Below, one piece after another: positions 1 to 64,000 of a stretch of 64,000 nucleotides of DNA (positions within the stretch are counted from its first letter, which is position 1; each line of letters opens with the position of its first letter). Source of the DNA: Halobacteriovoraceae bacterium (GTDB lineage: Bacteria; Bdellovibrionota; Bacteriovoracia; Bacteriovoracales; Bacteriovoracaceae); contig PAMZ01000002.1 of the NCBI GenBank assembly GCA_002707495.1, positions 134,058 to 198,057 of the forward strand. The letters are read 5' to 3'. The notes under the pieces were generated by a model. The model was not told the origin of the DNA. It worked only from the letters and a program-made list of their open reading frames with translations, and did not search any database. Both the position numbers and the translations under genes were made by a program.

Positions 1-1
1 T

Positions 2-55
2 AGACCAAGCCGTCCTGATAGACCAAGTCGTCCATCAAGACCTTGCCGTGGAAGA
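2..55 (+). repeat. Three degenerate 18-bp tandem units, probably the C-terminal tail of a truncated upstream gene
   Basis: Three consecutive 18-nt units begin at positions 2, 20 and 38 with AGACCAAG, AGACCAAG and AGACCTTG. Two plus-strand frames are open into the window edge. One ends at 65-67 and reads as an Arg-Pro-Ser hexapeptide repeat. The other ends at 78-80 and reads as an Asp-x-Ala/Val-Val repeat. Differences between units fall mostly on third codon positions in the Arg-Pro frame, which slightly favours it. A terminator follows at 96-120, so some plus-strand gene does end here. The rest of the gene is outside the window. Confidence 0.4.
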
Positions 56-95
56 GACTGTCGTTAATTGTAGAATATAAAGTTTTTGGAATAGG

Positions 96-120
96 GCCCC
101 ACATTTTGTGGGGCTTTTTT
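96..120 (+). terminator. Rho-independent terminator of the truncated upstream gene
   Basis: A 7-bp GC-rich stem (GCCCCAC / GTGGGGC) with a 5-nt loop is followed by six T. It ends at the stop codon of the minus-strand deacetylase gene and serves the plus-strand gene that enters from the left edge. Confidence 0.85.
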
Positions 121-1009
121 ATTTAAAGAAAACATCATTAAGTGTTTTGTAAGTATTAACATAAGCTTCAACCGATAAGTCTACCGGATCGGTGTACCCA
201 CCACCTAATGCCATTGCCATAGAGATTCCTTGAGACTTAACAAACTCAAAAACAAGTCTATCTCGCTCCAAAAGACCTTCGTAACTCAAATCTAATGAAC
301 CAAACCTATCATGAACTAAGCTATCAACTCCTGCTTGATAAAGTAAAAGTTCATGGCCTGAGATTTCGGTTAATACCTCTTTGAGTTTTTGTAGATACTC
401 ATCATCTTTAGTATTTTTAGAAAATCCAATATCAATATGGGACTCAACCTTTCTGTAAGGATAGTTTGTCTCCCCATGAAAACTTATAATGAACACATTT
501 TTGTCTTGATTCAAAATAGAGGAATTTCCATTTCCCTGATGTACATCTAGATCGAGGATAAGGATTTTTTTATAGGGATCAATTGAGTGAATTTTTCGTG
601 TGGCCACTGCAAAGTCATTAAAGAAACAAAAACCTTCGCCACCATCTTTGTGAGCGTGATGAGTTCCCCCTGCTAGTGAACTCGAAACTCCTTCCTCTAG
701 CGCGGTGAAAGTTGCGTTGAGAAAACTTTGCATAGATGCTCTAGCGCGTATGACCATTTCAGGAGTCAAAGGAAGACCCACAGCTCGTGCTAATTTTCTT
801 TCGAGTGTTAAACTGAGGACCTGATGGATATATTCATGATCATGTGCCAGTAAAAGATCTTCTATCTGACAAATATCAGCTTCGATAAACTCAGCATCGA
901 TGACTCTATCTTTTATAAGTCTCTCTCTTAATTTTTTGTACTTACCCATGGGAAAACGATGACCATCGGGTAAAGGGACTTCATAAGTGTCAGAGTAAAA
1001 AACTTTCAT
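119..1009 (-). CDS. Histone deacetylase-family (AcuC/HDAC-like) zinc deacetylase
   Basis: A 296-residue protein of the arginase/deacetylase fold, which hydrolyses N-acetyl groups from lysine or small amines; the bacterial substrate cannot be told from sequence. The His-His pair of the active site is at 117-118 (GGTHHAH). The metal ligands expected for the family are visible as Asp155 and His157 in LDLDVHQG and Asp229 in QAGVDS. A GGGY motif near the C terminus supplies the catalytic Tyr. The length matches short bacterial class II-like enzymes, and no signal peptide is seen, so it should be cytoplasmic. It is divergent from the DUF885 gene across about 58 bp. A TATAAT box lies only 7 nt before ATG with no Shine-Dalgarno, suggesting a leaderless mRNA. 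Confidence 0.88.
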   Translation of the reverse strand: MKVFYSDTYEVPLPDGHRFPMGKYKKLRERLIKDRVIDAEFIEADICQIEDLLLAHDHEYIHQVLSLTLERKLARAVGLPLTPEMVIRARASMQSFLNATFTALEEGVSSSLAGGTHHAHKDGGEGFCFFNDFAVATRKIHSIDPYKKILILDLDVHQGNGNSSILNQDKNVFIISFHGETNYPYRKVESHIDIGFSKNTKDDEYLQKLKEVLTEISGHELLLYQAGVDSLVHDRFGSLDLSYEGLLERDRLVFEFVKSQGISMAMALGGGYTDPVDLSVEAYVNTYKTLNDVFFK

Positions 1010-1016
1010 AAATAAG

Positions 1017-1045
1017 ATTATAAGGAATGCGTTGGCATTCTCAAA
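1017..1045 (-). promoter_or_regulatory. Sigma70-like promoter of the deacetylase gene, probably leaderless
   Basis: On the minus strand a weak -35 (TTTGAG, 1045-1040) and a perfect -10 TATAAT (1022-1017) are separated by 17 nt. The ATG begins 7 nt beyond the -10 box, so transcription should start at or next to the start codon. There is no purine-rich ribosome site. Confidence 0.5.
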
Positions 1046-1058
1046 GATTGTCTATAAT
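1032..1058 (+). promoter_or_regulatory. Sigma70-like promoter of the DUF885 gene, short or absent leader
   Basis: TTGGCA at 1032-1037 and TATAAT at 1053-1058 are spaced by 15 nt, which is shorter than the ideal 17. The ATG at 1068 follows 9 nt after the -10 box without a Shine-Dalgarno. It is interleaved with the divergent deacetylase promoter, so the two may compete. Confidence 0.4.
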
Positions 1059-1067
1059 TTATTAAAT

Positions 1068-2717
1068 ATGAAATACTCAGTCTTCGAAAAACAAATATTA
1101 GACTTTCTCTCTCAAGATCCAGCTTTTTGCTCTCATAGTGGATTAGATCAAAACCTTGGAGATCTTCCTGACCCCGGAAAGAACCAACGTATAAAAGTCC
1201 AAGGAAAAATCAAAATGTTTCGCGGCATGATCAAATCAGTTGAAACAGATTTAAAAGAAGAAGAGAAGGACCTGAAGCTTTGGGATTTATATCTAGAACA
1301 AATGAGATTGAAATTAGAAGTTGAAATTAATGGAGTCCCAAAAATCATGCGACTCCCTAAGGCATTTTCTGAAATAATAGATCCGATATTTCTCTTGATG
1401 ATTAACGATCCAAGACCAGCTAAGCAGAGGATAGTTAATATCATCTCTAAGTTAAATAAGTCCATGTCCTACATCCAGTCTTATGTAAGAAATATAAAAG
1501 AGCCTGTTCAAAGATGGGTCGATATGGAGCTAGAAGCTCTATCTCAAGTAGACTCAATTTTTGAGTCGCTCCAGGTGTGGGCAGTCAAAGAAGGGTTTAT
1601 TCAAATGAATGCTCTTGAAAAATCAATAATAGCTGCTAAATCTGCGCTTCAATTTTATAAAAATTTCTTGAATGATGTGACAAAGTCTAAGGATTTTCAT
1701 CTCGGTGAAAATCAAATGAGGGAGATTATCAAGGCGAGAGGTATTGATCTGACACCTAGTGAAATTCATCAATTAGCTAAAGTATTTTTAAAAGAGAATC
1801 AAGCTATGGTGGAAGAACTTCGAAAAAAACTTTGCTTAAAATATAGGCTTGCGCCTGAAACTAGTGCCGCTGAGTTGCAGAGCTTTTTAGCACAGAAATT
1901 TTCAGTCCCATTTGAAACCTTTGAAGATATTATTCAGCGTTATGAGCATGAACAAAGTAAAATTCTAAATTGGCTTAAACAAAAAAATCTTTTCCCCATC
2001 ATTGAAAATCAATCTTTAAAAATTATGCAAACACCTGTCTACTTACAACCAAGTATTCCTGCAGGTGCGATGATTTGCCCCTTGGGTCTGAGAGAGGGAA
2101 CTCGGCATAGTTTAATTTACTTAACCCTTAAAGAAACAAACTTAGCTGAGCATACTGAGCTTAGCATCCCTAATATGATGATTCATGAAGGTATACCAGG
2201 TCATCATTTGCACTTAGCAACGGCAACAACGCATAAAAGTGTTATTCGAAGAATCATGCCTTGTAATGACCTCGCAGAGGGATGGACGACTATGTTAGAG
2301 GACTATATTCTCGATCAAGGTTTTGGGGGCGAACTAGAGGATGAACTTAGGTTTAGTGCCAAAAGAGATATGGCGAGACTGGGTGCGAGGGTGGCCATAG
2401 ATCTTTTTTTCATGTCAGGAGAAAAAGATTATTTAGAGGTCGGAATTGATGCAGATATTAGTTCGGATGATCCTTTTGAATCTGCCGGTCAATTACTTCA
2501 AGCCGTCACTGGTTTTGTTCCCGATAGAGTGCAAGGGGAGCTTAACTGGTATTCTCAGGAGTCGGGCTACCCGCTTTCTTATTTGGTGGGAAATCATCTA
2601 ATGTTGACTCTTAAGAGTAAATATTTGCGAAAAGTAGCGGATGATGACTTTTCTTTTCATAAGTTCATTCTATCTCAGGGGAAAATGCCATTATCCTTTT
2701 TCGACGTAAGTACTTAA
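1068..2717 (+). CDS. DUF885-family putative metal-dependent hydrolase/peptidase
   Basis: A 549-residue protein with the HExxPGHH motif typical of DUF885 proteins: His373-Glu374 and His379-His380 in HEGIPGHHLH. It is preceded by a helical N-terminal two thirds and followed by a conserved EGW segment (DLAEGWTTMLED). DUF885 proteins resemble gluzincin metallopeptidases; the substrate is unknown. No signal peptide is seen, so it is probably cytoplasmic, unlike many DUF885 lipoproteins. A longer reading from TTG at 1032 adds 12 residues. ATG 1068 is preferred because the TTG lies inside the -35 region of the likely promoter. It is divergent from the deacetylase gene. Confidence 0.8.
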   Translation: MKYSVFEKQILDFLSQDPAFCSHSGLDQNLGDLPDPGKNQRIKVQGKIKMFRGMIKSVETDLKEEEKDLKLWDLYLEQMRLKLEVEINGVPKIMRLPKAFSEIIDPIFLLMINDPRPAKQRIVNIISKLNKSMSYIQSYVRNIKEPVQRWVDMELEALSQVDSIFESLQVWAVKEGFIQMNALEKSIIAAKSALQFYKNFLNDVTKSKDFHLGENQMREIIKARGIDLTPSEIHQLAKVFLKENQAMVEELRKKLCLKYRLAPETSAAELQSFLAQKFSVPFETFEDIIQRYEHEQSKILNWLKQKNLFPIIENQSLKIMQTPVYLQPSIPAGAMICPLGLREGTRHSLIYLTLKETNLAEHTELSIPNMMIHEGIPGHHLHLATATTHKSVIRRIMPCNDLAEGWTTMLEDYILDQGFGGELEDELRFSAKRDMARLGARVAIDLFFMSGEKDYLEVGIDADISSDDPFESAGQLLQAVTGFVPDRVQGELNWYSQESGYPLSYLVGNHLMLTLKSKYLRKVADDDFSFHKFILSQGKMPLSFFDVST

Positions 2718-2811
2718 AATAAATAAGAAAGCCCATGAAATTTGTCTAAAAATCGTCTATCCTAATATTTATCCTTTTATTTTATCAAGGTATATATGTA
2801 CTATAATCAAA

Positions 2812-3075
2812 GTGAAAACGACCGCGATCTTTCTTTTATTTTTAACCTTACTTGGTGTGTCATCGCAGGCTCAGCAATGTGTATGTGAGTTAATAGAAGT
2901 AACCGAATCCCAAGAAATATTTGAAGAAATTGAGAGTGAAACTATATTAGCTGAAAGCTCTCTTCCATCCGTCTTGGGGCCAAAAATTTTTAAAATTTAT
3001 CCCTTATATGATTTAGAAAACCTATTATCTGCGACTGCAATCGAAGTCATAACTCCACCTCCAGAATTCGTTTAA
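2812..3075 (+). CDS. Small secreted protein of unknown function
   Basis: An 87-residue protein starting at GTG (no other in-frame start). It has a clear signal peptide (about residues 1-20, cleavage near SQAQ), two Cys (QCVC) just after it, then an acidic Glu-rich stretch. No family is recognised. A TATAAT box at 2802-2807 lies very close upstream, so the GTG start and the promoter cannot both be certain. It precedes the carbonic anhydrase gene by 54 bp with no visible terminator and might be co-transcribed with it. Confidence 0.5.
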   Translation: MKTTAIFLLFLTLLGVSSQAQQCVCELIEVTESQEIFEEIESETILAESSLPSVLGPKIFKIYPLYDLENLLSATAIEVITPPPEFV

Positions 3076-3129
3076 AAAAATTCCACTTATCCAATCTATT
3101 TTTAAAGATGAAAACTGTAAGGAGTACCG

Positions 3130-3705
3130 ATGTACGCATATAAAGGTTATGAGAAATATAAAAAAGAAAAACTAGCTACCCTGAAGCCTAAACTGGCTGG
3201 AATAGAGAATGGCCAGAGTCCTAAAACTCTCTTCATCACTTGTTCAGATTCGAGAATTTGTCCAAATGAATTAACTTCAAGTGAGCAAGGTGAACTTTTT
3301 GTTATTCGAAATGCCGGGAATACTATTCCTCACTTTGATAAATCAAACGGAAATGCTGATGCAGCAACTTTAGAGTATGCCGTTAAGGCTCTTGGGGTAG
3401 AAGAGATTATCGTCTGTGGACATACCCATTGTGGAGCTATTGGAGCCTTGATGACAGGGGTGGATGCAAATCAATTGGGGACTATTGCCAGTTATTTAAG
3501 TGAACTTAATGAACTTCGTGAGCTCAGCCTAGAAAGAAAGATGACTGGAATTGAGACAATTAAAGAAAATATTAAATTTCAATTAGAGAATATTCACTCT
3601 TACGACTTTGTTCAACAGGCCATGAGCCAGGGGAAATTAAAAACCTATGGTTGGATCTATGGACTTGAGACGGGTGAAGTCGAGTTAGTCGACTGTGAGG
3701 CTTAA
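3130..3705 (+). CDS. Beta-class carbonic anhydrase
   Basis: A 191-residue cytoplasmic zinc enzyme that interconverts CO2 and bicarbonate. The three beta-class zinc ligands are visible: Cys38 (CSDSR), His98 and Cys101 (CGHTHC). The Asp40-Arg42 dyad that gates the metal is intact. Length is normal for the prokaryotic family. A strong Shine-Dalgarno (AAGGAG) precedes ATG. The stop codon lies 1 nt before the start of the SulP transporter gene, so the two are translationally coupled. The pair likely handles bicarbonate together, a known SulP/carbonic anhydrase association. Confidence 0.93.
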   Translation: MYAYKGYEKYKKEKLATLKPKLAGIENGQSPKTLFITCSDSRICPNELTSSEQGELFVIRNAGNTIPHFDKSNGNADAATLEYAVKALGVEEIIVCGHTHCGAIGALMTGVDANQLGTIASYLSELNELRELSLERKMTGIETIKENIKFQLENIHSYDFVQQAMSQGKLKTYGWIYGLETGEVELVDCEA

Positions 3706-3706
3706 G

Positions 3707-5179
3707 ATGTTAAATACAGAATATAAAAAAGATGATTTTCTACACGATTTTTTGGCCTCTTTAGTTGTTTTCTTGGTCGCACTTCCTCTTTGCCTAGGAA
3801 TAGCTTTAGCTTCAGGTGTTCCGCCAATTGTAGGCTTAATGGCGGGGATTATCGGCGGGCTTGTGGTCGGAAGTTTTACGGGATCTCCTCTTCAAGTTTC
3901 GGGACCAGCTGCAGGTCTTGCTGTTATGGTTTTTGAAGTCGTTGATGCCCATGGACTGGAGGCGATGGCAATAGTCTGTTTCGTTGCAGGTATTTTCCAA
4001 CTCTTAGGCGCTTTTTTGAAACTTGGCAATTTATTTAAAGCCGTTTCTCCTGCAGTTGTTAAAGGAATGCTGTCCGGTATTGGGCTTCTTATTTTCGCTT
4101 CTCAGTTTCATGTTATGTTAGATCACAAACCAAGTTCAAGCGGGGTAGAGAATTTAACAACAATCCCGCAAGCTTTTCTAGATATCTTTAGCACTAAACT
4201 TCCGGTTCAGCATGAACATGCTGCCACAATTGGTTTAATCACCCTGCTTTGTTTGGTTGGTTGGAATACGATTAGAGAGAAGGTAAAACTTCCCGTTCCA
4301 GCCCCTTTAATTGCCATCATTGTTAGTGCTGCCATTGCAAACTTCGCTGGTCTGGGTATTAACTTCATTTCTATCCCTGATAATCTTCTGGATGGATTGA
4401 GCTTTAACCTTTGGGAGGGAATACAAAATATTAATGCTGAGTTGATATTTGCTGGAATAGGTATGGGATTGGTCGCCACAACCGAGACATTACTTTGCGT
4501 AACGGCAGTGGACACAATTAAGCCTGATCATAAATCGAATTATAACCAAGAACTTATGGCCCAGGGGATTGGGAACACTCTGGCGGGTTTAGTAGGGGCG
4601 ATGCCCATTACTGGAGTCATTGTTCGAAGTTCAGCAAACTTAGAGTTTGGCGGAAGAACGAGAGTCTCCACTATACTTCATGGCGCTTGGTTAGTTCTGT
4701 TTCTATTCTTATTTAGCAATATATTGGCTTATATTCCAACCTCAGCACTAGCTGCAATTCTCGTTTATACGGGATACAAACTTTTCGACTTTAAAGCCTT
4801 TAAGAAATTCAACACTGAATTTGGAAAATCTGAGGTTTTAATTTATTTAGTGACCATTGTAAGCATAATCTCAATCAACCTCCTTTACGGGGTCATGATT
4901 GGGTATGCCCTATCTTTAGTGCAATTGATTTATCGATTGAATGATTTTCAAATTGAGGTTGAAAATAAAGAAGGGGTCTTAAAGGTTAATTTGCACGGTG
5001 CAATGACTTTTTTGACACTGCCAGGATTATCTAAGCGTATTGATGAGAGTCTTGAGGATCACCAGGGAGACGTTCATTTAGATGCTAGCAAGGTGAGCTT
5101 CATGGATAGTGCAAGTCATGAATACCTTGATGTTCTCCATAAGAATATTGGAGACAAAATGAAGTTAGAGAAAAAGTAA
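3707..5179 (+). CDS. SulP-family inorganic anion (probably bicarbonate) transporter with STAS domain
   Basis: About 490 residues. An N-terminal half rich in membrane helices carries the SulP signature region (ALPLCLGIALASGVPP, near the start). A C-terminal cytoplasmic STAS domain is seen at about residues 405-485, with the conserved LDASxVSFMDSAS segment. SulP proteins carry sulfate, bicarbonate or other anions. Bicarbonate is favoured here because the gene directly follows a carbonic anhydrase. A GTG at 3695 would extend it by four residues into the upstream gene. ATG 3707 has GAGG at the right distance and is preferred. A strong terminator follows. Confidence 0.9.
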   Translation: MLNTEYKKDDFLHDFLASLVVFLVALPLCLGIALASGVPPIVGLMAGIIGGLVVGSFTGSPLQVSGPAAGLAVMVFEVVDAHGLEAMAIVCFVAGIFQLLGAFLKLGNLFKAVSPAVVKGMLSGIGLLIFASQFHVMLDHKPSSSGVENLTTIPQAFLDIFSTKLPVQHEHAATIGLITLLCLVGWNTIREKVKLPVPAPLIAIIVSAAIANFAGLGINFISIPDNLLDGLSFNLWEGIQNINAELIFAGIGMGLVATTETLLCVTAVDTIKPDHKSNYNQELMAQGIGNTLAGLVGAMPITGVIVRSSANLEFGGRTRVSTILHGAWLVLFLFLFSNILAYIPTSALAAILVYTGYKLFDFKAFKKFNTEFGKSEVLIYLVTIVSIISINLLYGVMIGYALSLVQLIYRLNDFQIEVENKEGVLKVNLHGAMTFLTLPGLSKRIDESLEDHQGDVHLDASKVSFMDSASHEYLDVLHKNIGDKMKLEKK

Positions 5180-5192
5180 TTTGTAATGACTT

Positions 5193-5221
5193 TGGGAGTC
5201 GAAAGACTCCCATTTTTTTTT
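5193..5221 (+). terminator. Rho-independent terminator of the carbonic anhydrase-SulP unit
   Basis: An 8-bp stem (TGGGAGTC / GACTCCCA) is closed by a GAAA tetraloop and followed by nine T. It separates this operon from the pyrophosphatase gene. Confidence 0.92.
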
Positions 5222-5240
5222 CCTAAGCCTTTAAAATTCT

Positions 5241-5269
5241 TTGACACTACACGCTCAAATCAATAATAT
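5241..5269 (+). promoter_or_regulatory. Sigma70-type promoter of the membrane pyrophosphatase gene
   Basis: A consensus -35 TTGACA (5241-5246) and -10 TAATAT (5264-5269) are separated by exactly 17 nt. The predicted start near 5276 gives a leader of about 44 nt before ATG 5320. Confidence 0.75.
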
Positions 5270-5319
5270 TCAAGTCTTTTAGTAAACTAAGAAACATTTA
5301 AATTATAGGTGGTTTAAGG

Positions 5320-7572
5320 ATGCAAAACACAATTTTGTACATGGTTCCAGCACTTGGAGTCTTCGGATTAGTGGTGATGGCGGTCAAGTCAGCTTGGGTA
5401 AACAAACAAGCAACTGGTGAAGAAAATATGGTCGAGCTTTCGACTTATATTGCAGAAGGTGCCATGGCATTTCTTGTAGCCGAGTGGAAGGTACTTGCGG
5501 TCTTCGCTGCTGTAGCATCTGTTCTTCTTGGAATTTCTGGAACGATGGTTCCAACTTCAGATTGGATTATTGCTATTTCTTTTTTAATTGGAGCATTCTT
5601 TTCTGCCCTAGCCGGATATTTTGGAATGAATATCGCAACCAAAGCAAACGTAAGAACGACACAAGCTGCGAGAACAGATCTTAAAGGTGCACTTAAAGTA
5701 GCCTTTACAGGTGGAACTGTTATGGGACTTGGAGTTGCAGGTCTTGCGGTACTCGGTCTTGGTGCTCTCTTTATTCTTTTTTATAATATGTATGTTGTGT
5801 CGACTGGTGGATCAGTTAACGGAATGGAAATGGAAAAAGCCATTGAAGTTCTAGCTGGCTTCTCACTTGGTGCTGAATCTATTGCACTTTTCGCTCGAGT
5901 TGGTGGTGGTATTTATACGAAAGCTGCAGACGTTGGAGCTGATCTTGTTGGTAAGGTTGAAGCAGGAATACCTGAAGATGACGTAAGAAACCCTGCTACA
6001 ATCGCAGATAATGTTGGTGATAACGTAGGTGACGTTGCTGGTATGGGAGCTGACCTTTTTGGATCTTATGTTGCGACGATTCTTGCTACCATGGTACTTG
6101 GTCGTGAGATTGCCGTTTCTGATAATTTTGGCGGACTTTCTCCTATTCTTCTTCCTATGGTTATCGCTGGGATTGGGATAATCTTTTCTATTATTGGTTG
6201 TTCACTTGTTAGAATTTCAGATGATAAGGGCGATGTTCAAAAAGCACTTAATATCGGGAACTGGACTTCAGTTATTCTTACAACAGTAGCTTGTTTCTTT
6301 CTTGTGCGTTGGATGCTTCCAGAAAATATGATGCTAAGAGGACATGAGTTTACAAATATGGGTGTTTTCTATGCCATTCTAGTTGGTTCAGTTGTTGGTG
6401 CTCTTATGAGTATCGTAACAGAGTTTTATACAGCAATGGGGAAGAGACCTGTAACAAGTATTATTCAACAATCTGATACAGGTGCCGCTACTAATATTAT
6501 TGGTGGTCTTTCTGTTGGGATGGAATCAACTTTAATTCCTACCATTATATTAGCCGCTGGTATTTATATGTCTCACCATTTTGCTGGTCTATATGGAGTT
6601 GCCATCGCAGCTGCAGGGATGATGGCCACAACGGCTATGCAACTTGCAATTGATGCTTTTGGACCAATCGCAGATAACGCTGGTGGGATTGCTGAGATGA
6701 GTGGTCTTCCAAAAGAAGTTAGAGAGAGAACTGATATTCTAGATGCAGTTGGAAATACGACAGCCGCAACTGGTAAAGGTTTTGCTATCGCTTCTGCGGC
6801 ACTAACAGCACTAGCTCTTTTTGCTGCCTTTGTTGGTCTTGCAGGAATTAGTTCAATTGATATTTATAAGGCAGATGTACTTGCTGGTTTATTTGTAGGT
6901 GGGATGATTCCATTTATCTTCTCATCACTTGCAATCGCAGCCGTTGGTCGTGCAGCGATGGAAATGGTTAAAGAAGTAAGACGTCAGTTTAAAGAAATTC
7001 CAGGAATCATGGAGCATAAAGCGAAACCAGAATATGACAAATGTGTTGCGATCTCTACTCAAGCGTCAATCAGAGAGATGATGCTTCCAGGTGCAATCGC
7101 GCTTATTACTCCAGTAGTAGTAGGGTTTGCGTTTGGGCCAGAGGTCCTTGGTGGTCTTCTTGCTGGTGTAACTGTTTCTGGTGTTCTTATGGGAATGTTT
7201 CAAAACAATGCCGGAGGCGCATGGGATAACGCTAAAAAATCTTTCGAAGCTGGTGTAGAGATTAATGGCAAGATGGAATACAAAGGTTCTGAAGCTCACA
7301 AAGCATCTGTAACTGGTGATACTGTAGGTGATCCGTTCAAAGATACCTCAGGACCTTCCATGAATATCCTGATTAAACTTATGAGTATTGTGGCTCTTAT
7401 TATTGCACCTCATATTGCGATTAAATCTAGTGGACACCATGGTCATGGTCATCATCATAGGCATAGCCACTCTATGGTAAAGCCGCTATCAAAACAGCAC
7501 ATGCAAATGCGAAAAGCTGCGGCGGCTGAAGACCACAAACAATACGAACATAAAAAAGTAGAATCACATTAA
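5320..7572 (+). CDS. hppA: Membrane-bound, K+-dependent type proton/sodium-pumping pyrophosphatase
   Basis: A 750-residue polytopic protein (about 16 helices) that couples pyrophosphate hydrolysis to cation pumping. The substrate-site motif [11 protein letters not shown] starts at Asp204, the paired DNVGDNVGD motif follows, and Arg193 of the ARVGGG turn is present. At the K+-determining site the sequence is [10 protein letters not shown] (Ala482, Gly485) rather than the Lys of K+-independent enzymes. TM6 (after [10 protein letters not shown]) lacks the usual acidic residue, while Glu186 sits in TM5 (GAESIALF). From memory of the family, this arrangement belongs to Flavobacterium johnsoniae-type K+-dependent H+ pumps. 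A tail of about 50 residues beyond the last helix is very His-rich (from residue 706), which is unusual. It is monocistronic with its own promoter and terminator. Confidence 0.96.
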
Positions 7573-7579
7573 AAGACTT

Positions 7580-7606
7580 GGGCCCGAGTTTCGGGCCCTT
7601 TTTTTT
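7580..7606 (+). terminator. Rho-independent terminator of hppA
   Basis: An 8-bp GC-rich stem (GGGCCCGA / TCGGGCCC) with a 3-nt loop is followed by eight T, directly after the pyrophosphatase stop codon. Confidence 0.92.
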
Positions 7607-7622
7607 CTGATTTAGAGAGCTT

Positions 7623-8036
7623 ATGCGAATTTTTATTATTTTAAATTTTATAATGCTGGCAATGATCTCAACTTACCCAGTCATTGCAGGCTATGATGAA
7701 AACTCCAGCTGTCATGTTCTTGAAAATGAAATAGAACAAGAGAGCTGTGAGAAAACCCAACTAAGTCTTTTAGCTGCTCAGTTGTCAGAAGATCAAAAGT
7801 CTTGGAAAAAAAGTTTAAGTCCAAAGATTAAAGAGCAAAAATTAAAACGACTTGATTTAACATTATCTCAGCAAACCTCCTATCTTAAACATTTAGAAAA
7901 AAAACTCAATTTAATTAGAATTCACCGGGAGCAACTTTCAAAGGCTCAGGCAGTGAAGACTCGTCGTGATGACCCTAAGGCTAGGGAGGAATTGGGGCGT
8001 GCCTTAAAAAATATTGGTGTAAAAAACAAAGACTAA
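7623..8036 (+). CDS. Small secreted coiled-coil protein, unknown function
   Basis: A 137-residue protein with a signal peptide (about residues 1-22). A Cys pair follows (SCHVLENEIEQESC), then a long charged helical region rich in Lys, Leu and Gln that is likely to form a coiled coil. No known family is recognised. It sits between the hppA terminator and the RND-operon control region, so it is probably its own unit. It is far too short to be the missing periplasmic adaptor of the neighbouring efflux operon. Confidence 0.55.
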   Translation: MRIFIILNFIMLAMISTYPVIAGYDENSSCHVLENEIEQESCEKTQLSLLAAQLSEDQKSWKKSLSPKIKEQKLKRLDLTLSQQTSYLKHLEKKLNLIRIHREQLSKAQAVKTRRDDPKAREELGRALKNIGVKNKD

Positions 8037-8069
8037 GTTGTTGAATTTAAAGGCTTTTAAACAATTGAT

Positions 8070-8085
8070 TCAAACAACTGTTTGA
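8070..8085 (+). promoter_or_regulatory. Operator copy 1 for the efflux operon (TCAAACA-N2-TGTTTGA)
   Basis: A perfect inverted repeat with 7-nt arms and a 2-nt spacer. The same sequence recurs at 8111-8126, with centres 41 bp apart (about four helical turns, same face). It lies upstream of the TolC-RND-TetR operon. The TetR regulator encoded at the operon end is the obvious candidate ligand. Confidence 0.65.
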
Positions 8086-8110
8086 TAGTACGCATTTATC
8101 TGATACTTTT

Positions 8111-8126
8111 TCAAACAAATGTTTGA
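8111..8126 (+). promoter_or_regulatory. Operator copy 2 for the efflux operon
   Basis: The second TCAAACA-N2-TGTTTGA palindrome, extended by one T/A pair on each side. It is placed just upstream of the ribosome site of the TolC-like gene, where a bound repressor would block initiation or early elongation. Confidence 0.65.
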
Positions 8127-8141
8127 ATTGGAGTCCATTTA

Positions 8142-9632
8142 ATGAAATTCTTGTTTTTTATATCAACGGCTATCGTTTTTAGTTACGGCCATGCTGAGGA
8201 AGTAAAACTCTCTGAACAAATGCTCACAGAAATGAGCTTAACCTCAAATCCAAATCTAGACCAAATAGAAGCGACCTTTCTAGATTCTAAAATCAAAGCA
8301 GAGGAGCTAAAAGATAAATTTGGTTTCGAAGCTTATAGTGGTTATAATTATCTTAACACGAATGAAAGAGCGACCATTTCCTTTATCCCTATTTTTAGAA
8401 ATATTAACCAATACCAGATTGGGGTAAGGAAATATACAAAATACGGAATGGTGTTAGATGCCAATACTTCAGTAGATGCCAGATGGGGAGATTCAAACAA
8501 TACTAATTTTGATCAAGTGACGACAACCACTTACGAAGTTGGCTTACAGATGGATCTTTGGAAAGACTTTTTAGGTCGCATGACTAAATCCCAATTTGAT
8601 AATCTTCAAGATCTAAAAAAGAAAGACGAGCTTCAAGCTTCAATAAGTAAAGCAGCTTTTGTCACGAATACGAGAAAGCTATTTTGGAATCTCATTGGAA
8701 ACGAAGAGAAAATTAAAATTACACAACGATTAACTAAGAAAGCAGAGCAACAGGCAGCAGATGCGAGGAGAAGAAAAGCCAACTCAGTTTCTGATACTGC
8801 AGAGGTGGCACGATTTGAATCTCTAGTGCATCAAAGAAAAGGTTCACTGATCAATCTAAAGTATGAACGCGAAATGCTTTTAAAGTCTTTAAGAGATACC
8901 TTTCCTCAATTGGCAGGAAAAGAAGTTGTACTAGCGCCTTACAATAAAGATAAAATTCTTTTCGATATCCTAGCTTGCTCAGCGAAAATAAACGAAGAAA
9001 AAAATGTCCCCTATAAAACAACTTCCTATGATGAGGTCATTTCACTACTTCGTTCTGTTCAGACGAGACAGACTCAGATTGATGAAACTTATGATGATGT
9101 GGACTTGCAACTGAATCTTAAATTGAGACAAGTAGGTGTGGCTTCAGACACTGATGATGGGGGAAGTACCTACACAGGGTCATATGCAGATTCATTGGAA
9201 GATATTGCTGACAATAATCGCTCCGGGATGGAGGCAGGAATAGCCTTAACAATTCCATTTGGTGAAGATAAAAAAGCGACTAAGACCGTTAAAGAAGCCT
9301 ATACTGAAAAGTCATTTTTAGCGAATATTAATATGATGGATGCTAAAGTTCGCTCAACTCACCAGCAAACTCAAAAATCAGTAAAACTCTTATCTGAATT
9401 AATGAAAGAGCAAAAAGCCAACTCAAGACAATTGGCGATTCGAGTTAAAGAGATGAAAAGAAAATATAATCAGGCACGTATTCCAGAGTATGCTTTAATT
9501 CAAGATGAAGACTCTTTACTTCAATCTGATCTAAGTGTTGTGGATATTCAGCTCTTAGTTATAGGAACGATGTTAGATTATTTCGGTGTTTTTCATGAAT
9601 ACCCATGTGCATTTAATAGGATGGTCAAATGA
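8142..9632 (+). CDS. TolC-family outer-membrane efflux protein
   Basis: A 496-residue protein with a signal peptide (about 1-18, ending SYGHA). The layout is that of outer-membrane efflux proteins: two long helical coiled-coil regions (about 180-255 and 395-470) alternating with beta-strand segments that carry the barrel. It should form the trimeric exit duct for the RND pump encoded next; the two genes overlap by 4 nt. No RND adaptor gene is present in the operon. Regulation is probably by the terminal TetR protein through two upstream palindromes. Confidence 0.85.
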   Translation: MKFLFFISTAIVFSYGHAEEVKLSEQMLTEMSLTSNPNLDQIEATFLDSKIKAEELKDKFGFEAYSGYNYLNTNERATISFIPIFRNINQYQIGVRKYTKYGMVLDANTSVDARWGDSNNTNFDQVTTTTYEVGLQMDLWKDFLGRMTKSQFDNLQDLKKKDELQASISKAAFVTNTRKLFWNLIGNEEKIKITQRLTKKAEQQAADARRRKANSVSDTAEVARFESLVHQRKGSLINLKYEREMLLKSLRDTFPQLAGKEVVLAPYNKDKILFDILACSAKINEEKNVPYKTTSYDEVISLLRSVQTRQTQIDETYDDVDLQLNLKLRQVGVASDTDDGGSTYTGSYADSLEDIADNNRSGMEAGIALTIPFGEDKKATKTVKEAYTEKSFLANINMMDAKVRSTHQQTQKSVKLLSELMKEQKANSRQLAIRVKEMKRKYNQARIPEYALIQDEDSLLQSDLSVVDIQLLVIGTMLDYFGVFHEYPCAFNRMVK

Positions 9633-12600
9633 TAAAATTAGTAAAATTTTTCTTAGAAAATTACAAACTCACTCTAATACTTTCATTGATGATGGTCATC
9701 TTTGGTTTGATGGGGTTATTCAAATTAAACGCTGAATCCTATCCAATGGTAAATTTTGCTATGGTACAGGTAACCACTCGCTACGATGGAGCTACCGCAC
9801 AAGACATAGAGACAAAAATTACGAAACCGATTGAAGATAAGATTAGAGAGGTCTCGGGGCTAAAAGATGTTAAATCAACTTCTAAGTCAGGGTTATCTAC
9901 TATTTTTGTTCGAGTCGATATGGACAATGAGGATGAAGATGAGGTTTTAGATGAACTTCAAAAGGCTGTCGATGGTGTTTCGGACTTACCTCCAGACCTA
10001 AGAGAGGATCCTGATTATCAAGAAATAAATTCGGAGGAGTTCCCTGCGATAGAAATTGCTATTGTCGGACCCAATGAGAATCGTGCGCGAGATAAAATGG
10101 TTGATCTTTTGCAAGAAGAGCTTGAAGACTCGAAGCGGGTAAAGGATGCCAGGCTAGTAGGCTTTAGAAAGCGACAGTTCAATATAAGACTGGATGAAGA
10201 TAAATTAGTAGAGAATCATATAGGGCTTGAGGAAGTTCTTATGAAAATTCGCTCTAGAAATATTGATATTCCAGGTGGTGAGTTGATTAGAGAGGGTATC
10301 CAAAAACTTATCAGGATTGAAGGAAAAGTTTCCGATACAAATGAACTCGAAAATCTCGTCGTGAGGTCGAATTTCTCAGGCCAAAAAATCTTACTTAAAG
10401 ATATAGCAGTCGTAGAAGATGGAGAGGAGGATGCCCAAGTTTTAGCCAGTTATAATGGCAAGCCTGCGACATTAGTGATTGTGAATAAAAAAGCTGGTGC
10501 TGATACTTTAGCGTTGGTGGAAGAGGTGAATCTCATTTTAGAGAGATTCCGACAACAGTATAAAAATGAATTTGAGATATCCGTTTATAATAACGAAGCA
10601 AAAAGAGTCAAAAATAAACTGGAAGTGCTTTCTGGTAATGCAGTCTCAGGTCTAATATTAGTTATTGTTTTTCTTTTTATTTTTCTGCCTGGAAGAGTTG
10701 GAATCGTGGCATCTATGTCCCTTCCTCTTGCGGTACTGGCCACCATAGGATTCATGCCCATTATGGATATGAATTTAGATGCAATCACTATCTTGGCCTT
10801 AGTTATTGCCTTGGGTATGCTTGTCGATAACTCGGTCGTTATTTCTGAGAACTTTGTAAGGCTCCAACAAGAAGAAGAAATGGATCCCATCCCGGCTGCA
10901 ATTGAGTCTGTAAAACAATTGTGGCTTCCTATAACCTCCACTGCCTTTACAACTATTGCTGCTTTCTTGCCGATGTTGGTGACAAAAGGAATTATGGGAC
11001 AATTTATTAAGTGGATTCCCATAGTTGTTTCGATCTCTTTAGTGATTTCTCTGGTTGAATCATTCTTTTTACTTCCTATGCGTCTTCGTTTTGCAGGAGT
11101 TGCGAAACAAAAGGCTTCAGAGGTAAAAGCGGATTGGTTTCAAAAATATATAACGAAGTTTGAACACTTCATGCGAAAAGCGGTTAGACATAGGTATATT
11201 GTCTTGTTTGTTTTCGGAGGAGTTTTAATTGGATGTTTTGTCTTGATGGGAGTGGGAAATAAATTTATTTTATTTCCAGCGGAGCAAACTGAAATCTATC
11301 TCGGTCGAATCGAAATGCCTAGAGGTACTAGCTTAGAAGAAACGAGAGCAGAGATGAATCGAGTTCAAACTAAACTAGAAAAGACTCTGGGGGATTGGCA
11401 AAAGGGAGTTGTTGTAAGGGCGGGAATTTCATCCATGGGACCGACAGACCCTAAAGGGGCGACCGGAGATAATCATGGTCTCTTTACAATTTATGCTACT
11501 GACTTTGCTAAATTCAATGTGGACTATAAGACCTTCCTTGAGAAGATGAGGACAATTAAGTCTGATGTAGCAACTAGTCTAGAATTCCAAGAAATGGTTA
11601 ATGGACCACCTGTAGGTGAGCCAATCAATGCCACCTTTAGAGCGAATGATGTAGAGAAACTGGATCAAATGCTGAGTAAAATCACCAGTGAACTAGGTGC
11701 GGTAGAAGGAGTTCTCAATCTTAGAGTGAATGATATTTTGGGAGAAGAGGAGATAAAAGTTAGGGTGGATTATGCTAAAGCGGATAGACTTGGTCTCTCT
11801 GTTGACTCAATAGGAAACGCTATAAGAACTGCACTTTCTGGAACTATGGTATCAAAAGTAACGTTAAACAATAAAGAAGTTGATATAAACGTTAGGTATC
11901 TTGATAAAAATCGTCGAACAGACAAAAATATTAAAGACATTAAAGTTATGGATAGCTTGGGGAATTTAGTCCCTGTAAGTACTGTTGCAAGCTTAGAGAG
12001 TACTAATGGGCAATTTGAAATTAAGCGATTTGACTTTAAAAGGGCCAAAACTCTTACTGGTAACGTGGATGAAAACTATATAACTAGTTTCTTGGCGAAC
12101 CAAAAACTTAAAGAAATCTATGCAAAGTATTCTCCAGAATACCCAGAGGTTTCGCTCGTTTTTGGAGGTCAGGAAGAATCAACAAAAGAGAGTATGCAGT
12201 CTTTAGGGCAAGCTTTAATCCTGGCCCTTTTAGGCATATTTGCTCTTTTGGTTTTCTTATTTAGCTCATACTTAAGACCTTTTATTATCATGACAACAAT
12301 TCCACTGGGATTAGTTGGTTTTTCAATTGCGTTTTTTCTTCATCAAAGACCGATCTCCTTTTTGGCAATGATCGGGGTTATTGGACTCGCGGGAATTATT
12401 GTTAATTCGGGGATTATTCTCATTTCTTTTATTGATCAGTTAAAAGAGGAAGGAAAACTTCCTATGGATGAAATTCTTGCCAAAGCTTCTGGGATGAGAC
12501 TAAGAGCTGTTTTCGTGACTTCGCTTACTACTATTTCGGGATTGATTCCTACTGCTTATGGTATTGGAGGAAGTGATGCCATGTTGGTTCCGATGACTCT

Positions 12601-12787
12601 GGCGATGGCCTGGGGATTAACCTCTGGAACAATACTAACGCTAGTTTGGGTACCATGTGCTTATGCAATTTTGGAAGACTGGTCAAGATTTGTACAAAAA
12701 GTCTTAAATAAAGCAGGGATGGATGTTGGTCAAATGGATGAGGCACAGGCCCCGATAGCAAAGGGAAGTATAGGTAGTGCTAAATGA
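9629..12787 (+). CDS. RND-superfamily efflux pump permease (AcrB-like)
   Basis: A 1052-residue inner-membrane transporter driven by the proton gradient. The first helix lies at about 12-32, followed by a large periplasmic loop, helices 2-6, a second large loop and helices 7-12. The TM4 signature reads GMLVDNSVVISEN with Asp400-Asn401, so only one of the two AcrB aspartates is kept; this Asp-Asn form is common in the wider family. The start shares 4 nt with the TolC-like gene and the end shares 4 nt with the TetR gene. Substrates cannot be predicted. Unlike typical tripartite systems, no membrane-fusion protein gene lies in the operon or nearby. Confidence 0.93.
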   Translation: MIKLVKFFLENYKLTLILSLMMVIFGLMGLFKLNAESYPMVNFAMVQVTTRYDGATAQDIETKITKPIEDKIREVSGLKDVKSTSKSGLSTIFVRVDMDNEDEDEVLDELQKAVDGVSDLPPDLREDPDYQEINSEEFPAIEIAIVGPNENRARDKMVDLLQEELEDSKRVKDARLVGFRKRQFNIRLDEDKLVENHIGLEEVLMKIRSRNIDIPGGELIREGIQKLIRIEGKVSDTNELENLVVRSNFSGQKILLKDIAVVEDGEEDAQVLASYNGKPATLVIVNKKAGADTLALVEEVNLILERFRQQYKNEFEISVYNNEAKRVKNKLEVLSGNAVSGLILVIVFLFIFLPGRVGIVASMSLPLAVLATIGFMPIMDMNLDAITILALVIALGMLVDNSVVISENFVRLQQEEEMDPIPAAIESVKQLWLPITSTAFTTIAAFLPMLVTKGIMGQFIKWIPIVVSISLVISLVESFFLLPMRLRFAGVAKQKASEVKADWFQKYITKFEHFMRKAVRHRYIVLFVFGGVLIGCFVLMGVGNKFILFPAEQTEIYLGRIEMPRGTSLEETRAEMNRVQTKLEKTLGDWQKGVVVRAGISSMGPTDPKGATGDNHGLFTIYATDFAKFNVDYKTFLEKMRTIKSDVATSLEFQEMVNGPPVGEPINATFRANDVEKLDQMLSKITSELGAVEGVLNLRVNDILGEEEIKVRVDYAKADRLGLSVDSIGNAIRTALSGTMVSKVTLNNKEVDINVRYLDKNRRTDKNIKDIKVMDSLGNLVPVSTVASLESTNGQFEIKRFDFKRAKTLTGNVDENYITSFLANQKLKEIYAKYSPEYPEVSLVFGGQEESTKESMQSLGQALILALLGIFALLVFLFSSYLRPFIIMTTIPLGLVGFSIAFFLHQRPISFLAMIGVIGLAGIIVNSGIILISFIDQLKEEGKLPMDEILAKASGMRLRAVFVTSLTTISGLIPTAYGIGGSDAMLVPMTLAMAWGLTSGTILTLVWVPCAYAILEDWSRFVQKVLNKAGMDVGQMDEAQAPIAKGSIGSAK

Positions 12788-13389
12788 ACGATATCTCTAC
12801 GAAAGAAAAAATCTTAAAGATTGCTCACGGCCTTTTTGCTCAAAAAGGCCTTTACGGAGTTAGTGTTAGAGAAATCGCAACCGCTTGTGATGTGAATGTT
12901 GCAGCAATCAATTATCATTTTAAAAATAAAGAATGTCTTTATGCTCAAACAATCTTGAGTTCTATTAAAAACGTAGAAATTGATTTAAATCAAATTTATG
13001 AGCAAGATAAAAGTATTGATCCCGTCACTTTTTCGTTAAAGATAATGGATTATTTCATGCAGAATTCGCATAAGTTGAGATCGATTATTATCATGATCTC
13101 TTCTAGTGATGATGCTCCCGATGAAATATTAGAACATATGCGAGAGTATAAGGGACCGCCGGGGATGCTCTCATTCAATAAAATTATCCAAGAGTATTAT
13201 CCAAAGGCTAGTGAGCACGATATTTTGTGGGTTATGCGCTCTGTAATTGGAGTTATAATGCATAAAGCAATGATCATGTGTAATCACTCGATCTGTAGTT
13301 CAATGGAAGATATTGGTGTTACTATGGAGACTTTCAAAAATGACTTATCACGACTGACCAAGGCCTTACTAAGAGATCTTCCCCAATAA
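12784..13389 (+). CDS. TetR/AcrR-family transcriptional regulator of the efflux operon
   Basis: A 201-residue regulator with an N-terminal helix-turn-helix at about residues 8-52 (family-typical GVSVREIATACDVNVAAINYHF) and a helical ligand-binding C-terminal domain. The ATG overlaps the RND stop codon (ATGA), so it is co-translated as the last gene. That position gives autoregulation if it binds the twin TCAAACA-N2-TGTTTGA sites before the operon. Two Cys in IMCNHSICS could sense redox state or metals, but this is speculative. Confidence 0.92.
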   Translation: MNDISTKEKILKIAHGLFAQKGLYGVSVREIATACDVNVAAINYHFKNKECLYAQTILSSIKNVEIDLNQIYEQDKSIDPVTFSLKIMDYFMQNSHKLRSIIIMISSSDDAPDEILEHMREYKGPPGMLSFNKIIQEYYPKASEHDILWVMRSVIGVIMHKAMIMCNHSICSSMEDIGVTMETFKNDLSRLTKALLRDLPQ

Positions 13390-13417
13390 ACTGTACCTGA
13401 TTAAGCTACTTTTTGTT

Positions 13418-13447
13418 TTGCCATTCTCATATCTTGCCTTGAGAATG
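13418..13447 (+). promoter_or_regulatory. Likely leaderless promoter with an 8-bp inverted repeat across it
   Basis: TTGCCA (13418-13423) and GAGAAT (13441-13446) are 17 nt apart, and the ATG at 13453 follows 6 nt after the -10 box. A perfect inverted repeat CATTCTCA-N10-TGAGAATG (13422-13447) spans the core promoter and could be an operator. No clear Shine-Dalgarno is present. Confidence 0.45.
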
Positions 13448-13452
13448 AGTGT

Positions 13453-15324
13453 ATGAGCTTAATGAAAGATAAGAGGTTTTGGCCTCTTTTTTGGACCCAG
13501 TTTTTTGGTGCCTTCAACGATAATGTTTTTAAAAATGCCTTGGTCCTTTTGATTACTTTTAAGGCCTACCGCTTAGGAAGTATCAGTCCTGAACAAATGG
13601 TAGCCTTATGTGGGGGAATTTTTATTCTTCCTTTTTTTCTTTTTTCCGCTGTCGCTGGTCAAGTTTGTGATCGCTATCCTAAAGATAAATTAATTGTGGG
13701 GATAAAAGTCTGGGAGGTTATCGTCATGCTTTCAGGTGCCTCAGGTTTTTACTTTGAAAATATAGTCGTCTTATTAGGGACTTTATTTTTTATGGGACTC
13801 CAGTCAGCCTTTTTTGGTCCTATCAAGTATTCAATTCTTCCAGAGCTCTTAGATGAAGATGAATTAGTACAAGGTAATGCTCTGGTAGCATCGGGAACCT
13901 TTATTTCTATTTTGATAGGAACTATTATCGGTGGTGCCTTGATTGGTATTGAGTCCGGTGGTAGGGAAGCCACTGGAATTGCGGTTCTTATTTTTGCCAT
14001 AATAGGAACTTGGGTAAGCGCGAAAGTTCAAAACTTAGCTCCGGCCAATCCCGATCTTAAAATCGAATGGGGACTTTTTAAACCTTCCTGGAAAATAGTT
14101 AAAGTCACGAGGGAAATTAAATCGGTCTTTCTAGCTGTGATGGGAATTTCTTGGTTTTGGTTTCTGGGTGCAGCACTTCTTTCTATGTTTCCCGTTTACG
14201 GGAAGAATGTTCTAGGGACAAATTCAGATGTGGTGACCTTGTTTTTGGCCATGTTTAGTATCGGTGTAGGAGTCGGAAGTCAGATTTGCGAAAAACTAAG
14301 TCATAAACAGGTTGAGCTTGGTCTTGTTCCGTTTGGAACGATAGGAATTAGTTTTTTCGTTATAGATTTATGTATCGTGGGAGATCCGAAGCTTGGGCTG
14401 AGTGGAGTTGGAATTGGAGAGTTTTTATCCTATGCAATTCATTGGCGTATCCTCGTTGATATCTTTATGCTTTCAGTCTTTTCTGGATTTTTTATCGTTC
14501 CTCTTTATACTTTTATTCAATCACGCAGTCCTAGGGGGAGTCGTTCTCAAGTTATCGCAGGACTTAATATTATCAATGCTGCTTTTATGGTGTCATCCGC
14601 TATTCTTTTGACAGTTCTCTATGGAGTAGGCTTAACAGTGACTCAAATTTTTGGAATTTGGGGGGCTCTTAACTTAATAGTTGCTTTTTATATTTATACA
14701 GTCATTCCTGAATATCTCATGCGGTTTTTGGCCATGATCTTAACCCGATTTATCTATAAATTACGGGTTAAGGGACATGATAATATTCCATCAAAAGGTG
14801 GATGTATTATTGTCTGTAATCATATTTCATTTATTGATTGGTTAGTTTTTGCTGCAGCTATTAGAAGACCGGTACGTTTTGTGATGTGGTATAAGTTTAT
14901 GCAGATCCCTTTAATCGGTTTTTTGTTTAGAGATGCTAAAGTCATTCCCATTGCTTCTCGTAAAGAAAATGAAACGATCCTGAATCAGGCTTATAGTGAA
15001 ATAGATCAAGCGCTAAGTGCAGGAGATATTATTTGTCTATTCCCCGAAGGACAAATAACTCATGATGGAGAGCTTTGCGAATTTAAGCCAGGGATAGAAA
15101 AAATTCTAGAAAAATGCCCTGTGCCAGTTGTGCCTATGACACTTAAAGGTTTATGGGGAAGCTTTTTTTCTAGGGCCCATGGCGGAAAAGCGCTAAGTCA
15201 TCCCAGTATTATTTTTAAACGTCTCTTTGGTAGAGTTGAGCTAGAAATTTATAACTCCTGGCAAGCGCAAGATGTCCAGGCGAAAAAACTAGAGGATTTT
15301 TTTCGCTCAAAATTGGTCTCCTAA
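13453..15324 (+). CDS. Fused lysophospholipid transporter (LplT-like MFS) and PlsC-type acyltransferase
   Basis: A 623-residue two-domain membrane protein. Residues 1 to about 420 form an MFS transporter of the LplT type (FFGAFNDNVFKNAL near the start). Residues about 435-620 form a glycerolipid acyltransferase with NHISFID (Asn456, His457, Asp462) and the FPEGQ motif (about 530-534). It should flip lysophospholipid inward and re-acylate it, a phospholipid salvage system. In many bacteria a third acyl-ACP synthetase domain follows; here the protein ends after the acyltransferase. It is monocistronic, and an inverted repeat covers its promoter. Confidence 0.88.
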   Translation: MSLMKDKRFWPLFWTQFFGAFNDNVFKNALVLLITFKAYRLGSISPEQMVALCGGIFILPFFLFSAVAGQVCDRYPKDKLIVGIKVWEVIVMLSGASGFYFENIVVLLGTLFFMGLQSAFFGPIKYSILPELLDEDELVQGNALVASGTFISILIGTIIGGALIGIESGGREATGIAVLIFAIIGTWVSAKVQNLAPANPDLKIEWGLFKPSWKIVKVTREIKSVFLAVMGISWFWFLGAALLSMFPVYGKNVLGTNSDVVTLFLAMFSIGVGVGSQICEKLSHKQVELGLVPFGTIGISFFVIDLCIVGDPKLGLSGVGIGEFLSYAIHWRILVDIFMLSVFSGFFIVPLYTFIQSRSPRGSRSQVIAGLNIINAAFMVSSAILLTVLYGVGLTVTQIFGIWGALNLIVAFYIYTVIPEYLMRFLAMILTRFIYKLRVKGHDNIPSKGGCIIVCNHISFIDWLVFAAAIRRPVRFVMWYKFMQIPLIGFLFRDAKVIPIASRKENETILNQAYSEIDQALSAGDIICLFPEGQITHDGELCEFKPGIEKILEKCPVPVVPMTLKGLWGSFFSRAHGGKALSHPSIIFKRLFGRVELEIYNSWQAQDVQAKKLEDFFRSKLVS

Positions 15325-15550
15325 AGCACCTTGCACAGGGTTAAGAGGCCAATTAGACACCCGAAATACGACTCATTTTTTCATAAATTTTAAGATTAAT
15401 GACTTCCTGACAATGTAAAAATTTCAGTAATTTCGAGATTTTAATGCTTTGCTATATATAAATAATACGCACATTCTAGTAATTTGTCATGGTTATTGCA
15501 TAATGATCCTCTAGACTGAACGGAATTGGTCACTTTTTAGTGGGGTACCT
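15325..15550. other. Intergenic region before the envelope operon
   Basis: 226 bp, AT-rich, with no convincing gene. TATATA at 15453-15458 is preceded by TG one base earlier (extended -10 style) but lacks a recognisable -35. No hairpin terminator is evident after the transporter/acyltransferase gene. Confidence 0.4.
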
Positions 15551-16834
15551 ATGAGAATAACACTCATCGGTTTTGTCCTGCTGCTAGGGTCAACCGTTGC
15601 TGCAGTCTGGATGAAATCAAAAAATTCAAACGAAGATATTGCTGCCAAGTCTGCAAAGCAGGTACCTGTGCAAAATCCAACTGTTAAAGATTCGACTAAT
15701 CATTCGACGGATAAAAATTCAATTTCTGAAGTTTCTAAAATAGAAGAAACGCCTGAGAAAAAAGAGCTAAAAACGTCCAACAAAAAGGCTCCTAAAAAGA
15801 GTGCTATTGATAATGTAGCAGCAGCAATACTACCTTCAGCTCAAGCTTCAGATGAACCTGTTGAAAAAACTCAGTCGAAAACTTCTGAAAAAAAGCAAGA
15901 GATAATGCCAGATGACTCCAAGGCAACGGTCGTAGCACCAAAAAAACTGGAAAAAAAGAACACAGATAAACCTTCTGAAAAAGCTTCTGATGAGGAAGTC
16001 GTTGCAGCAGGTGATGAAGTGGATAAAGAAATAAGTGATGAAGTCAGTACCTCTGATGCGGCTCCCCAGTTGACGGGAAATCTCGCAAATTTAACAGGAG
16101 GAGGAAAGGGTAAAAAGCTTACCGGTAACGTAGAATTTGGTGCCAGTACAGACTTAAAGCCTTTTACAGACCAAACTAAGGCAAGTCTTTCTAGTTTATT
16201 TATCCGTCCCCGTTATCAATTAACGAGAAATTATGCTCTTCAAGGAACTCTTTGGTTTGATAAGGGCCTAACCGGAGGACAGGAAAATCTTGTCCGTGAC
16301 ACGCGGGTTGGTATTGCCAAGACTCCGACTAAATTATTAAAAGGTCTATTACTTGCACCTAATATCACTGCAACGCTACCAACATCCGAATTCAGTCGAA
16401 GAAATCAAAGACTAAATGCTGGAATTGAATTCAATCCAACTCTTATATATCAGCCCAATAGTCTAACGACAGTTTTTTATACTCCTCGGATGAGAGTTAA
16501 TTTACACGAATATACAACGACAGAAACAGATAGAGTGAATACTCAATATCAATTCACACAATTGCTTGGAGTTTCTTATTCTCTTTCTAATAAGTGGACG
16601 GTAACTCCCATCCTTCTTTTTACAGACCGGTGGTCTTATGAAGGTACTCAAATTGATCCAACTTATCTCACGATTTTAGAAATGCGCTATCAACTGGATA
16701 GAAAAAAATATATAAGTTTTGGTACCTTAACTGGGGGCTCACTTTATGATGCTCAAGTGGGACCGGACCAGAATATTGAAATATTTGATGAAAACTCAAC
16801 AAGTATCTACGCCAATATAGGAATACTTTTTTAG
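15551..16834 (+). CDS. Membrane-anchored outer-membrane beta-barrel-like protein with charged linker
   Basis: A 427-residue protein of no recognised family. Residues 1-22 form a signal peptide or membrane anchor. Residues about 25-175 are low-complexity and rich in Lys, Glu, Ser, Asp and Pro, as in linkers that cross the periplasm or peptidoglycan. Residues about 185-427 show alternating polar and aromatic strands and end in Phe (ANIGILF), the usual signature of an outer-membrane barrel recognised by the BAM complex. A GGGG ribosome site precedes ATG. The metzincin lipoprotein gene starts 9 nt after its stop codon, so the two form an operon. Confidence 0.6.
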   Translation: MRITLIGFVLLLGSTVAAVWMKSKNSNEDIAAKSAKQVPVQNPTVKDSTNHSTDKNSISEVSKIEETPEKKELKTSNKKAPKKSAIDNVAAAILPSAQASDEPVEKTQSKTSEKKQEIMPDDSKATVVAPKKLEKKNTDKPSEKASDEEVVAAGDEVDKEISDEVSTSDAAPQLTGNLANLTGGGKGKKLTGNVEFGASTDLKPFTDQTKASLSSLFIRPRYQLTRNYALQGTLWFDKGLTGGQENLVRDTRVGIAKTPTKLLKGLLLAPNITATLPTSEFSRRNQRLNAGIEFNPTLIYQPNSLTTVFYTPRMRVNLHEYTTTETDRVNTQYQFTQLLGVSYSLSNKWTVTPILLFTDRWSYEGTQIDPTYLTILEMRYQLDRKKYISFGTLTGGSLYDAQVGPDQNIEIFDENSTSIYANIGILF

Positions 16835-16842
16835 GGGGCATT

Positions 16843-19800
16843 ATGCTACGAAAGAAAACTCCATTACTTCTGATTACTTTAGCACTGATAGGTTGTGCTA
16901 AAGAAAAGGAGTATGACACTGTTTACAAAGATGTGGATTTAACTAGTAGGGGTTCCATTAAAATCACGAGAATGGAAACTGATAAAGACGGAAATCAAGT
17001 TGAAGTCCCGGTTAAGTACATGTATGTGCCCATGACAGAAGGAACTCCTAGAAAAATAAGACAAGCCTATCCCTTCTTTCAAGGTGATGAAAAATTGGTT
17101 CGCCTTCAGTGGGCAGAAGATGGCTTAGAAGTATTAGAAATTGAGCGAGACTCTCGATTTGCTGATAATGAGTTTAATGATCTTCCGGTTATGACTATTC
17201 CCGTTGAGTATTCTGCGTATAGATGTAAAGAGGATGAATTTGGCGATTGTACTAATGTTGAAGAAGAAAATGATGAACTTGAATGGTTTCAAAAAGAGTT
17301 CTTTGTTCCAGACTTCACAGATGTAAAGATTTCTGAAGTAGGAACTCAAAATTTTTGGAACGTAGGCGAAGATAGCTGTACTTCCGTAAAAAATACAAGA
17401 CTTGTAGATTATGAGATCTCAGATGGTGTTATTAACTTTGAAGTAGAGAAAACTTTTAGTGTTAAAGCAACTTTTAGATGTACGATTCAAAGTTGGATTG
17501 ACGATGATCTATCGGTGAATAGCTTTAAAACAAATTTCCACTATTCATTAGTTGAGCTGGACAAACTTGCAAGTCCAGATTACCAGCCGGTAAATTACCC
17601 CATTCCAGACCACGGAAAACTGGGATTTTTTACGTCTCGAGAAGAGCGATTCTCACCGGATTTTGATTTCCAAAGACCGCAGGAGAGATACTTTCTTAAT
17701 AGATTCAATCCTAATCAGCCTAATGGAGAATTAGTTTACTATTTGACTAAAAATTTTAATAAGCCTGAAAATAAGATACTTCTAGATGCTACTTATGAAG
17801 CAATCGAAGTCATGAACAAAGGCTTAGAAAAGATCAATAATCCTTTTAAAATTGTGGTTAAACAACAAGAAGACGATGCCAAAGAAATTGCCGTCGGAGA
17901 TCTTAGATATAATATGATCGTTCTTCTAGAAGATCCACTATCCAATGGACTTTTAGGTTACGGTCCATCAGTAAAAAATCCACTGACTGGAGAGATTCTC
18001 AAAGCTCACACTAATATGTATGGTGGTATTTTAAGGGCCATTTCAAGAAGAGGATATGATGAAGCAGTTGATATCTCTGAACAAAGATACGAAGATGCTC
18101 AAAATGTGGCACTAGACTCACAATACACAGTGGCTCCCTCTGCCTTGGCAACTCTTCCTACGGCACTTGCAGCAACGCTTGCGACTTCAGAGCAACCAGC
18201 AGCAGCCTCAGAAGCAGAGGCAACTGGTCTCTCAAATATCCAAATCGAGAGGCTCGAGCAGCTTCCTGTTGATGAAGCCGTTCTTGGGAATATGACAGTT
18301 AAGAGACTTGAGCAAATGCTTGATAATCGCATGAAGTCAATGACCCATAATAATAGAATCGCTATTGAAGATCTTCTCAGTAATGGCGATCCAGAAATGT
18401 CTGAATTTGAAAGACAGTTCTTGGAATATGAAAAAGAATTTCATGGAGTCTCTTCAATTCATAAACATAAACCTGAGTTCTTTCCTATCGGAGGGACATC
18501 AAAGGTTATTTTTGAAGAATTGAAGCTAATTCCGGGGATCGTTCACGAAGAGACTGGAGTTCTAAAAAGGTGGGAAATCTTAAATCAATCTCAAAGAAAC
18601 GAGATTGTGAATGTTATTATCAAAAAGGCATGGACGGCAACTCTTATCCATGAAGTTGGTCATAACCTAGGTCTTAGACATAATTTTTCTGGTTCACATG
18701 ATCGTCATAATTTCTTAACCAATGATGATCTTGCTTCTTACGATATTGTATCTGAGCACAGACCTGCGTATTCTTCAATTATGGATTATGCTTTTAGTGA
18801 ATATAATCAGCTTGCATCTTTTGGTAATTATGATCTTGCAGCACTTAGATTTGCTTATAATAGAGAGATCGAAGTTATGGATCAGGCTTCCGCAGCAGAA
18901 CAAGATGCTTGTGAAGCGTCGATTCGTACCAACCCAAGTTCATTACAAATTTGTAAACCAAATGTAAGAGTGATCAAGGTTAACGAGCCTTTAGTGACTC
19001 TTGAGCCGAAATTACAGGCGGCAGGTTTAACGAGAAAATCTTATGAATTTTGTACTGATGAAAATGCAGGCCTTTCATCGTCTTGTAATAGATTTGATGA
19101 AGGAACTAATTTAGTTGAAATAGCTAAATTTAGAACTGAAAACTTTGATCGATTATACAAGTATAGAAACTTTAGAGATGGAAGACTTGATTTTAACACT
19201 CAAAGTCTTGCAGGATATATTTTTAGAGTCAGAAGAGAACTTTCTACTCTGAGAGATATCGTAGAAGATTACGAGTTTTTCGTAGGGATTTTTGGAGAAG
19301 ACTTGATGGCGGCGGGTTGTAGCCCTCAGCAGGTCGCACAATTCCCAGTCTGTGGAATGGTCAATGATCGAAGAGATGCTGTTCAAGTCGTTGGTGATGC
19401 CTTGATTAATATCTTAAAAACTCCGGATCATTTATGCGCTGCAGTTAAGGCAGATGCACCTACAGTTGTTGTCGCCTATAAAAAACTTGCTGAAATTTAT
19501 GACGAAATTAAGTTTAATATTAACTACGTACCAAAGACTTGTTTTGATGCAGCAGTTAAGGAGCAACTTGCAACTGAGGATCTCATTCCTGTCGGTGAAA
19601 CAGGAAAATTCCTTAACGGGTTCAAAGATACTGACCCTAATTTTAGATATGCACAAGATCGTGCGGTATTAGGAACATGGCCGGATAAGGTCATGGCAAT
19701 GAGAGGTCTTTTTAATCGTACTTGGAAAAATAGATCAACAGATACTGAGCACATGGCCTTAGTCGATATCCCAAGTATTCAAGAGAAAACGTTAAATGTT

Positions 19801-20679
19801 CTAGCTCACTACTTACTTGGTAACTCACTTGATAATCCAATCCCTTTTAAAGCTGAGAACGGTGCTACTTTTCAAATTCCATATGTGATTGGAAATGAGT
19901 ATCAAGCTGAACAGTTAGAGGATTTCTTTTGGTGGATCAAGCGTTATTTGAATATGCAAGGTCAGGGGAAATCTAACCTCATCGATATGCTGTTGGCACA
20001 AACCTCAAGAGGAACAGCTTATGGTGAGGACTTTAAAGAGCAAGCCTATCAAATGTCGAACCTAGCTTCAGTTAGAATCTCTGGAAGAATTCCAGAAAGC
20101 CAAAGAGTTGAAGAGTATAGTTATGTTGATATTGGTGATAGAACCTTTTACGCAGGTGAAGCGAATCAAATAGCTAAGTTCATGATTGATGGAATTAATG
20201 CTAAGTCAACTCTAGATAATACCGAAAGAGCGTTGGTAGAAAAAGTTTTTAAACAAAGAACTAACCCAGACGCTCCAGAAGTGTTAAATGAGCAACAAGC
20301 TTCATTGTTCAAACAGCAAAATGGTCTGATTCAACAGTTAATTGAACTTTCTGGACGTGAATTTGAAACAGAAGAGCAAAGACAGCAATTTCTTGAGCAG
20401 ATTAGACCACAGCTTTTGGCCATTGCTGGACCTGAGGATGGAGCAAATATTTTTGAGCTTTTTGTGGCAGGGCCAGAAGCTATGGCACCAGTACTTCAAC
20501 TTAAAATGGTTATTATGAATAATCCAGTTGAAGGCGCTAGTGCTGAAGAACAAGCTCTTTTTGAGCTACCTGTTCAAGTCATGGGAGCTTTTTTACAAGG
20601 CGGGCTATCTGATGAAGTCATGAATTTCTATAGACTACAAATTCAGAAAATGCCACAGCATACCTATAGAGCTATTTAG
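16843..20679 (+). CDS. Large lipoprotein with metzincin-type zinc metalloprotease domain
   Basis: A 1278-residue protein with a lipoprotein signal (LALIGC, lipidated Cys at about residue 18). The catalytic motif HEVGHNLGLRH gives His603, Glu604, His607 and His613, followed by a Met-turn (SIMDY, Met647). This is the HExxHxxGxxH...M arrangement of metzincins and resembles the zinc-dependent proteases seen in large bacterial lipoproteins. Upstream lies a roughly 500-residue beta-rich region. Downstream is a long helical region with several Cys (for example near residues 690-760). It is second in an operon with the barrel protein and has a good ribosome site (AGGGGG). By inference it is a surface protease; the target is unknown. 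Confidence 0.85.
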   Translation: MLRKKTPLLLITLALIGCAKEKEYDTVYKDVDLTSRGSIKITRMETDKDGNQVEVPVKYMYVPMTEGTPRKIRQAYPFFQGDEKLVRLQWAEDGLEVLEIERDSRFADNEFNDLPVMTIPVEYSAYRCKEDEFGDCTNVEEENDELEWFQKEFFVPDFTDVKISEVGTQNFWNVGEDSCTSVKNTRLVDYEISDGVINFEVEKTFSVKATFRCTIQSWIDDDLSVNSFKTNFHYSLVELDKLASPDYQPVNYPIPDHGKLGFFTSREERFSPDFDFQRPQERYFLNRFNPNQPNGELVYYLTKNFNKPENKILLDATYEAIEVMNKGLEKINNPFKIVVKQQEDDAKEIAVGDLRYNMIVLLEDPLSNGLLGYGPSVKNPLTGEILKAHTNMYGGILRAISRRGYDEAVDISEQRYEDAQNVALDSQYTVAPSALATLPTALAATLATSEQPAAASEAEATGLSNIQIERLEQLPVDEAVLGNMTVKRLEQMLDNRMKSMTHNNRIAIEDLLSNGDPEMSEFERQFLEYEKEFHGVSSIHKHKPEFFPIGGTSKVIFEELKLIPGIVHEETGVLKRWEILNQSQRNEIVNVIIKKAWTATLIHEVGHNLGLRHNFSGSHDRHNFLTNDDLASYDIVSEHRPAYSSIMDYAFSEYNQLASFGNYDLAALRFAYNREIEVMDQASAAEQDACEASIRTNPSSLQICKPNVRVIKVNEPLVTLEPKLQAAGLTRKSYEFCTDENAGLSSSCNRFDEGTNLVEIAKFRTENFDRLYKYRNFRDGRLDFNTQSLAGYIFRVRRELSTLRDIVEDYEFFVGIFGEDLMAAGCSPQQVAQFPVCGMVNDRRDAVQVVGDALINILKTPDHLCAAVKADAPTVVVAYKKLAEIYDEIKFNINYVPKTCFDAAVKEQLATEDLIPVGETGKFLNGFKDTDPNFRYAQDRAVLGTWPDKVMAMRGLFNRTWKNRSTDTEHMALVDIPSIQEKTLNVLAHYLLGNSLDNPIPFKAENGATFQIPYVIGNEYQAEQLEDFFWWIKRYLNMQGQGKSNLIDMLLAQTSRGTAYGEDFKEQAYQMSNLASVRISGRIPESQRVEEYSYVDIGDRTFYAGEANQIAKFMIDGINAKSTLDNTERALVEKVFKQRTNPDAPEVLNEQQASLFKQQNGLIQQLIELSGREFETEEQRQQFLEQIRPQLLAIAGPEDGANIFELFVAGPEAMAPVLQLKMVIMNNPVEGASAEEQALFELPVQVMGAFLQGGLSDEVMNFYRLQIQKMPQHTYRAI

Positions 20680-20682
20680 AAT

Positions 20683-20702
20683 ATTTGGACGGAGTTCCAA
20701 AT
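20683..20702 (+). other. Hairpin just after the metzincin stop codon
   Basis: A 7-bp inverted repeat ATTTGGA-N6-TCCAAAT begins 4 nt after the stop codon and is followed by the strong terminator at 20720. It could protect the mRNA 3' end; it has no T tract of its own. Confidence 0.4.
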
Positions 20703-20719
20703 AACCTACACTAAAAAAG

Positions 20720-20745
20720 AGGGCCTGCTTAAGGGCCCTTTTTTT
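20720..20745 (+). terminator. Rho-independent terminator of the barrel/metzincin operon
   Basis: A stem AGGGCC / GGCCCT with an 8-nt loop is followed by seven T. Confidence 0.88.
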
Positions 20746-20771
20746 GTCTTGAACTTGTCTATCACAATGGA

Positions 20772-20800
20772 TTGCTCCAGAACTCTAGGCGGAATATGAT
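20772..20800 (+). promoter_or_regulatory. Sigma70-like promoter giving a leaderless SRPBCC-photolyase mRNA
   Basis: TTGCTC (20772-20777), 17 nt, TATGAT (20795-20800), then 6 nt and ATG 20807. The predicted transcription start coincides with the start codon. No Shine-Dalgarno exists. The same two hexamers recur before glpX. Confidence 0.6.
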
Positions 20801-20806
20801 ACGCTT

Positions 20807-21430
20807 ATGTTATTGATGACCCAGGTAGATCAAATTCCCATTGATCAGATACATGAAAAGCTCAAAGGGGAACTTCTTCAAAACTTAGTCAGAGAAATTG
20901 AAGACTTAGAGTTTCCCTATCAAAATTATTATTATGGTGAGGACAAAAAAACTTTGCCTCCGAAAGACTCCCCAACAAAATATTTTCGTTTTAGACAATA
21001 TCAATTTGTGGCTAAACCAATTGAAGAAGTTTTCAAATTCTTTGCGGAAGCTAAAAATTTAGAAAGAATAACTCCTAGCCAGCTACAATTTAAAATTGAT
21101 TCTCAAAGTACAGAAGAAATTCAGGAGGGGACAAAATTTGTCTACAAACTTAAAATTCATGGAGTTCCTGCAAAGTGGAAGACAAATATAACGAATTGGA
21201 ACCCTCCCTATGAGTTTGTTGATTGGCAGGAAAAAGGACCTTATCGAGTTTGGTATCATAATCATCTCTTTGTAGAGACGGAGTCAGGGACTTTATTGAT
21301 AGATGAAGTTAAATTTGTCCTGCCTCTTAGATGGATTTCGAATATTCTCGTTAGTTGGTTTATCAAGTTAGATGTGAAGAGTATTTTTAAATATCGGTAT
21401 GAGTACATAAGGGATTACTACAAGGCATGA
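20807..21430 (+). CDS. SRPBCC (START-like) ligand-binding protein
   Basis: A 207-residue soluble protein. From about residue 60 it matches the SRPBCC/cyclase-dehydrase pattern (QYQFVAKPIEEVFKFFAEAKNLERITP, then beta strands and a C-terminal helix). Such proteins bind hydrophobic ligands; the ligand is unknown. An N-terminal extension of about 55 acidic residues is additional. It overlaps the photolyase gene by 4 nt, so the two are co-translated. It may serve pigment or lipid handling alongside photorepair, but that is inference. Confidence 0.75.
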   Translation: MLLMTQVDQIPIDQIHEKLKGELLQNLVREIEDLEFPYQNYYYGEDKKTLPPKDSPTKYFRFRQYQFVAKPIEEVFKFFAEAKNLERITPSQLQFKIDSQSTEEIQEGTKFVYKLKIHGVPAKWKTNITNWNPPYEFVDWQEKGPYRVWYHNHLFVETESGTLLIDEVKFVLPLRWISNILVSWFIKLDVKSIFKYRYEYIRDYYKA

Positions 21431-22806
21431 AAGCAATATATTGGATGAGGAGAGATTTAAGGTGGAAAGATAATCGTGCCCTTGCGATGGCCTGTAAAGA
21501 TGCTGATAAGGTCTATCCTGTATTTATTTTTGATGAGAATATTCTGGAGAAGCTACCTCGTGACGATCATAGAGTAAGCTTTATTTTTGAAAGATTAAAA
21601 AAGCTTAAGGAAAAACATCATATTCATATTTTTTTTGGAGACCCAGTAAGTTTGATTCCCAAATTAGCTGATGAAATGAAGGTAGATGCTGTCTATACCA
21701 ATGAGGATTATGAGAGCTATGCTAGAGAGAGAGATGCTAAGATTAAAAAGGAAATTGAGTTAAAAACCTTTCTTGATCATATTATTTTTGCAGGAGATGA
21801 GATTCAGACAGGCTCAGGCACTTCTTATAAAGTCTATACGCCATATAAAAAGAAATGGCTCGAAAATCTAGAGAGAAAACCTGAACGAATTTTTGAGTTC
21901 AAATATAAGCCAGCTAGATTGGCTAAAGTATCAACGAAAACCGAACAAATTAAGTCTTTGGAAGACTTTGGTTTTAAGCCCACAGAAACCATCCCTCTTA
22001 TTGATACCGACGGAGAGAAAGTTTTTAAAAATTATCTGGATAAAGTACATGAGTATAAAGAGACTCGTGATTACCCTGCAAAAGACAATACTTCCAGGCT
22101 AGCCGTGCATTTTAGGTTCGGCACCATCTCGACTAGGGCGGTTTGTCGGAAACTAAAAGAGCTAGAGAAACTGCCGGAGACTTGGCTTTCGCAAATCATT
22201 TGGCGTGATTTCTTTTTCAGTATTTTTCAAAACTTTCCTTATGCTGAACATAGTGAATTTAATAAACAATATACTGACATGCCTTGGAGAGAGGACAAAG
22301 AAGCGCTCAAAGCGTGGAAAGAGGGAAAGACTGGTTTTCCCATTATTGATGCGGGGATGAGAGAATTAAACCAGACGGGTTATATGCATAATAGAGTGAG
22401 AATGATTGTAGCGAGCTTTTTGACTAAAAATCTTTTACTGGACTGGCGACTTGGGGAGAGATATTTTGCTGAGAAACTTTATGATTTTGAGCTAGCTGTC
22501 AATAATGGAAGTTGGCAATGGGCGAGTTCCACAGGTTGTGATGCACAACCTTATTTTCGTGTGTTTAACCCAGAATCCCAAGTAAAAAAATTCGATCCGA
22601 AAGGTGAGTATATCTATAAATGGGTTCCTGAATTGAAAGAAGTTCCGGTAAAATACTTTTCTGCGATGGAAAAATTCACAGAGGAAAAACAAAAAGAGGT
22701 GGGAGTTATTATTGGAAAAGACTATCCCGAGGCCATCGTTGATTTAAAACAAACTAGAGTCCGTGCCATTGCTCATTTCAAGGATTTTTCTGCAAAAAAT
22801 TCCTAA
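21427..22806 (+). CDS. phrB: Deoxyribodipyrimidine photolyase (class I cryptochrome/photolyase family)
   Basis: A 459-residue flavoprotein that repairs UV-induced pyrimidine dimers using light. The N-terminal alpha/beta antenna domain starts with the family-typical WMRRDLRWKDNRAL. The C-terminal FAD domain carries GFPIIDAGMREL, MHNRVRM and NNGSWQWASSTGCDA, which contain the flavin and lesion contacts of CPD photolyases. Length is normal (E. coli PhrB is about 470). It is coupled to the SRPBCC gene upstream. Its stop overlaps the convergent nadD-like gene by 4 nt. Confidence 0.94.
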   Translation: MKAIYWMRRDLRWKDNRALAMACKDADKVYPVFIFDENILEKLPRDDHRVSFIFERLKKLKEKHHIHIFFGDPVSLIPKLADEMKVDAVYTNEDYESYARERDAKIKKEIELKTFLDHIIFAGDEIQTGSGTSYKVYTPYKKKWLENLERKPERIFEFKYKPARLAKVSTKTEQIKSLEDFGFKPTETIPLIDTDGEKVFKNYLDKVHEYKETRDYPAKDNTSRLAVHFRFGTISTRAVCRKLKELEKLPETWLSQIIWRDFFFSIFQNFPYAEHSEFNKQYTDMPWREDKEALKAWKEGKTGFPIIDAGMRELNQTGYMHNRVRMIVASFLTKNLLLDWRLGERYFAEKLYDFELAVNNGSWQWASSTGCDAQPYFRVFNPESQVKKFDPKGEYIYKWVPELKEVPVKYFSAMEKFTEEKQKEVGVIIGKDYPEAIVDLKQTRVRAIAHFKDFSAKNS

Positions 22807-23375
22807 GACTCTTTCTTACGAATTTGAGTCGAGGACAGATGCTCGTAGTCATGATGGCCTAGAAAGCTCATCTTAAGTCTTGGAGCGATTTCCTTCATGA
22901 CTTTTTCTTGCGCCTCTCTAGCTGCGATATTATCTAGCCTCGAAACCACATAAAGACAATCTAGGCTTTGGATTATATTTTCAGCTTCAATCCATTTATC
23001 TAATGACATAAACGAATCAAATCCCATTAAAAGAGATATTTTATTGTGAGGAAATTGGAACTTTACCTGAGAAAGCCAATTATGAGTCGGGTTATGGATG
23101 TTCTCTTTGATGAATCCACCGTAGAGATAAGTATTTTCTGGTCTTATTTCCAGCACTTTTTCTAAATCTTTAAGACTACTAAATCGGTTCTCCTGACTTG
23201 TAACATTTTTAAAAGGATTGTGATCTGGCATGACTATGATAAGTTTATCTGTTGGCATGAGTTTGAGGCAGCTGGTATGACCCGAATGCCAGGGATTAAA
23301 AGAGCCTCCAAAAAAGATCAGCTCTTCGTATCTTGAATCTAGTTTATGATTTTCGATAAATTCACTTATAGTCAT
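22803..23375 (-). CDS. nadD: NadD-like nicotinate-nucleotide adenylyltransferase
   Basis: A 190-residue nucleotidyltransferase. The ATP-binding signature GSFNPWHSGH lies at residues 24-33, and the C-terminal SSTQIR resembles the ISSTxIR motif of NadD, which binds the nucleotide phosphates. NadD makes deamido-NAD from nicotinate mononucleotide. Other members of the family (CoaD, NadM) differ in length and C-terminal motif, so NadD is most likely but not certain. The start lies inside the sfsA stop region (4-nt overlap), so it is translated together with sfsA. Confidence 0.75.
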   Translation of the reverse strand: MTISEFIENHKLDSRYEELIFFGGSFNPWHSGHTSCLKLMPTDKLIIVMPDHNPFKNVTSQENRFSSLKDLEKVLEIRPENTYLYGGFIKENIHNPTHNWLSQVKFQFPHNKISLLMGFDSFMSLDKWIEAENIIQSLDCLYVVSRLDNIAAREAQEKVMKEIAPRLKMSFLGHHDYEHLSSTQIRKKES

Positions 23376-24070
23376 AATTCAAAATCAATTTTTTTGTGGA
23401 TCGAAATTTCGTTTTGACTCAAGTGAGTTTGGTAAGGCAAAATCTCGACTCCAGTTTCATGCGCTTCTTTCAAAAGCTTTGTATATTCAGGGTCTATTTC
23501 AGAGGCCGGACTAAAGAAATCCACATCCGTTCTGTTTATTAAGTATAGCATAACGGCCCTATGTCCTTGTTGTTTGAGCTGAATTAAATCTCTTAAATGC
23601 TTTTGTCCTCTAGTGGAAACTGCGTCTGGAAAAAGCGCTCTCTTATCATCGCCTTTTAGTGTAACATTTTTTACTTCCACATAGGCATCAGGCTTCCCTG
23701 GCTCGGTTAAGTAAAAATCAATCCTTGAATCCAGAACTTTTTTCTCAGGTTTAATCTGGCTATATTCTTTCAGTTCCTCAATTTTTTTTAGCTCTAAAGC
23801 TTCCTTGACAATTTTGTTTGGAAGATTTGTGTTTATACAAATAAGTGAGTCTCCGGTATCAGTTAACTCCCAAGTATAGGGAAGTTTTCGCTTCGGGTCA
23901 TTGCTTTTTGAAATATAAGCATGCCATCCCTCTTTCCAACAGGTCTTCATGCTACCCGTGTTGGGGACATGGGCATGGATGATTTCACCATTTTCAAGTT
24001 CTAGATCACTCAAAAATCTTTTATAGCGTTTGATAATTTTTACTCTAATCAATGGGGATGAAAATTTCAT
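23372..24070 (-). CDS. sfsA: SfsA family protein (sugar fermentation stimulation protein homologue)
   Basis: A 232-residue protein of normal SfsA length with the conserved HVPNTGSM segment near the N terminus. A nuclease-like core carries RIDFYL and YVEVKNVTL, followed by FPDAVSTRGQKHLRDL. The Asp and Glu-x-Lys residues match the PD-(D/E)xK pattern described for this family. It was historically linked to maltose metabolism in E. coli; a nucleic-acid role is more probable. It is the first gene of a two-gene unit with the nadD-like gene and is divergent from the unknown secreted protein at 24152. Confidence 0.92.
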   Translation of the reverse strand: MKFSSPLIRVKIIKRYKRFLSDLELENGEIIHAHVPNTGSMKTCWKEGWHAYISKSNDPKRKLPYTWELTDTGDSLICINTNLPNKIVKEALELKKIEELKEYSQIKPEKKVLDSRIDFYLTEPGKPDAYVEVKNVTLKGDDKRALFPDAVSTRGQKHLRDLIQLKQQGHRAVMLYLINRTDVDFFSPASEIDPEYTKLLKEAHETGVEILPYQTHLSQNEISIHKKIDFEL

Positions 24071-24116
24071 AATAAGATACTAACTCTAAGGCCTAATATA
24101 GGCAATGAATCTAACT

Positions 24117-24145
24117 TTGATCCAACTTCATATATATCTTATAAT
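24117..24145 (+). promoter_or_regulatory. Sigma70-like promoter giving a leaderless mRNA
   Basis: TTGATC (24117-24122), 17 nt, TATAAT (24140-24145), then 6 nt and ATG 24152. The transcription start should be the A of ATG. No ribosome site is visible. Confidence 0.65.
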
Positions 24146-24151
24146 AAGTAA

Positions 24152-25138
24152 ATGATGATGATTAAGTTGATTTGGTTGATATTTGGTATTCTATCTTTTA
24201 GTGCTTTTGTTCATGCTGAGGATTTACAAGGTTTAAAAAGAGAAGTGCTCACAAGGCATATGGGATATATTCACAGTCCTGAGAGTCGAAATAAATTTAC
24301 GACATTTGGAAGTTATCATAAATATCGAACCACACAGCGAGATAAGATTCGAACGAGGCTTAACTCGAGTTTAGAATCTATAAGAAAAACACTGAAGGAT
24401 ATTAAAGAAAAAAGCCTGGTGACTTTAAAAGAATACGATCCTACGTTACCTTTCAAAATGGTGAGGTTTGATCAATATGATGCTCTTGAAAAACAAGATT
24501 ATCCGAGTAATGTTAGAGTCTTTATGCCAAAGTCAGACTCCTTTAGAGATAAGGAGTATCTTTGTTTTTCACTTTATGCCAAACCAGATAAAACTCAATT
24601 CAAATTGATGGTTGATAAAATTAAAGGATTTATCGAAGAGGCTAAGCCACAAGTAACTGAGAATGAAAGAAAATATAAATCGGCAAAGGAACAGGAACTT
24701 TTTGAGGCTCTCAAAGAAAAGACAATAGAATACTATTGGTATGAACCATATTTTGGAATCTATTTGGGTGGAGATTTTTTAATTGATACTGAATACAGTG
24801 CAGATGCGCGAAAAAAAATTAAAACCAAGTTTGATGCAGTCTATGAGTCTTTTAAGACCAGGTACTTTACCACCTCTGAGAATTCTCTACGATCACTTGT
24901 AAAAAATGATATCGTCATCGATATTCAAAATATTATTGAGAAACAAGGTTATCCTACGCATTTGACACCCTTCACCTTGGACAGATCGAAGTTACCTCAG
25001 AATATTTTAAGAATTGATAAAAAAATTAATGAGATTCAATTGATTATTGTTTTTGGTGTGAATGGTTCAAGCATGAACAAAAAAAATGAAGCTATCATTA
25101 TGGATTTTGTAGATAAATCTCAAGGAAATATTCTGTAA
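24152..25138 (+). CDS. Secreted protein of unknown function
   Basis: A 328-residue protein with a signal peptide (about residues 1-22, cleavage after VHA). The mature part is Lys- and Glu-rich and mixed alpha/beta, with an aromatic patch YYWYEPYFGIYLGGDF at about residues 195-210. No domain is recognised. The start is three consecutive ATG codons; the first is chosen because the -10 box lies exactly 6 nt upstream. It stands alone between divergent sfsA and a convergent lipoprotein gene. Confidence 0.6.
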   Translation: MMMIKLIWLIFGILSFSAFVHAEDLQGLKREVLTRHMGYIHSPESRNKFTTFGSYHKYRTTQRDKIRTRLNSSLESIRKTLKDIKEKSLVTLKEYDPTLPFKMVRFDQYDALEKQDYPSNVRVFMPKSDSFRDKEYLCFSLYAKPDKTQFKLMVDKIKGFIEEAKPQVTENERKYKSAKEQELFEALKEKTIEYYWYEPYFGIYLGGDFLIDTEYSADARKKIKTKFDAVYESFKTRYFTTSENSLRSLVKNDIVIDIQNIIEKQGYPTHLTPFTLDRSKLPQNILRIDKKINEIQLIIVFGVNGSSMNKKNEAIIMDFVDKSQGNIL

Positions 25139-25151
25139 ATTTAGTTTGAGC

Positions 25152-25179
25152 AAAAAAAAAGGGCCACCTAAGTGACCCT
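25152..25179 (-). terminator. Rho-independent terminator of the Tyr-rich lipoprotein gene
   Basis: Read on the minus strand, an 8-bp stem (AGGGTCAC / GTGGCCCT, one mismatch) with a 4-nt loop is followed by nine T. On the plus strand the T run is lacking, so it serves the minus-strand gene. Confidence 0.8.
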
Positions 25180-25201
25180 TCCTTAACTATAGTTTAGTTT
25201 T

Positions 25202-25768
25202 TTATAAATTGATACCAGCTGAAGAAAGAGCATTTCCGTGAAGCTCTTTGATTAAAGCTTTTGTATCTTCAGTAGAAATTTCAAAGTTAGCTGCAGCTTC
25301 ATTTACAAGTGCATCTAGAGCTTCATTATTTCCAACCTGAGCAGCACCAACAGCAGTTACGATATCAGAAGGATTAATCCCGTACATTCTTTCAGCAAAG
25401 TCTGCAATATCAGTCTCTGATCTATCTTCAAGAGCTGTGAAGTCTTGAACATTCTTAGCTACTTTCATAGCTTGATCATGACTCATATTAAACTCATCAG
25501 CATAATGAACGGCCATTCTTTCTAATTTAACTTGCTCAATATCTCCAACAACAGAAGCAACGTCTAGCTCAGACTTAACTTTTTCTCCTGCAACATTGTA
25601 GTATTCCCAGTAACAATCATCATAAAGGTAATATCCCCAAGCATCATAAACTGCATAACAGTTGTAATACCAATCTGGTGCGTAGTAATAACCTCCGCCT
25701 CCAGAACATGAAACAAGCGATCCTGTTAGGGTAGCGATTGCCAAAGCATTCATAAGTAGTTTTTTCAT
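25202..25768 (-). CDS. Tyr-rich lipoprotein of unknown function
   Basis: A 188-residue protein with a lipobox (SLVSC, Cys about 21). The next 40 residues are extremely rich in Tyr, Trp and Gly (GGGGYYYAPDWYYNCY and similar, about 23-62). The rest is acidic and helical. A similar Tyr/Gly-rich face occurs in envelope adhesin-like proteins, but no family is assigned. A strong ribosome site (AGGAG) precedes ATG. Two near-identical 16-bp direct repeats in the upstream region suggest a dedicated regulator. Confidence 0.6.
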   Translation of the reverse strand: MKKLLMNALAIATLTGSLVSCSGGGGYYYAPDWYYNCYAVYDAWGYYLYDDCYWEYYNVAGEKVKSELDVASVVGDIEQVKLERMAVHYADEFNMSHDQAMKVAKNVQDFTALEDRSETDIADFAERMYGINPSDIVTAVGAAQVGNNEALDALVNEAAANFEISTEDTKALIKELHGNALSSAGINL

Positions 25769-25823
25769 TAACTTCTCCTATTTTCTTCCTGTGGTGTTGC
25801 TCTCTATTTATTTAACTGAGAGA

Positions 25824-25862
25824 TCATACATTGTCTTACAATTAACTCATACATTTTCTTAC
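25824..25862 (-). promoter_or_regulatory. Two direct repeats upstream of the Tyr-rich lipoprotein gene
   Basis: TCATACATTGTCTTAC (25824-25839) and TCATACATTTTCTTAC (25847-25862) differ at one base and repeat with a 23-bp period. They lie 55-95 bp upstream of the start codon, the usual place for tandem activator or response-regulator sites. Confidence 0.5.
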
Positions 25863-26002
25863 GTAAATTTGGCTTAAAATGGTGCCATTGTGACCACAAA
25901 ATAAACTTCAACTTACTAATTCATGTCTCGTCAACACTTTATAAAAAGCTTTTATCGATTTACAGTCAATCTGTCTAAGCTTGAAAGAGACTTGTGTATT
26001 AT

Positions 26003-28945
26003 TTACAAGCTTAAGGGAAGAAATATAATCTGATTCTCTGCAGCGCATACGAAGGCAAGGGACTCACTATCGTTTGAGGCAATTTTACCAATACTCTCAC
26101 AGCCACCAATCGCTAAGGTCCTAAAAGAGGCAAGGCTTACGATACCTCGGTCGGGGATATAGCGAAAGACTTCGCTGGTGAAATTAGGAGCTTCTCTTGC
26201 CGGAAGATAGAGGCCTTCAAAATGAGAAATAGGTTCAAATCTTCTTCGGGTAGCATTAACTTTTGACTCTCGATAAAAATGAGATTCACTTTCTCTGTCA
26301 AAGACCGCAATTTTATGATCAGTTTGATAAAAAACGGTATTCTCTCCAACGGTCTTAACGAATTTAATATTTTCATTTTCAAAGATATTTGAAAGCCTAA
26401 TGAGCTCACTTCTAAGGTTTTTATCTTGGAGATAGGTTTTGAAAATAAGCTGTGAGCCTCCATTTGAGCTTTCGTTAAAAAATCCATGGGAGGAATGAGT
26501 TTCGGATAAGTCCACTAAAGGTAGTGGTCTAGGCTCAAAGAGATCAAAGAATTGATTAAGTTCTACATTGGTTTGAGAAATTACTCCATTATAGACTTCA
26601 AATAAAATATAATTCTTTAAAAAACCAACTCCCTCGCTACCTATGAAAAAGGCCCGACCTGCAGCTAACTCTTGCTTGGATTGGTAGAGAAAGTGAAGGG
26701 GGATAATCTCTTCATTTATACTTTCATTTTGTAGGCCAAGCTCGGGGTCTAGATAATAAACATAATTCGAGGTTGGGTTTCTAGCAGGTTCCCAAGGAGA
26801 AGCTGGAGTTTCTGTTCCGTTTTCACCAAAACCAATCCAATAGGGAACGAAACGATCTGACTTTTTGAGCCACTTAAATTTTCCCGGAAGAAATGTCTTC
26901 TTATTGTCATATTGATTATTAGGAGCGATAAAAATTCGTTTCGGTGTAAGATCCTCTTTGAAGGCAATAAATTTGGATGTTTTATTACCGTCACGATCTG
27001 TCACAACATAAGTCACAATATAATCTTGGCTTCCATCAATATCCACATCAAGTTTTGAGAAATTAAGAAAAACGGGATTCACATCACGAAGAGTTAGCTT
27101 CCTTCCTAATTTGTACTCCTCACCATCAAAGGCAAGGATCGCTATTGAACTCGTATTGTTTTCAGTGGTCACCGCAAGAAAATCAGGTCTAGAGCTAGGT
27201 TCCGTTATTTGTTCAAAAGGTCTTAAAATCGTATTTTGCCCTAAATCACCCTCAAGCGATTCGATCTGGACCTGTTCGTCTTCTTTAAGGTTGGGACGTA
27301 TGACTCTTACAATATTGGCCCTTACTATAAACTCATCATCTCTAAGCTTTAGGGTAAATCTTTGTTCAGACTCCAGGTAACTTTGGATAGTCAAACCAAA
27401 ATCAATTTCGATTGTTTCATTTGAGTCAATTTGAGCGATGGTTTTTTGTGAGTTTTGCACGATTATATCAGACGAGCTTGATATCAGCTCTACAGGTATT
27501 TGAGTTTGCGTCTGTCCTAAATTTTTAATTTTGATACGAATATTATTTTCAGCTTCCGTCTTATATAAAATAAGTGCCGCTTCTTTGTGAGCAGGGTAGA
27601 GAAAATAATCAGGCTTTGCACTTAGCGCCTTTTTGTAATCGACGTTACCAAATCTAATATCAGATTTTTCTTTTTTGTCTCTAGCACCCTTAAAGAGTTT
27701 TATTTTGGCCTGATTCGCGCTAAATCCTCTACTCATAAGTTTGGCCACCATTCCACTGACCAGCGGGGCTGCCTGGCTGGTACCCGACATAAATTCATAA
27801 TTATAATCTTGGGTGAAGAGTCTTGATCGTATTTGAGTCGGCCAAGTACTTAGTATATCAACTCCAGGCGCAATTAAATCTACTGATGTTCCGCGGTTAG
27901 AAAAGCTTGCAAGTTTACCGGTTTGATCATGCGCGCCCACGCAAATAACGTCATCGTAAGCACATGGATAGCTGATATCGGAATGAGCGTCGTTTCCGGC
28001 AGCAACGATAACGGCAACTCCTTGCTGGTTTGCTAGTCTAATCATGTCTCGCATTAAAGTTGTTTCAAATTGAAATCTCCAACCCAAAGAGAGATTGATA
28101 ACTTTAGCTCCATTCTTAAGGGCGTATAAAACCCCTTTAGCAATATTATCAATCGGATTGTCTGTCGCAGAGTTCATCGCTACTTGAACGGGGAGAATTT
28201 CAACGTTATCAGATATCCCATTAATTCCAGTCCCATCTTTGGGAGCGGCAATAAGTCCTGCGATATGTGTCCCATGTCCGATTTGATCGTCCATTTCAGG
28301 ATTCCCAGTCACTTCAACTCCAGGATAAGAAGAATTAGTGACACTCCACCCGTGACAGTCCAGAGGGTAGCCATCTCCATCCGAGTCTCTTGTGGCAAAA
28401 TCTTGATGGCACTCACTATTTTCACGGCTTCTATCTGATAGGCATTGCTTATACTCTTGAAGCAATTGGCACTCTTCATCCTTCTTTACAATAAGATGTC
28501 TTAATTCAGGGTGAGAAATATCGACACCACTGTCAATAACGGCAACTCGAATTTTAGTGGTTTGCTCACTAGTATCATGGAGATTTTGAATGTCTTCACC
28601 GGCTACGGCTTGAATCTCTTGTGTATCAATATCGGTAATTCTTCGAGTGATAACTCCACCTGGATTGTTTAAATACCATTGATAGGATCTATAATCATAA
28701 AATTCAATATTTTGCACGGGCTCTAGCTTATAGTTTGGATACTTGGCCTTGAGGTCTTTAATATTTTTATCTGATGAAATACGAGAGACTTGATAATGAA
28801 TACCAAGATTCTGAAGGCTCTTTAATTCATGTTTTGAATAGATTGTCTTGCCACCGTGAATAGATTGATCCACAGGGTGATAGACATAAAAATCCGCAGC
28901 TAGGAGGTTAGAAGTGAATAATAAGGCGAGTAAAATTAGCTTCAT
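26003..28945 (-). CDS. Secreted subtilisin-like (S8) serine protease with FG-GAP-like C-terminal region
   Basis: A 980-residue exported protease with a signal peptide (1-17). A propeptide-like region follows to about 130. The catalytic domain (about 131-420) has the triad Asp138 (VIDSGVD), His224 (GHGTH) and Ser390 (SGTSQAAP), with the oxyanion Asn318 (AAGND). An insertion between Asp and His has four Cys and an acidic DSDGDG loop (188-193 region) like a calcium site. The C-terminal half is beta-rich with FG-GAP-like DVDIDGSQDYIV. The start lies 1 nt after the stop of the 1094-aa secreted protein, and the ribosome site is inside that gene, so the two are made together. By inference it may process or act with that protein. 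Confidence 0.9.
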   Translation of the reverse strand: MKLILLALLFTSNLLAADFYVYHPVDQSIHGGKTIYSKHELKSLQNLGIHYQVSRISSDKNIKDLKAKYPNYKLEPVQNIEFYDYRSYQWYLNNPGGVITRRITDIDTQEIQAVAGEDIQNLHDTSEQTTKIRVAVIDSGVDISHPELRHLIVKKDEECQLLQEYKQCLSDRSRENSECHQDFATRDSDGDGYPLDCHGWSVTNSSYPGVEVTGNPEMDDQIGHGTHIAGLIAAPKDGTGINGISDNVEILPVQVAMNSATDNPIDNIAKGVLYALKNGAKVINLSLGWRFQFETTLMRDMIRLANQQGVAVIVAAGNDAHSDISYPCAYDDVICVGAHDQTGKLASFSNRGTSVDLIAPGVDILSTWPTQIRSRLFTQDYNYEFMSGTSQAAPLVSGMVAKLMSRGFSANQAKIKLFKGARDKKEKSDIRFGNVDYKKALSAKPDYFLYPAHKEAALILYKTEAENNIRIKIKNLGQTQTQIPVELISSSSDIIVQNSQKTIAQIDSNETIEIDFGLTIQSYLESEQRFTLKLRDDEFIVRANIVRVIRPNLKEDEQVQIESLEGDLGQNTILRPFEQITEPSSRPDFLAVTTENNTSSIAILAFDGEEYKLGRKLTLRDVNPVFLNFSKLDVDIDGSQDYIVTYVVTDRDGNKTSKFIAFKEDLTPKRIFIAPNNQYDNKKTFLPGKFKWLKKSDRFVPYWIGFGENGTETPASPWEPARNPTSNYVYYLDPELGLQNESINEEIIPLHFLYQSKQELAAGRAFFIGSEGVGFLKNYILFEVYNGVISQTNVELNQFFDLFEPRPLPLVDLSETHSSHGFFNESSNGGSQLIFKTYLQDKNLRSELIRLSNIFENENIKFVKTVGENTVFYQTDHKIAVFDRESESHFYRESKVNATRRRFEPISHFEGLYLPAREAPNFTSEVFRYIPDRGIVSLASFRTLAIGGCESIGKIASNDSESLAFVCAAENQIIFLPLSL

Positions 28946-28946
28946 G

Positions 28947-31900
28947 TTACATCCCCGGTGTGTAGTTGAGAGCTCTCAGCTCATAGGGTGTAATATTAAG
29001 AACACTACTAATTTGATCGAAGATCCCTGTTCCGTATTCAGTATTATAGCGGCCGAAGGTATTGGAGATATAGTCCACATATCCTCTCTCGCTATTTTCT
29101 AGAAAGCCTGTCACTCGTGTTGAGGCAAAAAAGTTTTGATCACTGATATATTGAAGAACTTTTTGTCTATCAAAACCCTCTAAAAGCATAACGAGAATAT
29201 AATTAAATTTTTTCACTCTCAATTTTTTGTCTTCTGGAAGACCTGCTCTTCGAAGTCTCGTAATTCTTTTTACGGGAGTAGGGATACAATTTCTATTGGT
29301 ACCTATTCTTCTTCTACCACCGACATAACGGCTGCGACGAGAACAATAGCGATTCCATTTTTCTTCCCCAAAAAGGGCTCTTAATTTTTCTAACGCCTGA
29401 TAATGGGAGGAATCTAGTATCTCTCTTTCAAACTTTTGATAGAACTCTGGGTAAATAATAAAAGTAGATTTTATTTCAAAACCTTTTAAAGGTCCAATTC
29501 CGCGAAATTGGGTTCGGTCAATATGGTAGTTGACTTGAGTTTGATCAAAAAGCCATTCTATCCAATTAAAAATATCATTTAAGGTGCTAGCTCCAGCACT
29601 CCATCCTCTCCATATATAGTCTATTTTAGTTGTGATTCGATTAGCACTTGCATCAGGACTTATATCCCCCTCGGTAACATAATATCTCGATTTACTGGTC
29701 CCTTGAAATGTTCTTCCTGGATCGCTATTTCCTGAACCTAGGTTTAAAAAACGAGAAAGACTGGAAAGAATAGAATTAGCGAATCCGAAAAAATTTCTTC
29801 CATTTCTTCTCATTGAACTCGTTGCAAAGAGAGTCTTCTTTCGTTGCTCTTCTGTAAGGTGAGGGTAGTCAGAGGCAGGAAGATCTATTTCAACATTATG
29901 ATCCATATAAAGACTTTCTGATTTATACCAAAGCATTTGCAGGGTCGTTAAGGTTCCTCTGACATCATGATTTAAAGTGATGGGATCAAAATGTTCGTCC
30001 ATATAAAAGGTATTGTTTGATACGAAAAGCTCACGTAGGGTTTTGAGAGTTATGAGTTTTCTACTATCATCCACTCCCTCAGTTGGAATTTTGTATATAA
30101 GAGTTTCCTGCTCTCCATCAAACCATTTTTTTGTCCCTCTAAGAACCTCAATAAAATAATTCAAACTTAGTGATAATTGCCGATTAAAATTCTTTTGTCT
30201 TTGAAGTGAAACTTCTATATAACCATCTTTTTTTCTGATAAATACGGCACGTACAAAACCCTTAAGAGCTTCGGCACCAACGGAAAGAGTCAGAGGTTGT
30301 CCGAGTACTGGGTCAAGAGGCAAGGATGCATTCCCCATACCAATCAGATTAATACTATCACTGATGATAAAAGTCTCGTTGTCAGCCAGCTCTTTAAGAA
30401 AATCATCTAAACTTTTTGTTTTTAAATCTTCTATCTCTGCAAGACATTCTTCTTCTCTTTCAACTGGAACGAGAAGGATTATGCTCTCAGGAGTTCCCGT
30501 CGCTATTAATTCTTGGCGTCTGGATCTTGCCAATTCGATTGCTCCTTCTACCGCGGTATCAAACTTAATATAAACAATAGGCTCTCCATTGAGCTCACTT
30601 TCTTGAACTGTCACTGTATCAGTCAAAGAACATTCAAATTCAGTCTTAAGAATATTTCCCACTTGCTTCATCAGTCGGGGAACCAGGATTCTCTCAACTT
30701 CTTGGCTGGTCGCAGTCTCTAAGTCTGGCATGGCCCTTACGTGGGAGTAAGTTCTAGAGAATCCTACACTCGCTGAAACTGAAGGAGTCACTCTATTATT
30801 TACACCTGTGATCATGGAGTAGACGCCTAAGTTTGCATCAGCTTGAACGGAATCAACTAATTGAATAGGTGCGACGCTTTCTTGATATTGACCAAAAACA
30901 ACATTCCTTCTAGCCGATGCATTTACATAAGCGGTTGGGTAAGTGAATACTGATAGTGGTAAACTACCATCCACATTTCCATTATTAATTCTAAAATCTG
31001 CTATTTCATCTTGGATATTCTCTACCGCATCGTTGACACTGACTCCGGGAACAATTCGGTCTATAGCTTGATCCAGTACTTGGCTTAAAGCATTGTAAGT
31101 GGCCTGAGTTCTAAAGAGCCTGAATAACTCTCGAAACTCGTAGGGTGAATCTGCATCTTCTCTAAAGTATTCCACCACTCGATTAGGGTAGGCATTTCCT
31201 GTTAATTCTCCGGATTGGATATTTCCCAAAGATATTTGAGAATTCGTGTTAAATCGTTGAGGTAGACTTAAATGCTGTGACAATGAATTGATACGAGATT
31301 TTAATTTGTGCTCAATAAGCCTGGCAATGTCATAGGGATACCCTGCTCCTTGAACAATTTCGTGAATATCTTGGGATGTCATGACTTGGTTGAGCCTCGA
31401 TGTCATCCATTTTAGATCGTCTAATGAAACATCTCTGAATTGATTAGCGTAGGGATGAGTAAAGGTTAAAAATCCGTTAAAAACTCGACCTATTTTTTCA
31501 TCTATTCCATTGATCGACTGAGGAAAGTCCGTCAGAGTGTATATCGCTAAAAGTCCTCGAAAAACTCTTCTTTGCTTTTGACGTTCTCGGTTCATCACTG
31601 GAATGTGAATATTGACGTTTTTTAACTCCGCAGGCTCTATAGTGATATCTTTAAGGTTTAGAACATTATTTTGGGTTTCAGTTGCGACCCAGCGTGATCT
31701 TGCTGTTAGTGTTTCCTCGCCAAGTTTTTCTAGGAACGCCGTTTTTTGCTCTCTAGAATTAAAGCGAATTGAAGCAGACTCCAGATAGCGTGGAAGTGCT
31801 ATATCGTAGCCGAGTTTTCTTAAAAGTCCCGCCCTTAAAATATTGGTATGGTTATCTAGTGAAGCTGTGATGACAAATCGCTGACCTTGGTGCGAGACCA

Positions 31901-32231
31901 CCGCCCTAAAAAACTCAGTGGGTGAGCGCTTATATTCTTCAAACCTAAATTGATTGCTCGTTGGATTTAATATTTCTAAAGGTAGCTTTTCATTTTTCCA
32001 AAGAGAACTCTCATAGGGGTTTAATTGAGCCAGATTAACTCCTCGTTGGTCTAACTCGAGTGCTTGGTAGGAATCAATCCTATTACCTTGGTATATCAAG
32101 TCCTCAGCTGGTCTTTTGGACTGATCTTCAGGACTTAATGGAATGCTGATTGAGCTTCCAAGTACCTGAAAAGACAAGCAAAAAAGCATGAGAAATGATA
32201 AGCGCAAAATCATAAACGGTTTATAACACAT
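28947..32231 (-). CDS. Very large secreted protein of unknown family, operon partner of the subtilase
   Basis: A 1094-residue protein with a signal peptide (hydrophobic stretch about 8-24, cleavage near VLGS). No domain is recognised. It is mixed alpha/beta, with a basic Arg-rich segment near residues 980-1020 (CSRRSRYVGGRRRIGTNRNC) that holds two Cys. There are no visible repeats or C-terminal barrel signature. The start is uncertain: neither the first ATG nor the one six codons later has a good ribosome site. It is the first gene of a two-gene unit with the subtilase 1 nt downstream, so it may be its substrate, inhibitor or co-secreted partner. This is inference from context only. Confidence 0.6.
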   Translation of the reverse strand: MCYKPFMILRLSFLMLFCLSFQVLGSSISIPLSPEDQSKRPAEDLIYQGNRIDSYQALELDQRGVNLAQLNPYESSLWKNEKLPLEILNPTSNQFRFEEYKRSPTEFFRAVVSHQGQRFVITASLDNHTNILRAGLLRKLGYDIALPRYLESASIRFNSREQKTAFLEKLGEETLTARSRWVATETQNNVLNLKDITIEPAELKNVNIHIPVMNRERQKQRRVFRGLLAIYTLTDFPQSINGIDEKIGRVFNGFLTFTHPYANQFRDVSLDDLKWMTSRLNQVMTSQDIHEIVQGAGYPYDIARLIEHKLKSRINSLSQHLSLPQRFNTNSQISLGNIQSGELTGNAYPNRVVEYFREDADSPYEFRELFRLFRTQATYNALSQVLDQAIDRIVPGVSVNDAVENIQDEIADFRINNGNVDGSLPLSVFTYPTAYVNASARRNVVFGQYQESVAPIQLVDSVQADANLGVYSMITGVNNRVTPSVSASVGFSRTYSHVRAMPDLETATSQEVERILVPRLMKQVGNILKTEFECSLTDTVTVQESELNGEPIVYIKFDTAVEGAIELARSRRQELIATGTPESIILLVPVEREEECLAEIEDLKTKSLDDFLKELADNETFIISDSINLIGMGNASLPLDPVLGQPLTLSVGAEALKGFVRAVFIRKKDGYIEVSLQRQKNFNRQLSLSLNYFIEVLRGTKKWFDGEQETLIYKIPTEGVDDSRKLITLKTLRELFVSNNTFYMDEHFDPITLNHDVRGTLTTLQMLWYKSESLYMDHNVEIDLPASDYPHLTEEQRKKTLFATSSMRRNGRNFFGFANSILSSLSRFLNLGSGNSDPGRTFQGTSKSRYYVTEGDISPDASANRITTKIDYIWRGWSAGASTLNDIFNWIEWLFDQTQVNYHIDRTQFRGIGPLKGFEIKSTFIIYPEFYQKFEREILDSSHYQALEKLRALFGEEKWNRYCSRRSRYVGGRRRIGTNRNCIPTPVKRITRLRRAGLPEDKKLRVKKFNYILVMLLEGFDRQKVLQYISDQNFFASTRVTGFLENSERGYVDYISNTFGRYNTEYGTGIFDQISSVLNITPYELRALNYTPGM

Positions 32232-32285
32232 AATGTTAGGGTGAGGGGGCAGGATTGTTATTTTTACCGATATTTTAAACTCAAA

Positions 32286-32315
32286 AATAAAAAAAGGGCC
32301 TGAAAATCAGGCCCT
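32286..32315 (-). terminator. Rho-independent terminator of the 32359-32841 gene
   Basis: On the minus strand a perfect 9-bp stem (AGGGCCTGA / TCAGGCCCT) with a 3-nt loop is followed by a run of seven T. It separates this gene from the 1094-aa protein gene. Confidence 0.9.
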
Positions 32316-32358
32316 GGGGAGAGATTGTATTGCTATAAGAAAGTATAGCGCTTTTTCG

Positions 32359-32841
32359 TTATTTGATCATTTGAAGTGACCAAAACCCGTGCCCAACATC
32401 TTCTGGGTGTGGTTCATCACTTACTGGTTGAACTCTTGCTCTTGCCCCTCTTAAAAAGGCTGCATTTGAAGAGATTTTTAGAGAGTGAACTGGCTTATCT
32501 AGCTTTAGTTGGAGAGTTTTCATCCTATTCTCAAGTGGTAAAACGATAAGTTCATTTTCATCAACTTCAATGGCAATTTGCGCTTGATCCTCTATCCCTT
32601 GCGCTCTCAATTGCAAGACTTTGATTTTTTCGCTGGACTCAAGCATGAGTTCTTGTTTCAAATCAATTTTTTCACCTTCGAAGATATAAGAATTAACTCG
32701 TGCACTTATTACACTTTCATGGTGAGTAATAACTCTAGCATTTTGAACCGCATTGGCCTGTTGTAGAGGCATAGCGAATAAAGCTGTGAGAAAGCATTGG
32801 ATTAGTAAAATGCGGATCATTGATGAAATTGTTAAGCTCAT
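32359..32841 (-). CDS. Small exported protein of unknown function
   Basis: About 160 residues with an N-terminal signal peptide (cleavage near ANA) and a beta-strand-rich mature part with alternating Leu/Lys. No family is recognised. An upstream in-frame ATG at 32883 would add 14 polar residues. The start at 32841 is preferred because AAAGGGG lies just before it and the signal peptide follows directly. It is monocistronic with a strong terminator. Confidence 0.55.
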   Translation of the reverse strand: MSLTISSMIRILLIQCFLTALFAMPLQQANAVQNARVITHHESVISARVNSYIFEGEKIDLKQELMLESSEKIKVLQLRAQGIEDQAQIAIEVDENELIVLPLENRMKTLQLKLDKPVHSLKISSNAAFLRGARARVQPVSDEPHPEDVGHGFWSLQMIK

Positions 32842-33149
32842 TTTTTCCCCTTTGCTTGTCCCTCTGTGATTGTACGCACCCATAATTTAAGTACGCGTTT
32901 CTTGATTACCTTTGTGCAACCTTTGTGCCAGTAGGATTAAGTTTAAATAAAATTGCTTTTTTTCGTGGGATAGATTAACTTAAACACGCAAAAACAGGGG
33001 AGTTTAGCAGTTGTTTTGCCGAATCTAAATCGGTAAATTTAGCCGGATGATAAATGACACTAGGGTCAATTTGTTACCGATAATTTCACTCAAGTAATCC
33101 TTTGTTGGCACCGATAAGCTTTAAAACCATTATAAAAAGGAGTCATTTA
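32842..33149. other. Control region between the small exported protein and citrate synthase
   Basis: 308 bp without a gene. It holds an inverted repeat CTAAAT-N6-ATTTAG (33025-33042) and a possible gltA promoter with TGACAC (33055-33060) and GATAAT (33079-33084), 18 nt apart. A GTTTAAGT-like pair near 32938 and 32975 is imperfect. Nothing else is recognised. Confidence 0.4.
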
Positions 33150-34406
33150 ATGGCTAAGACAGCGAAACTAGATCTAGGCGAGACCACTATAGACCTTCCA
33201 GTTATTGAAGGAACTGAGGGCGAGAAAGCCGTCGATATCTCTAAATTGAGAGCGCAGACTGGTTATATTACTTATGATAACGGATTAGGTAATACGGGAG
33301 CGTGTCTTTCAGATATTACTTTTATTGATGGAGAAAAGGGAGTTCTGAAACATAGAGGTTATACGATTGAGAATCTTTGTGAAAAATCCAGCTACCTTGA
33401 AGTCTCTTATCTAGCCTATTTTGGAAAGCTTCCAAACGCTGACGAACTTAGCGCTCTTAAGGCACAAATAAAAGATGTTTCAAAAATCCCAGATGGTATT
33501 AAAGCGCTAATCAAATCTTTTCCAAAAGATGCTCATCCGATGGGGATTACATCAGCGGCTATGGTTGCACTTTCTGGATACTATGGACATTTAACTGACT
33601 CGGATCTCACCGATAAACAAAAACAAGAAATTTTTCCCCTTATGCTGGGCCAGCTAAAAACTATTAGTGCTGCGGTATATAGACACGGACAAGGAAAAGA
33701 GCTGATTGACCCAGATACTTCTCTTGATTACACATCAGATTTTCTTTATATGATGACGGGTGAAAAACCGAATGTTGATGTCGCAAAGAGTTTAGACGTT
33801 CTTCTTATACTTCACGCTGATCACGAACAAAACTGCTCGGCATCAACGGTAAGGGTTGTTGGATCTTCAAAAGCTAATATTTTTGCTTCAATCTCCGCGG
33901 GTATTGACGCTCTATGGGGACCTCTTCACGGTGGAGCTAATCAAGCCGTATTGGAGATGCTAGAAGCCATTCAAAACGATGGTGGAGGATACGAAAAATT
34001 TATCGCCAAGGCTAAAGATAAAGAAGATCCATTCAGACTTATGGGATTTGGACACAGAGTATATAAGAACTTTGATCCTAGAGCGAAAGTTATTAAGGGT
34101 TATTGTGATGTGGTACTGGAAAAATTAAATGTTCAAGATCCTCTTTTAGAAATTGCAAAAGGATTAGAAAAGACAGCTCTACAAGACGAATATTTTGTGA
34201 AAAGAAAGCTTTTTCCAAACGTAGATTTCTATTCTGGAATTATTTATAAAGCGTTAGGAATCCCTACTAATATGTTCACAGTTATGTTTGCACTAGGGCG
34301 TCAACCTGGTTGGATGGCACAGTGGAAAGAACTTATTGAGCAAGACGGGTTTAGAATCACCAGACCTCGTCAAATTTATCAAGGTAAGACAGACGAAAAA
34401 CTCTAG
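33150..34406 (+). CDS. gltA: Citrate synthase
   Basis: A 418-residue enzyme of the TCA cycle condensing acetyl-CoA and oxaloacetate. The active-site motifs are clear: LHGGANQAVLEML (catalytic His) and GFGHRVYKNFDPRAK (second His, CoA and citrate contacts), followed by VDFYSG with the catalytic Asp. An in-frame TTG at 33102 gives a longer reading. ATG 33150 is chosen for its AAGGAG ribosome site and the family-typical N terminus. It is monocistronic with its own terminator. Isocitrate dehydrogenase is encoded 16 kb away. Confidence 0.96.
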   Translation: MAKTAKLDLGETTIDLPVIEGTEGEKAVDISKLRAQTGYITYDNGLGNTGACLSDITFIDGEKGVLKHRGYTIENLCEKSSYLEVSYLAYFGKLPNADELSALKAQIKDVSKIPDGIKALIKSFPKDAHPMGITSAAMVALSGYYGHLTDSDLTDKQKQEIFPLMLGQLKTISAAVYRHGQGKELIDPDTSLDYTSDFLYMMTGEKPNVDVAKSLDVLLILHADHEQNCSASTVRVVGSSKANIFASISAGIDALWGPLHGGANQAVLEMLEAIQNDGGGYEKFIAKAKDKEDPFRLMGFGHRVYKNFDPRAKVIKGYCDVVLEKLNVQDPLLEIAKGLEKTALQDEYFVKRKLFPNVDFYSGIIYKALGIPTNMFTVMFALGRQPGWMAQWKELIEQDGFRITRPRQIYQGKTDEKL

Positions 34407-34432
34407 TCTGTTTTTTATCATAACAGCACTAA

Positions 34433-34458
34433 AGGCTCGATTTATCGGGCCTTTTTTT
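34433..34458 (+). terminator. Rho-independent terminator of gltA
   Basis: An 8-bp stem (AGGCTCGA / TCGGGCCT, one G-T pair) with a TTTA loop is followed by six to seven T. Confidence 0.88.
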
Positions 34459-34547
34459 ATGTCCATATCAAAACATCGTGAATTATTTATACACCTTCTG
34501 GTGCAGACTCAAAGTATCTTCTATAAAGTCATTATTTGGAGGATACT

Positions 34548-34853
34548 ATGAAGTCTGGGTTAATTATTTTCCTATTAATGAGCACCTCTGCGTTTGCACA
34601 AGTCGTCAATGTCAATTGGGTTTATCATCCCACGAAATGTGTGGCTCAAACGACTTGTCCTGATGGGCGAGTGATTTCTTGTTCCACTGTTGGATTTAAT
34701 TACGGACGCGGTGTCGCACCCGTGGCTCGAAATATGTGTGCTTCGCGAGTTATTCTAGGGGATTTTGTCCGTTGTATTGGATATGCTGACAGACCCAACG
34801 CATTTGGGGGAGTGACTTTCGTTCCCGCAGATTACAGCGTTTCTTGTTATTAA
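34548..34853 (+). CDS. Small Cys-rich secreted protein
   Basis: About 101 residues with a signal peptide (1-18, cleavage SAFAQ). The mature part has six Cys (KC, TC, SC, MC, RC, SC near the end), suggesting three disulfides and a compact extracytoplasmic fold. No family is recognised. ATG 34548 is chosen over an upstream TTG because TTGGAGG is its ribosome site. It converges on bacterioferritin with stops overlapping by 4 nt. Confidence 0.6.
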   Translation: MKSGLIIFLLMSTSAFAQVVNVNWVYHPTKCVAQTTCPDGRVISCSTVGFNYGRGVAPVARNMCASRVILGDFVRCIGYADRPNAFGGVTFVPADYSVSCY

Positions 34854-35332
34854 TTAGCTGCGTTTGGGTTTATCTGAGATTGAATATAGTTTTGCTCACC
34901 AAGTTTTGTGAGTAAATTCAGCTGCGTCTCAAGCCAATCAACATGATGTTCTTCAGATTCTAAAATGGATTGAAAGAGGTCTCTGGTGACAAAGTCTGAT
35001 TCAGTTTCCGCCAGGGCGATGGCTTCTTTTAGTCTTGGTACCGCTTCCATTTCTACAGCAAGATCAGCTTCAAGAATTTCTTTTACGTTTTGGCCAATTC
35101 TTAATCGGCTGAGTTTTTGAAGATTCGGAAGACCTTCCAAAAATAAAATTCGCTTAATGATTTCATCAGAATGTTTCATCTCATCAATTGAGGCGTCATA
35201 TTCAAGTTTTCCAAGTTTCGCCAATCCCCAATCCTCAAGCATTCTCGCATGGAGAAAATATTGGTTGATGGCAGTGAGCTCAGCAGTCAAGACATCGTTG
35301 AGGGCACTTATAATAACGGGACTTCCTTTCAT
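34850..35332 (-). CDS. bfr: Bacterioferritin
   Basis: A 160-residue four-helix protein that forms a 24-mer iron-storage shell. All dinuclear-site ligands are at their textbook positions: Glu18, Glu51, His54 and the ExxH pair in ESEEHHVDW. The haem-ligating Met52 is present (DEMKH), so this is a haem-binding Bfr rather than a plain ferritin. A strong ribosome site (AAGGAG) is present. The partner ferredoxin Bfd is encoded 60 bp upstream on the same strand, the usual iron-release pair. Confidence 0.95.
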   Translation of the reverse strand: MKGSPVIISALNDVLTAELTAINQYFLHARMLEDWGLAKLGKLEYDASIDEMKHSDEIIKRILFLEGLPNLQKLSRLRIGQNVKEILEADLAVEMEAVPRLKEAIALAETESDFVTRDLFQSILESEEHHVDWLETQLNLLTKLGEQNYIQSQINPNAAN

Positions 35333-35392
35333 TTCAGACTCCTTGGATTTTGAGTCTGTAATATAACATTTTAAAAAGGAAATGCGCAGCTG

Positions 35393-35578
35393 CTATTCGG
35401 ATTTTTGTTCTTGTCTTTGGTTTTGTGATCTTTTTAGGTTTTCCCAAGCATCTGTTAGGCAAGTGCCACACTCGCTTCCTATACCTAACAAACGGCAGGC
35501 TTCTTTAAAGGTCTTACCAGCCTTGTGAGCATCTTCGAGTTGTTTATCTGTTATGGCCTTACAAATGCATATATACAT
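35393..35578 (-). CDS. bfd: Bacterioferritin-associated ferredoxin (2Fe-2S)
   Basis: A 61-residue protein with the Cys pattern CIC ... CGTC (C-x-C and C-x2-C) of BFD-like [2Fe-2S] proteins, which pass electrons to Bfr haem to release stored iron. The length is typical (about 64), and the C terminus is a polar tail. It is encoded just upstream of bfr on the same strand. A palindrome upstream (35616-35633) may be its operator. Confidence 0.92.
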   Translation of the reverse strand: MYICICKAITDKQLEDAHKAGKTFKEACRLLGIGSECGTCLTDAWENLKRSQNQRQEQKSE

Positions 35579-35607
35579 ACTTAAACCTTAGTTATCTATA
35601 CCTTAGC

Positions 35608-35633
35608 ATTGTTCGGCATATCAAACAATATGC
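35608..35633. promoter_or_regulatory. Overlapping inverted repeats upstream of bfd
   Basis: GCATAT-N6-ATATGC (35616-35633) overlaps ATTGTT-N9-AACAAT (35609-35629). It lies 35-55 bp upstream of the bfd start, a plausible operator for an iron-responsive regulator. It does not match a standard Fur box. Confidence 0.35.
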
Positions 35634-35671
35634 ATGAGAAAAATTTTTAATCTTTTCGTAATTTTAAAGAC

Positions 35672-35941
35672 TTACTCGTCAATAATTGAATGGCATGAAT
35701 CGCAGTAATCTGCTTCTGGCAAGGTCTCTAGGCGGTTATCACTAATGGCGGCATCACAAGAAGCGCAGACTCCATAATCTCCCATATCGATACGATCGAT
35801 GGCCTCTCGAATTTTCACTAATGAGCGCTTCTCTAAATCCTTTAAGTTTTGATCGTGCAAGGCGAGGCTTAAAGCATAGAGTTTTTTCTTCACGTCAGAC
35901 TCTTTGTTCTGGAGAACCTTTTTAAGTCTTGTCGTATCCAT
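35672..35941 (-). CDS. DksA/TraR-family C4 zinc-finger protein
   Basis: An 89-residue protein: an N-terminal helical hairpin followed by a four-Cys zinc finger (CASC and CDSC, about 14 residues between pairs plus LPEADY). The DksA/TraR family binds RNA polymerase through the secondary channel and modulates the stringent response. At this size it resembles the short DksA-like/TraR members. A longer in-frame start at 36022 exists. 35941 is chosen for the GGAAGGAG ribosome site. It is divergent from the Rsm22 gene. Confidence 0.88.
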   Translation of the reverse strand: MDTTRLKKVLQNKESDVKKKLYALSLALHDQNLKDLEKRSLVKIREAIDRIDMGDYGVCASCDAAISDNRLETLPEADYCDSCHSIIDE

Positions 35942-35955
35942 ATTTGCTCCTTCCA

Positions 35956-35993
35956 CTTTATATGGTAATTCATTTTGGATCTTTATGGTAATG
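35956..35993. promoter_or_regulatory. Direct repeats between the DksA-like and Rsm22 genes
   Basis: CTTTATATGGTAAT (35956-35969) and CTTTATGGTAAT (35981-35992) repeat with a spacing of about 25 bp in the 70-bp divergent intergenic region. They may be regulator sites for either gene, but the match is short. Confidence 0.25.
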
Positions 35994-36011
35994 ACTTCAA
36001 CCAGGAACTTA

Positions 36012-37055
36012 ATGAATCTCACAGAAATTCGGCCCTTTCTTCTTTATGATTTTAAATCCGAGACAGAGCTCGTGCAAGAGATCGAAAAGCTTTCACAGCG
36101 CTTTACAACTGAGCGGGCTAAGCTAGATCAATACACTCAATCTGAAAAATCTGTATCCGCCTATACCTGTTTTTATGCTCTCACGAATTTTATGAAGTTA
36201 AAGGTTTGTTTGGACAAAATAGGTTTAAGCGATCTTACCAGGTTTGAGTTAATAGATATAGGAGCGGGTCCAGGAACTTTCACACTGGCAGCTCTAAGTC
36301 TAAATAGTGATCAACAGATTGCCATGGTTGAAACCTCTGGTTTAATGCGTGATCAAGCGCAAAAGTTGATCACAGGTCTTTTCCCAAAATCGAATATTAG
36401 ATTTATAGATGGTCTTAATAGAATGCCCCATGGCGAGAAACCAAGGCTAGGTTTATTTGGACATAGTGCCAATGAAATGGAACTGGAGCAAATTAAAAAC
36501 TATATTAGTAAGTTAGAACTAGATTATGTTTTATTCATTGAACCTGGTACTAGAGATTTTTTTGAAAAAATGGTTCCACTTAGAGAGTGGCTTATGGCCA
36601 ATGAATTCCAAGTACAGTTTCCATGTCCCGCTCAAAGTCAATGTCCGGTGCAAGCTCCTGACTGGTGTCATCAATATGTAAAAGTCACTCATGATCCTGA
36701 AGTTGAAAGGCTTTGCCAGCTGGCAAAAAAAGATCGAAGACTTCTTCCTGTGACCCTACACTTTTATGCTAAGGAGAAGTCAAGTCACTGCGATACGACA
36801 AGCTATGTCATCCAACGAATGCTTTCGCCGCTTAAATTCGCACAACCGATGGTGGTTTGCACCGCAGGAAATGAGGGGAAGGCTAGCTTGAGAAAAGTTG
36901 AGGTAATCTACAAGGGACTCTCTAAGTCTGAACAGAAAAACCTTCAAAAACTTCTCGCAGGTGATACAATTAAGCTTGAGCCGATTAAATCCATGGCCAA
37001 CGGGGATCTCAGAGCAAAATGGAAATTCAAGACTTCACCGGAAGACGTTTTTTAG
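36012..37055 (+). CDS. Rsm22-family (METTL17-like) ribosomal small-subunit methyltransferase-like protein
   Basis: A 347-residue SAM-dependent methyltransferase-fold protein. The SAM loop IDIGAGPGTFTLAA lies at about residues 75-90. A Cys cluster FPCPAQSQCPVQAPDWC gives Cys205, Cys211 and Cys219 with C-x5-C-x7-C spacing, as in the [4Fe-4S] site reported for mitochondrial METTL17/Rsm22; Cys283 may be the fourth ligand. The family assists small-ribosomal-subunit assembly. ATG 36012 is preferred over upstream in-frame starts, which would run back into the divergent DksA-like gene. The last 37 nt overlap the following response-regulator gene. Confidence 0.85.
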   Translation: MNLTEIRPFLLYDFKSETELVQEIEKLSQRFTTERAKLDQYTQSEKSVSAYTCFYALTNFMKLKVCLDKIGLSDLTRFELIDIGAGPGTFTLAALSLNSDQQIAMVETSGLMRDQAQKLITGLFPKSNIRFIDGLNRMPHGEKPRLGLFGHSANEMELEQIKNYISKLELDYVLFIEPGTRDFFEKMVPLREWLMANEFQVQFPCPAQSQCPVQAPDWCHQYVKVTHDPEVERLCQLAKKDRRLLPVTLHFYAKEKSSHCDTTSYVIQRMLSPLKFAQPMVVCTAGNEGKASLRKVEVIYKGLSKSEQKNLQKLLAGDTIKLEPIKSMANGDLRAKWKFKTSPEDVF

Positions 37056-37399
37056 TTGTTGATGACGAAAGCCTTGTAAGAGAAACACTTGTAGAGCAGT
37101 TCAGTTTAAGAGGGGCCACTGTGATGGAGGCATCTGATGGTAACGATGCTTTTCACTTGATTCTTGAGCAGGATTTCGATGCAGTCTTATGTGATATTAG
37201 AATGCCTGAGTGCTCTGGCATAGATCTTTTAAGACTCATGAAAAGTAGCAAAGAGAGCATGCCTCCCATGATTATGATGTCTGCCTTTGATGATGTAAGT
37301 ACAGAAGAATTACAAAAACTAGGAGCGAGAAGTTTTTTTCTTAAAGCCGGTGGATTTCAAAAAATTGAAAATGCTATTGCAAAGCTTATTTCTGAGTAG
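37019..37399 (+). CDS. Single-domain response regulator (CheY-like receiver)
   Basis: A 126-residue receiver with no output domain. The acidic pair Asp15-Asp16, phospho-acceptor Asp59 (LCDIRMPE), the Ser in MMSAFDD and the conserved Lys (FFLKAG) are present. The usual Lys-Pro is Lys-Ala here. It starts 37 nt inside the Rsm22 gene and is therefore translationally tied to it. No histidine kinase is encoded nearby, so its partner is elsewhere. It converges on the MscS gene with a 2-nt gap. Confidence 0.9.
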   Translation: MEIQDFTGRRFLVVDDESLVRETLVEQFSLRGATVMEASDGNDAFHLILEQDFDAVLCDIRMPECSGIDLLRLMKSSKESMPPMIMMSAFDDVSTEELQKLGARSFFLKAGGFQKIENAIAKLISE

Positions 37400-37401
37400 G
37401 G

Positions 37402-39081
37402 CTAGATACCCACATCGTTTTTCCCAAATTGATTTTCATCCTGTGCATTACTTCTTGGATTTTTAAGTGAAAGCGGTTTTGATGCCACAGTTTTAGCTTT
37501 TTCCATGCCCACTTCGAAATATTTATCTGGTAGATCCTCTTGGGTGATTTCCGCTTGATTGATGACATGAAGAGTTTGAGTGGGGAAGGCAAAATTTATT
37601 CCCATCTCTTTGGCGAGTCTCATAATATCCACATTAAGCCTATGTCTTTCAGCAAGCTCTCGAGCGTAGTCATCAGTCTCCCAATAAACCATCAGTTTTA
37701 TATCAAGTGAGCTGGCGCCAAAGCCATCAAAATAGACATGAAATGAATCCTTTCTGGTCCACTTATGACTAAGAATCAATTGCCTAATCCCCTCACAAAA
37801 GGCTTCAATTTTTGCTGCGGGAGTTCCATATTCAACCCCCAAAGTTGTATTGAGTCTTCGAAATCGACGCTTGCCCATATTATCAATGGAACGGTTCATA
37901 AGGTTGCCATTAGAGATTGTAATGAGAGAATCGTTAAAGGTTCTAATTCGAGTTGATCTAAAGCCAACTTCTTCAACGATACCTACGATTCCATCGGCAT
38001 CAATAACATCACCAATATCAAAAGGACGGTCTAATACGAGCATGATCGAGCCAAAAAAATTGGCTAAGGTGTCTTTAGCAGCAAATGCAAAGGCTAGACC
38101 CCCAATTCCAAGACCGGCGATTAAACCTGTCACATCGATAGTAAAAGCACTTGCAACAATTATAGCTCCCACCATATACACAATGACAAAAGAAGTTTTA
38201 GTTAAAAGAGGGACTATAATGTCATCAAAGCGAGAGTCAGTTGCTTCTGCCTTCTGACTGGCATAAAAACTTAAAAGTTCCACCACTCGATGACCAAACC
38301 ACACCGCCATAAAGCTCATAGCAATAAGTAGAACTCTTTCAATTGTAATCATCATCTTGGGAGTAAAATTGAGATAAAAGATCATCTTCATGCAGAAATA
38401 GACAAAGAAAATATTGGTAAGAGGATCAATCGCCTTATCTAGTTTATTAGTGCTGGCATCATGGGCAATCTTGGAGAGGTTTTTAACCACAACTTCTATA
38501 ATAGAGTGCGATATTTTTTGTAAAATAAGACCAACTATGACGATCAATACAAGTCCAAATATTTGCCAGTATTTTACTTTTCCAATCGAGCCTTGAAATT
38601 TCTCTGGAAGCCAAGACTGGATCTTATCTTGAAAACGGTTAAGAGTCTCAACACCTTCTATATTGTCTACATTCTTAAGCGATTCTTGGTAGTAATCTAA
38701 AGACTCAAAAGTCTCATAAGAGAATAGCCAGTCTTCACCCTTTTTTATCAAAGAAATTTCAAGTACCCGTCCTTGATAAGCTCTTTTATCAAAATTCCAA
38801 TAAGGAGAGTCAGGTGCCGTTGGAATTTTTTCATAATCAACTTTTTTAATTTTATCCAAAACTTGAATCAGATCATTTGAAAGCTTTCTTCCGATGGTAT
38901 TTGCTGGAGCTGAGAATTTAGAGAGATCTAGCGTTTTAATAGCTCTTTCATAATTATCGTTAACATCAATTTCTAATTTGACTTGAACCATCGCCTTGAG
39001 AAAAGTTCTAAATGTCTCTCTTGGATTTGTGGTGTTGGCAAAAGTTGGTAATGATAACAAAATCAAAAGTATATAACGCAT
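37402..39081 (-). CDS. MscS-family mechanosensitive ion channel
   Basis: A 559-residue protein, longer than E. coli MscS (286). A signal peptide (1-16) is followed by a periplasmic domain of about 140 residues and several membrane helices (about 175-330). The pore helix and beta domain follow (GLGIGGLAFAFAAKD, then LDRPFDIGDVID), with a cytoplasmic alpha/beta cage to the end. It opens on membrane tension to relieve osmotic pressure. An upstream in-frame start at 39129 is rejected in favour of ATG 39081, which has AAGGAA and begins the signal peptide. It is divergent from clpB. Confidence 0.93.
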   Translation of the reverse strand: MRYILLILLSLPTFANTTNPRETFRTFLKAMVQVKLEIDVNDNYERAIKTLDLSKFSAPANTIGRKLSNDLIQVLDKIKKVDYEKIPTAPDSPYWNFDKRAYQGRVLEISLIKKGEDWLFSYETFESLDYYQESLKNVDNIEGVETLNRFQDKIQSWLPEKFQGSIGKVKYWQIFGLVLIVIVGLILQKISHSIIEVVVKNLSKIAHDASTNKLDKAIDPLTNIFFVYFCMKMIFYLNFTPKMMITIERVLLIAMSFMAVWFGHRVVELLSFYASQKAEATDSRFDDIIVPLLTKTSFVIVYMVGAIIVASAFTIDVTGLIAGLGIGGLAFAFAAKDTLANFFGSIMLVLDRPFDIGDVIDADGIVGIVEEVGFRSTRIRTFNDSLITISNGNLMNRSIDNMGKRRFRRLNTTLGVEYGTPAAKIEAFCEGIRQLILSHKWTRKDSFHVYFDGFGASSLDIKLMVYWETDDYARELAERHRLNVDIMRLAKEMGINFAFPTQTLHVINQAEITQEDLPDKYFEVGMEKAKTVASKPLSLKNPRSNAQDENQFGKNDVGI

Positions 39082-39148
39082 AGAATTTCCTTTGAATCTG
39101 ATGATAAGACAGTCGTTCTCGCTTGTCATCTATCTATAGTCTGAAGCC

Positions 39149-39177
39149 TTGACAGGCCTAAATTGCACCCCATATTA
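39149..39177 (+). promoter_or_regulatory. Heat-shock (sigma32-like) promoter of clpB
   Basis: CCTTGACA, with its core TTGACA at 39149-39154, and CCCCATATTA at 39168-39177 are separated by 13 nt. This matches the RpoH layout (CTTGAA, 13-15 nt, CCCCATnT). The site lies about 22 bp upstream of ATG 39199. The same TTGACA could also serve sigma70 with a poor -10. Confidence 0.65.
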
Positions 39178-39198
39178 AGTATAGATAAGGAGTCTGAG

Positions 39199-41556
39199 AT
39201 GAATAATTTTGATAAAATTGTAGCTGGGGCACTAGATATTGCACAATCTAAAGCAATAGAAAATAAGAATACTGAGTTGGCACCAGGTCACCTTTTATAT
39301 GGATTGATATTGAATCCTAGCTCATTTGCGTCACAAAAATTAAATGATCAAATTGCTAGGGTTGAAGAGTTGATCAATTTACTTCCAAAGAGTGGACAAA
39401 ATCTTGAATCAAGCCAGATAAGACCTAGTGGTTCACTTAGTTCTTGGCTTACTCAAGCTGGCGCTGAGGCGGCTAAGTCCGGTAAGCAGGAGATTGCGGA
39501 GAAGCACTTATTAAAATTTCTCCCTCAATACTTTCCAAACCTCCCAGTTGATTATTCACAGTTTAATAGTGTGGACGAAAATACGGAAGTTCCAAGCTTT
39601 CTTGTGAACTTAAATGAAAAGGCTCAAGACGGTAAGCTTGATCCTGTCATTGGACGAACGAAGGAAATTCGGGCCGTAATGGAAATCCTGGGAAGAAGAT
39701 CGAAAAATAACCCAGTCTTGGTAGGGCCGGCAGGTGTTGGTAAAACGGCTATTGTAGAAGGGCTTGCCGAAGCGATAGTGAAGGGGAGTGTTCCTGATGT
39801 TCTTAAAGGAAAGACAGTTTATTCGCTTGAGTTAGGCTCACTTATTGCAGGAACAAAATATAGAGGAGAGTTTGAGGAACGAATTCAGCATCTTTTGAAA
39901 TATGCCAAAGAAAAAGCTGGTCAGGCGATTATTTTTATAGATGAAATTCATCAAATCATAGGTGCTGGAAAAACCGATGGAGCTATGGATGCGGCTAACC
40001 TTTTAAAACCAGCACTGTCTCGTGGAGAACTTCATTGTATTGGGGCCACAACGGAAGATGAATTTCAAAAATATATCTTAAAAGATCCCGCTCTGGAGAG
40101 AAGATTTAGACAAGTTCCAGTACGAGAACCTTCTAAAGAAGATTCCATTGAAATTTTAATGGGATTAAAAGAAAAATTTGAAGGACATCATGGAATTAAA
40201 ATCACTGACGATGCTATTTATGCGGCTGTTATGCTCTCGGATCAGTATATAACCGATAAGAACCTTCCTGATAAGGCAATTGACCTCGTGGATGAATCAG
40301 CTTCGGCCTTAAAGCTTTCCGCCGAAGCGATGCCCGCTGAGCTTGAACTTCTACAAAGTGAAATTCGAAATAAGCGTATTCTTGCTCAAGTGGAGTCAAA
40401 TAAAGAACTTGAAGAGGAAGTGAAAAAGCTGGAGCAAAAATTTGATGAGGGATTTGTGGCCTGGGAGCAACAAGTGAATGCTCTTAAAAAAGTGGGAGAG
40501 ATTAAAAATCGACTTGATCGCCTAAAGTTTGACTTAGATAAAGCAGAGCGGGAGCAAAATTATGAAGAGGCCTCTAAACTTAAGTATTCTTTGATACCCG
40601 AAGTAGAAGCTGAGTTGAAAGATTATGCTCACGATTGGGAGTTAAGACGTGAAAATATCGCTAATATTATTGCTCGACATACGGGAATTCCAGTTGAGAA
40701 GATTCTAAAGTCTAAACAAGAAGAACTTCTTAAACTCGAAGAGGTTCTCAACAAAAGAGTCTTTGGACAAAGTGAAGCCCTTAATGAAATTAGTGAATCT
40801 CTGCTTGCAAGTTATGCAGGTTTAACGGATGAAACCAGACCCTTAGGTTCATTTCTTCTAAAAGGTCCTACGGGTGTCGGGAAAACGGAGACTGCAAAAG
40901 CTCTCGCAGAGTTTTTATTTGATAGTGAAGAACATATTGTAAGGCTTGATATGAGTGAGTTCTCTGAGAAACACTCGGTGGCAAAGTTGATTGGTTCCCC
41001 AGCTGGTTATGTTGGTTATGATGACGGAGGAGTGCTTACTGAGGCAGTAAGAAGAAAACCTTATTCTGTTATTCTTTTTGACGAGATAGAAAAGGCCCAC
41101 CCTGATTTCTCAGATATTCTCTTGCAGATTTTGGATGACGGTCGACTTTCTGACAACAAGGGAAGGACCATTAATTTTAAGAATACGGTCATTTTGCTGA
41201 CAACTAACTCTAAAAATCCAGAGCTCGATTTTAAACCTGAAGTTTTGGGGCGGTTGGATGCGACCTTAACCTATAACTCACTTGGAAAAGAGGTGATGGC
41301 AAACTTGGTTCAAAAACAAATAGCTCTTCTCAAAGAGAGAACAAAAGCACAGCATCTTGATTTGGAGTTTGCGCCAGAAGTTGTAAAACATTTAGGAGAG
41401 GTAGGTTATAGCGAAACTTATGGAGCGAGACCACTTCAAGGAATATTCAACCGATTGATTATTAGGCCACTTTCAAAATATATCTTGCAAGGCAAGTCGA
41501 TTGAAAAAGTGCGCTTTACCATCGAGGATGAAGAGATCAAACTTGAGACGACATGA
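39199..41556 (+). CDS. clpB: ClpB-type AAA+ protein disaggregase
   Basis: A 785-residue two-ring AAA+ ATPase. It has an N-terminal Clp repeat domain (about 1-130) and a first ATPase module with Walker A GPAGVGKT (176-183) and Walker B FIDEIHQ. A coiled-coil middle domain (about 390-500) follows, then a second ATPase module with GPTGVGKT (556-563) and LFDEIEKAH. The middle domain and the lack of a ClpP-binding loop point to ClpB (disaggregation with DnaK) rather than ClpA/C. The segment after the second-module TTNS is about 20 residues shorter than usual, and the sensor motif reads GRLD. ATG 39199 has AAGGAG. The upstream RpoH-like promoter agrees with a heat-shock role. Confidence 0.88.
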
Positions 41557-41579
41557 AAATTGATTGAACAAGAATTCTT

Positions 41580-42203
41580 TTAAAGCTCACCAAACCAATA
41601 ATTGAGTTCTTGTTCAATGACTTGTTTGGTTTCTTGAGTAAACTTATTGCCATCAAGTGAAAGCGAGTGAAGTGATTTCCAGTTTTTGATCAACTCAATA
41701 GGGATATGAGTGAGCTGATTTCTATTGAGGCTTAGAGTCTTTAAATTGTTTAAAAGTCTTAGAACTTCTGGAAGTGCGGAAAGATTATTATCGCTTAGAT
41801 TCAAATTCTCAAGACTCTCTAGATGTTCTAAGAACTGTGGAACTTGATCGAGCTTATTTTTATTTAAGAGAAGCGTTTTTAAGTTAAAATTTTGCTGAGG
41901 CAAAATTTCAAGAGAAGTAATATGACACTCACTCGCACTTAAAGTTTCTAAATTCGGGTGGGTGAGAAGATTCTCTGGTAGGTTCTTAAGCTTTGGAGCT
42001 TGAATATAAAAGACTTTAAGCTTAGTAAGCTTCTCAAATGGAAAATCTAACTTCTCTAGTTGATCTGACTTAAGATACAAGGCTTCTAGGTTTTTGAGTC
42101 GAGCGATTTCTACTGGTGGGGTGGTGGATTTTAGTTTTATATTTAGCGTGCTCACTTGGTCTATATCCGCAAGAGCTTTTTTTAAATTCTTAAAAATGGC
42201 CAT
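41580..42203 (-). CDS. Leucine-rich-repeat protein
   Basis: A 207-residue protein built almost entirely of about seven LRR units (LxxLxLxxNxLxxLP type, for example LENLNLSDNNLSALPEVL and LKTLSLNRNQLTHIP). No signal peptide is visible, so it is probably cytoplasmic. LRR proteins mediate protein-protein contacts; the partner is unknown. The ATG directly abuts the serB stop codon and has GAGG upstream, so it is the third gene of a pgsA-serB-LRR operon. Confidence 0.88.
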   Translation of the reverse strand: MAIFKNLKKALADIDQVSTLNIKLKSTTPPVEIARLKNLEALYLKSDQLEKLDFPFEKLTKLKVFYIQAPKLKNLPENLLTHPNLETLSASECHITSLEILPQQNFNLKTLLLNKNKLDQVPQFLEHLESLENLNLSDNNLSALPEVLRLLNNLKTLSLNRNQLTHIPIELIKNWKSLHSLSLDGNKFTQETKQVIEQELNYWFGEL

Positions 42204-43370
42204 TTAAACCTCGGGTGGGATACCTAAAAACTGAAGTATACTCGCCATATTGCCGTAGCTCATATGTTGCGAAGCCTCTTTTTTGACTATCTCTTTTGCA
42301 TGAAAGGCAATTCCTAGCCCTGCTTTAGCAAGCATCGGAAGATCATTCGCTCCATCTCCAATGGCCACGACTTGTTCTAAATTTAAATTTTCTTGTTTAG
42401 AGAGCATCTCTAAAAGGACTGCTTTTTTTTCAGCGTTAACAATTTCACCTTTTATAGTGCCAGTGAGTTTATCCTGCGAAACTTCTAGGTCGTTAGCAAA
42501 AGCATAATCGATCGATAATTTTTTTTGAAAATAATGGGCAAAAAATGTAAAGCCACCTGATATGATCGCGGTTTTATATCCAAGCTTTTGAACAGTTTTA
42601 AGAAATTCTTCTACACCATCGGTGATTTTAATTTTATCCAATAGTCCTTCGAGACTAGAAGTCGGAAGTCCTTTTAAAAGAGCAACCCGTTCAGTGAGAC
42701 TTTGGTCAAAATTGAGTTCCCCGTTCATGGCACGTTCAGTGATATCATAAACCTTGTCTCCTACACCATGAGCCTTTGCCATCTCAACAATGACCTCTGA
42801 TTGAATAAGTGTGGAGTCCATATCAAAAACGATCAACCGTTTATTTCTTCTCCAGACATTATCTTTAATCATGGCCAGGTCAAGTCCATGGGTTTGGGAA
42901 AGTCCTAGTAAACCTTGTTTAATAATGTCTAGCTCACTTTGCTTGGCTTTTAGTTCAACTTGAAAATCAATAGATTGAAAAGTCTTCGGTCTTAAATTGT
43001 CCATTCTTTTGATATTGATCTGATGGCTTGCCAATAAGCCTGCAATATCTTTCATAAATTCTGGTGTGATATTTTTAGGAGAAATACAGCTTATAATATA
43101 TGACTCTCGATTTAGAGCAGAGTCCAAACGATCAACTTCTTTATAGTCGAGCTTCATACCCATCTCTGTTGCTTCAAAAAGGAGGTCTTTGAGGACAGTT
43201 GAACCTGGAAGTACTTTAATAACAAAACTTAATGAAAGGAGCTCGTAAGTAACATTTTGACCGATATCATAAAGTTTTACTTGGTGCTCCTCCAAGCATT
43301 GCATGAGTCTAGCGGTAATACCCGGATGATCGGGACCTGAAATATTAATGACTGTTAGCTTTGACTTCAT
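42204..43370 (-). CDS. serB: Phosphoserine phosphatase with two N-terminal ACT domains
   Basis: A 388-residue HAD-family enzyme for the last step of serine biosynthesis. Two ACT-like regulatory domains (about 1-85 and 90-165) suggest feedback by serine or another amino acid. The catalytic domain starts at about 175 with DMDST (nucleophile Asp183, acid Asp185), then the SGG motif and GDGANDLPM near 350. This matches the long, ACT-containing SerB form. The gene starts 26 nt inside pgsA and is translationally coupled to it. Confidence 0.94.
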   Translation of the reverse strand: MKSKLTVINISGPDHPGITARLMQCLEEHQVKLYDIGQNVTYELLSLSFVIKVLPGSTVLKDLLFEATEMGMKLDYKEVDRLDSALNRESYIISCISPKNITPEFMKDIAGLLASHQINIKRMDNLRPKTFQSIDFQVELKAKQSELDIIKQGLLGLSQTHGLDLAMIKDNVWRRNKRLIVFDMDSTLIQSEVIVEMAKAHGVGDKVYDITERAMNGELNFDQSLTERVALLKGLPTSSLEGLLDKIKITDGVEEFLKTVQKLGYKTAIISGGFTFFAHYFQKKLSIDYAFANDLEVSQDKLTGTIKGEIVNAEKKAVLLEMLSKQENLNLEQVVAIGDGANDLPMLAKAGLGIAFHAKEIVKKEASQHMSYGNMASILQFLGIPPEV

Positions 43371-44007
43371 GTCCTTGGCTTCTCTTTGCTTTTGATTTGT
43401 TAAGAAGCCTCTTCTTTTTAAGGCTTGCGATCATATTAAAAGTATAATGAAACGCAGACCATAAAGAAAGTATACAAGCGATGTAGATAAGAACATTTCC
43501 CATCAGAGGAAGGGGGATTCCTTGCCAATTCTCATTGGCCATCAATAACGGAATCCCAATCATAGCGATAGCGGTTTTCCATTTACCAATTTGATTGACG
43601 GGAACTCTGACTCCTTCATTTAAAGCGAGAAGCCTGAGTGAAGTCATATACATTTCACGCAAAACCAAAACAATGACAATAACCGCGGGTAATCTCTCTA
43701 GTGCTTGCAGCATTATCAGACTTGATACTGTAAGAAATTTGTCTGCTATTGGATCGAGAAATGAGCCAAAGACGGTGACAATATTTTTTTTGCGCGCGAT
43801 ATAACCGTCAAAAAAGTCAGTGATAGAGGCGATGGCGAAGATCCACCCTGCCGTCCACCCGAGAAGGCTATTACTTCCTTCAAAAAGTTCGGACTCGGTA
43901 TTTGAAAAATAGAGACATGATATGACTACAGGAATCAGTCCCATTCTGAAAATAGTTAAGAGATTAGGTAGATTATTGATCTGAAGATCATCCATTTCGT
44001 CTGTCAT
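43345..44007 (-). CDS. pgsA: CDP-diacylglycerol-glycerol-3-phosphate 3-phosphatidyltransferase
   Basis: About 220 residues with several membrane helices and the complete CDP-alcohol phosphotransferase motif D-x2-DG-x2-AR-x8-G-x3-D-x3-D (DFFDGYIAR ... GSFLDPIAD). It makes phosphatidylglycerol phosphate, the precursor of PG and cardiolipin, in the inner membrane. A TTG two codons upstream also opens the frame; ATG 44007 is taken as the start, although no strong ribosome site is seen. It is the first gene of the pgsA-serB-LRR operon and is divergent from the PilZ gene. Lys-rich C terminus. Confidence 0.92.
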   Translation of the reverse strand: MTDEMDDLQINNLPNLLTIFRMGLIPVVISCLYFSNTESELFEGSNSLLGWTAGWIFAIASITDFFDGYIARKKNIVTVFGSFLDPIADKFLTVSSLIMLQALERLPAVIVIVLVLREMYMTSLRLLALNEGVRVPVNQIGKWKTAIAMIGIPLLMANENWQGIPLPLMGNVLIYIACILSLWSAFHYTFNMIASLKKKRLLNKSKAKRSQGHEVKANSH

Positions 44008-44070
44008 GCACAAAAAGTATCACAGTTTGTTATAAATTTCTTCCCCCTGATTCAAAAATTTCCCTTAAGC

Positions 44071-44088
44071 TATAATAGTGAGAAGGAG
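44071..44088 (+). promoter_or_regulatory. -10 box and ribosome site of the PilZ gene
   Basis: A perfect TATAAT (44071-44076) is followed by AGAAGGAG (44081-44088) and ATG 44094. No good -35 is found at 16-18 nt, so the promoter may need an activator. Confidence 0.45.
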
Positions 44089-44093
44089 AAATT

Positions 44094-44831
44094 ATGGAGC
44101 GACATCTAAACTTAGTTGAAAGTGATTTTGAGGAATTGGAGAAAAAAGTTTTTCCTCGCTTCCCATTTTGTTTTCTGACATTCAAAGCAAGCCAAGCAGA
44201 CAGTAGTACTGAGGGAGACCTTACTTTTGAGGTTAAAGATATTTCACATTCCGGAATGCAGATCGCACTTAGGATGGGTCAACATAATTTACAAAAAGAT
44301 GATACTATTTCTGGTCTTTTGCATTGGAACGGTGTCGAGATTAAAGTCTCAGGAACAGTGCGTTGGAGTACAGGAATGCGTGCAGGGATAGAATTTCATT
44401 CTTCTCACCAAGTGCGAGACAGGGTGAGCGACTTGCTTGATCCAGCTTCTTTTGCGCAACGACTTAAGCCTGTTCATGCCATGGATTATGGGGTGGATAT
44501 CCCAGCTCGTTTAAAGTTTTGGCTTCGTGCTGATGGACCTGTTGAAGTTTTTGTTTGGCAGCATGGGGATGGTGAAATTGCAAAATTTGAAATGATTCTG
44601 ATGGAAAATTTCGTAGAATGGGAAGACACCAGAGGACTTAAATCTGGGCGAGTCATCTCCAAAAGAGATATTGATACTCCCTTATTGACCGAGGACGAAT
44701 TCGTTTTTCAAATGGACCCCACGGCAGATAAAGAAAAAATAACAAAAGCCGCTCGCTTGATCGGACATATTTCAGAGAGCCTCATGGATCCTAACGTGGT
44801 GCAATTCATCACATTGAAGCTTCGTTCTTAG
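44094..44831 (+). CDS. PilZ-domain protein
   Basis: A 245-residue cytoplasmic protein. The PilZ barrel (about residues 18-115) shows the DISHSGM turn and the typical GTVRWSTGMRAGIEF strands. The c-di-GMP-contacting RxxxR motif is degenerate: the first Arg is present in PRFPFCF but the second position is Cys, so ligand binding is doubtful. Residues about 125-245 form an extra alpha/beta region of no known family. It is separated by about 60 bp from glpX, which has its own promoter. Confidence 0.78.
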   Translation: MERHLNLVESDFEELEKKVFPRFPFCFLTFKASQADSSTEGDLTFEVKDISHSGMQIALRMGQHNLQKDDTISGLLHWNGVEIKVSGTVRWSTGMRAGIEFHSSHQVRDRVSDLLDPASFAQRLKPVHAMDYGVDIPARLKFWLRADGPVEVFVWQHGDGEIAKFEMILMENFVEWEDTRGLKSGRVISKRDIDTPLLTEDEFVFQMDPTADKEKITKAARLIGHISESLMDPNVVQFITLKLRS

Positions 44832-44844
44832 AATACATTTAGGA

Positions 44845-44874
44845 TTGCTCAATTGCTGGTTAAATTGTTATGAT
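44845..44874 (+). promoter_or_regulatory. Sigma70-like promoter of the glpX operon
   Basis: TTGCTC (44845-44850), 18 nt, TATGAT (44869-44874). The same hexamers occur in the promoter at 20772. The leader is about 17 nt and includes AAGGGG. Confidence 0.55.
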
Positions 44875-44897
44875 AATGCCATCAAAAGGGGATGATA

Positions 44898-45851
44898 GTG
44901 AATAGAAATTTAGCACTTGAATTTGTGCGAGTAACTGAGATGGCAGCTATTGCGAGTGCTCGTTTAATGGGGCGTGGTGACGAAAAAGCAGCTGATCGAG
45001 CGGCCGTAGACGCCATGAGATCCATGCTTGATTCCGTCGATTGTAATGCGACAGTTGTTATTGGTGAAGGTGAACGTGATGAAGCTCCTATGCTTTATAT
45101 TGGAGAGAAAGTAGGAAGTGGAAATGGTCCAGATCTTGAGATTGCTGTAGATCCCCTAGAGGGTACGACAATTTGTGCCAATGGTGGATACAATTCAATA
45201 TCAGTTATGGCGATTGGGGAGAAAGGCAATCTTATGCATGCTCCTGATACATATATGCAAAAAATTGCAGTCGGGCCTGCAGCTCGCGGCAAAATTGATA
45301 TAACAGTGAGTCCCACAGAAAATTTAGTAAGAATTGCGGAAGCCAAGGGTTGTAGGATTGCGGATTTAACCGCCGTCGTATTGGATAGACCTCGCCACCA
45401 TGATTTAATTGCGGAATTAAGGCAAACTGGTTGCAGAATAAACTTAATTGGCGATGGAGATGTTTCTGCTGCGATTGCAACTTGCTTACCTGATTCAGGA
45501 ATAGATGTTCTTTTTGGAGTGGGTGGAGCGCCTGAAGGAGTTATTTCAGCTGCGGCACTTCGTTGTATGGGTGGTGATTTTCAAGGTGTATTTAAACCAC
45601 GAAACGAAGAGGAAGTACTTCGCGCCAAGGAAATGGGTGTGGATGATATGAATAAAGTTATGACGATCGAAGATCTCGCATCAGGAAATGTTATGTTTGT
45701 GGCCACGGGTGTAACTGATGGATCACTACTAGAAGGTGTAAAATTTAAGTCCTGGGGGGCTTCTACTGATTCTATAGTTATGAGAAGTCAGTCGGGAACA
45801 ATTAGACATATTACAGCTGAACATCATTTTGATAAGAAACCGAGGTATTAA
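44898..45851 (+). CDS. glpX: Class II fructose-1,6-bisphosphatase
   Basis: About 317 residues, a gluconeogenic enzyme removing the 1-phosphate of fructose-1,6-bisphosphate. Clear GlpX signatures: RVTEMAAIASARLMGRGD, VVIGEGERDEAPMLYIGE (metal-binding acidic residues), DPLEGT and GVGGAPEG. An ATG at 44892 is in frame, but it directly abuts the AAGGGG ribosome site. GTG 44898 has the right spacing and gives the family-like N terminus MNRNLALEF. It is the first gene of a four-gene operon with SRPBCC, a small helical protein and YggS. Confidence 0.94.
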   Translation: MNRNLALEFVRVTEMAAIASARLMGRGDEKAADRAAVDAMRSMLDSVDCNATVVIGEGERDEAPMLYIGEKVGSGNGPDLEIAVDPLEGTTICANGGYNSISVMAIGEKGNLMHAPDTYMQKIAVGPAARGKIDITVSPTENLVRIAEAKGCRIADLTAVVLDRPRHHDLIAELRQTGCRINLIGDGDVSAAIATCLPDSGIDVLFGVGGAPEGVISAAALRCMGGDFQGVFKPRNEEEVLRAKEMGVDDMNKVMTIEDLASGNVMFVATGVTDGSLLEGVKFKSWGASTDSIVMRSQSGTIRHITAEHHFDKKPRY

Positions 45852-45853
45852 AT

Positions 45854-46285
45854 ATGGCAAGTGCAACTAAAACGGTAACAATGAAAGCTCCTGCAGAAAA
45901 GATCTATCAGGTGCTGAGAGATTATGAAGCTTATTCAGAATTCATGGATGGTGTGACCTCTGTTAAAGTTATCAGTGAGTCTGGAAACGAGACGAAAGCG
46001 GAGTATTCAATCAATATGATTAAAAAGTTCTCTTATGTACTCAACCTGGTTCATGAAGAGAATAAGTCAATCAAGTGGAGCTTTGTGGAAGGAGATATCT
46101 TCAGCGTGAATAGTGGAAGTTGGGAGCTTAGCGATAATGGTGATGGAACCACAGAAGTCGTTTACTCTGTAGAAGTGGACATTAAAGTTCGTATGATGGG
46201 TGCTGGAATGATCACAAAAAAATTAACTGAAGTTCAACTACCTATTCTTTTAAATTCAGTCGAAAAGAGAGCTCAAAACTTATGA
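45854..46285 (+). CDS. SRPBCC/START-like (polyketide-cyclase-like) protein
   Basis: A 143-residue single-domain protein with the START/CoxG-RatA-like pattern: TKTVTMKAPAEKIYQVLRDYEAYSEF at the start, central beta strands (IKWSFVEGD), and a long C-terminal helix. Such domains bind lipids or other hydrophobic ligands. It lies 2 nt after glpX and overlaps the next gene by 4 nt, so it belongs to the operon. The function is unknown. Confidence 0.82.
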   Translation: MASATKTVTMKAPAEKIYQVLRDYEAYSEFMDGVTSVKVISESGNETKAEYSINMIKKFSYVLNLVHEENKSIKWSFVEGDIFSVNSGSWELSDNGDGTTEVVYSVEVDIKVRMMGAGMITKKLTEVQLPILLNSVEKRAQNL

Positions 46286-46626
46286 GTGATAAATCAGATA
46301 AAGAAAGCCTCTCCGATATTCTAAAAAAGGTCGTGAATACAGGTTTTAGTGCCGCTTTTATGACCGAGGATGCCATCAAGAATATGGTGGGAGATCTTCC
46401 TCTTCCTAAAGAACTCGTGCAAGGCTTAATTAATAACGCTAAAACCACGCGAGATGATTTTATCACTTCAGTAAAAACCGAGCTGAGGCAAAGACTTGAA
46501 CGTATCGATGTGTCAAAAGAGATTGATCGAATCATTGAAAACTATGATATGGAAGTGAGCGCGAAAATAAAGCTCACTCCAAAAGAGAAGAAGTCCGATC
46601 AAAAGAAAACTCCTTCTAAAAAATAA
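46282..46626 (+). CDS. Small helical protein with Lys-rich tail
   Basis: A 114-residue, almost fully helical protein with a basic C-terminal tail (KEKKSDQKKTPSKK). No known domain is assigned; a remote resemblance to phasin-like helical proteins is possible but weak. It overlaps the SRPBCC gene by 4 nt and precedes yggS by 6 nt, so it is clearly co-expressed with them. A lipid-surface or nucleic-acid role would fit a basic tail, but nothing in the sequence decides. Confidence 0.6.
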   Translation: MSDKSDKESLSDILKKVVNTGFSAAFMTEDAIKNMVGDLPLPKELVQGLINNAKTTRDDFITSVKTELRQRLERIDVSKEIDRIIENYDMEVSAKIKLTPKEKKSDQKKTPSKK

Positions 46627-46632
46627 CGTAAA

Positions 46633-47295
46633 ATGTCTGTTCAAGAGAATTTGTCTCAGATCAATAATCAACTTCAAGGTCGCACTAAGCTTTTAGCGGT
46701 CTCCAAAACCAAGCCTGTGGAATTAATCAAAGAAGCCTATGAATTAGGACAAATGGATTTTGGAGAAAATAAGGTTCAAGATCTTTATGAGAAGGCCCAG
46801 GATTTAGAAAGTCTTGCAGGTTTAAGGTGGCATTTTATTGGAACACTTCAATCTAATAAAATAAATAAACTTCTCAGTGTTCCTGGTTTGTATGCTATTC
46901 ACTCGATAGATAGCTTAAAGCTTTTAAAAAAACTTTTAAAAAGGGAAATAAGTAGTGAAGTCAGGATCTACTTACAGGTCAATACCTCAGGTGAAAATGA
47001 AAAGTCTGGCTTTGAAAACTTCGAGGATTTAGAGCATGCCGTGAGAATTCTCAAAGAACAAGAAGTATGGAAGCTTACAGGGCTTATGACTATAGGAAGT
47101 ATTCGCGCTCAAGATTTTGAAAAAGCGGCGCAAGCGAGCTTTGGTCTTTTAAGAGATTATAAGCAAAAACTTGATCAAAAATATGATCTAGATTTGGAAT
47201 TATCCATGGGAATGAGCCAAGACTTTAAAATTGCTATGGAGTATGGCTCTGATTGGGTGAGAATTGGCACCCAGATTTTTGGATCTCGCGAGTGA
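46633..47295 (+). CDS. YggS/PLPBP-family pyridoxal-phosphate homeostasis protein
   Basis: A 220-residue PLP-binding TIM-barrel protein. The PLP lysine is Lys25 (LLAVSKTKP). The family motifs FGENKVQD, WHFIGTLQSNKI and SMGMSQDFKIAMEYGSDWVRIGTQIFG are complete. It buffers and delivers PLP; it has no racemase activity in characterised members. It is the last gene of the glpX operon. There is no clear ribosome site, so translation may depend on the upstream gene ending 6 nt before. Confidence 0.93.
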   Translation: MSVQENLSQINNQLQGRTKLLAVSKTKPVELIKEAYELGQMDFGENKVQDLYEKAQDLESLAGLRWHFIGTLQSNKINKLLSVPGLYAIHSIDSLKLLKKLLKREISSEVRIYLQVNTSGENEKSGFENFEDLEHAVRILKEQEVWKLTGLMTIGSIRAQDFEKAAQASFGLLRDYKQKLDQKYDLDLELSMGMSQDFKIAMEYGSDWVRIGTQIFGSRE

Positions 47296-47373
47296 AAATA
47301 TTACAAAAAAATTGCCTAATCGTGCTTTAAAACCTAATTTAGCGCCACTATAGTGTATACCGGAGGCAGGTTT

Positions 47374-48321
47374 ATGAGTGAGACTTCCAGAAAAGTCCCA
47401 GAGTTAAGTCTTTTAAGTTATGTGAATGGAAATTCAACTGAAAGAGCAAGATTTGTTGATCAGCTTTTTAGTGGGATAAAAGATTACGGTTTCATTATCT
47501 TAACTGACCACACGGTTGAAGACTCTGTCATAAAAAAAGGCTATCAGGCGGTTGAGGATTTCTTTGCACTTGAGGAAGAAGTGAAAAAGAAATACGCGAT
47601 TGCTTCTGGTGGACAACGTGGTTACACTCCCTTTGGAACCGAGCATGCTAAAGACAATCCTCATAAAGACTTAAAAGAATTCTGGCATGTTGGTCGGGAA
47701 GTTTCGGCTGATCATCGGTTTGCAAAGTATTACCCCAATAATGTTTGGCCATCGGAAGTCGCTAGTTTTAGAGCTAATTTAGAAAACCTCTACGATTCAC
47801 TTGACCAAACCTCAGTTCATCTTTTAGATGCTCTAGGGGAAGCGCTTGATGTGCCAAAAAATTACTTTAGGGACATGATCGATACTGGTAATTCCATTCT
47901 ACGCGCGATTCATTACCCACCTGTTGGTGAAGCTCCTCCAGTCGGTTCTATCCGTGCAGCTGCTCACGGAGATATTAATCTGATAACGATTCTCATGGGA
48001 GCAACGGCATCAGGTTTACAACTACTTGATCGGGATGAGCAGTGGTTAGATGTAGAGACTAAACCTGGTCAATTGGTAGTAGACTCAGGTGATATGATGT
48101 CTAGAATTACTAACGATATTATTCCGGCCACTATTCACAGAGTCATTAATCCAGATAACTCTAATACAGCACGATACTCTATGCCATTTTTCGTACACCC
48201 TAATCCTGAAGCTATCTTAGAGTGTATTCCTAGTTGTGTAGGAAGTGGAGCCAAATATCCTCCGATTAGTGCACACGAAAGTCTAATGGAGCGCTTAAGA
48301 GATATCGGCTTGATGGGCTGA
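47374..48321 (+). CDS. Isopenicillin-N-synthase-like 2-oxoglutarate/Fe(II) oxygenase
   Basis: A 315-residue non-haem iron oxygenase. It has a DIOX_N-like N-terminal region and a 2OG-Fe(II) core with the facial triad His198, Asp200 (HGD) and His255, plus Arg267-x-Ser269 for the 2-oxoglutarate carboxylate. The substrate is unknown; many such bacterial proteins are annotated as isopenicillin N synthase family without making penicillins. ATG 47374 is chosen over an upstream GTG for the GGAGG ribosome site. Its last 27 nt are overlapped in antisense by a 51-aa gene. Confidence 0.87.
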   Translation: MSETSRKVPELSLLSYVNGNSTERARFVDQLFSGIKDYGFIILTDHTVEDSVIKKGYQAVEDFFALEEEVKKKYAIASGGQRGYTPFGTEHAKDNPHKDLKEFWHVGREVSADHRFAKYYPNNVWPSEVASFRANLENLYDSLDQTSVHLLDALGEALDVPKNYFRDMIDTGNSILRAIHYPPVGEAPPVGSIRAAAHGDINLITILMGATASGLQLLDRDEQWLDVETKPGQLVVDSGDMMSRITNDIIPATIHRVINPDNSNTARYSMPFFVHPNPEAILECIPSCVGSGAKYPPISAHESLMERLRDIGLMG

Positions 48322-48450
48322 GAGCTTTTCTTGCTTTAGATCTTCAAATCTTTTTTCCTGGGCCTTTCTTTCCTGAATCATCGAATTGGCGAGACCCATT
48401 ATCCAAATTAAGCCCGCTGCCATAACCATATAATCAAAACCTATATTCAT
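48295..48450 (-). CDS. 51-residue single-pass membrane protein
   Basis: A short open frame ATG 48450 to TAA 48295. Residues about 5-22 form one hydrophobic helix (MVMAAGLIWIMGLA). A strongly charged helical tail follows (QERKAQEKRFEDLKQEKL). A good ribosome site AAAGGA lies 5 nt upstream and overlaps the stop codon of the preceding minus-strand gene, which makes a coupled two-gene unit likely. It overlaps the 3' end of the oxygenase gene in antisense. No family is recognised. Confidence 0.55.
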   Translation of the reverse strand: MNIGFDYMVMAAGLIWIMGLANSMIQERKAQEKRFEDLKQEKLSAHQADIS

Positions 48451-48459
48451 GCTATTCCT

Positions 48460-48861
48460 TTAGTTTGAGTGGAAATTTAAATTGAGTTTAACTTCGCAAT
48501 TCAAAATACGATTATCTTCGACTTTAAAGATCCATTCCTTACTCAACTGATCTTTAAGTTTTAAATAATAAACTCCAGCTTCGCGTTCTTGCTTAAGTAG
48601 TGAGCTGTAAAGGTATCCCTCAGAAAAATTAAATTTCTCAATTGTTTTTGACTTTGATAAATCTGGGCTCCCTTCAAAAATCTTTAATTTAATGGGCTCA
48701 CCTAAAGTTCCAAAATAGGTGATTTGATTAGCGTCGTTAATTTGAGAAATAATATTTTTCTCTGTTAACTTAGGTAGAGTAAGAGACATCGCTCCTAGCC
48801 CATAATCAATAGATTCAAGGCTATTTAGTTCTGTTGGTTTTTCAAAAATTTGATCAATCAT
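48460..48861 (-). CDS. Hypothetical protein
   Basis: A 133-residue soluble protein without a signal peptide. It is beta-rich with alternating Leu/Lys in the second half (AGVYYLKLKDQLSKEWIFKV). No domain is recognised. The stop codon forms part of the ribosome site of the 51-aa membrane-protein gene downstream. It is divergent from the LysR gene across a palindrome-rich region that could control both. Confidence 0.5.
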   Translation of the reverse strand: MIDQIFEKPTELNSLESIDYGLGAMSLTLPKLTEKNIISQINDANQITYFGTLGEPIKLKIFEGSPDLSKSKTIEKFNFSEGYLYSSLLKQEREAGVYYLKLKDQLSKEWIFKVEDNRILNCEVKLNLNFHSN

Positions 48862-48981
48862 GATAAGTCTCCTTGCAACTGTAATCAGTATCCTCGGAGC
48901 TTCAGAATTATAAAAGACTCAAATATAGACGTTTAAACACTACATTTTACGAAGGTTTTTATAAAATCAAGTGGTTACAGC

Positions 48982-49026
48982 TTCGATTAAATCGAACGAT
49001 AATAGCTATATTATCATATTTGATAA
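48982..49026. promoter_or_regulatory. Cluster of three palindromes before lysR-icd
   Basis: In 45 bp: TTCGATT-A-AATCGAA (48982-48996), GATAATA-N4-TATTATC (48998-49015), and TTATCA-N4-TGATAA (49011-49026). All arms are perfect. The first resembles a LysR-type site. The second has the GATAAT/ATTATC hexamers of Fur-like boxes, although the spacing is not classical. The third overlaps the predicted -35 of lysR. Confidence 0.6.
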
Positions 49027-49047
49027 GTGGACATCTTCGACTAATAT
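49020..49047 (+). promoter_or_regulatory. Sigma70-like promoter giving a leaderless lysR-icd mRNA
   Basis: TTGATA (49020-49025), 16 nt, TAATAT (49042-49047), then 6 nt and ATG 49054. No Shine-Dalgarno is present. Confidence 0.55.
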
Positions 49048-49053
49048 TGCCTA

Positions 49054-49956
49054 ATGAATTGGCTAAATTATCACCACCTTTATTATTTTAAAGAGATTGC
49101 TCAAGAGGGCTCGATTGCCAACGCTTCAAGAAAACTTCAGACCACACAAAGCTCACTCAGTAGCCAGCTCAAAAGTCTTGAGTCTTCATTCGGATTTCAA
49201 CTTTTTCTAAGGGAAGGAAGGAAATTGGTTCTGACAAACGAGGGCAATTACGTCTTAGAAGTGGCAAATAAAATATTTAGTCTAGGTGATGCACTTATTT
49301 CAGAAATTTCCAATAACCAGCTAGGACATGGGCCTATGAGTTTGCGAGTAGGCTCAGTTGCAACTTTGTCGAAAAATATTCAGCAGCTTTTTATTGGACC
49401 TATGATTCAAGGGGCCACTAATGTAGAAGTCCGCTCTGGAAGTACAAACGAATTATATGAAGCGCTTAATCGCTATGAAATTGATTTTATTATAACAGAC
49501 TCCGTAAATGAGGATAAAAATCAAAGTTTTAAAAATTATCTCATCCAAAAATTTCCCTATTGTTTAGTCTCAAGTGAGACTCATTCTAATGAGGAGTATT
49601 TAGCGGCGATAAAAGAAAAAGGGTTGATCATCCCAAGGTTGGAAGCTCAGGCAAAAGTCAACTTGGATTTATTTTTAAAAAGAAATGGATTAGATAATTC
49701 TGTCATTAAAGGTGAGGTTGAAGATACTGCACTTTTAAGACTTTTTGCTGTTAATGAGAATAATATTGTTTTGATACCTAAAATTGGTGTTTATCGCGAT
49801 TTGATTCAGGGAAAACTGCGTATCTTAAAACACGTCAAAGATTTTGAAGAAGTGTTTTATCTAGTCACTCGCCCTGAAACTTTTAGTTTATTGAACTTAG
49901 ATATTTATATAAGTAAATTTAGAGAAATTTTTCAAAGAGGTGATTATGACAACTAA
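49054..49956 (+). CDS. LysR-family transcriptional regulator (NhaR-like)
   Basis: A 300-residue LTTR. It has an N-terminal winged helix (about 5-65) with NWLNYHHLYYFKEIAQEGSI, very close to the NhaR-type opening, and a periplasmic-binding-like effector domain (about 92-295). It overlaps the downstream isocitrate dehydrogenase gene by 11 nt on the same strand, which is unusual for LTTRs (more often divergent). It likely controls icd and itself. The palindromes just upstream are candidate binding sites. Confidence 0.92.
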   Translation: MNWLNYHHLYYFKEIAQEGSIANASRKLQTTQSSLSSQLKSLESSFGFQLFLREGRKLVLTNEGNYVLEVANKIFSLGDALISEISNNQLGHGPMSLRVGSVATLSKNIQQLFIGPMIQGATNVEVRSGSTNELYEALNRYEIDFIITDSVNEDKNQSFKNYLIQKFPYCLVSSETHSNEEYLAAIKEKGLIIPRLEAQAKVNLDLFLKRNGLDNSVIKGEVEDTALLRLFAVNENNIVLIPKIGVYRDLIQGKLRILKHVKDFEEVFYLVTRPETFSLLNLDIYISKFREIFQRGDYDN

Positions 49957-51376
49957 GATTTGTATTGCAAGAGGTGATGGAATTGGACCTGAAATTATGC
50001 AGGCGACTTTAGATATTTTAAAAGCTGCTGGTGCAGAATTAGAGTATGAAGAATTAACCCTAGGAGAGCAGGTTTATTTAAGTGGAAATAGTTCAGGTAT
50101 AGATGACTCGGCTTGGGAAGTTTTAAGAAATAATCCCATTTTACTTAAGGCACCTATCACAACGCCTCAGGGTGGTGGTTATAAGAGTTTAAACGTGACA
50201 TTGAGAAAAACCCTAGGCCTCTTTAGCAATATCAGAAGAAGTCTTTCTTATGATCCGATTCTCCCATGTCGATTTAAGAATATGGATGTCATTATATTTA
50301 GAGAAAATGAGGAAGACCTCTATGCAGGAATTGAGCATCGTCAAACCCATGAGGTTTTTCAATGTCTTAAGCTGACCACAACAGAAGGTTCTAAGAAAAT
50401 TATTACAGCCGCTTTTGAGTATGCAAAAACTCATGGCAGAAAGAAAATTACATGTATGTCAAAAGACAATATTATGAAACTCACTGATGGTATGTTTCAT
50501 AGAACTTTTGATGAGATCAAAAAAGAGTATCCAGAAATTGAAACGGATCATATGATCATTGATATTGGTGCAGCTAAACTTGCTAATAATCCAGAAGCTT
50601 TTGATGTGGTTGTTTGTCAAAATCTCTACGGGGATATTTTAAGTGATATCACGGCAGAGATATCGGGCTCTGTAGGTATTGCAGGTTCTGCTAATCTGGG
50701 TGAGCAATACGCAATGTTTGAGGCCATTCACGGTTCTGCGCCAGATATCGCAGGAAAAAACATAGCAAATCCTACAGGTTTGACTCTAGCTGCCGTAGAA
50801 ATGCTTATCTATCTGGGACAACACTCAGTTGCGAATAAAATTCATCATGCTATTTTAAAGACTCTTGAGGATGGAAAACTTACCGGAGATTTAGCTCGAC
50901 ACGTGGATGGTGTCAGCGCCATTAATACCTCAGACTTTGCTTCAGAAGTCATCTCAAGACTGGGGCAGAAGGCTACTGTACTTAAGCACGTCTCAGATGA
51001 TCCAGGACAACCAACAAGAAAAAAATTAAATGCACCAGATTATAAAGAGAAAAAAGTCTTAGTTGGTGTTGATGTTTTTATTGATGATAAAAATAAAGAT
51101 CCTAATGTTCTAGCGGCTAAACTTGAAGCGCTAGATAGTCCTTTGAAAATAAAAATGATTACTAATAGAGGAGTCATGGTATGGCCTCGCTATAATCCCG
51201 CGACTTATTGTACAGATCATTGGCGCTGTCGTTTCCAAGCTGATGGATCTGTCAGTCATGATCAAATTGCAGGCTTATTGAGTGTGATGGCGGGAGAAAG
51301 TATTGACTTTATTAAGACCGAGGGTCTTTACGAGTTTGATGGAAATGCGGGATATTCCCTCGGTCAAGGTCAATAA
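49946..51376 (+). CDS. icd: Isocitrate dehydrogenase, extended (about 475-residue) type
   Basis: A 476-residue TCA-cycle enzyme oxidising isocitrate to 2-oxoglutarate. The isocitrate/IPM dehydrogenase core is clear: ARGDGIGPEI at the start, SLNVTLRKTLGLFSNIR (substrate Ser and Arg residues), ENEEDLYAGIEH, and NLYGDILSDITAEISG for metal binding. EAIHGSAPDIAGKNIANPT follows for the cofactor. A C-terminal extension of about 140 residues beyond the core is the feature of the Thermus/Rickettsia-type enzymes; NADP use is probable but not certain. ATG 49946 is preferred (AGAGG upstream) to ATG 49940. It is coupled to the upstream lysR gene. Confidence 0.9.
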   Translation: MTTKICIARGDGIGPEIMQATLDILKAAGAELEYEELTLGEQVYLSGNSSGIDDSAWEVLRNNPILLKAPITTPQGGGYKSLNVTLRKTLGLFSNIRRSLSYDPILPCRFKNMDVIIFRENEEDLYAGIEHRQTHEVFQCLKLTTTEGSKKIITAAFEYAKTHGRKKITCMSKDNIMKLTDGMFHRTFDEIKKEYPEIETDHMIIDIGAAKLANNPEAFDVVVCQNLYGDILSDITAEISGSVGIAGSANLGEQYAMFEAIHGSAPDIAGKNIANPTGLTLAAVEMLIYLGQHSVANKIHHAILKTLEDGKLTGDLARHVDGVSAINTSDFASEVISRLGQKATVLKHVSDDPGQPTRKKLNAPDYKEKKVLVGVDVFIDDKNKDPNVLAAKLEALDSPLKIKMITNRGVMVWPRYNPATYCTDHWRCRFQADGSVSHDQIAGLLSVMAGESIDFIKTEGLYEFDGNAGYSLGQGQ

Positions 51377-51398
51377 ATTTAAGGGCTTAGCTTAAATT
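51376..51398 (+). other. AT-rich hairpin after icd
   Basis: A perfect 8-bp stem AATTTAAG / CTTAAATT with a 7-nt loop begins at the icd stop codon. The lack of a T run makes it a weak terminator at best. Confidence 0.3.
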
Positions 51399-51422
51399 GT
51401 AAATATTACTATTAAAAGATTT

Positions 51423-51484
51423 CCTAGTGGAGAATTGTGGCGCTTAGCGTTATATACTGTTCATCGAGAAACCACTCCACTAGG
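51423..51484. promoter_or_regulatory. Long inverted repeat upstream of a small secreted-protein gene
   Basis: CCTAGTGGAG (51423-51432) and CTCCACTAGG (51475-51484) are perfect 10-bp arms 42 nt apart. The right arm touches the ribosome site (AGGGG) of the gene at 51494. TATACT (51453-51458) between the arms could be a -10 box, in which case the arms are operators and not an RNA hairpin. Confidence 0.45.
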
Positions 51485-51493
51485 GGTCTAATT

Positions 51494-51817
51494 ATGAAGC
51501 TATTTAGCGTCGGTACATTTATTATGCTTTTCAATTTGGCCATGAGTCATGATTTTAGTCTGACTATAACTGGTGGTGGATCTAGTATCTGCGATAGCTC
51601 CTGTGATCTTAATCTGGTCAAAAAGCAGGCCATGACTAATGCTATTGAGGATGGAAAAGATAAAGCATTTCGCGAATGCGAAACTCAAAGAAGGGGTATT
51701 ATTACTGACGTGATATTCCCACAAGAATCAGATATTCAATGTCTACAATATGATATCGAAGGCGGTGAGCTTGTATCTTGTAAAGCTGAGGTCACTGCTC
51801 GTTGTGATATTTCTTAG
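51494..51817 (+). CDS. Small secreted protein with several Cys
   Basis: About 107 residues with a signal peptide (1-18). The mature part has Cys at CDSSC, FRECET, IQCLQY, VSCKAE and ARCD, so disulfides are likely. No known domain is assigned. The upstream in-frame start at 51437 lies inside the inverted repeat; ATG 51494 with AGGGG is preferred. It converges on a barrel-like gene with a 4-nt overlap of stops. Confidence 0.55.
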   Translation: MKLFSVGTFIMLFNLAMSHDFSLTITGGGSSICDSSCDLNLVKKQAMTNAIEDGKDKAFRECETQRRGIITDVIFPQESDIQCLQYDIEGGELVSCKAEVTARCDIS

Positions 51818-52719
51818 TCTTCAAGATAGATACGATAAAATACTGAAACCCTCGCACTGTCTAAATTAGTAGTTTGATCGGCGCCGTCTAGATCCTCTTC
51901 GTCTAGTCGAAAGGATTCAAAGGCAGCTGAAAATTCTACATCAGTATCTCGATCGACGGGAAAGCTAATTCCTATTTTTGTTGAAGGAAGGAGGAGAGCA
52001 TTTCCAAAAGTAGCAAGTCCCGGAGTCTCAGTTCTAGATTGGCCAAAGCCAAGTCCTAGACCTAAACCTATTTGAGCATTATAAAATCCAAACATCGGAT
52101 CAAAATAATAGCGAAGCTCAGTCGTCCCCATAAAACGTTGATTTGTTAAAGAAGATGCAGTTAAATTTACAACTTCTCTGTCATATCTAATCCCAAAAGC
52201 GAGCGCCCAATTGAGGTCATATTGCTTTCTAAAGACGAGATCAAAATTATAGCCACCTCGATCTGCATTATCCGGAAGAGTTTCAGTCACTGATTCAGAT
52301 AAACCTCCAGAAAAAGAAAGTCCATATTCAAGTGAGCGACGAGGGATAAAGACTCGGTTACGAATAAATTTTCTTTTGATTTTTTCGGGGGTGAGAGTCC
52401 ATAGATACTCAGTCGTATCATACATGGTGACCAATGATCCTCTTTGAAAAGGAGCCTCAGTAAAATCATTTTCGATTTCCCATTGTACAAACTCCTGAGT
52501 GATTTCTCTGGCCCTGGCAATGACACTAGTGTTCTCTGAAGTAAAAGTAACTCTCTTTCCAATAAATACTTCGGACTCATCTCCTGAATTATTATTTCTC
52601 GTCACAAAAGTTTGGCCAGACTTTGAGATTCCTTGCACAACCACTAGTTCGTAAGAAGCAAAGACTTCTTGGGGGAAGGTGAGGTAGATAAATAGACTGA
52701 AAATCAAAAGATGACGCAT
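51814..52719 (-). CDS. Probable outer-membrane beta-barrel protein
   Basis: A 301-residue protein with a signal peptide (about 1-21). The second half has amphipathic beta strands (GLSFSGGLSESVTE, LAFGIRYDREV, LGLGLGFGQSRTE) ending with VFYRIYLED, as in small porin-like barrels. The N-terminal third is a separate beta region. No specific family is recognised. It is the last minus-strand gene downstream of the giant lipoprotein at 52803, from which it is separated by 83 bp. Confidence 0.6.
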   Translation of the reverse strand: MRHLLIFSLFIYLTFPQEVFASYELVVVQGISKSGQTFVTRNNNSGDESEVFIGKRVTFTSENTSVIARAREITQEFVQWEIENDFTEAPFQRGSLVTMYDTTEYLWTLTPEKIKRKFIRNRVFIPRRSLEYGLSFSGGLSESVTETLPDNADRGGYNFDLVFRKQYDLNWALAFGIRYDREVVNLTASSLTNQRFMGTTELRYYFDPMFGFYNAQIGLGLGLGFGQSRTETPGLATFGNALLLPSTKIGISFPVDRDTDVEFSAAFESFRLDEEDLDGADQTTNLDSARVSVFYRIYLED

Positions 52720-52802
52720 CTCTTATATTTTAGCAAAATCTTGAAATTTCGAAACAGAAAGAGTTCTTTAGTCAACTTTATTAATCGCTAGATCATGGCA
52801 AA

Positions 52803-55800
52803 TTAGGGAGAAACATATGGCAATGTATAAACTTCATTATTACTTGCCGAAGAACTTGCTTCAGTCGCCGTTAAAGAATTTGATCGTACATTTAAAAATC
52901 CAGTCACAACGATTGCATCCGTAAGGCTCGAACCTGCACCATTTTCGTCAATATGATTGGCGATACCGATAAAGTCACCTTCGTTTTCAGAACTCACTGA
53001 ACCTTCATCGCCGATGGTGATATTTTTAATAGGGTCTGAGAGTGCAACTCCTAGATTAAAACTCTCGTTTGCAACCATAGGTTGAATCCAAGCACATTTC
53101 TCTAAGTTTTGAGAGTCAGCTGAATCATAACTACATTTTGCAGTAGGAGCGGAGCCATCAATTCGAATTAAATAAGTATGGTAATTTCCTGCACTTAAAG
53201 AGTCATCATTTACCGCTAGTAAAAGCTGAGCTTCTGCAGGACCTGCCACAATATCGTACTCACTAATACTCGCAAAAGGAGCAAATCCAACATCAAATTC
53301 CTCATAGGAGTAGATAGGAAGTGAACTTCCGTCTAGGTCATAATCTCCACCAGTGGAGTCGACTCTCGCAAGGGCAAGGTTTCCACTATCATTGGTTCCC
53401 GTGACAAAAACAGAAGGATCAAAATCCGTAGTTTCTTTGGAAACGCTTAGTTTAATTTTGGTAACATCTGAGTTGCTAAAAAGGTCAGTATTCGTTTCAA
53501 CAATTGCATTTGCAGTCGAAACTTCATGCAGATGAATTTCACCGCCGGCTAATTCTTTTACTGCGATCAATACTCTGTCATTTCCATCAATATCATTAGC
53601 GATGGCAGAGGCCTGTACATTTGTGGTCCCGGAGTAGAGTGTACTGGTCATATTAGCATCATCAAGTCTGACTCCTAAATCACCTTGTAGGACTGAGACT
53701 TTAAATTTATTTGCCCCTGATTGATTAACATCGATATAAGGTAATTGAAACTTACCATTGGTTTCATTTACCATAATACTTCCAATGATTGCTGCCCCAA
53801 TATCGTTTTCGAAAAAATCACCCTCTGAGATTCCAAAAAGTTCAACTGTACTTCCAGTTGCAACCGCTCTTAAACCTTGAATTTCGGTGGCCGTCGAAGC
53901 GTTGATTGCAGTTGCAAAACTCTGAGCCGTCAGATTGACTGTGGTGCAACCGCTCGTACAAAAATCAGTCCCACCGACTAAGGAGAGAGAACCTCCATGT
54001 AGACCAGAGAAGGTTACCGTCATCGCAGTAATCGATCCGTTATTATAAGGCTGAGTGAAAACAAGCTCAGCATTTCCGTCACTATTTATAGATTCGCTAT
54101 TGATACCTGTACTTGCAACCGTGATATTATTGGTGAGATCATCATAGCCGGGATCCCAACCAAAAGTGCCAGAATGAATAAAGCCCGTTTTTCCTGAGCC
54201 AATATCAATTCTTCTGATATGAACAGAGTCGTTTCCAGAAATTGGTGCCATATAGGAAATATAAAGAGAACCATTAGTCGGATCTCCGGTAATGGATAAA
54301 TTGGTAACTTCGTTAGAGGCAAATGCACCATCGGTTGAAGCATCAAAAATAATACTTTCCATCTGACCTGTAACACTTGAACCTTCCCCCGTTGCGGAGA
54401 TAGTAGGGTCAAGTGAGCCTTGTTTCGTTCCATCAGCGCCAATGACGTGTTTTTCTACAACAATTTGTTTGTTGATAGTTACATATGCGGTGTATTGAAC
54501 GATAGGATCTGTGCTGCTTGGATCAACCCAAGTGGCTACCGCACCTTCACCGTTATTAGCTGTTGAATTTTCATCATAAGCATATCCTGCTGATAGGTTA
54601 GGAATGACGTTAAAATCCCAAGCCTGACCGAGTCCACCTGAACCAATGGCAGTAGAGGAGTCCATTGGTCCTCCTGCGTCAGTACAATCATCATTGGTAG
54701 CATCATAAGCCTCTTTTAGAGTTTGAGATCCATCGATAAATCCATCATCACCTAAACATAATTTTACCTGAACAGGGACGCCAGTAAACTGAGTGACGGC
54801 CACCGGAAGTAGTGATGCAGCCTCGACAATCTCTGAGCTTGGAGTCCATGAGAGGATTCGCTCATTAGCGCCTTCGATTGGAAACCAGTCATTTCCCGTG
54901 CCGTCGTAATTGACAACCCATTGATACTCAATCTCATCCCCATCAGCTGTTGAAGCATCAGTGACAGGTCCAGGATCAAGTGTTACTGGAAGTCCTGCAA
55001 GGATAGTTATATTTGTCGGTAGAGTAGGATCTACCTGACCTGGATCATCAAAACTTGGATCCGGGTTATCGTTGTTTATTGGTATACGAACATAGACAGC
55101 TTCAGAAGTTCGACAACCTGGTTTATCGTCTGTATTACAATCAGTTCCATCCACTGCACTTGCCGCTGCCCCTGGAAGGTCTGTCACAGAAACTTTATAA
55201 TAAGCGATACCTCTTCCGTTCGCGTCTATTTGATCAGTGCCTTGAAGAGCATCAAATCGGATTTGATGATTAATGGCCACACTGTTTGTCGTTTGACTTA
55301 CATCTCCCCAATTAACCGTTGTCGTTGCAATATTTGGCACGAGAGTAGAGAGTTTAGAAGCATCAAATGCAGCATCATCAGGATCACATTCAGTCACCGC
55401 TGTGGCCAGGTCTTCCGTACAATAGAGCTGGTCAATACTAATTCTATGTTGATCTCTCTGATTGTCAGTCACTTGTACGTGGAATTGAATGAGCTCACCC
55501 TCTGATAGCCCTGGGTCAACTGAAAGATCTTCACCTAAAGTGATGGCAGAACCAGGAGTGGAAGGGAGTGAAACATAAGACGAAGTTGTCGCTGAATCAA
55601 TAAAATCTGCAATCGCCACATCGTCATTATAATCTTGAACATCGTCAACAACCCACTCAATCTCGTTTGAGGCTTGACCATTTCCAAGGTCAAATGGTGA
55701 TCCATTATCTCTTACTATCGCGCTGATAGTATAGCTTTGACTGGAGTAAACGAGAGGTCCATCATTATCAAATGGATTGATGATGATATCACATTCGTAA

Positions 55801-57440
55801 GCTTGATCATCATTGGTATCATTTGAATCGATGTCAATTCTTGTATCACCAGTAAGATTACAATTTGAAAAAGAATACTTACTTGGCATATCTCCATCGG
55901 CAAGTTCACCGTTGATATAGATTTCAAGCGTAAAATTAGCCGATTCATTTGTTGCACTGGTATCATAAGGATCATAGTCATCGTCTTCAACTTCGATTCT
56001 TAGCCTAACAGGTCTTGCATTTCCAGTTATATCATAATTGAGAATATTATCTCCCCAAGTCATTTTACAACCAGTGTATCTCGTTGAGGTTTCACTGGAA
56101 CAATCTAGTGCTTGATACTGACTTCCTGCCGGAGTAGGCTCAGTTGAAGTATCAGCAGGCAATTCAACATCAGCAATGGTGATAACCGGTGGAGTATTCG
56201 CTCTTCTTACTCTCAAGGTATAATCATATCTTTGAATTTGATTAAATCCTTTATACTTACTTTGAGAAGTTGTTCCCGTAAATTTATCATAGACAACAAT
56301 GGAGAGAGTATGAGACTCGATATTCACATTACTTGGGATATCGTATTCATAATCATTATAACCATCTTCAGAAAGACAGTAGACAGTGCTGTCATCAGCA
56401 GCGTTATATTCTAAAGCCATCTGAATATCAATGGCACCTGGGATGGGTTGACCGTCTATGAGATAGTCTACAAAAACACCGTCTCCATTCACACCATCTA
56501 AATTAGCATCTCCGTTTTCTGTGGCATAAACACAAAAGTCTACCGGAGTTGTTAACGTATCGGCCGGAGTTAAAAATCCACTATTAGAGATACTTAATTC
56601 ATCGATCGCTGTTATGACCGTTCCAGAAGCTGGAGTCGCATTCCCAAGAGTTGTACTCGTTCCCAAGGATACACTTGCAAAAGTAGGGACAGTATTAGTC
56701 ACTTGCCAAAGTTGTGAATCATAGACAGAAGTTGATGCATCTGTGAGAACGAGTTGGATTGCATAGATTCCGGTTCCAACAAAATAGCCTGAGCCAGAAG
56801 TCGGATCAAAAGAGAAATCTACATCTGTGCTAACTGCACCTGTTGTACCCGTCGATACACTCGCTCCATTCACATACCAAGTATAAGTAATATTATTAAC
56901 CCCATCAGGGTTTTGAATTGTAGCATCAATTGTTGTTGCCGCACTTGAAATCGTTGTGGTGAACACGGGAGAGGTTTCTGTATAGACAGAGGGTGTTGTC
57001 TCCGTGATGACGTTTACCGTCCAACTTCTAGAGTCAAAGATCTGAGTTCCATCTTCGTCCAGGAGTTGCACTTCAATAATATAAGTTCCAGCAGAATAAG
57101 CCGTATGATTAAAAGTTAATGAGGTGGTTGTGGCCAAAAGACTTTGGTTCCCACTAGAGTTGGTTAGATACCAACGAAGTTGGTAGCCATTATTATAAGA
57201 ATCAGAAACTGTTACAGAGTGAGTTACTGAGGGGTCAGCAAAAGAAATTGTATAAGAAGTAGCTGGAGTGATATTTGAAATGGAAACTGTTTGCCCACTT
57301 GCACCTAGAGTGGCCACACATCTTCTTTGAGTCGAATCATAAGCTTCGTTACTCTTACATTGAGTCGTCTTTTCCTGGGGTAAACAACTTACCAGAAATA
57401 AAATACTTAGAATGTGGAGTCCTTTCAAAAAGTTCAGCAT
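52803..57440 (-). CDS. Giant Ig/PKD-like surface lipoprotein
   Basis: A protein of about 1545 residues with a lipobox (LFLVSC, Cys about 19). A short Cys-flanked loop follows (QCKSNEAYDSTQRRC). Then come two or more PKD/Ig-like beta domains (WYLTNSSGNQ and WYVNGASVSTG, each about 100 residues) and a long Asp- and Thr-rich beta region. No enzyme motif is seen. Such proteins are usually surface adhesins or structural proteins. The ORF has an ATG at 57452, but ATG 57440 has AGGA at the right distance and begins the signal peptide. The gene layout parallels the lipoprotein at 58756. Confidence 0.75.
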   Translation of the reverse strand: MLNFLKGLHILSILFLVSCLPQEKTTQCKSNEAYDSTQRRCVATLGASGQTVSISNITPATSYTISFADPSVTHSVTVSDSYNNGYQLRWYLTNSSGNQSLLATTTSLTFNHTAYSAGTYIIEVQLLDEDGTQIFDSRSWTVNVITETTPSVYTETSPVFTTTISSAATTIDATIQNPDGVNNITYTWYVNGASVSTGTTGAVSTDVDFSFDPTSGSGYFVGTGIYAIQLVLTDASTSVYDSQLWQVTNTVPTFASVSLGTSTTLGNATPASGTVITAIDELSISNSGFLTPADTLTTPVDFCVYATENGDANLDGVNGDGVFVDYLIDGQPIPGAIDIQMALEYNAADDSTVYCLSEDGYNDYEYDIPSNVNIESHTLSIVVYDKFTGTTSQSKYKGFNQIQRYDYTLRVRRANTPPVITIADVELPADTSTEPTPAGSQYQALDCSSETSTRYTGCKMTWGDNILNYDITGNARPVRLRIEVEDDDYDPYDTSATNESANFTLEIYINGELADGDMPSKYSFSNCNLTGDTRIDIDSNDTNDDQAYECDIIINPFDNDGPLVYSSQSYTISAIVRDNGSPFDLGNGQASNEIEWVVDDVQDYNDDVAIADFIDSATTSSYVSLPSTPGSAITLGEDLSVDPGLSEGELIQFHVQVTDNQRDQHRISIDQLYCTEDLATAVTECDPDDAAFDASKLSTLVPNIATTTVNWGDVSQTTNSVAINHQIRFDALQGTDQIDANGRGIAYYKVSVTDLPGAAASAVDGTDCNTDDKPGCRTSEAVYVRIPINNDNPDPSFDDPGQVDPTLPTNITILAGLPVTLDPGPVTDASTADGDEIEYQWVVNYDGTGNDWFPIEGANERILSWTPSSEIVEAASLLPVAVTQFTGVPVQVKLCLGDDGFIDGSQTLKEAYDATNDDCTDAGGPMDSSTAIGSGGLGQAWDFNVIPNLSAGYAYDENSTANNGEGAVATWVDPSSTDPIVQYTAYVTINKQIVVEKHVIGADGTKQGSLDPTISATGEGSSVTGQMESIIFDASTDGAFASNEVTNLSITGDPTNGSLYISYMAPISGNDSVHIRRIDIGSGKTGFIHSGTFGWDPGYDDLTNNITVASTGINSESINSDGNAELVFTQPYNNGSITAMTVTFSGLHGGSLSLVGGTDFCTSGCTTVNLTAQSFATAINASTATEIQGLRAVATGSTVELFGISEGDFFENDIGAAIIGSIMVNETNGKFQLPYIDVNQSGANKFKVSVLQGDLGVRLDDANMTSTLYSGTTNVQASAIANDIDGNDRVLIAVKELAGGEIHLHEVSTANAIVETNTDLFSNSDVTKIKLSVSKETTDFDPSVFVTGTNDSGNLALARVDSTGGDYDLDGSSLPIYSYEEFDVGFAPFASISEYDIVAGPAEAQLLLAVNDDSLSAGNYHTYLIRIDGSAPTAKCSYDSADSQNLEKCAWIQPMVANESFNLGVALSDPIKNITIGDEGSVSSENEGDFIGIANHIDENGAGSSLTDAIVVTGFLNVRSNSLTATEASSSASNNEVYTLPYVSP

Positions 57441-57631
57441 ACGATTCCTCATCTACATTTATCGGACTTTAAAAATAGAACCTTAAAGGTTTCTTCTATA
57501 GATTAATTATCTCACGTGAATTTTTTTGTATTGAGATATCAGATAGTTACCATCACTATATGGCGTTAATAGTCTGGGGAATGACAATTTTTAGATGCGA
57601 TAGGTAGTAGTAAGTACGTGAAATCTAGGAT

Positions 57632-58579
57632 TTAAGCTATTTCACCTTTTTTAAAGGGGTTATATAAAACTCCTTCTTTAGCCACTTCCATAAACTCTTT
57701 TATCTGAGATTGGCGTTTTTGATATAAGGCCATAAATTGCTCAAGTTTTAAGCTTTCATCATCTAAGAGGTGAAGGGCCACAATCGAAGACTCAGCATTT
57801 TCGGTCAAGATATCATCAATTTGTCCTTCCACCATGATCTCCACTCTACAGCGATCATAAACAAAGACAATCTGTAATTCAATATTTTGACCTCGTTCAA
57901 GAGCGAGAGCATCTTCAGTTTTAATTTCAAATTCAAGTTCATTAGAATCAAAATGTTCAAGAAAGAACTCACTATTATCTGGTAAATCTTCCGAGACATT
58001 GATTTCCATACGTCCCGATTCTAAACTTATTCCTCCAAGCTTTGGATGCTCCAAAGCTTTGTAGTGAAGTGAATCATCTACATTAGTCTCAGTGACATTT
58101 CTAATACGAGTCAGCTCGTCCATCTCAGATGAAAGCTGCTCTCTTTCAGCTAGACCTTCAATCTCATCGATCTCAGGATCATTAAAGAGGAATTCACCAT
58201 GAATTTTGTCAATAGACTCAATAAGTCTTTGGGTGGAGAGTTGGTGGTTGTAAACCTCATCGCACCCAAGCCGTTTAAGTACCGAAACAGCATCACGATT
58301 GTAATTTTTTATAAGAGCGATAGGTCTTAGATTTTTATTAGTAATTTTATTTTTGAATCTTTTTAATAATAATTTAACTTGAGAGAGGTCTTGATTATCT
58401 TTGGCAATAAATATAAAGATGGCCTGCTCTGCTTGGTTGAGGAACTCAGATGCCTCTAGGGGCGTCTCATAAGTTTCAATCGTTGCGTCTTCATTGTTCT
58501 TGTAGTGTTCACTTAATTCCGAGGGGAGAGTTGCCCCGCTTGGAAAATTGAATAAAAGTATGTTTAGTTTTTCTTCCAT
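57632..58579 (-). CDS. Pseudo-receiver / PilZ-like regulatory protein
   Basis: A 315-residue cytoplasmic protein with two probable domains. Residues 1-135 look like a CheY-like receiver that has lost the phosphorylation site: there is no acidic pair and no clear acceptor Asp, but the C-terminal RLGCDEVYNHQLSTQRLIESI fits alpha4-beta5-alpha5. Residues about 170-300 resemble a PilZ barrel (SLESGRMEINVS turn, then beta strands); c-di-GMP residues are not clear. It lies between the two giant lipoprotein genes with good ribosome site AGGAAG and may regulate surface display. Domain calls are by pattern only. Confidence 0.55.
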   Translation of the reverse strand: MEEKLNILLFNFPSGATLPSELSEHYKNNEDATIETYETPLEASEFLNQAEQAIFIFIAKDNQDLSQVKLLLKRFKNKITNKNLRPIALIKNYNRDAVSVLKRLGCDEVYNHQLSTQRLIESIDKIHGEFLFNDPEIDEIEGLAEREQLSSEMDELTRIRNVTETNVDDSLHYKALEHPKLGGISLESGRMEINVSEDLPDNSEFFLEHFDSNELEFEIKTEDALALERGQNIELQIVFVYDRCRVEIMVEGQIDDILTENAESSIVALHLLDDESLKLEQFMALYQKRQSQIKEFMEVAKEGVLYNPFKKGEIA

Positions 58580-58755
58580 TTTCTTCCTAAGTTTCTAACT
58601 CAATTATAACATCCTTTAGCTCACCTTAAGCTTATCGGTAGATTTTTGAGATAACTTATCAATTTTTCGAAGCATCGCTTGGACAGCTAAAAAACCTTTA
58701 TTTAATAAATGTTAATTTAAAGACCAATTTGACAGTGATTTGAGGCAGGGAAGTC

Positions 58756-61700
58756 TCAATTAGCAAATTCTCCAATAATTCCACAGCTGGCGTGAGGGTC
58801 ATCATCCGTACTGGCGACACTATCATCATCAACAGTATCAGTCTGACAATGCATAAGTAGGGTTGAGCTTCCAGTATCCAGTAATTCGATCTCATTAGTT
58901 GAACCTTCGGAGTAATGATAAAAGAAATCCTGCCCGTCTGAAGCTCCCACATCACTTACACTTGCTGTAAAGAGATCTGAAGAAGAAGTATTATAATAAA
59001 TCGTATAGCCGGTATTCATGTCACCATCACCATTAGGATCTGTTACCACATCGGCTATAACCAGGTCTGGATTTCCGTCATTATTTACATCACCCAGACC
59101 AAAGCCGGCCATATCCACAGTACTTTTCGTGGTAAGAGTGTCAACAAGTTGAAAGAAGCCCGCCAAAGAATCATTTCTATTTTCATAAAAATAAAGGGTG
59201 TTATCGCTGCCATAAGTTTGAATGATCAGATCATCTAAGTCATCACCTACTACATCAGAAAACTTAATCTCTCGAATGGATTCTCCCGTTGGTGCTGAAA
59301 TTAAGGTATCACATGCGGTATTAAGATTTCCTGCCGTATTACCTATTATACAAACCTTATGGAGACCATCGTTACTATCTACATAGGCGACCAGGGCTTC
59401 ATTATCACCATCATCATCCATATCAAAAGACCGGACAAAATTGATCGTACCAACATCAGCTCCACCAGATGAACCGTCACTTACGGTAAAAGGACCCGTC
59501 ACAGTTGCTGGTGTTCCCACTTCATCAAGAGGCGTTGTAGCGTCTAATTCAATTTTATACGTTGAAAATTGATTACCATTAACCCCAACGGTGAAAAGAA
59601 TTTTAGTCGTCGTATCAGCAGCAGGGACAATCCCGTATTGATTAGCATTTGTGGTGGCAGTTAAATCATCAATAGTGGCAAAACTATCTACAGTAACTGT
59701 ACCATCGTCAGCAAGGTAGGCTAGGGCCGAGTTACCAGTTTCGTAATAAAAGGGGGCAGCCGCCCTTGCATCCAAATTAGCACCTACACTAAAAGCAACC
59801 TCTGTTCCATCATATAGGGCAACAGCGCCAGTGTTATTAAGATAAGCCGCACCTGGAATAGTTCCTGCACAGGCAATACCATCAGTATTTCCTTCACAAT
59901 AAGTATCAAAAAGAATGAAGTCATTATTTCCATCAGCATCGATATCAAATTGCATGATTTTAAATCTATGCGCTGAAGCTGTTCCAGTTAATGGTGTTAA
60001 AATATGATTCGCTTGAACAGTAATAGACTCTTCTTTAGAAATCGTATTTCCCGCCAGTGAGCGTGAAGAGGAGAGGCTAAATGTTCTTCTTCCTAAAATA
60101 GCATTATCTGTTTTTGCAATGGCTCCCGTGCTCCCACTAAATGTAAACGGGCTGGGAAGATCGCCTGCAGTGGTTAAATTATAATCCCCCTGGTGGCAAA
60201 GATTAGTCGTATTCGGAGTATAAGAGCTTGCATTATTTAAAATAGCCGCATTTAAACTAGTTGAGTCTATAGTTAAGTGAGTTTCATCAGCAAATCTATC
60301 GGGGCTTGGTTCAAATTCAAAATTTGGTCCATCACCAACTATCACTCTAATGGTTTCTAGTTGACCGGAACTTGCCGTATTTCTCGCTCCACTTCTATAA
60401 AGTGTTCCACTATTTCGAGCTTCTATTTGCACCGAGTAATCCATAACGAGATCACCAAAACAATTGCCAGCTCCTGGCTGTTCAAATTCACAAGCAAAAT
60501 TAGAATTGAAGGTCGTGTTAGGTGAACCTAAATAGCCTGTCGATGTTCCGCCATTAAAGTCGGCAGCTATTTGAGCAGTCAGAGCAGTTGAACTGCCTAA
60601 ATCCGTCGCCGTACAATAAGCGGTTGTCGTTGCTCCACCATTGTCAGAGTCATACGAGGCTACCAAACCACCGTTGGCATCAGGGGTATAAGCGTTCGTT
60701 CCGTCTGCCGCAAGGCCACCTTGGATGACAACTACATTTCCGTATTTGGAGTAATCATAATCAGGCTCTTCTTCTACCACCAAAATATCAATAGTATCGT
60801 CAACCTGAGCTGTGGTGAAGCTTTCATTTGTGACTCCGCCACCGCCGATATTTTCAGCTGTCAGTGCAAACTCCACCGTACAACAGGTAAAAGGAGAGGC
60901 TCCACCAGCTGTTGGATCGTAGGCACGATATTCACTTGGTGTCACACCATCGAATGCTATCCATGCCGCATCAGATCCGCCGGCATCACAATTAGTTTGA
61001 GTCGTAAGACTGGAAGCCAAAGGTGTATTTTCATCTACGATATAGCAGAGACTATTTTCTTCATTCCAAGCGCGATAGAATGTTTCCCGACAAGTTGTCT
61101 CATCTGTGATCGTTCCATCAGTTGTCTCTCCGGAGATATCGACGCAATATCCATTTAAGTCATAGAAATTTCCTGACTCATCAATTCCCACATTAAGAAG
61201 GGTATTAATATTCCACCCATCTGTTGTGGTGGCGGTATATGAATTAATATATCCTGCGGTTTGAGTGTCATAACCACTACCAATGACTGCGACACTATTG
61301 TTCATTGTATCTCCGACAGTCAATAAAACGATATCATTATCATCAACTCCATTATCATCGAGATCATCTGCTCCCACAGCATAAAACTCTGTTGCCTCGA
61401 TCGTGCCTGAAGTATCTGCATCAAGACTTAAATTAGAGATATCAAACTCTATGATCACGGGCTCAGGCAACAGGCCTTCACTATTAGACACATTAATGGT
61501 TACACTTGGAAACGGATTGGCGGCGACTAAAGGGATACCAGAAATTCTTCCTGTTTTAGAATCAAGTGTGAGACCTGATGGTAGTTCTCCGCTTGTAATA
61601 GTGAAGGTACCTTGTCCTCCAACATAAGTAGGATCAAATATAGTTGAAGAGAAAAGGTTAAAACTTAAAGTATCTTCATTATTAGTATCAGGGTCAGCCG

Positions 61701-63816
61701 AGGCATATCCATCTCCACTATAGTCTAAGCTTTGAGGCGCAATAATAGTATTTGTAGAAATCGCAATAGACTCACTCACACTTCCTGCAGAGTTGGTTCC
61801 GACAATTGTATAGTATTTTACCGGAAGGATTTCATTAGGAGTTCCCGAAATAACTCCTGTAGTTGTGTTTAAGCTTAAACCATTGGGAAGCTTTGGAGTG
61901 ATAGAATAACTGGTAGGTATTCCAGATCCCTTAGGTACAGTGGGGAAAATACAATTCCCTCCAGAAACCCCGAGTGCTTCAACACCATCTTGCAATTCAA
62001 ACACATTGAGCGTGTCATTTTTATAAGCACAAACTGTGCTGTCAATATTGCTATAACCCAAACTTTGAGGGGCAGATACAGAAACTTCGAGAGTAAAAGT
62101 ATGTGTATGACTTTTATCAGTGGTGCCATCTCCGTACAGAGTGTAACCAGTAATTGTAAAAGCAGTAGGGGAGAGTTGCACCAAAGGTGTTCCCGTTATC
62201 TCTCCTGTTTGATCATTTAATTCAAGACCCGATGGAAGAGCCGCTGAAATTTCATATTTAGTGGCGCGAGCCGAATCCCTAGGCTTGAGCCCATCTCCAC
62301 TAGGTCTCAGCGGAGTCGCATCATTAGTATTAATCCAAGCTGCATTGGTTCCATTTGCATCACATGTTGCTTGAGTGCTAAAAGCGGTTGTGATAGGAGT
62401 AGTTGCATCTATCTCGTAACAAAGAGAGTTTTCTTCATTCCAGGCCCTTAGAGTTGTATTCCTACAAATCGTCTCATCTGTAATATCTGTATCCTGCGTT
62501 CCCGCACTAATATCAATACAATGATTTGACGGAGAAACAAATTGAGAAAGAGTATAGGAATCCTCGTAACCAAGATCATTGGCGTCTTCCGGATAATCTT
62601 CCGCCACATCTAAAGTAAAGGTATCACTGATAGTCACAGTTGCAGTGGCATCAGTTGTAGAGGTTACATCTATATCAAGTACTCGGTTAAGTGTTCCCGT
62701 TGGAGTTCCTGAGATTCGTCCATCACTTTGATCAAAACTGAGACCAATCGCCTGAATAGCGGCAAGGTCTGTGGCTTCCATAACAAAACCCGTAGGCCCT
62801 GGTTCCCCTCCAACATAGGTGGGGATGATATCTTTAATCTTCACACCCTCTTGGACGACATAAGCATTAATAACAGCATCATTATCTGCTGGATAATCTA
62901 GACTTACAGCAGGTTGTTCAAAGGTGATTGTGATATCTGCCGTATCATCTCCAATTTCATTGTAGACGCGGACTTCAAAATTTGTGATTCCCGTATAAGC
63001 TGTGGGTGTTCCGGAAATAATTCCCGTACTCGTATCAAAATTTAAACCAGTAGGAAGGCTAGGTCTGATTTCAAACGTAGCATCTGCTAGAGGTGTATCT
63101 AAGGACGCCACCATTGAAGTGATGGCCGTTCCTACATCAATTGTTTGAGCGTCATTGGAATAGGGAGTTGCATTGAAAACAGGAGCTGCTTTTCTTACTG
63201 AAACAACAATATTTAAGAAAGTTGATCCCGTTGAATTAGAGGCTTCTACTTGAATGACTTTAGATTCCACCGCTGTAGCCGTTCCTGAAATAACACCAGT
63301 TGATGGATCAATATTAAGTCCAGCCGGTAGATCAGAATCAACACTATAGGAAGTCGGAGTTCCGCCAGATACAGTGGGTGAGTAACTCGTGGTCGAGATT
63401 CCCTTTTCAAAAGCTAAAATGGATACTCCGTAAGTCAGAGTTGCCGGAGCTTCAGCGAGAATCGTAATGGTCACAAAGGCAACTTCTGTGGAGCCCGTCG
63501 ATGTGGTGGCCACAATTCTATGTGTTGTAGCGGTTTGAGTTTCGGTAGCAACACCAGATATTTCCCCTGTTGAGGAATCTATCGAAAGACCACTGGGAAG
63601 ATCCGGAGTGATGGTGTAGGCTGCATCAAAGAGCTCACTAGGGTAGACTCCAATATCAGTAGTGTTCTCAATTCCTTCCACCACACTAGCATTATAATTG
63701 AACGTCGCCGCCGACAGCGATGCTGCCCCAAGATCAACGTCTTTTTGTTCCGTTGGATTACAGGCGACTAAAAAAATCAACCCTAGAATTTGTAAAATAC
63801 CCAAAACACTATTCAT
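58756..63816 (-). CDS. Giant lipoprotein with seven He_PIG Ig-like repeats, two Cys modules and FG-GAP-like repeats
   Basis: About 1686 residues from ATG 63816 (lipobox LIFLVAC, Cys about 19). The N-terminal two thirds carry seven He_PIG-type repeats ending in L-x5-TGxISGxP (for example LSIDSSTGEISG). Two inserted four-Cys modules (Cys433-485 and Cys891-943) share exact spacing C-x17-C-x14-C-x18-C. The C-terminal part holds FG-GAP/VCBS-like calcium-loop repeats (DVNNDGNPDLVI, DMDDDGDNEALV). Probably a surface adhesin. A longer reading from 63903 is rejected because the signal peptide starts at 63816 with GAGAGAAG upstream. No terminator or downstream partner is obvious. Confidence 0.78.
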   Translation of the reverse strand: MNSVLGILQILGLIFLVACNPTEQKDVDLGAASLSAATFNYNASVVEGIENTTDIGVYPSELFDAAYTITPDLPSGLSIDSSTGEISGVATETQTATTHRIVATTSTGSTEVAFVTITILAEAPATLTYGVSILAFEKGISTTSYSPTVSGGTPTSYSVDSDLPAGLNIDPSTGVISGTATAVESKVIQVEASNSTGSTFLNIVVSVRKAAPVFNATPYSNDAQTIDVGTAITSMVASLDTPLADATFEIRPSLPTGLNFDTSTGIISGTPTAYTGITNFEVRVYNEIGDDTADITITFEQPAVSLDYPADNDAVINAYVVQEGVKIKDIIPTYVGGEPGPTGFVMEATDLAAIQAIGLSFDQSDGRISGTPTGTLNRVLDIDVTSTTDATATVTISDTFTLDVAEDYPEDANDLGYEDSYTLSQFVSPSNHCIDISAGTQDTDITDETICRNTTLRAWNEENSLCYEIDATTPITTAFSTQATCDANGTNAAWINTNDATPLRPSGDGLKPRDSARATKYEISAALPSGLELNDQTGEITGTPLVQLSPTAFTITGYTLYGDGTTDKSHTHTFTLEVSVSAPQSLGYSNIDSTVCAYKNDTLNVFELQDGVEALGVSGGNCIFPTVPKGSGIPTSYSITPKLPNGLSLNTTTGVISGTPNEILPVKYYTIVGTNSAGSVSESIAISTNTIIAPQSLDYSGDGYASADPDTNNEDTLSFNLFSSTIFDPTYVGGQGTFTITSGELPSGLTLDSKTGRISGIPLVAANPFPSVTINVSNSEGLLPEPVIIEFDISNLSLDADTSGTIEATEFYAVGADDLDDNGVDDNDIVLLTVGDTMNNSVAVIGSGYDTQTAGYINSYTATTTDGWNINTLLNVGIDESGNFYDLNGYCVDISGETTDGTITDETTCRETFYRAWNEENSLCYIVDENTPLASSLTTQTNCDAGGSDAAWIAFDGVTPSEYRAYDPTAGGASPFTCCTVEFALTAENIGGGGVTNESFTTAQVDDTIDILVVEEEPDYDYSKYGNVVVIQGGLAADGTNAYTPDANGGLVASYDSDNGGATTTAYCTATDLGSSTALTAQIAADFNGGTSTGYLGSPNTTFNSNFACEFEQPGAGNCFGDLVMDYSVQIEARNSGTLYRSGARNTASSGQLETIRVIVGDGPNFEFEPSPDRFADETHLTIDSTSLNAAILNNASSYTPNTTNLCHQGDYNLTTAGDLPSPFTFSGSTGAIAKTDNAILGRRTFSLSSSRSLAGNTISKEESITVQANHILTPLTGTASAHRFKIMQFDIDADGNNDFILFDTYCEGNTDGIACAGTIPGAAYLNNTGAVALYDGTEVAFSVGANLDARAAAPFYYETGNSALAYLADDGTVTVDSFATIDDLTATTNANQYGIVPAADTTTKILFTVGVNGNQFSTYKIELDATTPLDEVGTPATVTGPFTVSDGSSGGADVGTINFVRSFDMDDDGDNEALVAYVDSNDGLHKVCIIGNTAGNLNTACDTLISAPTGESIREIKFSDVVGDDLDDLIIQTYGSDNTLYFYENRNDSLAGFFQLVDTLTTKSTVDMAGFGLGDVNNDGNPDLVIADVVTDPNGDGDMNTGYTIYYNTSSSDLFTASVSDVGASDGQDFFYHYSEGSTNEIELLDTGSSTLLMHCQTDTVDDDSVASTDDDPHASCGIIGEFAN
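60958..61146 (-). repeat. Four-Cys module, copy 2
   Basis: Encodes Cys891, Cys909, Cys924 and Cys943 with TITDETTCR and RAWNEENSLCY. It is the same module as 62332-62520, about 1.37 kb away in the same gene. Confidence 0.8.
62332..62520 (-). repeat. Four-Cys module, copy 1
   Basis: Encodes Cys433, Cys451, Cys466 and Cys485 with DITDETICR and RAWNEENSLCY, ending AAWI. Spacing is identical to copy 2. The two halves of each module resemble one another (C-x-[DE]-I-[SD] start), suggesting an internal duplication. Confidence 0.8.
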
Positions 63817-64000
63817 CACTTCTCTCGCATCGGAAATTTCTGCCGGGTGCTTAAATATTTTACCTTTAATAATGCTCAGGTTTTTAAGAATACGTAATAT
63901 CAAGTTGTTAGATAGCTCTCACAAATGCTTAAGAGAGATTAAGCCTAATTAAATTGACGCTTTTTTGGGGCTTCTATACAGTCTAAAGTATTGAAACTTC

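Follow-up and report, generated by a model that had tools for sequence, protein, structure and literature searches.

Two four-cysteine modules of a giant He_PIG lipoprotein are probable tandem, long-loop variants of a widespread two-cysteine/tryptophan unit

Introduction

The closest described systems to the locus treated here are a repeat domain and a phage structural protein. The He_PIG domain (PF05345) is the host scaffold: the giant lipoprotein under study is built of such repeats and the first of its two four-cysteine modules lies in a loop of one of them, but the module is outside the Pfam model and interrupts the domain. The baseplate wedge protein gp8 of phage T4 (1N7Z) contains at residues 139-164 the stretch GMCSIASLTDKDECLKLGGKWTP, which fits the generic two-cysteine/tryptophan unit C-x10-C-x6-W, and gp8 (with its homolog 9f4a) is the only solved protein matched by the sequence profile of this unit and the only one matched by its fold; in contrast, it is a phage protein unrelated to the lipoprotein, and both matches are weak. 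Proteins with the gp8 fold and without any cysteine are reported for phage Milano (PMC10811340).

The window, i.e. the whole stretch of 64,000 nucleotides that was analysed, originates from a Halobacteriovoraceae bacterium. The module halves of its lipoprotein share with the generic unit the ordered cysteine, cysteine and tryptophan, the core T[TN][EQK]xxC, the occurrence in tandem or singly and the insertion in frame into large exported proteins, some of which contain He_PIG. They differ in that the first loop has 17-18 residues (10 in the generic unit) and the second cysteine is separated from the tryptophan by 7-8 residues rather than 6, and in that both the GG before the tryptophan and the tyrosine are absent.

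Results

The host lipoprotein and its neighbours

The open reading frame 58756..63903(-) comprises 1715 residues and encodes a lipoprotein with He_PIG repeats, two modules and a C-terminal FG-GAP-like region. Residues are numbered from the start of this frame throughout. The principal features are:

58756..63816, (-) strand: coding sequence of the giant lipoprotein, starting at Met-30 of ORF 58756..63903; 1686 aa
63760..63816, (-) strand: signal peptide and lipobox MNSVLGILQILGLIFLVAC (LVAC) with Cys48 of the ORF, read from the translation
62062..62607, (-) strand: He_PIG host domain with module 1 in a loop, residues 433-614 (Pfam and AlphaFold2)
59056..59256, (-) strand: FG-GAP-like repeat near the C-terminus, residues 1550-1616 (Pfam FG-GAP_3)

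In the Pfam search He_PIG was detected with an E-value of 8.1e-48 in 7 stretches, which are overlapped by a RibLong match, while FG-GAP_3 was found at 2.2e-4, under the curated cut-off, and at 7.2e-8 and 8.4e-8 in orthologs. Residues 433-614 on their own gave He_PIG with an E-value of 1.3e-6 and 29.2 bits (cut-off 24), the matched stretch beginning after module 1. No Pfam match was obtained for residues 821-1065 around module 2, whose position corresponds to a degenerate stretch of the ortholog alignment. The placement of the modules among He_PIG repeats, as proposed in an earlier note on this DNA, thus holds for module 1, whereas module 2 is in no Pfam-detectable He_PIG. The surroundings, which had been described as cysteine-free, are so only in part: Cys 625 and Cys 651 belong to the following He_PIG region, and module 2 is followed by Cys 1007/1008. 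The former pair (C-x25-C, window 61951-62031, (-) strand) is without a TTExxC...W core and is missing in the relatives G066 and G042, and another cysteine pair lies close by in G084; the pair of the window could be a loop insert in its own right.

Two further genes on the same strand adjoin the lipoprotein gene. At 52803-57452 (-) a 1549-aa lipoprotein is encoded, for which no Pfam match above cut-off was found and whose N-terminus CLPQEKTTQCKSNEAYDSTQRRCV, located directly at the lipobox, is kept with its three cysteines in the syntenic genes of G066, G084, G042 and G013. Between the two giant lipoproteins lies the gene of a 315-aa protein without Pfam match (57632-58579, (-) strand); this slot differs in relatives, with nothing so large in G066 and two other ORFs in G042. 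A second ORF with He_PIG-like repeats was seen elsewhere in the same genome (L037, positions 1-1371, on contig C3 of G000), where it is cut by the contig end.

Two old copies of a four-cysteine module

The spacing C-x17-C-x14-C-x18-C, reported twice in the earlier note, is exact in both copies (module 1: Cys 462, 480, 495 and 514; module 2: Cys 920, 938, 953 and 972), and the strings ITDET-x-C, RAWNEENSLCY and AAWI are indeed common to both. The range 433-495 given there for module 1 was numbered from Met-30, and its outer coordinates agree with those obtained here by extension through AAWI. The halves, which had been said to look duplicated, can be aligned on the two cysteines and the tryptophan, giving the following units:

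62332..62520, (-) strand: module 1, residues 462-524, two tandem units (cysteine spacing and ortholog alignment)
62422..62520, (-) strand: unit 1a, C-x17-C-x7-W, CIDISAGTQDTDITDETICRNTTLRAWNEENSL (half alignment and null scan)
62332..62421, (-) strand: unit 1b, C-x18-C-x8-W, CYEIDATTPITTAFSTQATCDANGTNAAWI (half alignment; score 11.6, the 99th percentile of the reversed null being 6.1)
60958..61146, (-) strand: module 2, residues 920-982, two tandem units (cysteine spacing and ortholog alignment)
61048..61146, (-) strand: unit 2a, CVDISGETTDGTITDETTCRETFYRAWNEENSL (half alignment and null scan)
60958..61047, (-) strand: unit 2b, CYIVDENTPLASSLTTQTNCDAGGSDAAWI (half alignment and null scan)

When compared with each other by BLASTP, the module regions matched at an E-value of 3e-27 with 44 of 94 residues identical, and the modules proper are 60% identical over 63 residues. 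Different codons were used at 19 of the 38 identical residues, against 18.8 expected at synonymous saturation. Since synonymous sites are saturated, the likeness of the modules has been kept by selection on the protein and the duplication is not recent, which speaks against the recent duplication of a single unrelated insert that the earlier note had named as the finding that would undo its proposal. The gene is likely to have undergone an internal duplication long ago, with constraint preserving the amino acids since; most likely, module 2 would be the copy of module 1 or the reverse.

The modules are in-frame inserts at sites that are empty in orthologs

Orthologs of the C-terminal half of the lipoprotein were found in G066, G084 and G042 and a more distant one in G013. 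They are the same gene with the same neighbours. A divergent ParA-like gene (called by Pfam) flanks it on one side, with queA, tgt and secD/secF nearby (read from the sequences); downstream follows a second large lipoprotein, likewise conserved, whose start is CLPxxKTTQC. In the alignment the N-terminal architecture matches with respect to the type of signal peptide and lipobox, and G066, G084 and G042 have the C-terminal FG-GAP-like region of the window protein. The difference lies in the modules. Module 2 is absent from all four syntenic orthologs, and at site 1 the five-way syntenic alignment shows nothing in G066 and G084, one two-cysteine half (CEDVSLGGSSPDFTITTEAACIAAVDREW) in G042 and two halves in the window. 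The modules are therefore in-frame inserts in an otherwise alignable lipoprotein. In the gene tree G042 and G066 are sisters (support 87/98), a placement that implies more than one gain or loss event for the site 1 insert.

The empty sites bear out the earlier idea of an inserted module. The four-cysteine module as the unit itself was not supported: G042 has a single half where the window has two, and this half matches a widespread two-cysteine/tryptophan unit. The minimal insert is one C-C-W half, and the four-cysteine module is probably a tandem pair.

Searches for the module in databases and relatives

No confident model match to the module itself was obtained in Pfam, NCBIfam or PHROGs, and the full module gave no significant match to PDB sequences. 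The earlier impression that it resembles no named domain was upheld by these curated families, and a confident match to a known domain, named there as counter-evidence, did not turn up. Literature searches with unit strings and descriptions retrieved nothing. Among 143 relatives and in pattern scans of GTDB and IMG/VR, only the two copies of the window were significant for the full module, and the half profile A3 recovered one true additional copy in the relatives, that of G042.

Several candidates were rejected. The remaining inspected full-module matches among the 143 relatives and half-profile matches such as L053 and L056 were attributed to chance, as were the PDB entries 6inx, 3dxo, 5itv and 8qhi and the hemagglutinin matches of a Methylobacter tandem (E-values in the range of 0.05-1). 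DUF4501 (E 0.02) was likewise discarded.

A C-x10-C-x6-W unit in many unrelated proteins

Each half presumably resembles a repeat of the form CS..TTQATCEAAGGTW, and this likeness was used as a search lead. The search for the generic unit started from a preconceived consensus, toward which the recovered sample of units is consequently biased. In IMG/VR, natural units were found at no fewer than 80 loci in clearly different ORFs. The GTDB scan yielded units in pseudopilin-like proteins of Desulfobulbus and Methylobacter, in a protein of a Methylophaga MAG that is probably of phage origin and in two proteins of Nitrospirae, of which one resembles a multihaem cytochrome.

Profile A5, built from 21 viral units, was run against the relatives of the window's genome. 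At an E-value of 0.05 it matched in 17 of 143 genomes, where about 7 were expected by chance, and below 0.001 nine matches stood against about 0.14 expected (best E-value 7.7e-6 per genome). The matched ORFs are mostly giant, with 1000-4556 residues. From 52 non-redundant units (less than 75% mutually identical; loci L083-L204) the consensus GxCS[ND]xxYTT[KQE]xxCE[AS][AN]GGTWT was derived, in which the search pattern dictated the two cysteines, the tryptophan and the T/S/N-type positions but left S2, Y6, E13, G16, T18 and the preceding G free. Profile A8, comprising 46 of these units, matched at an E-value of 0.01 in 33 of 369 genomes of the phylum, partly genomes that had supplied units.

Among the hosts of the unit, which occurs alone or as tandem copies, are giant lipoproteins of the same family, pseudopilins, a multihaem cytochrome and unrelated phage structural proteins; by Pfam, the phage hosts are a tail tip protein J, a head completion protein and, weakly, an SU10 adaptor, which are mutually unrelated. 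In a second, independent lipoprotein family (genus g3), G079 is without the unit that G068 and G159 carry in a He_PIG-like hairpin (FNTS^TGVISG), the gain or loss being in frame. A unit of the same plan is therefore present in many unrelated proteins, and single copies of it have been acquired or lost in a second lipoprotein family.

Further observations concern individual hosts. In L163, L164 and L170, from Desulfobulbus, Methylobacter and a relative of the window's genome, C-C-W units occur in pseudopilin-like proteins with an N-terminal prepilin-type segment (N-termini read from sequence). In L169, L183 and L191 (G066, G016 and G055), which are large surface proteins, an ECGGxxxxCxxGP-like motif follows just after the C-C-W units; the proteins with this motif span several genera of the same family.

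Relation of the window halves to the generic unit

All four halves of the window and the half of G042 have two cysteines and then a tryptophan in fixed order, as well as the core T[TN][EQK]xxC, in the forms ITDETIC, FSTQATC, ITDETTC, LTTQTNC and ITTEAAC. Aligned to the generic unit with hhalign, the halves reached P-values of 3-4e-4 at a probability of 35-40%, and with shuffles that kept the cysteine and tryptophan positions the P-values were 0.003 for module 1, 0.010 for module 2 and 0.006 for G042. In a scan of 752 ORFs the five halves scored 11.6, 9.8, 7.5, 3.2 and 1.0; all of them are above the 95th percentile of a reversed-protein null (-1.7; 99th percentile 6.1; 43 pattern matches). Two further properties of the generic unit were not found. 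The first loop of 10-13 residues is replaced by 17-18 residues in the window and 19 in G042, and instead of the ending GG(T)W the sequences RAW, AAW and REW are present; the first G of this ending is found in 35 of the 52 generic units. Longer first loops of about 14-17 residues occur in units beside canonical ones in L088, L091 and L168, so loop length varies, and the window copy is a probable variant rather than a typical member. The sequence comparison thus suggests that the window module is probably a divergent, long-loop, tandem variant of the generic unit.

The match rests on a short TT[EQ]xxC...W block, which may have arisen by convergence. The modules might instead constitute a domain private to this lineage and unrelated to the widespread unit, with copies from the old duplication within the gene, the likeness arising since any short disulfide loop with a tryptophan and threonines looks similar. 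This reading agrees with the absence of full-module copies outside the gene in the 143 relatives, the GTDB scan and IMG/VR, with the HMM search of the window's own genome, in which A8 did not find the modules at an E-value of 0.01, and with the two copies being far more alike than to anything else. It is nevertheless considered rather unlikely, given that the half of G042 at the same site has a core (TITTEAAC...REW) closer to the generic unit, that all five halves exceeded both the shuffled and the reversed nulls, and that long-loop units directly adjoin canonical ones in L091 and L168.

Patchy presence at one site, many unrelated hosts and variable copy number would also be compatible with neutral or selfish inserts, i.e. 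short coding elements that spread at the DNA level into harmless loops and serve no host function. Against such elements, no pair of units in unrelated flanks showed DNA likeness beyond protein similarity, the best DNA identity being 83%, inside one gene. Over the units compared, identical residues had the same codon in 672 cases and a different one in 816. Moreover, the window modules have saturated synonymous sites but preserved amino acids, which points to selection at the protein level. A non-systematic look revealed neither inverted repeats nor target duplications. Spread of this kind is judged improbable.

Predicted fold, phage T4 gp8 and the cysteines

AlphaFold2, applied to 46 aligned units, returned a model with a mean pLDDT of 89.6, in which a short strand and a loop lead to a helix spanning T-x-x-C-E and then to a strand at the tryptophan; the modelled strand positions suggest that the two ends of the unit pair or meet. 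For the host domain of module 1, the He_PIG strands were modelled with a pLDDT of about 70-86 and the module with about 36-54, the latter showing, at low confidence, a helix at DETICR and a hairpin RAWN/LCYE.

A Foldseek search against the whole PDB (350,542 chains) gave one entry, T4 gp8, as a weak match (E 8.4; TM 0.70 over 28 columns, 32% identity). With profile A8, gp8 was matched weakly at residues 139-164 (TGMCSIASLTDKDECLKLGGKWTPSA, E 1). Each match is insignificant alone; they are persuasive because both agree out of 350,542 chains and, judged by length and identity, would cover the same residues. The gp8 stretch recurs in about 1,400 phage records (query flanks approximate). The unit would be dispensable to the gp8 fold, consistent with the Milano proteins.

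From its sequence, the module is plausibly a disulfide-tied loop. Since phage hosts are assembled in the reducing cytoplasm, a disulfide is not assured there; structural disulfides would be unusual in such proteins, which could favour metal- or cofactor-binding or redox-active cysteines, a reading that is very improbable with only two cysteines and no conserved His, Asp or further Cys in register, no CxxC pair and an exported lipoprotein in the window.

Discussion

Taken as a whole, the modules are best explained, and with fair probability, as tandem pairs of long-loop unit variants used as a loop cassette. In the plan of the unit, a cysteine and a loop would be followed by T[TD][EQ]xxC on a short helix and a tryptophan on the closing strand, with a predicted fold of strand, loop, short helix and strand. 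Adjoining ends would allow insertion in a beta-turn with the host sheet undisturbed, and in exported proteins a disulfide between the two cysteines may fasten the helix to the first strand. In the lipoprotein, the cassette would enlarge and stiffen exposed loops on a stalk of Ig-like repeats at the cell surface, and the enlarged loops would offer a new contact surface with a putative role in binding.

The building block of about 25-35 residues, with two cysteines and one tryptophan, is named in no database searched. It appears evenly balanced whether the C-C-W unit, at about 25 residues, represents an ancient and mobile micro-domain not described before, which has been placed into beta-turns of many otherwise unrelated bacterial and tailed-phage proteins (among them T4 gp8) and of which the lipoprotein contains a lineage-specific long-loop tandem derivative. 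If so, a seemingly private feature of one lipoprotein would be one copy of a transferable protein building block that ranks among the smallest, is common to phage virions and bacterial surface proteins and is missing from the family libraries searched. It would provide a concrete feature to view in the already solved structure 1N7Z, a natural cassette for loop grafting whose ends meet, and a test case for loop diversification in Ig-like repeats.
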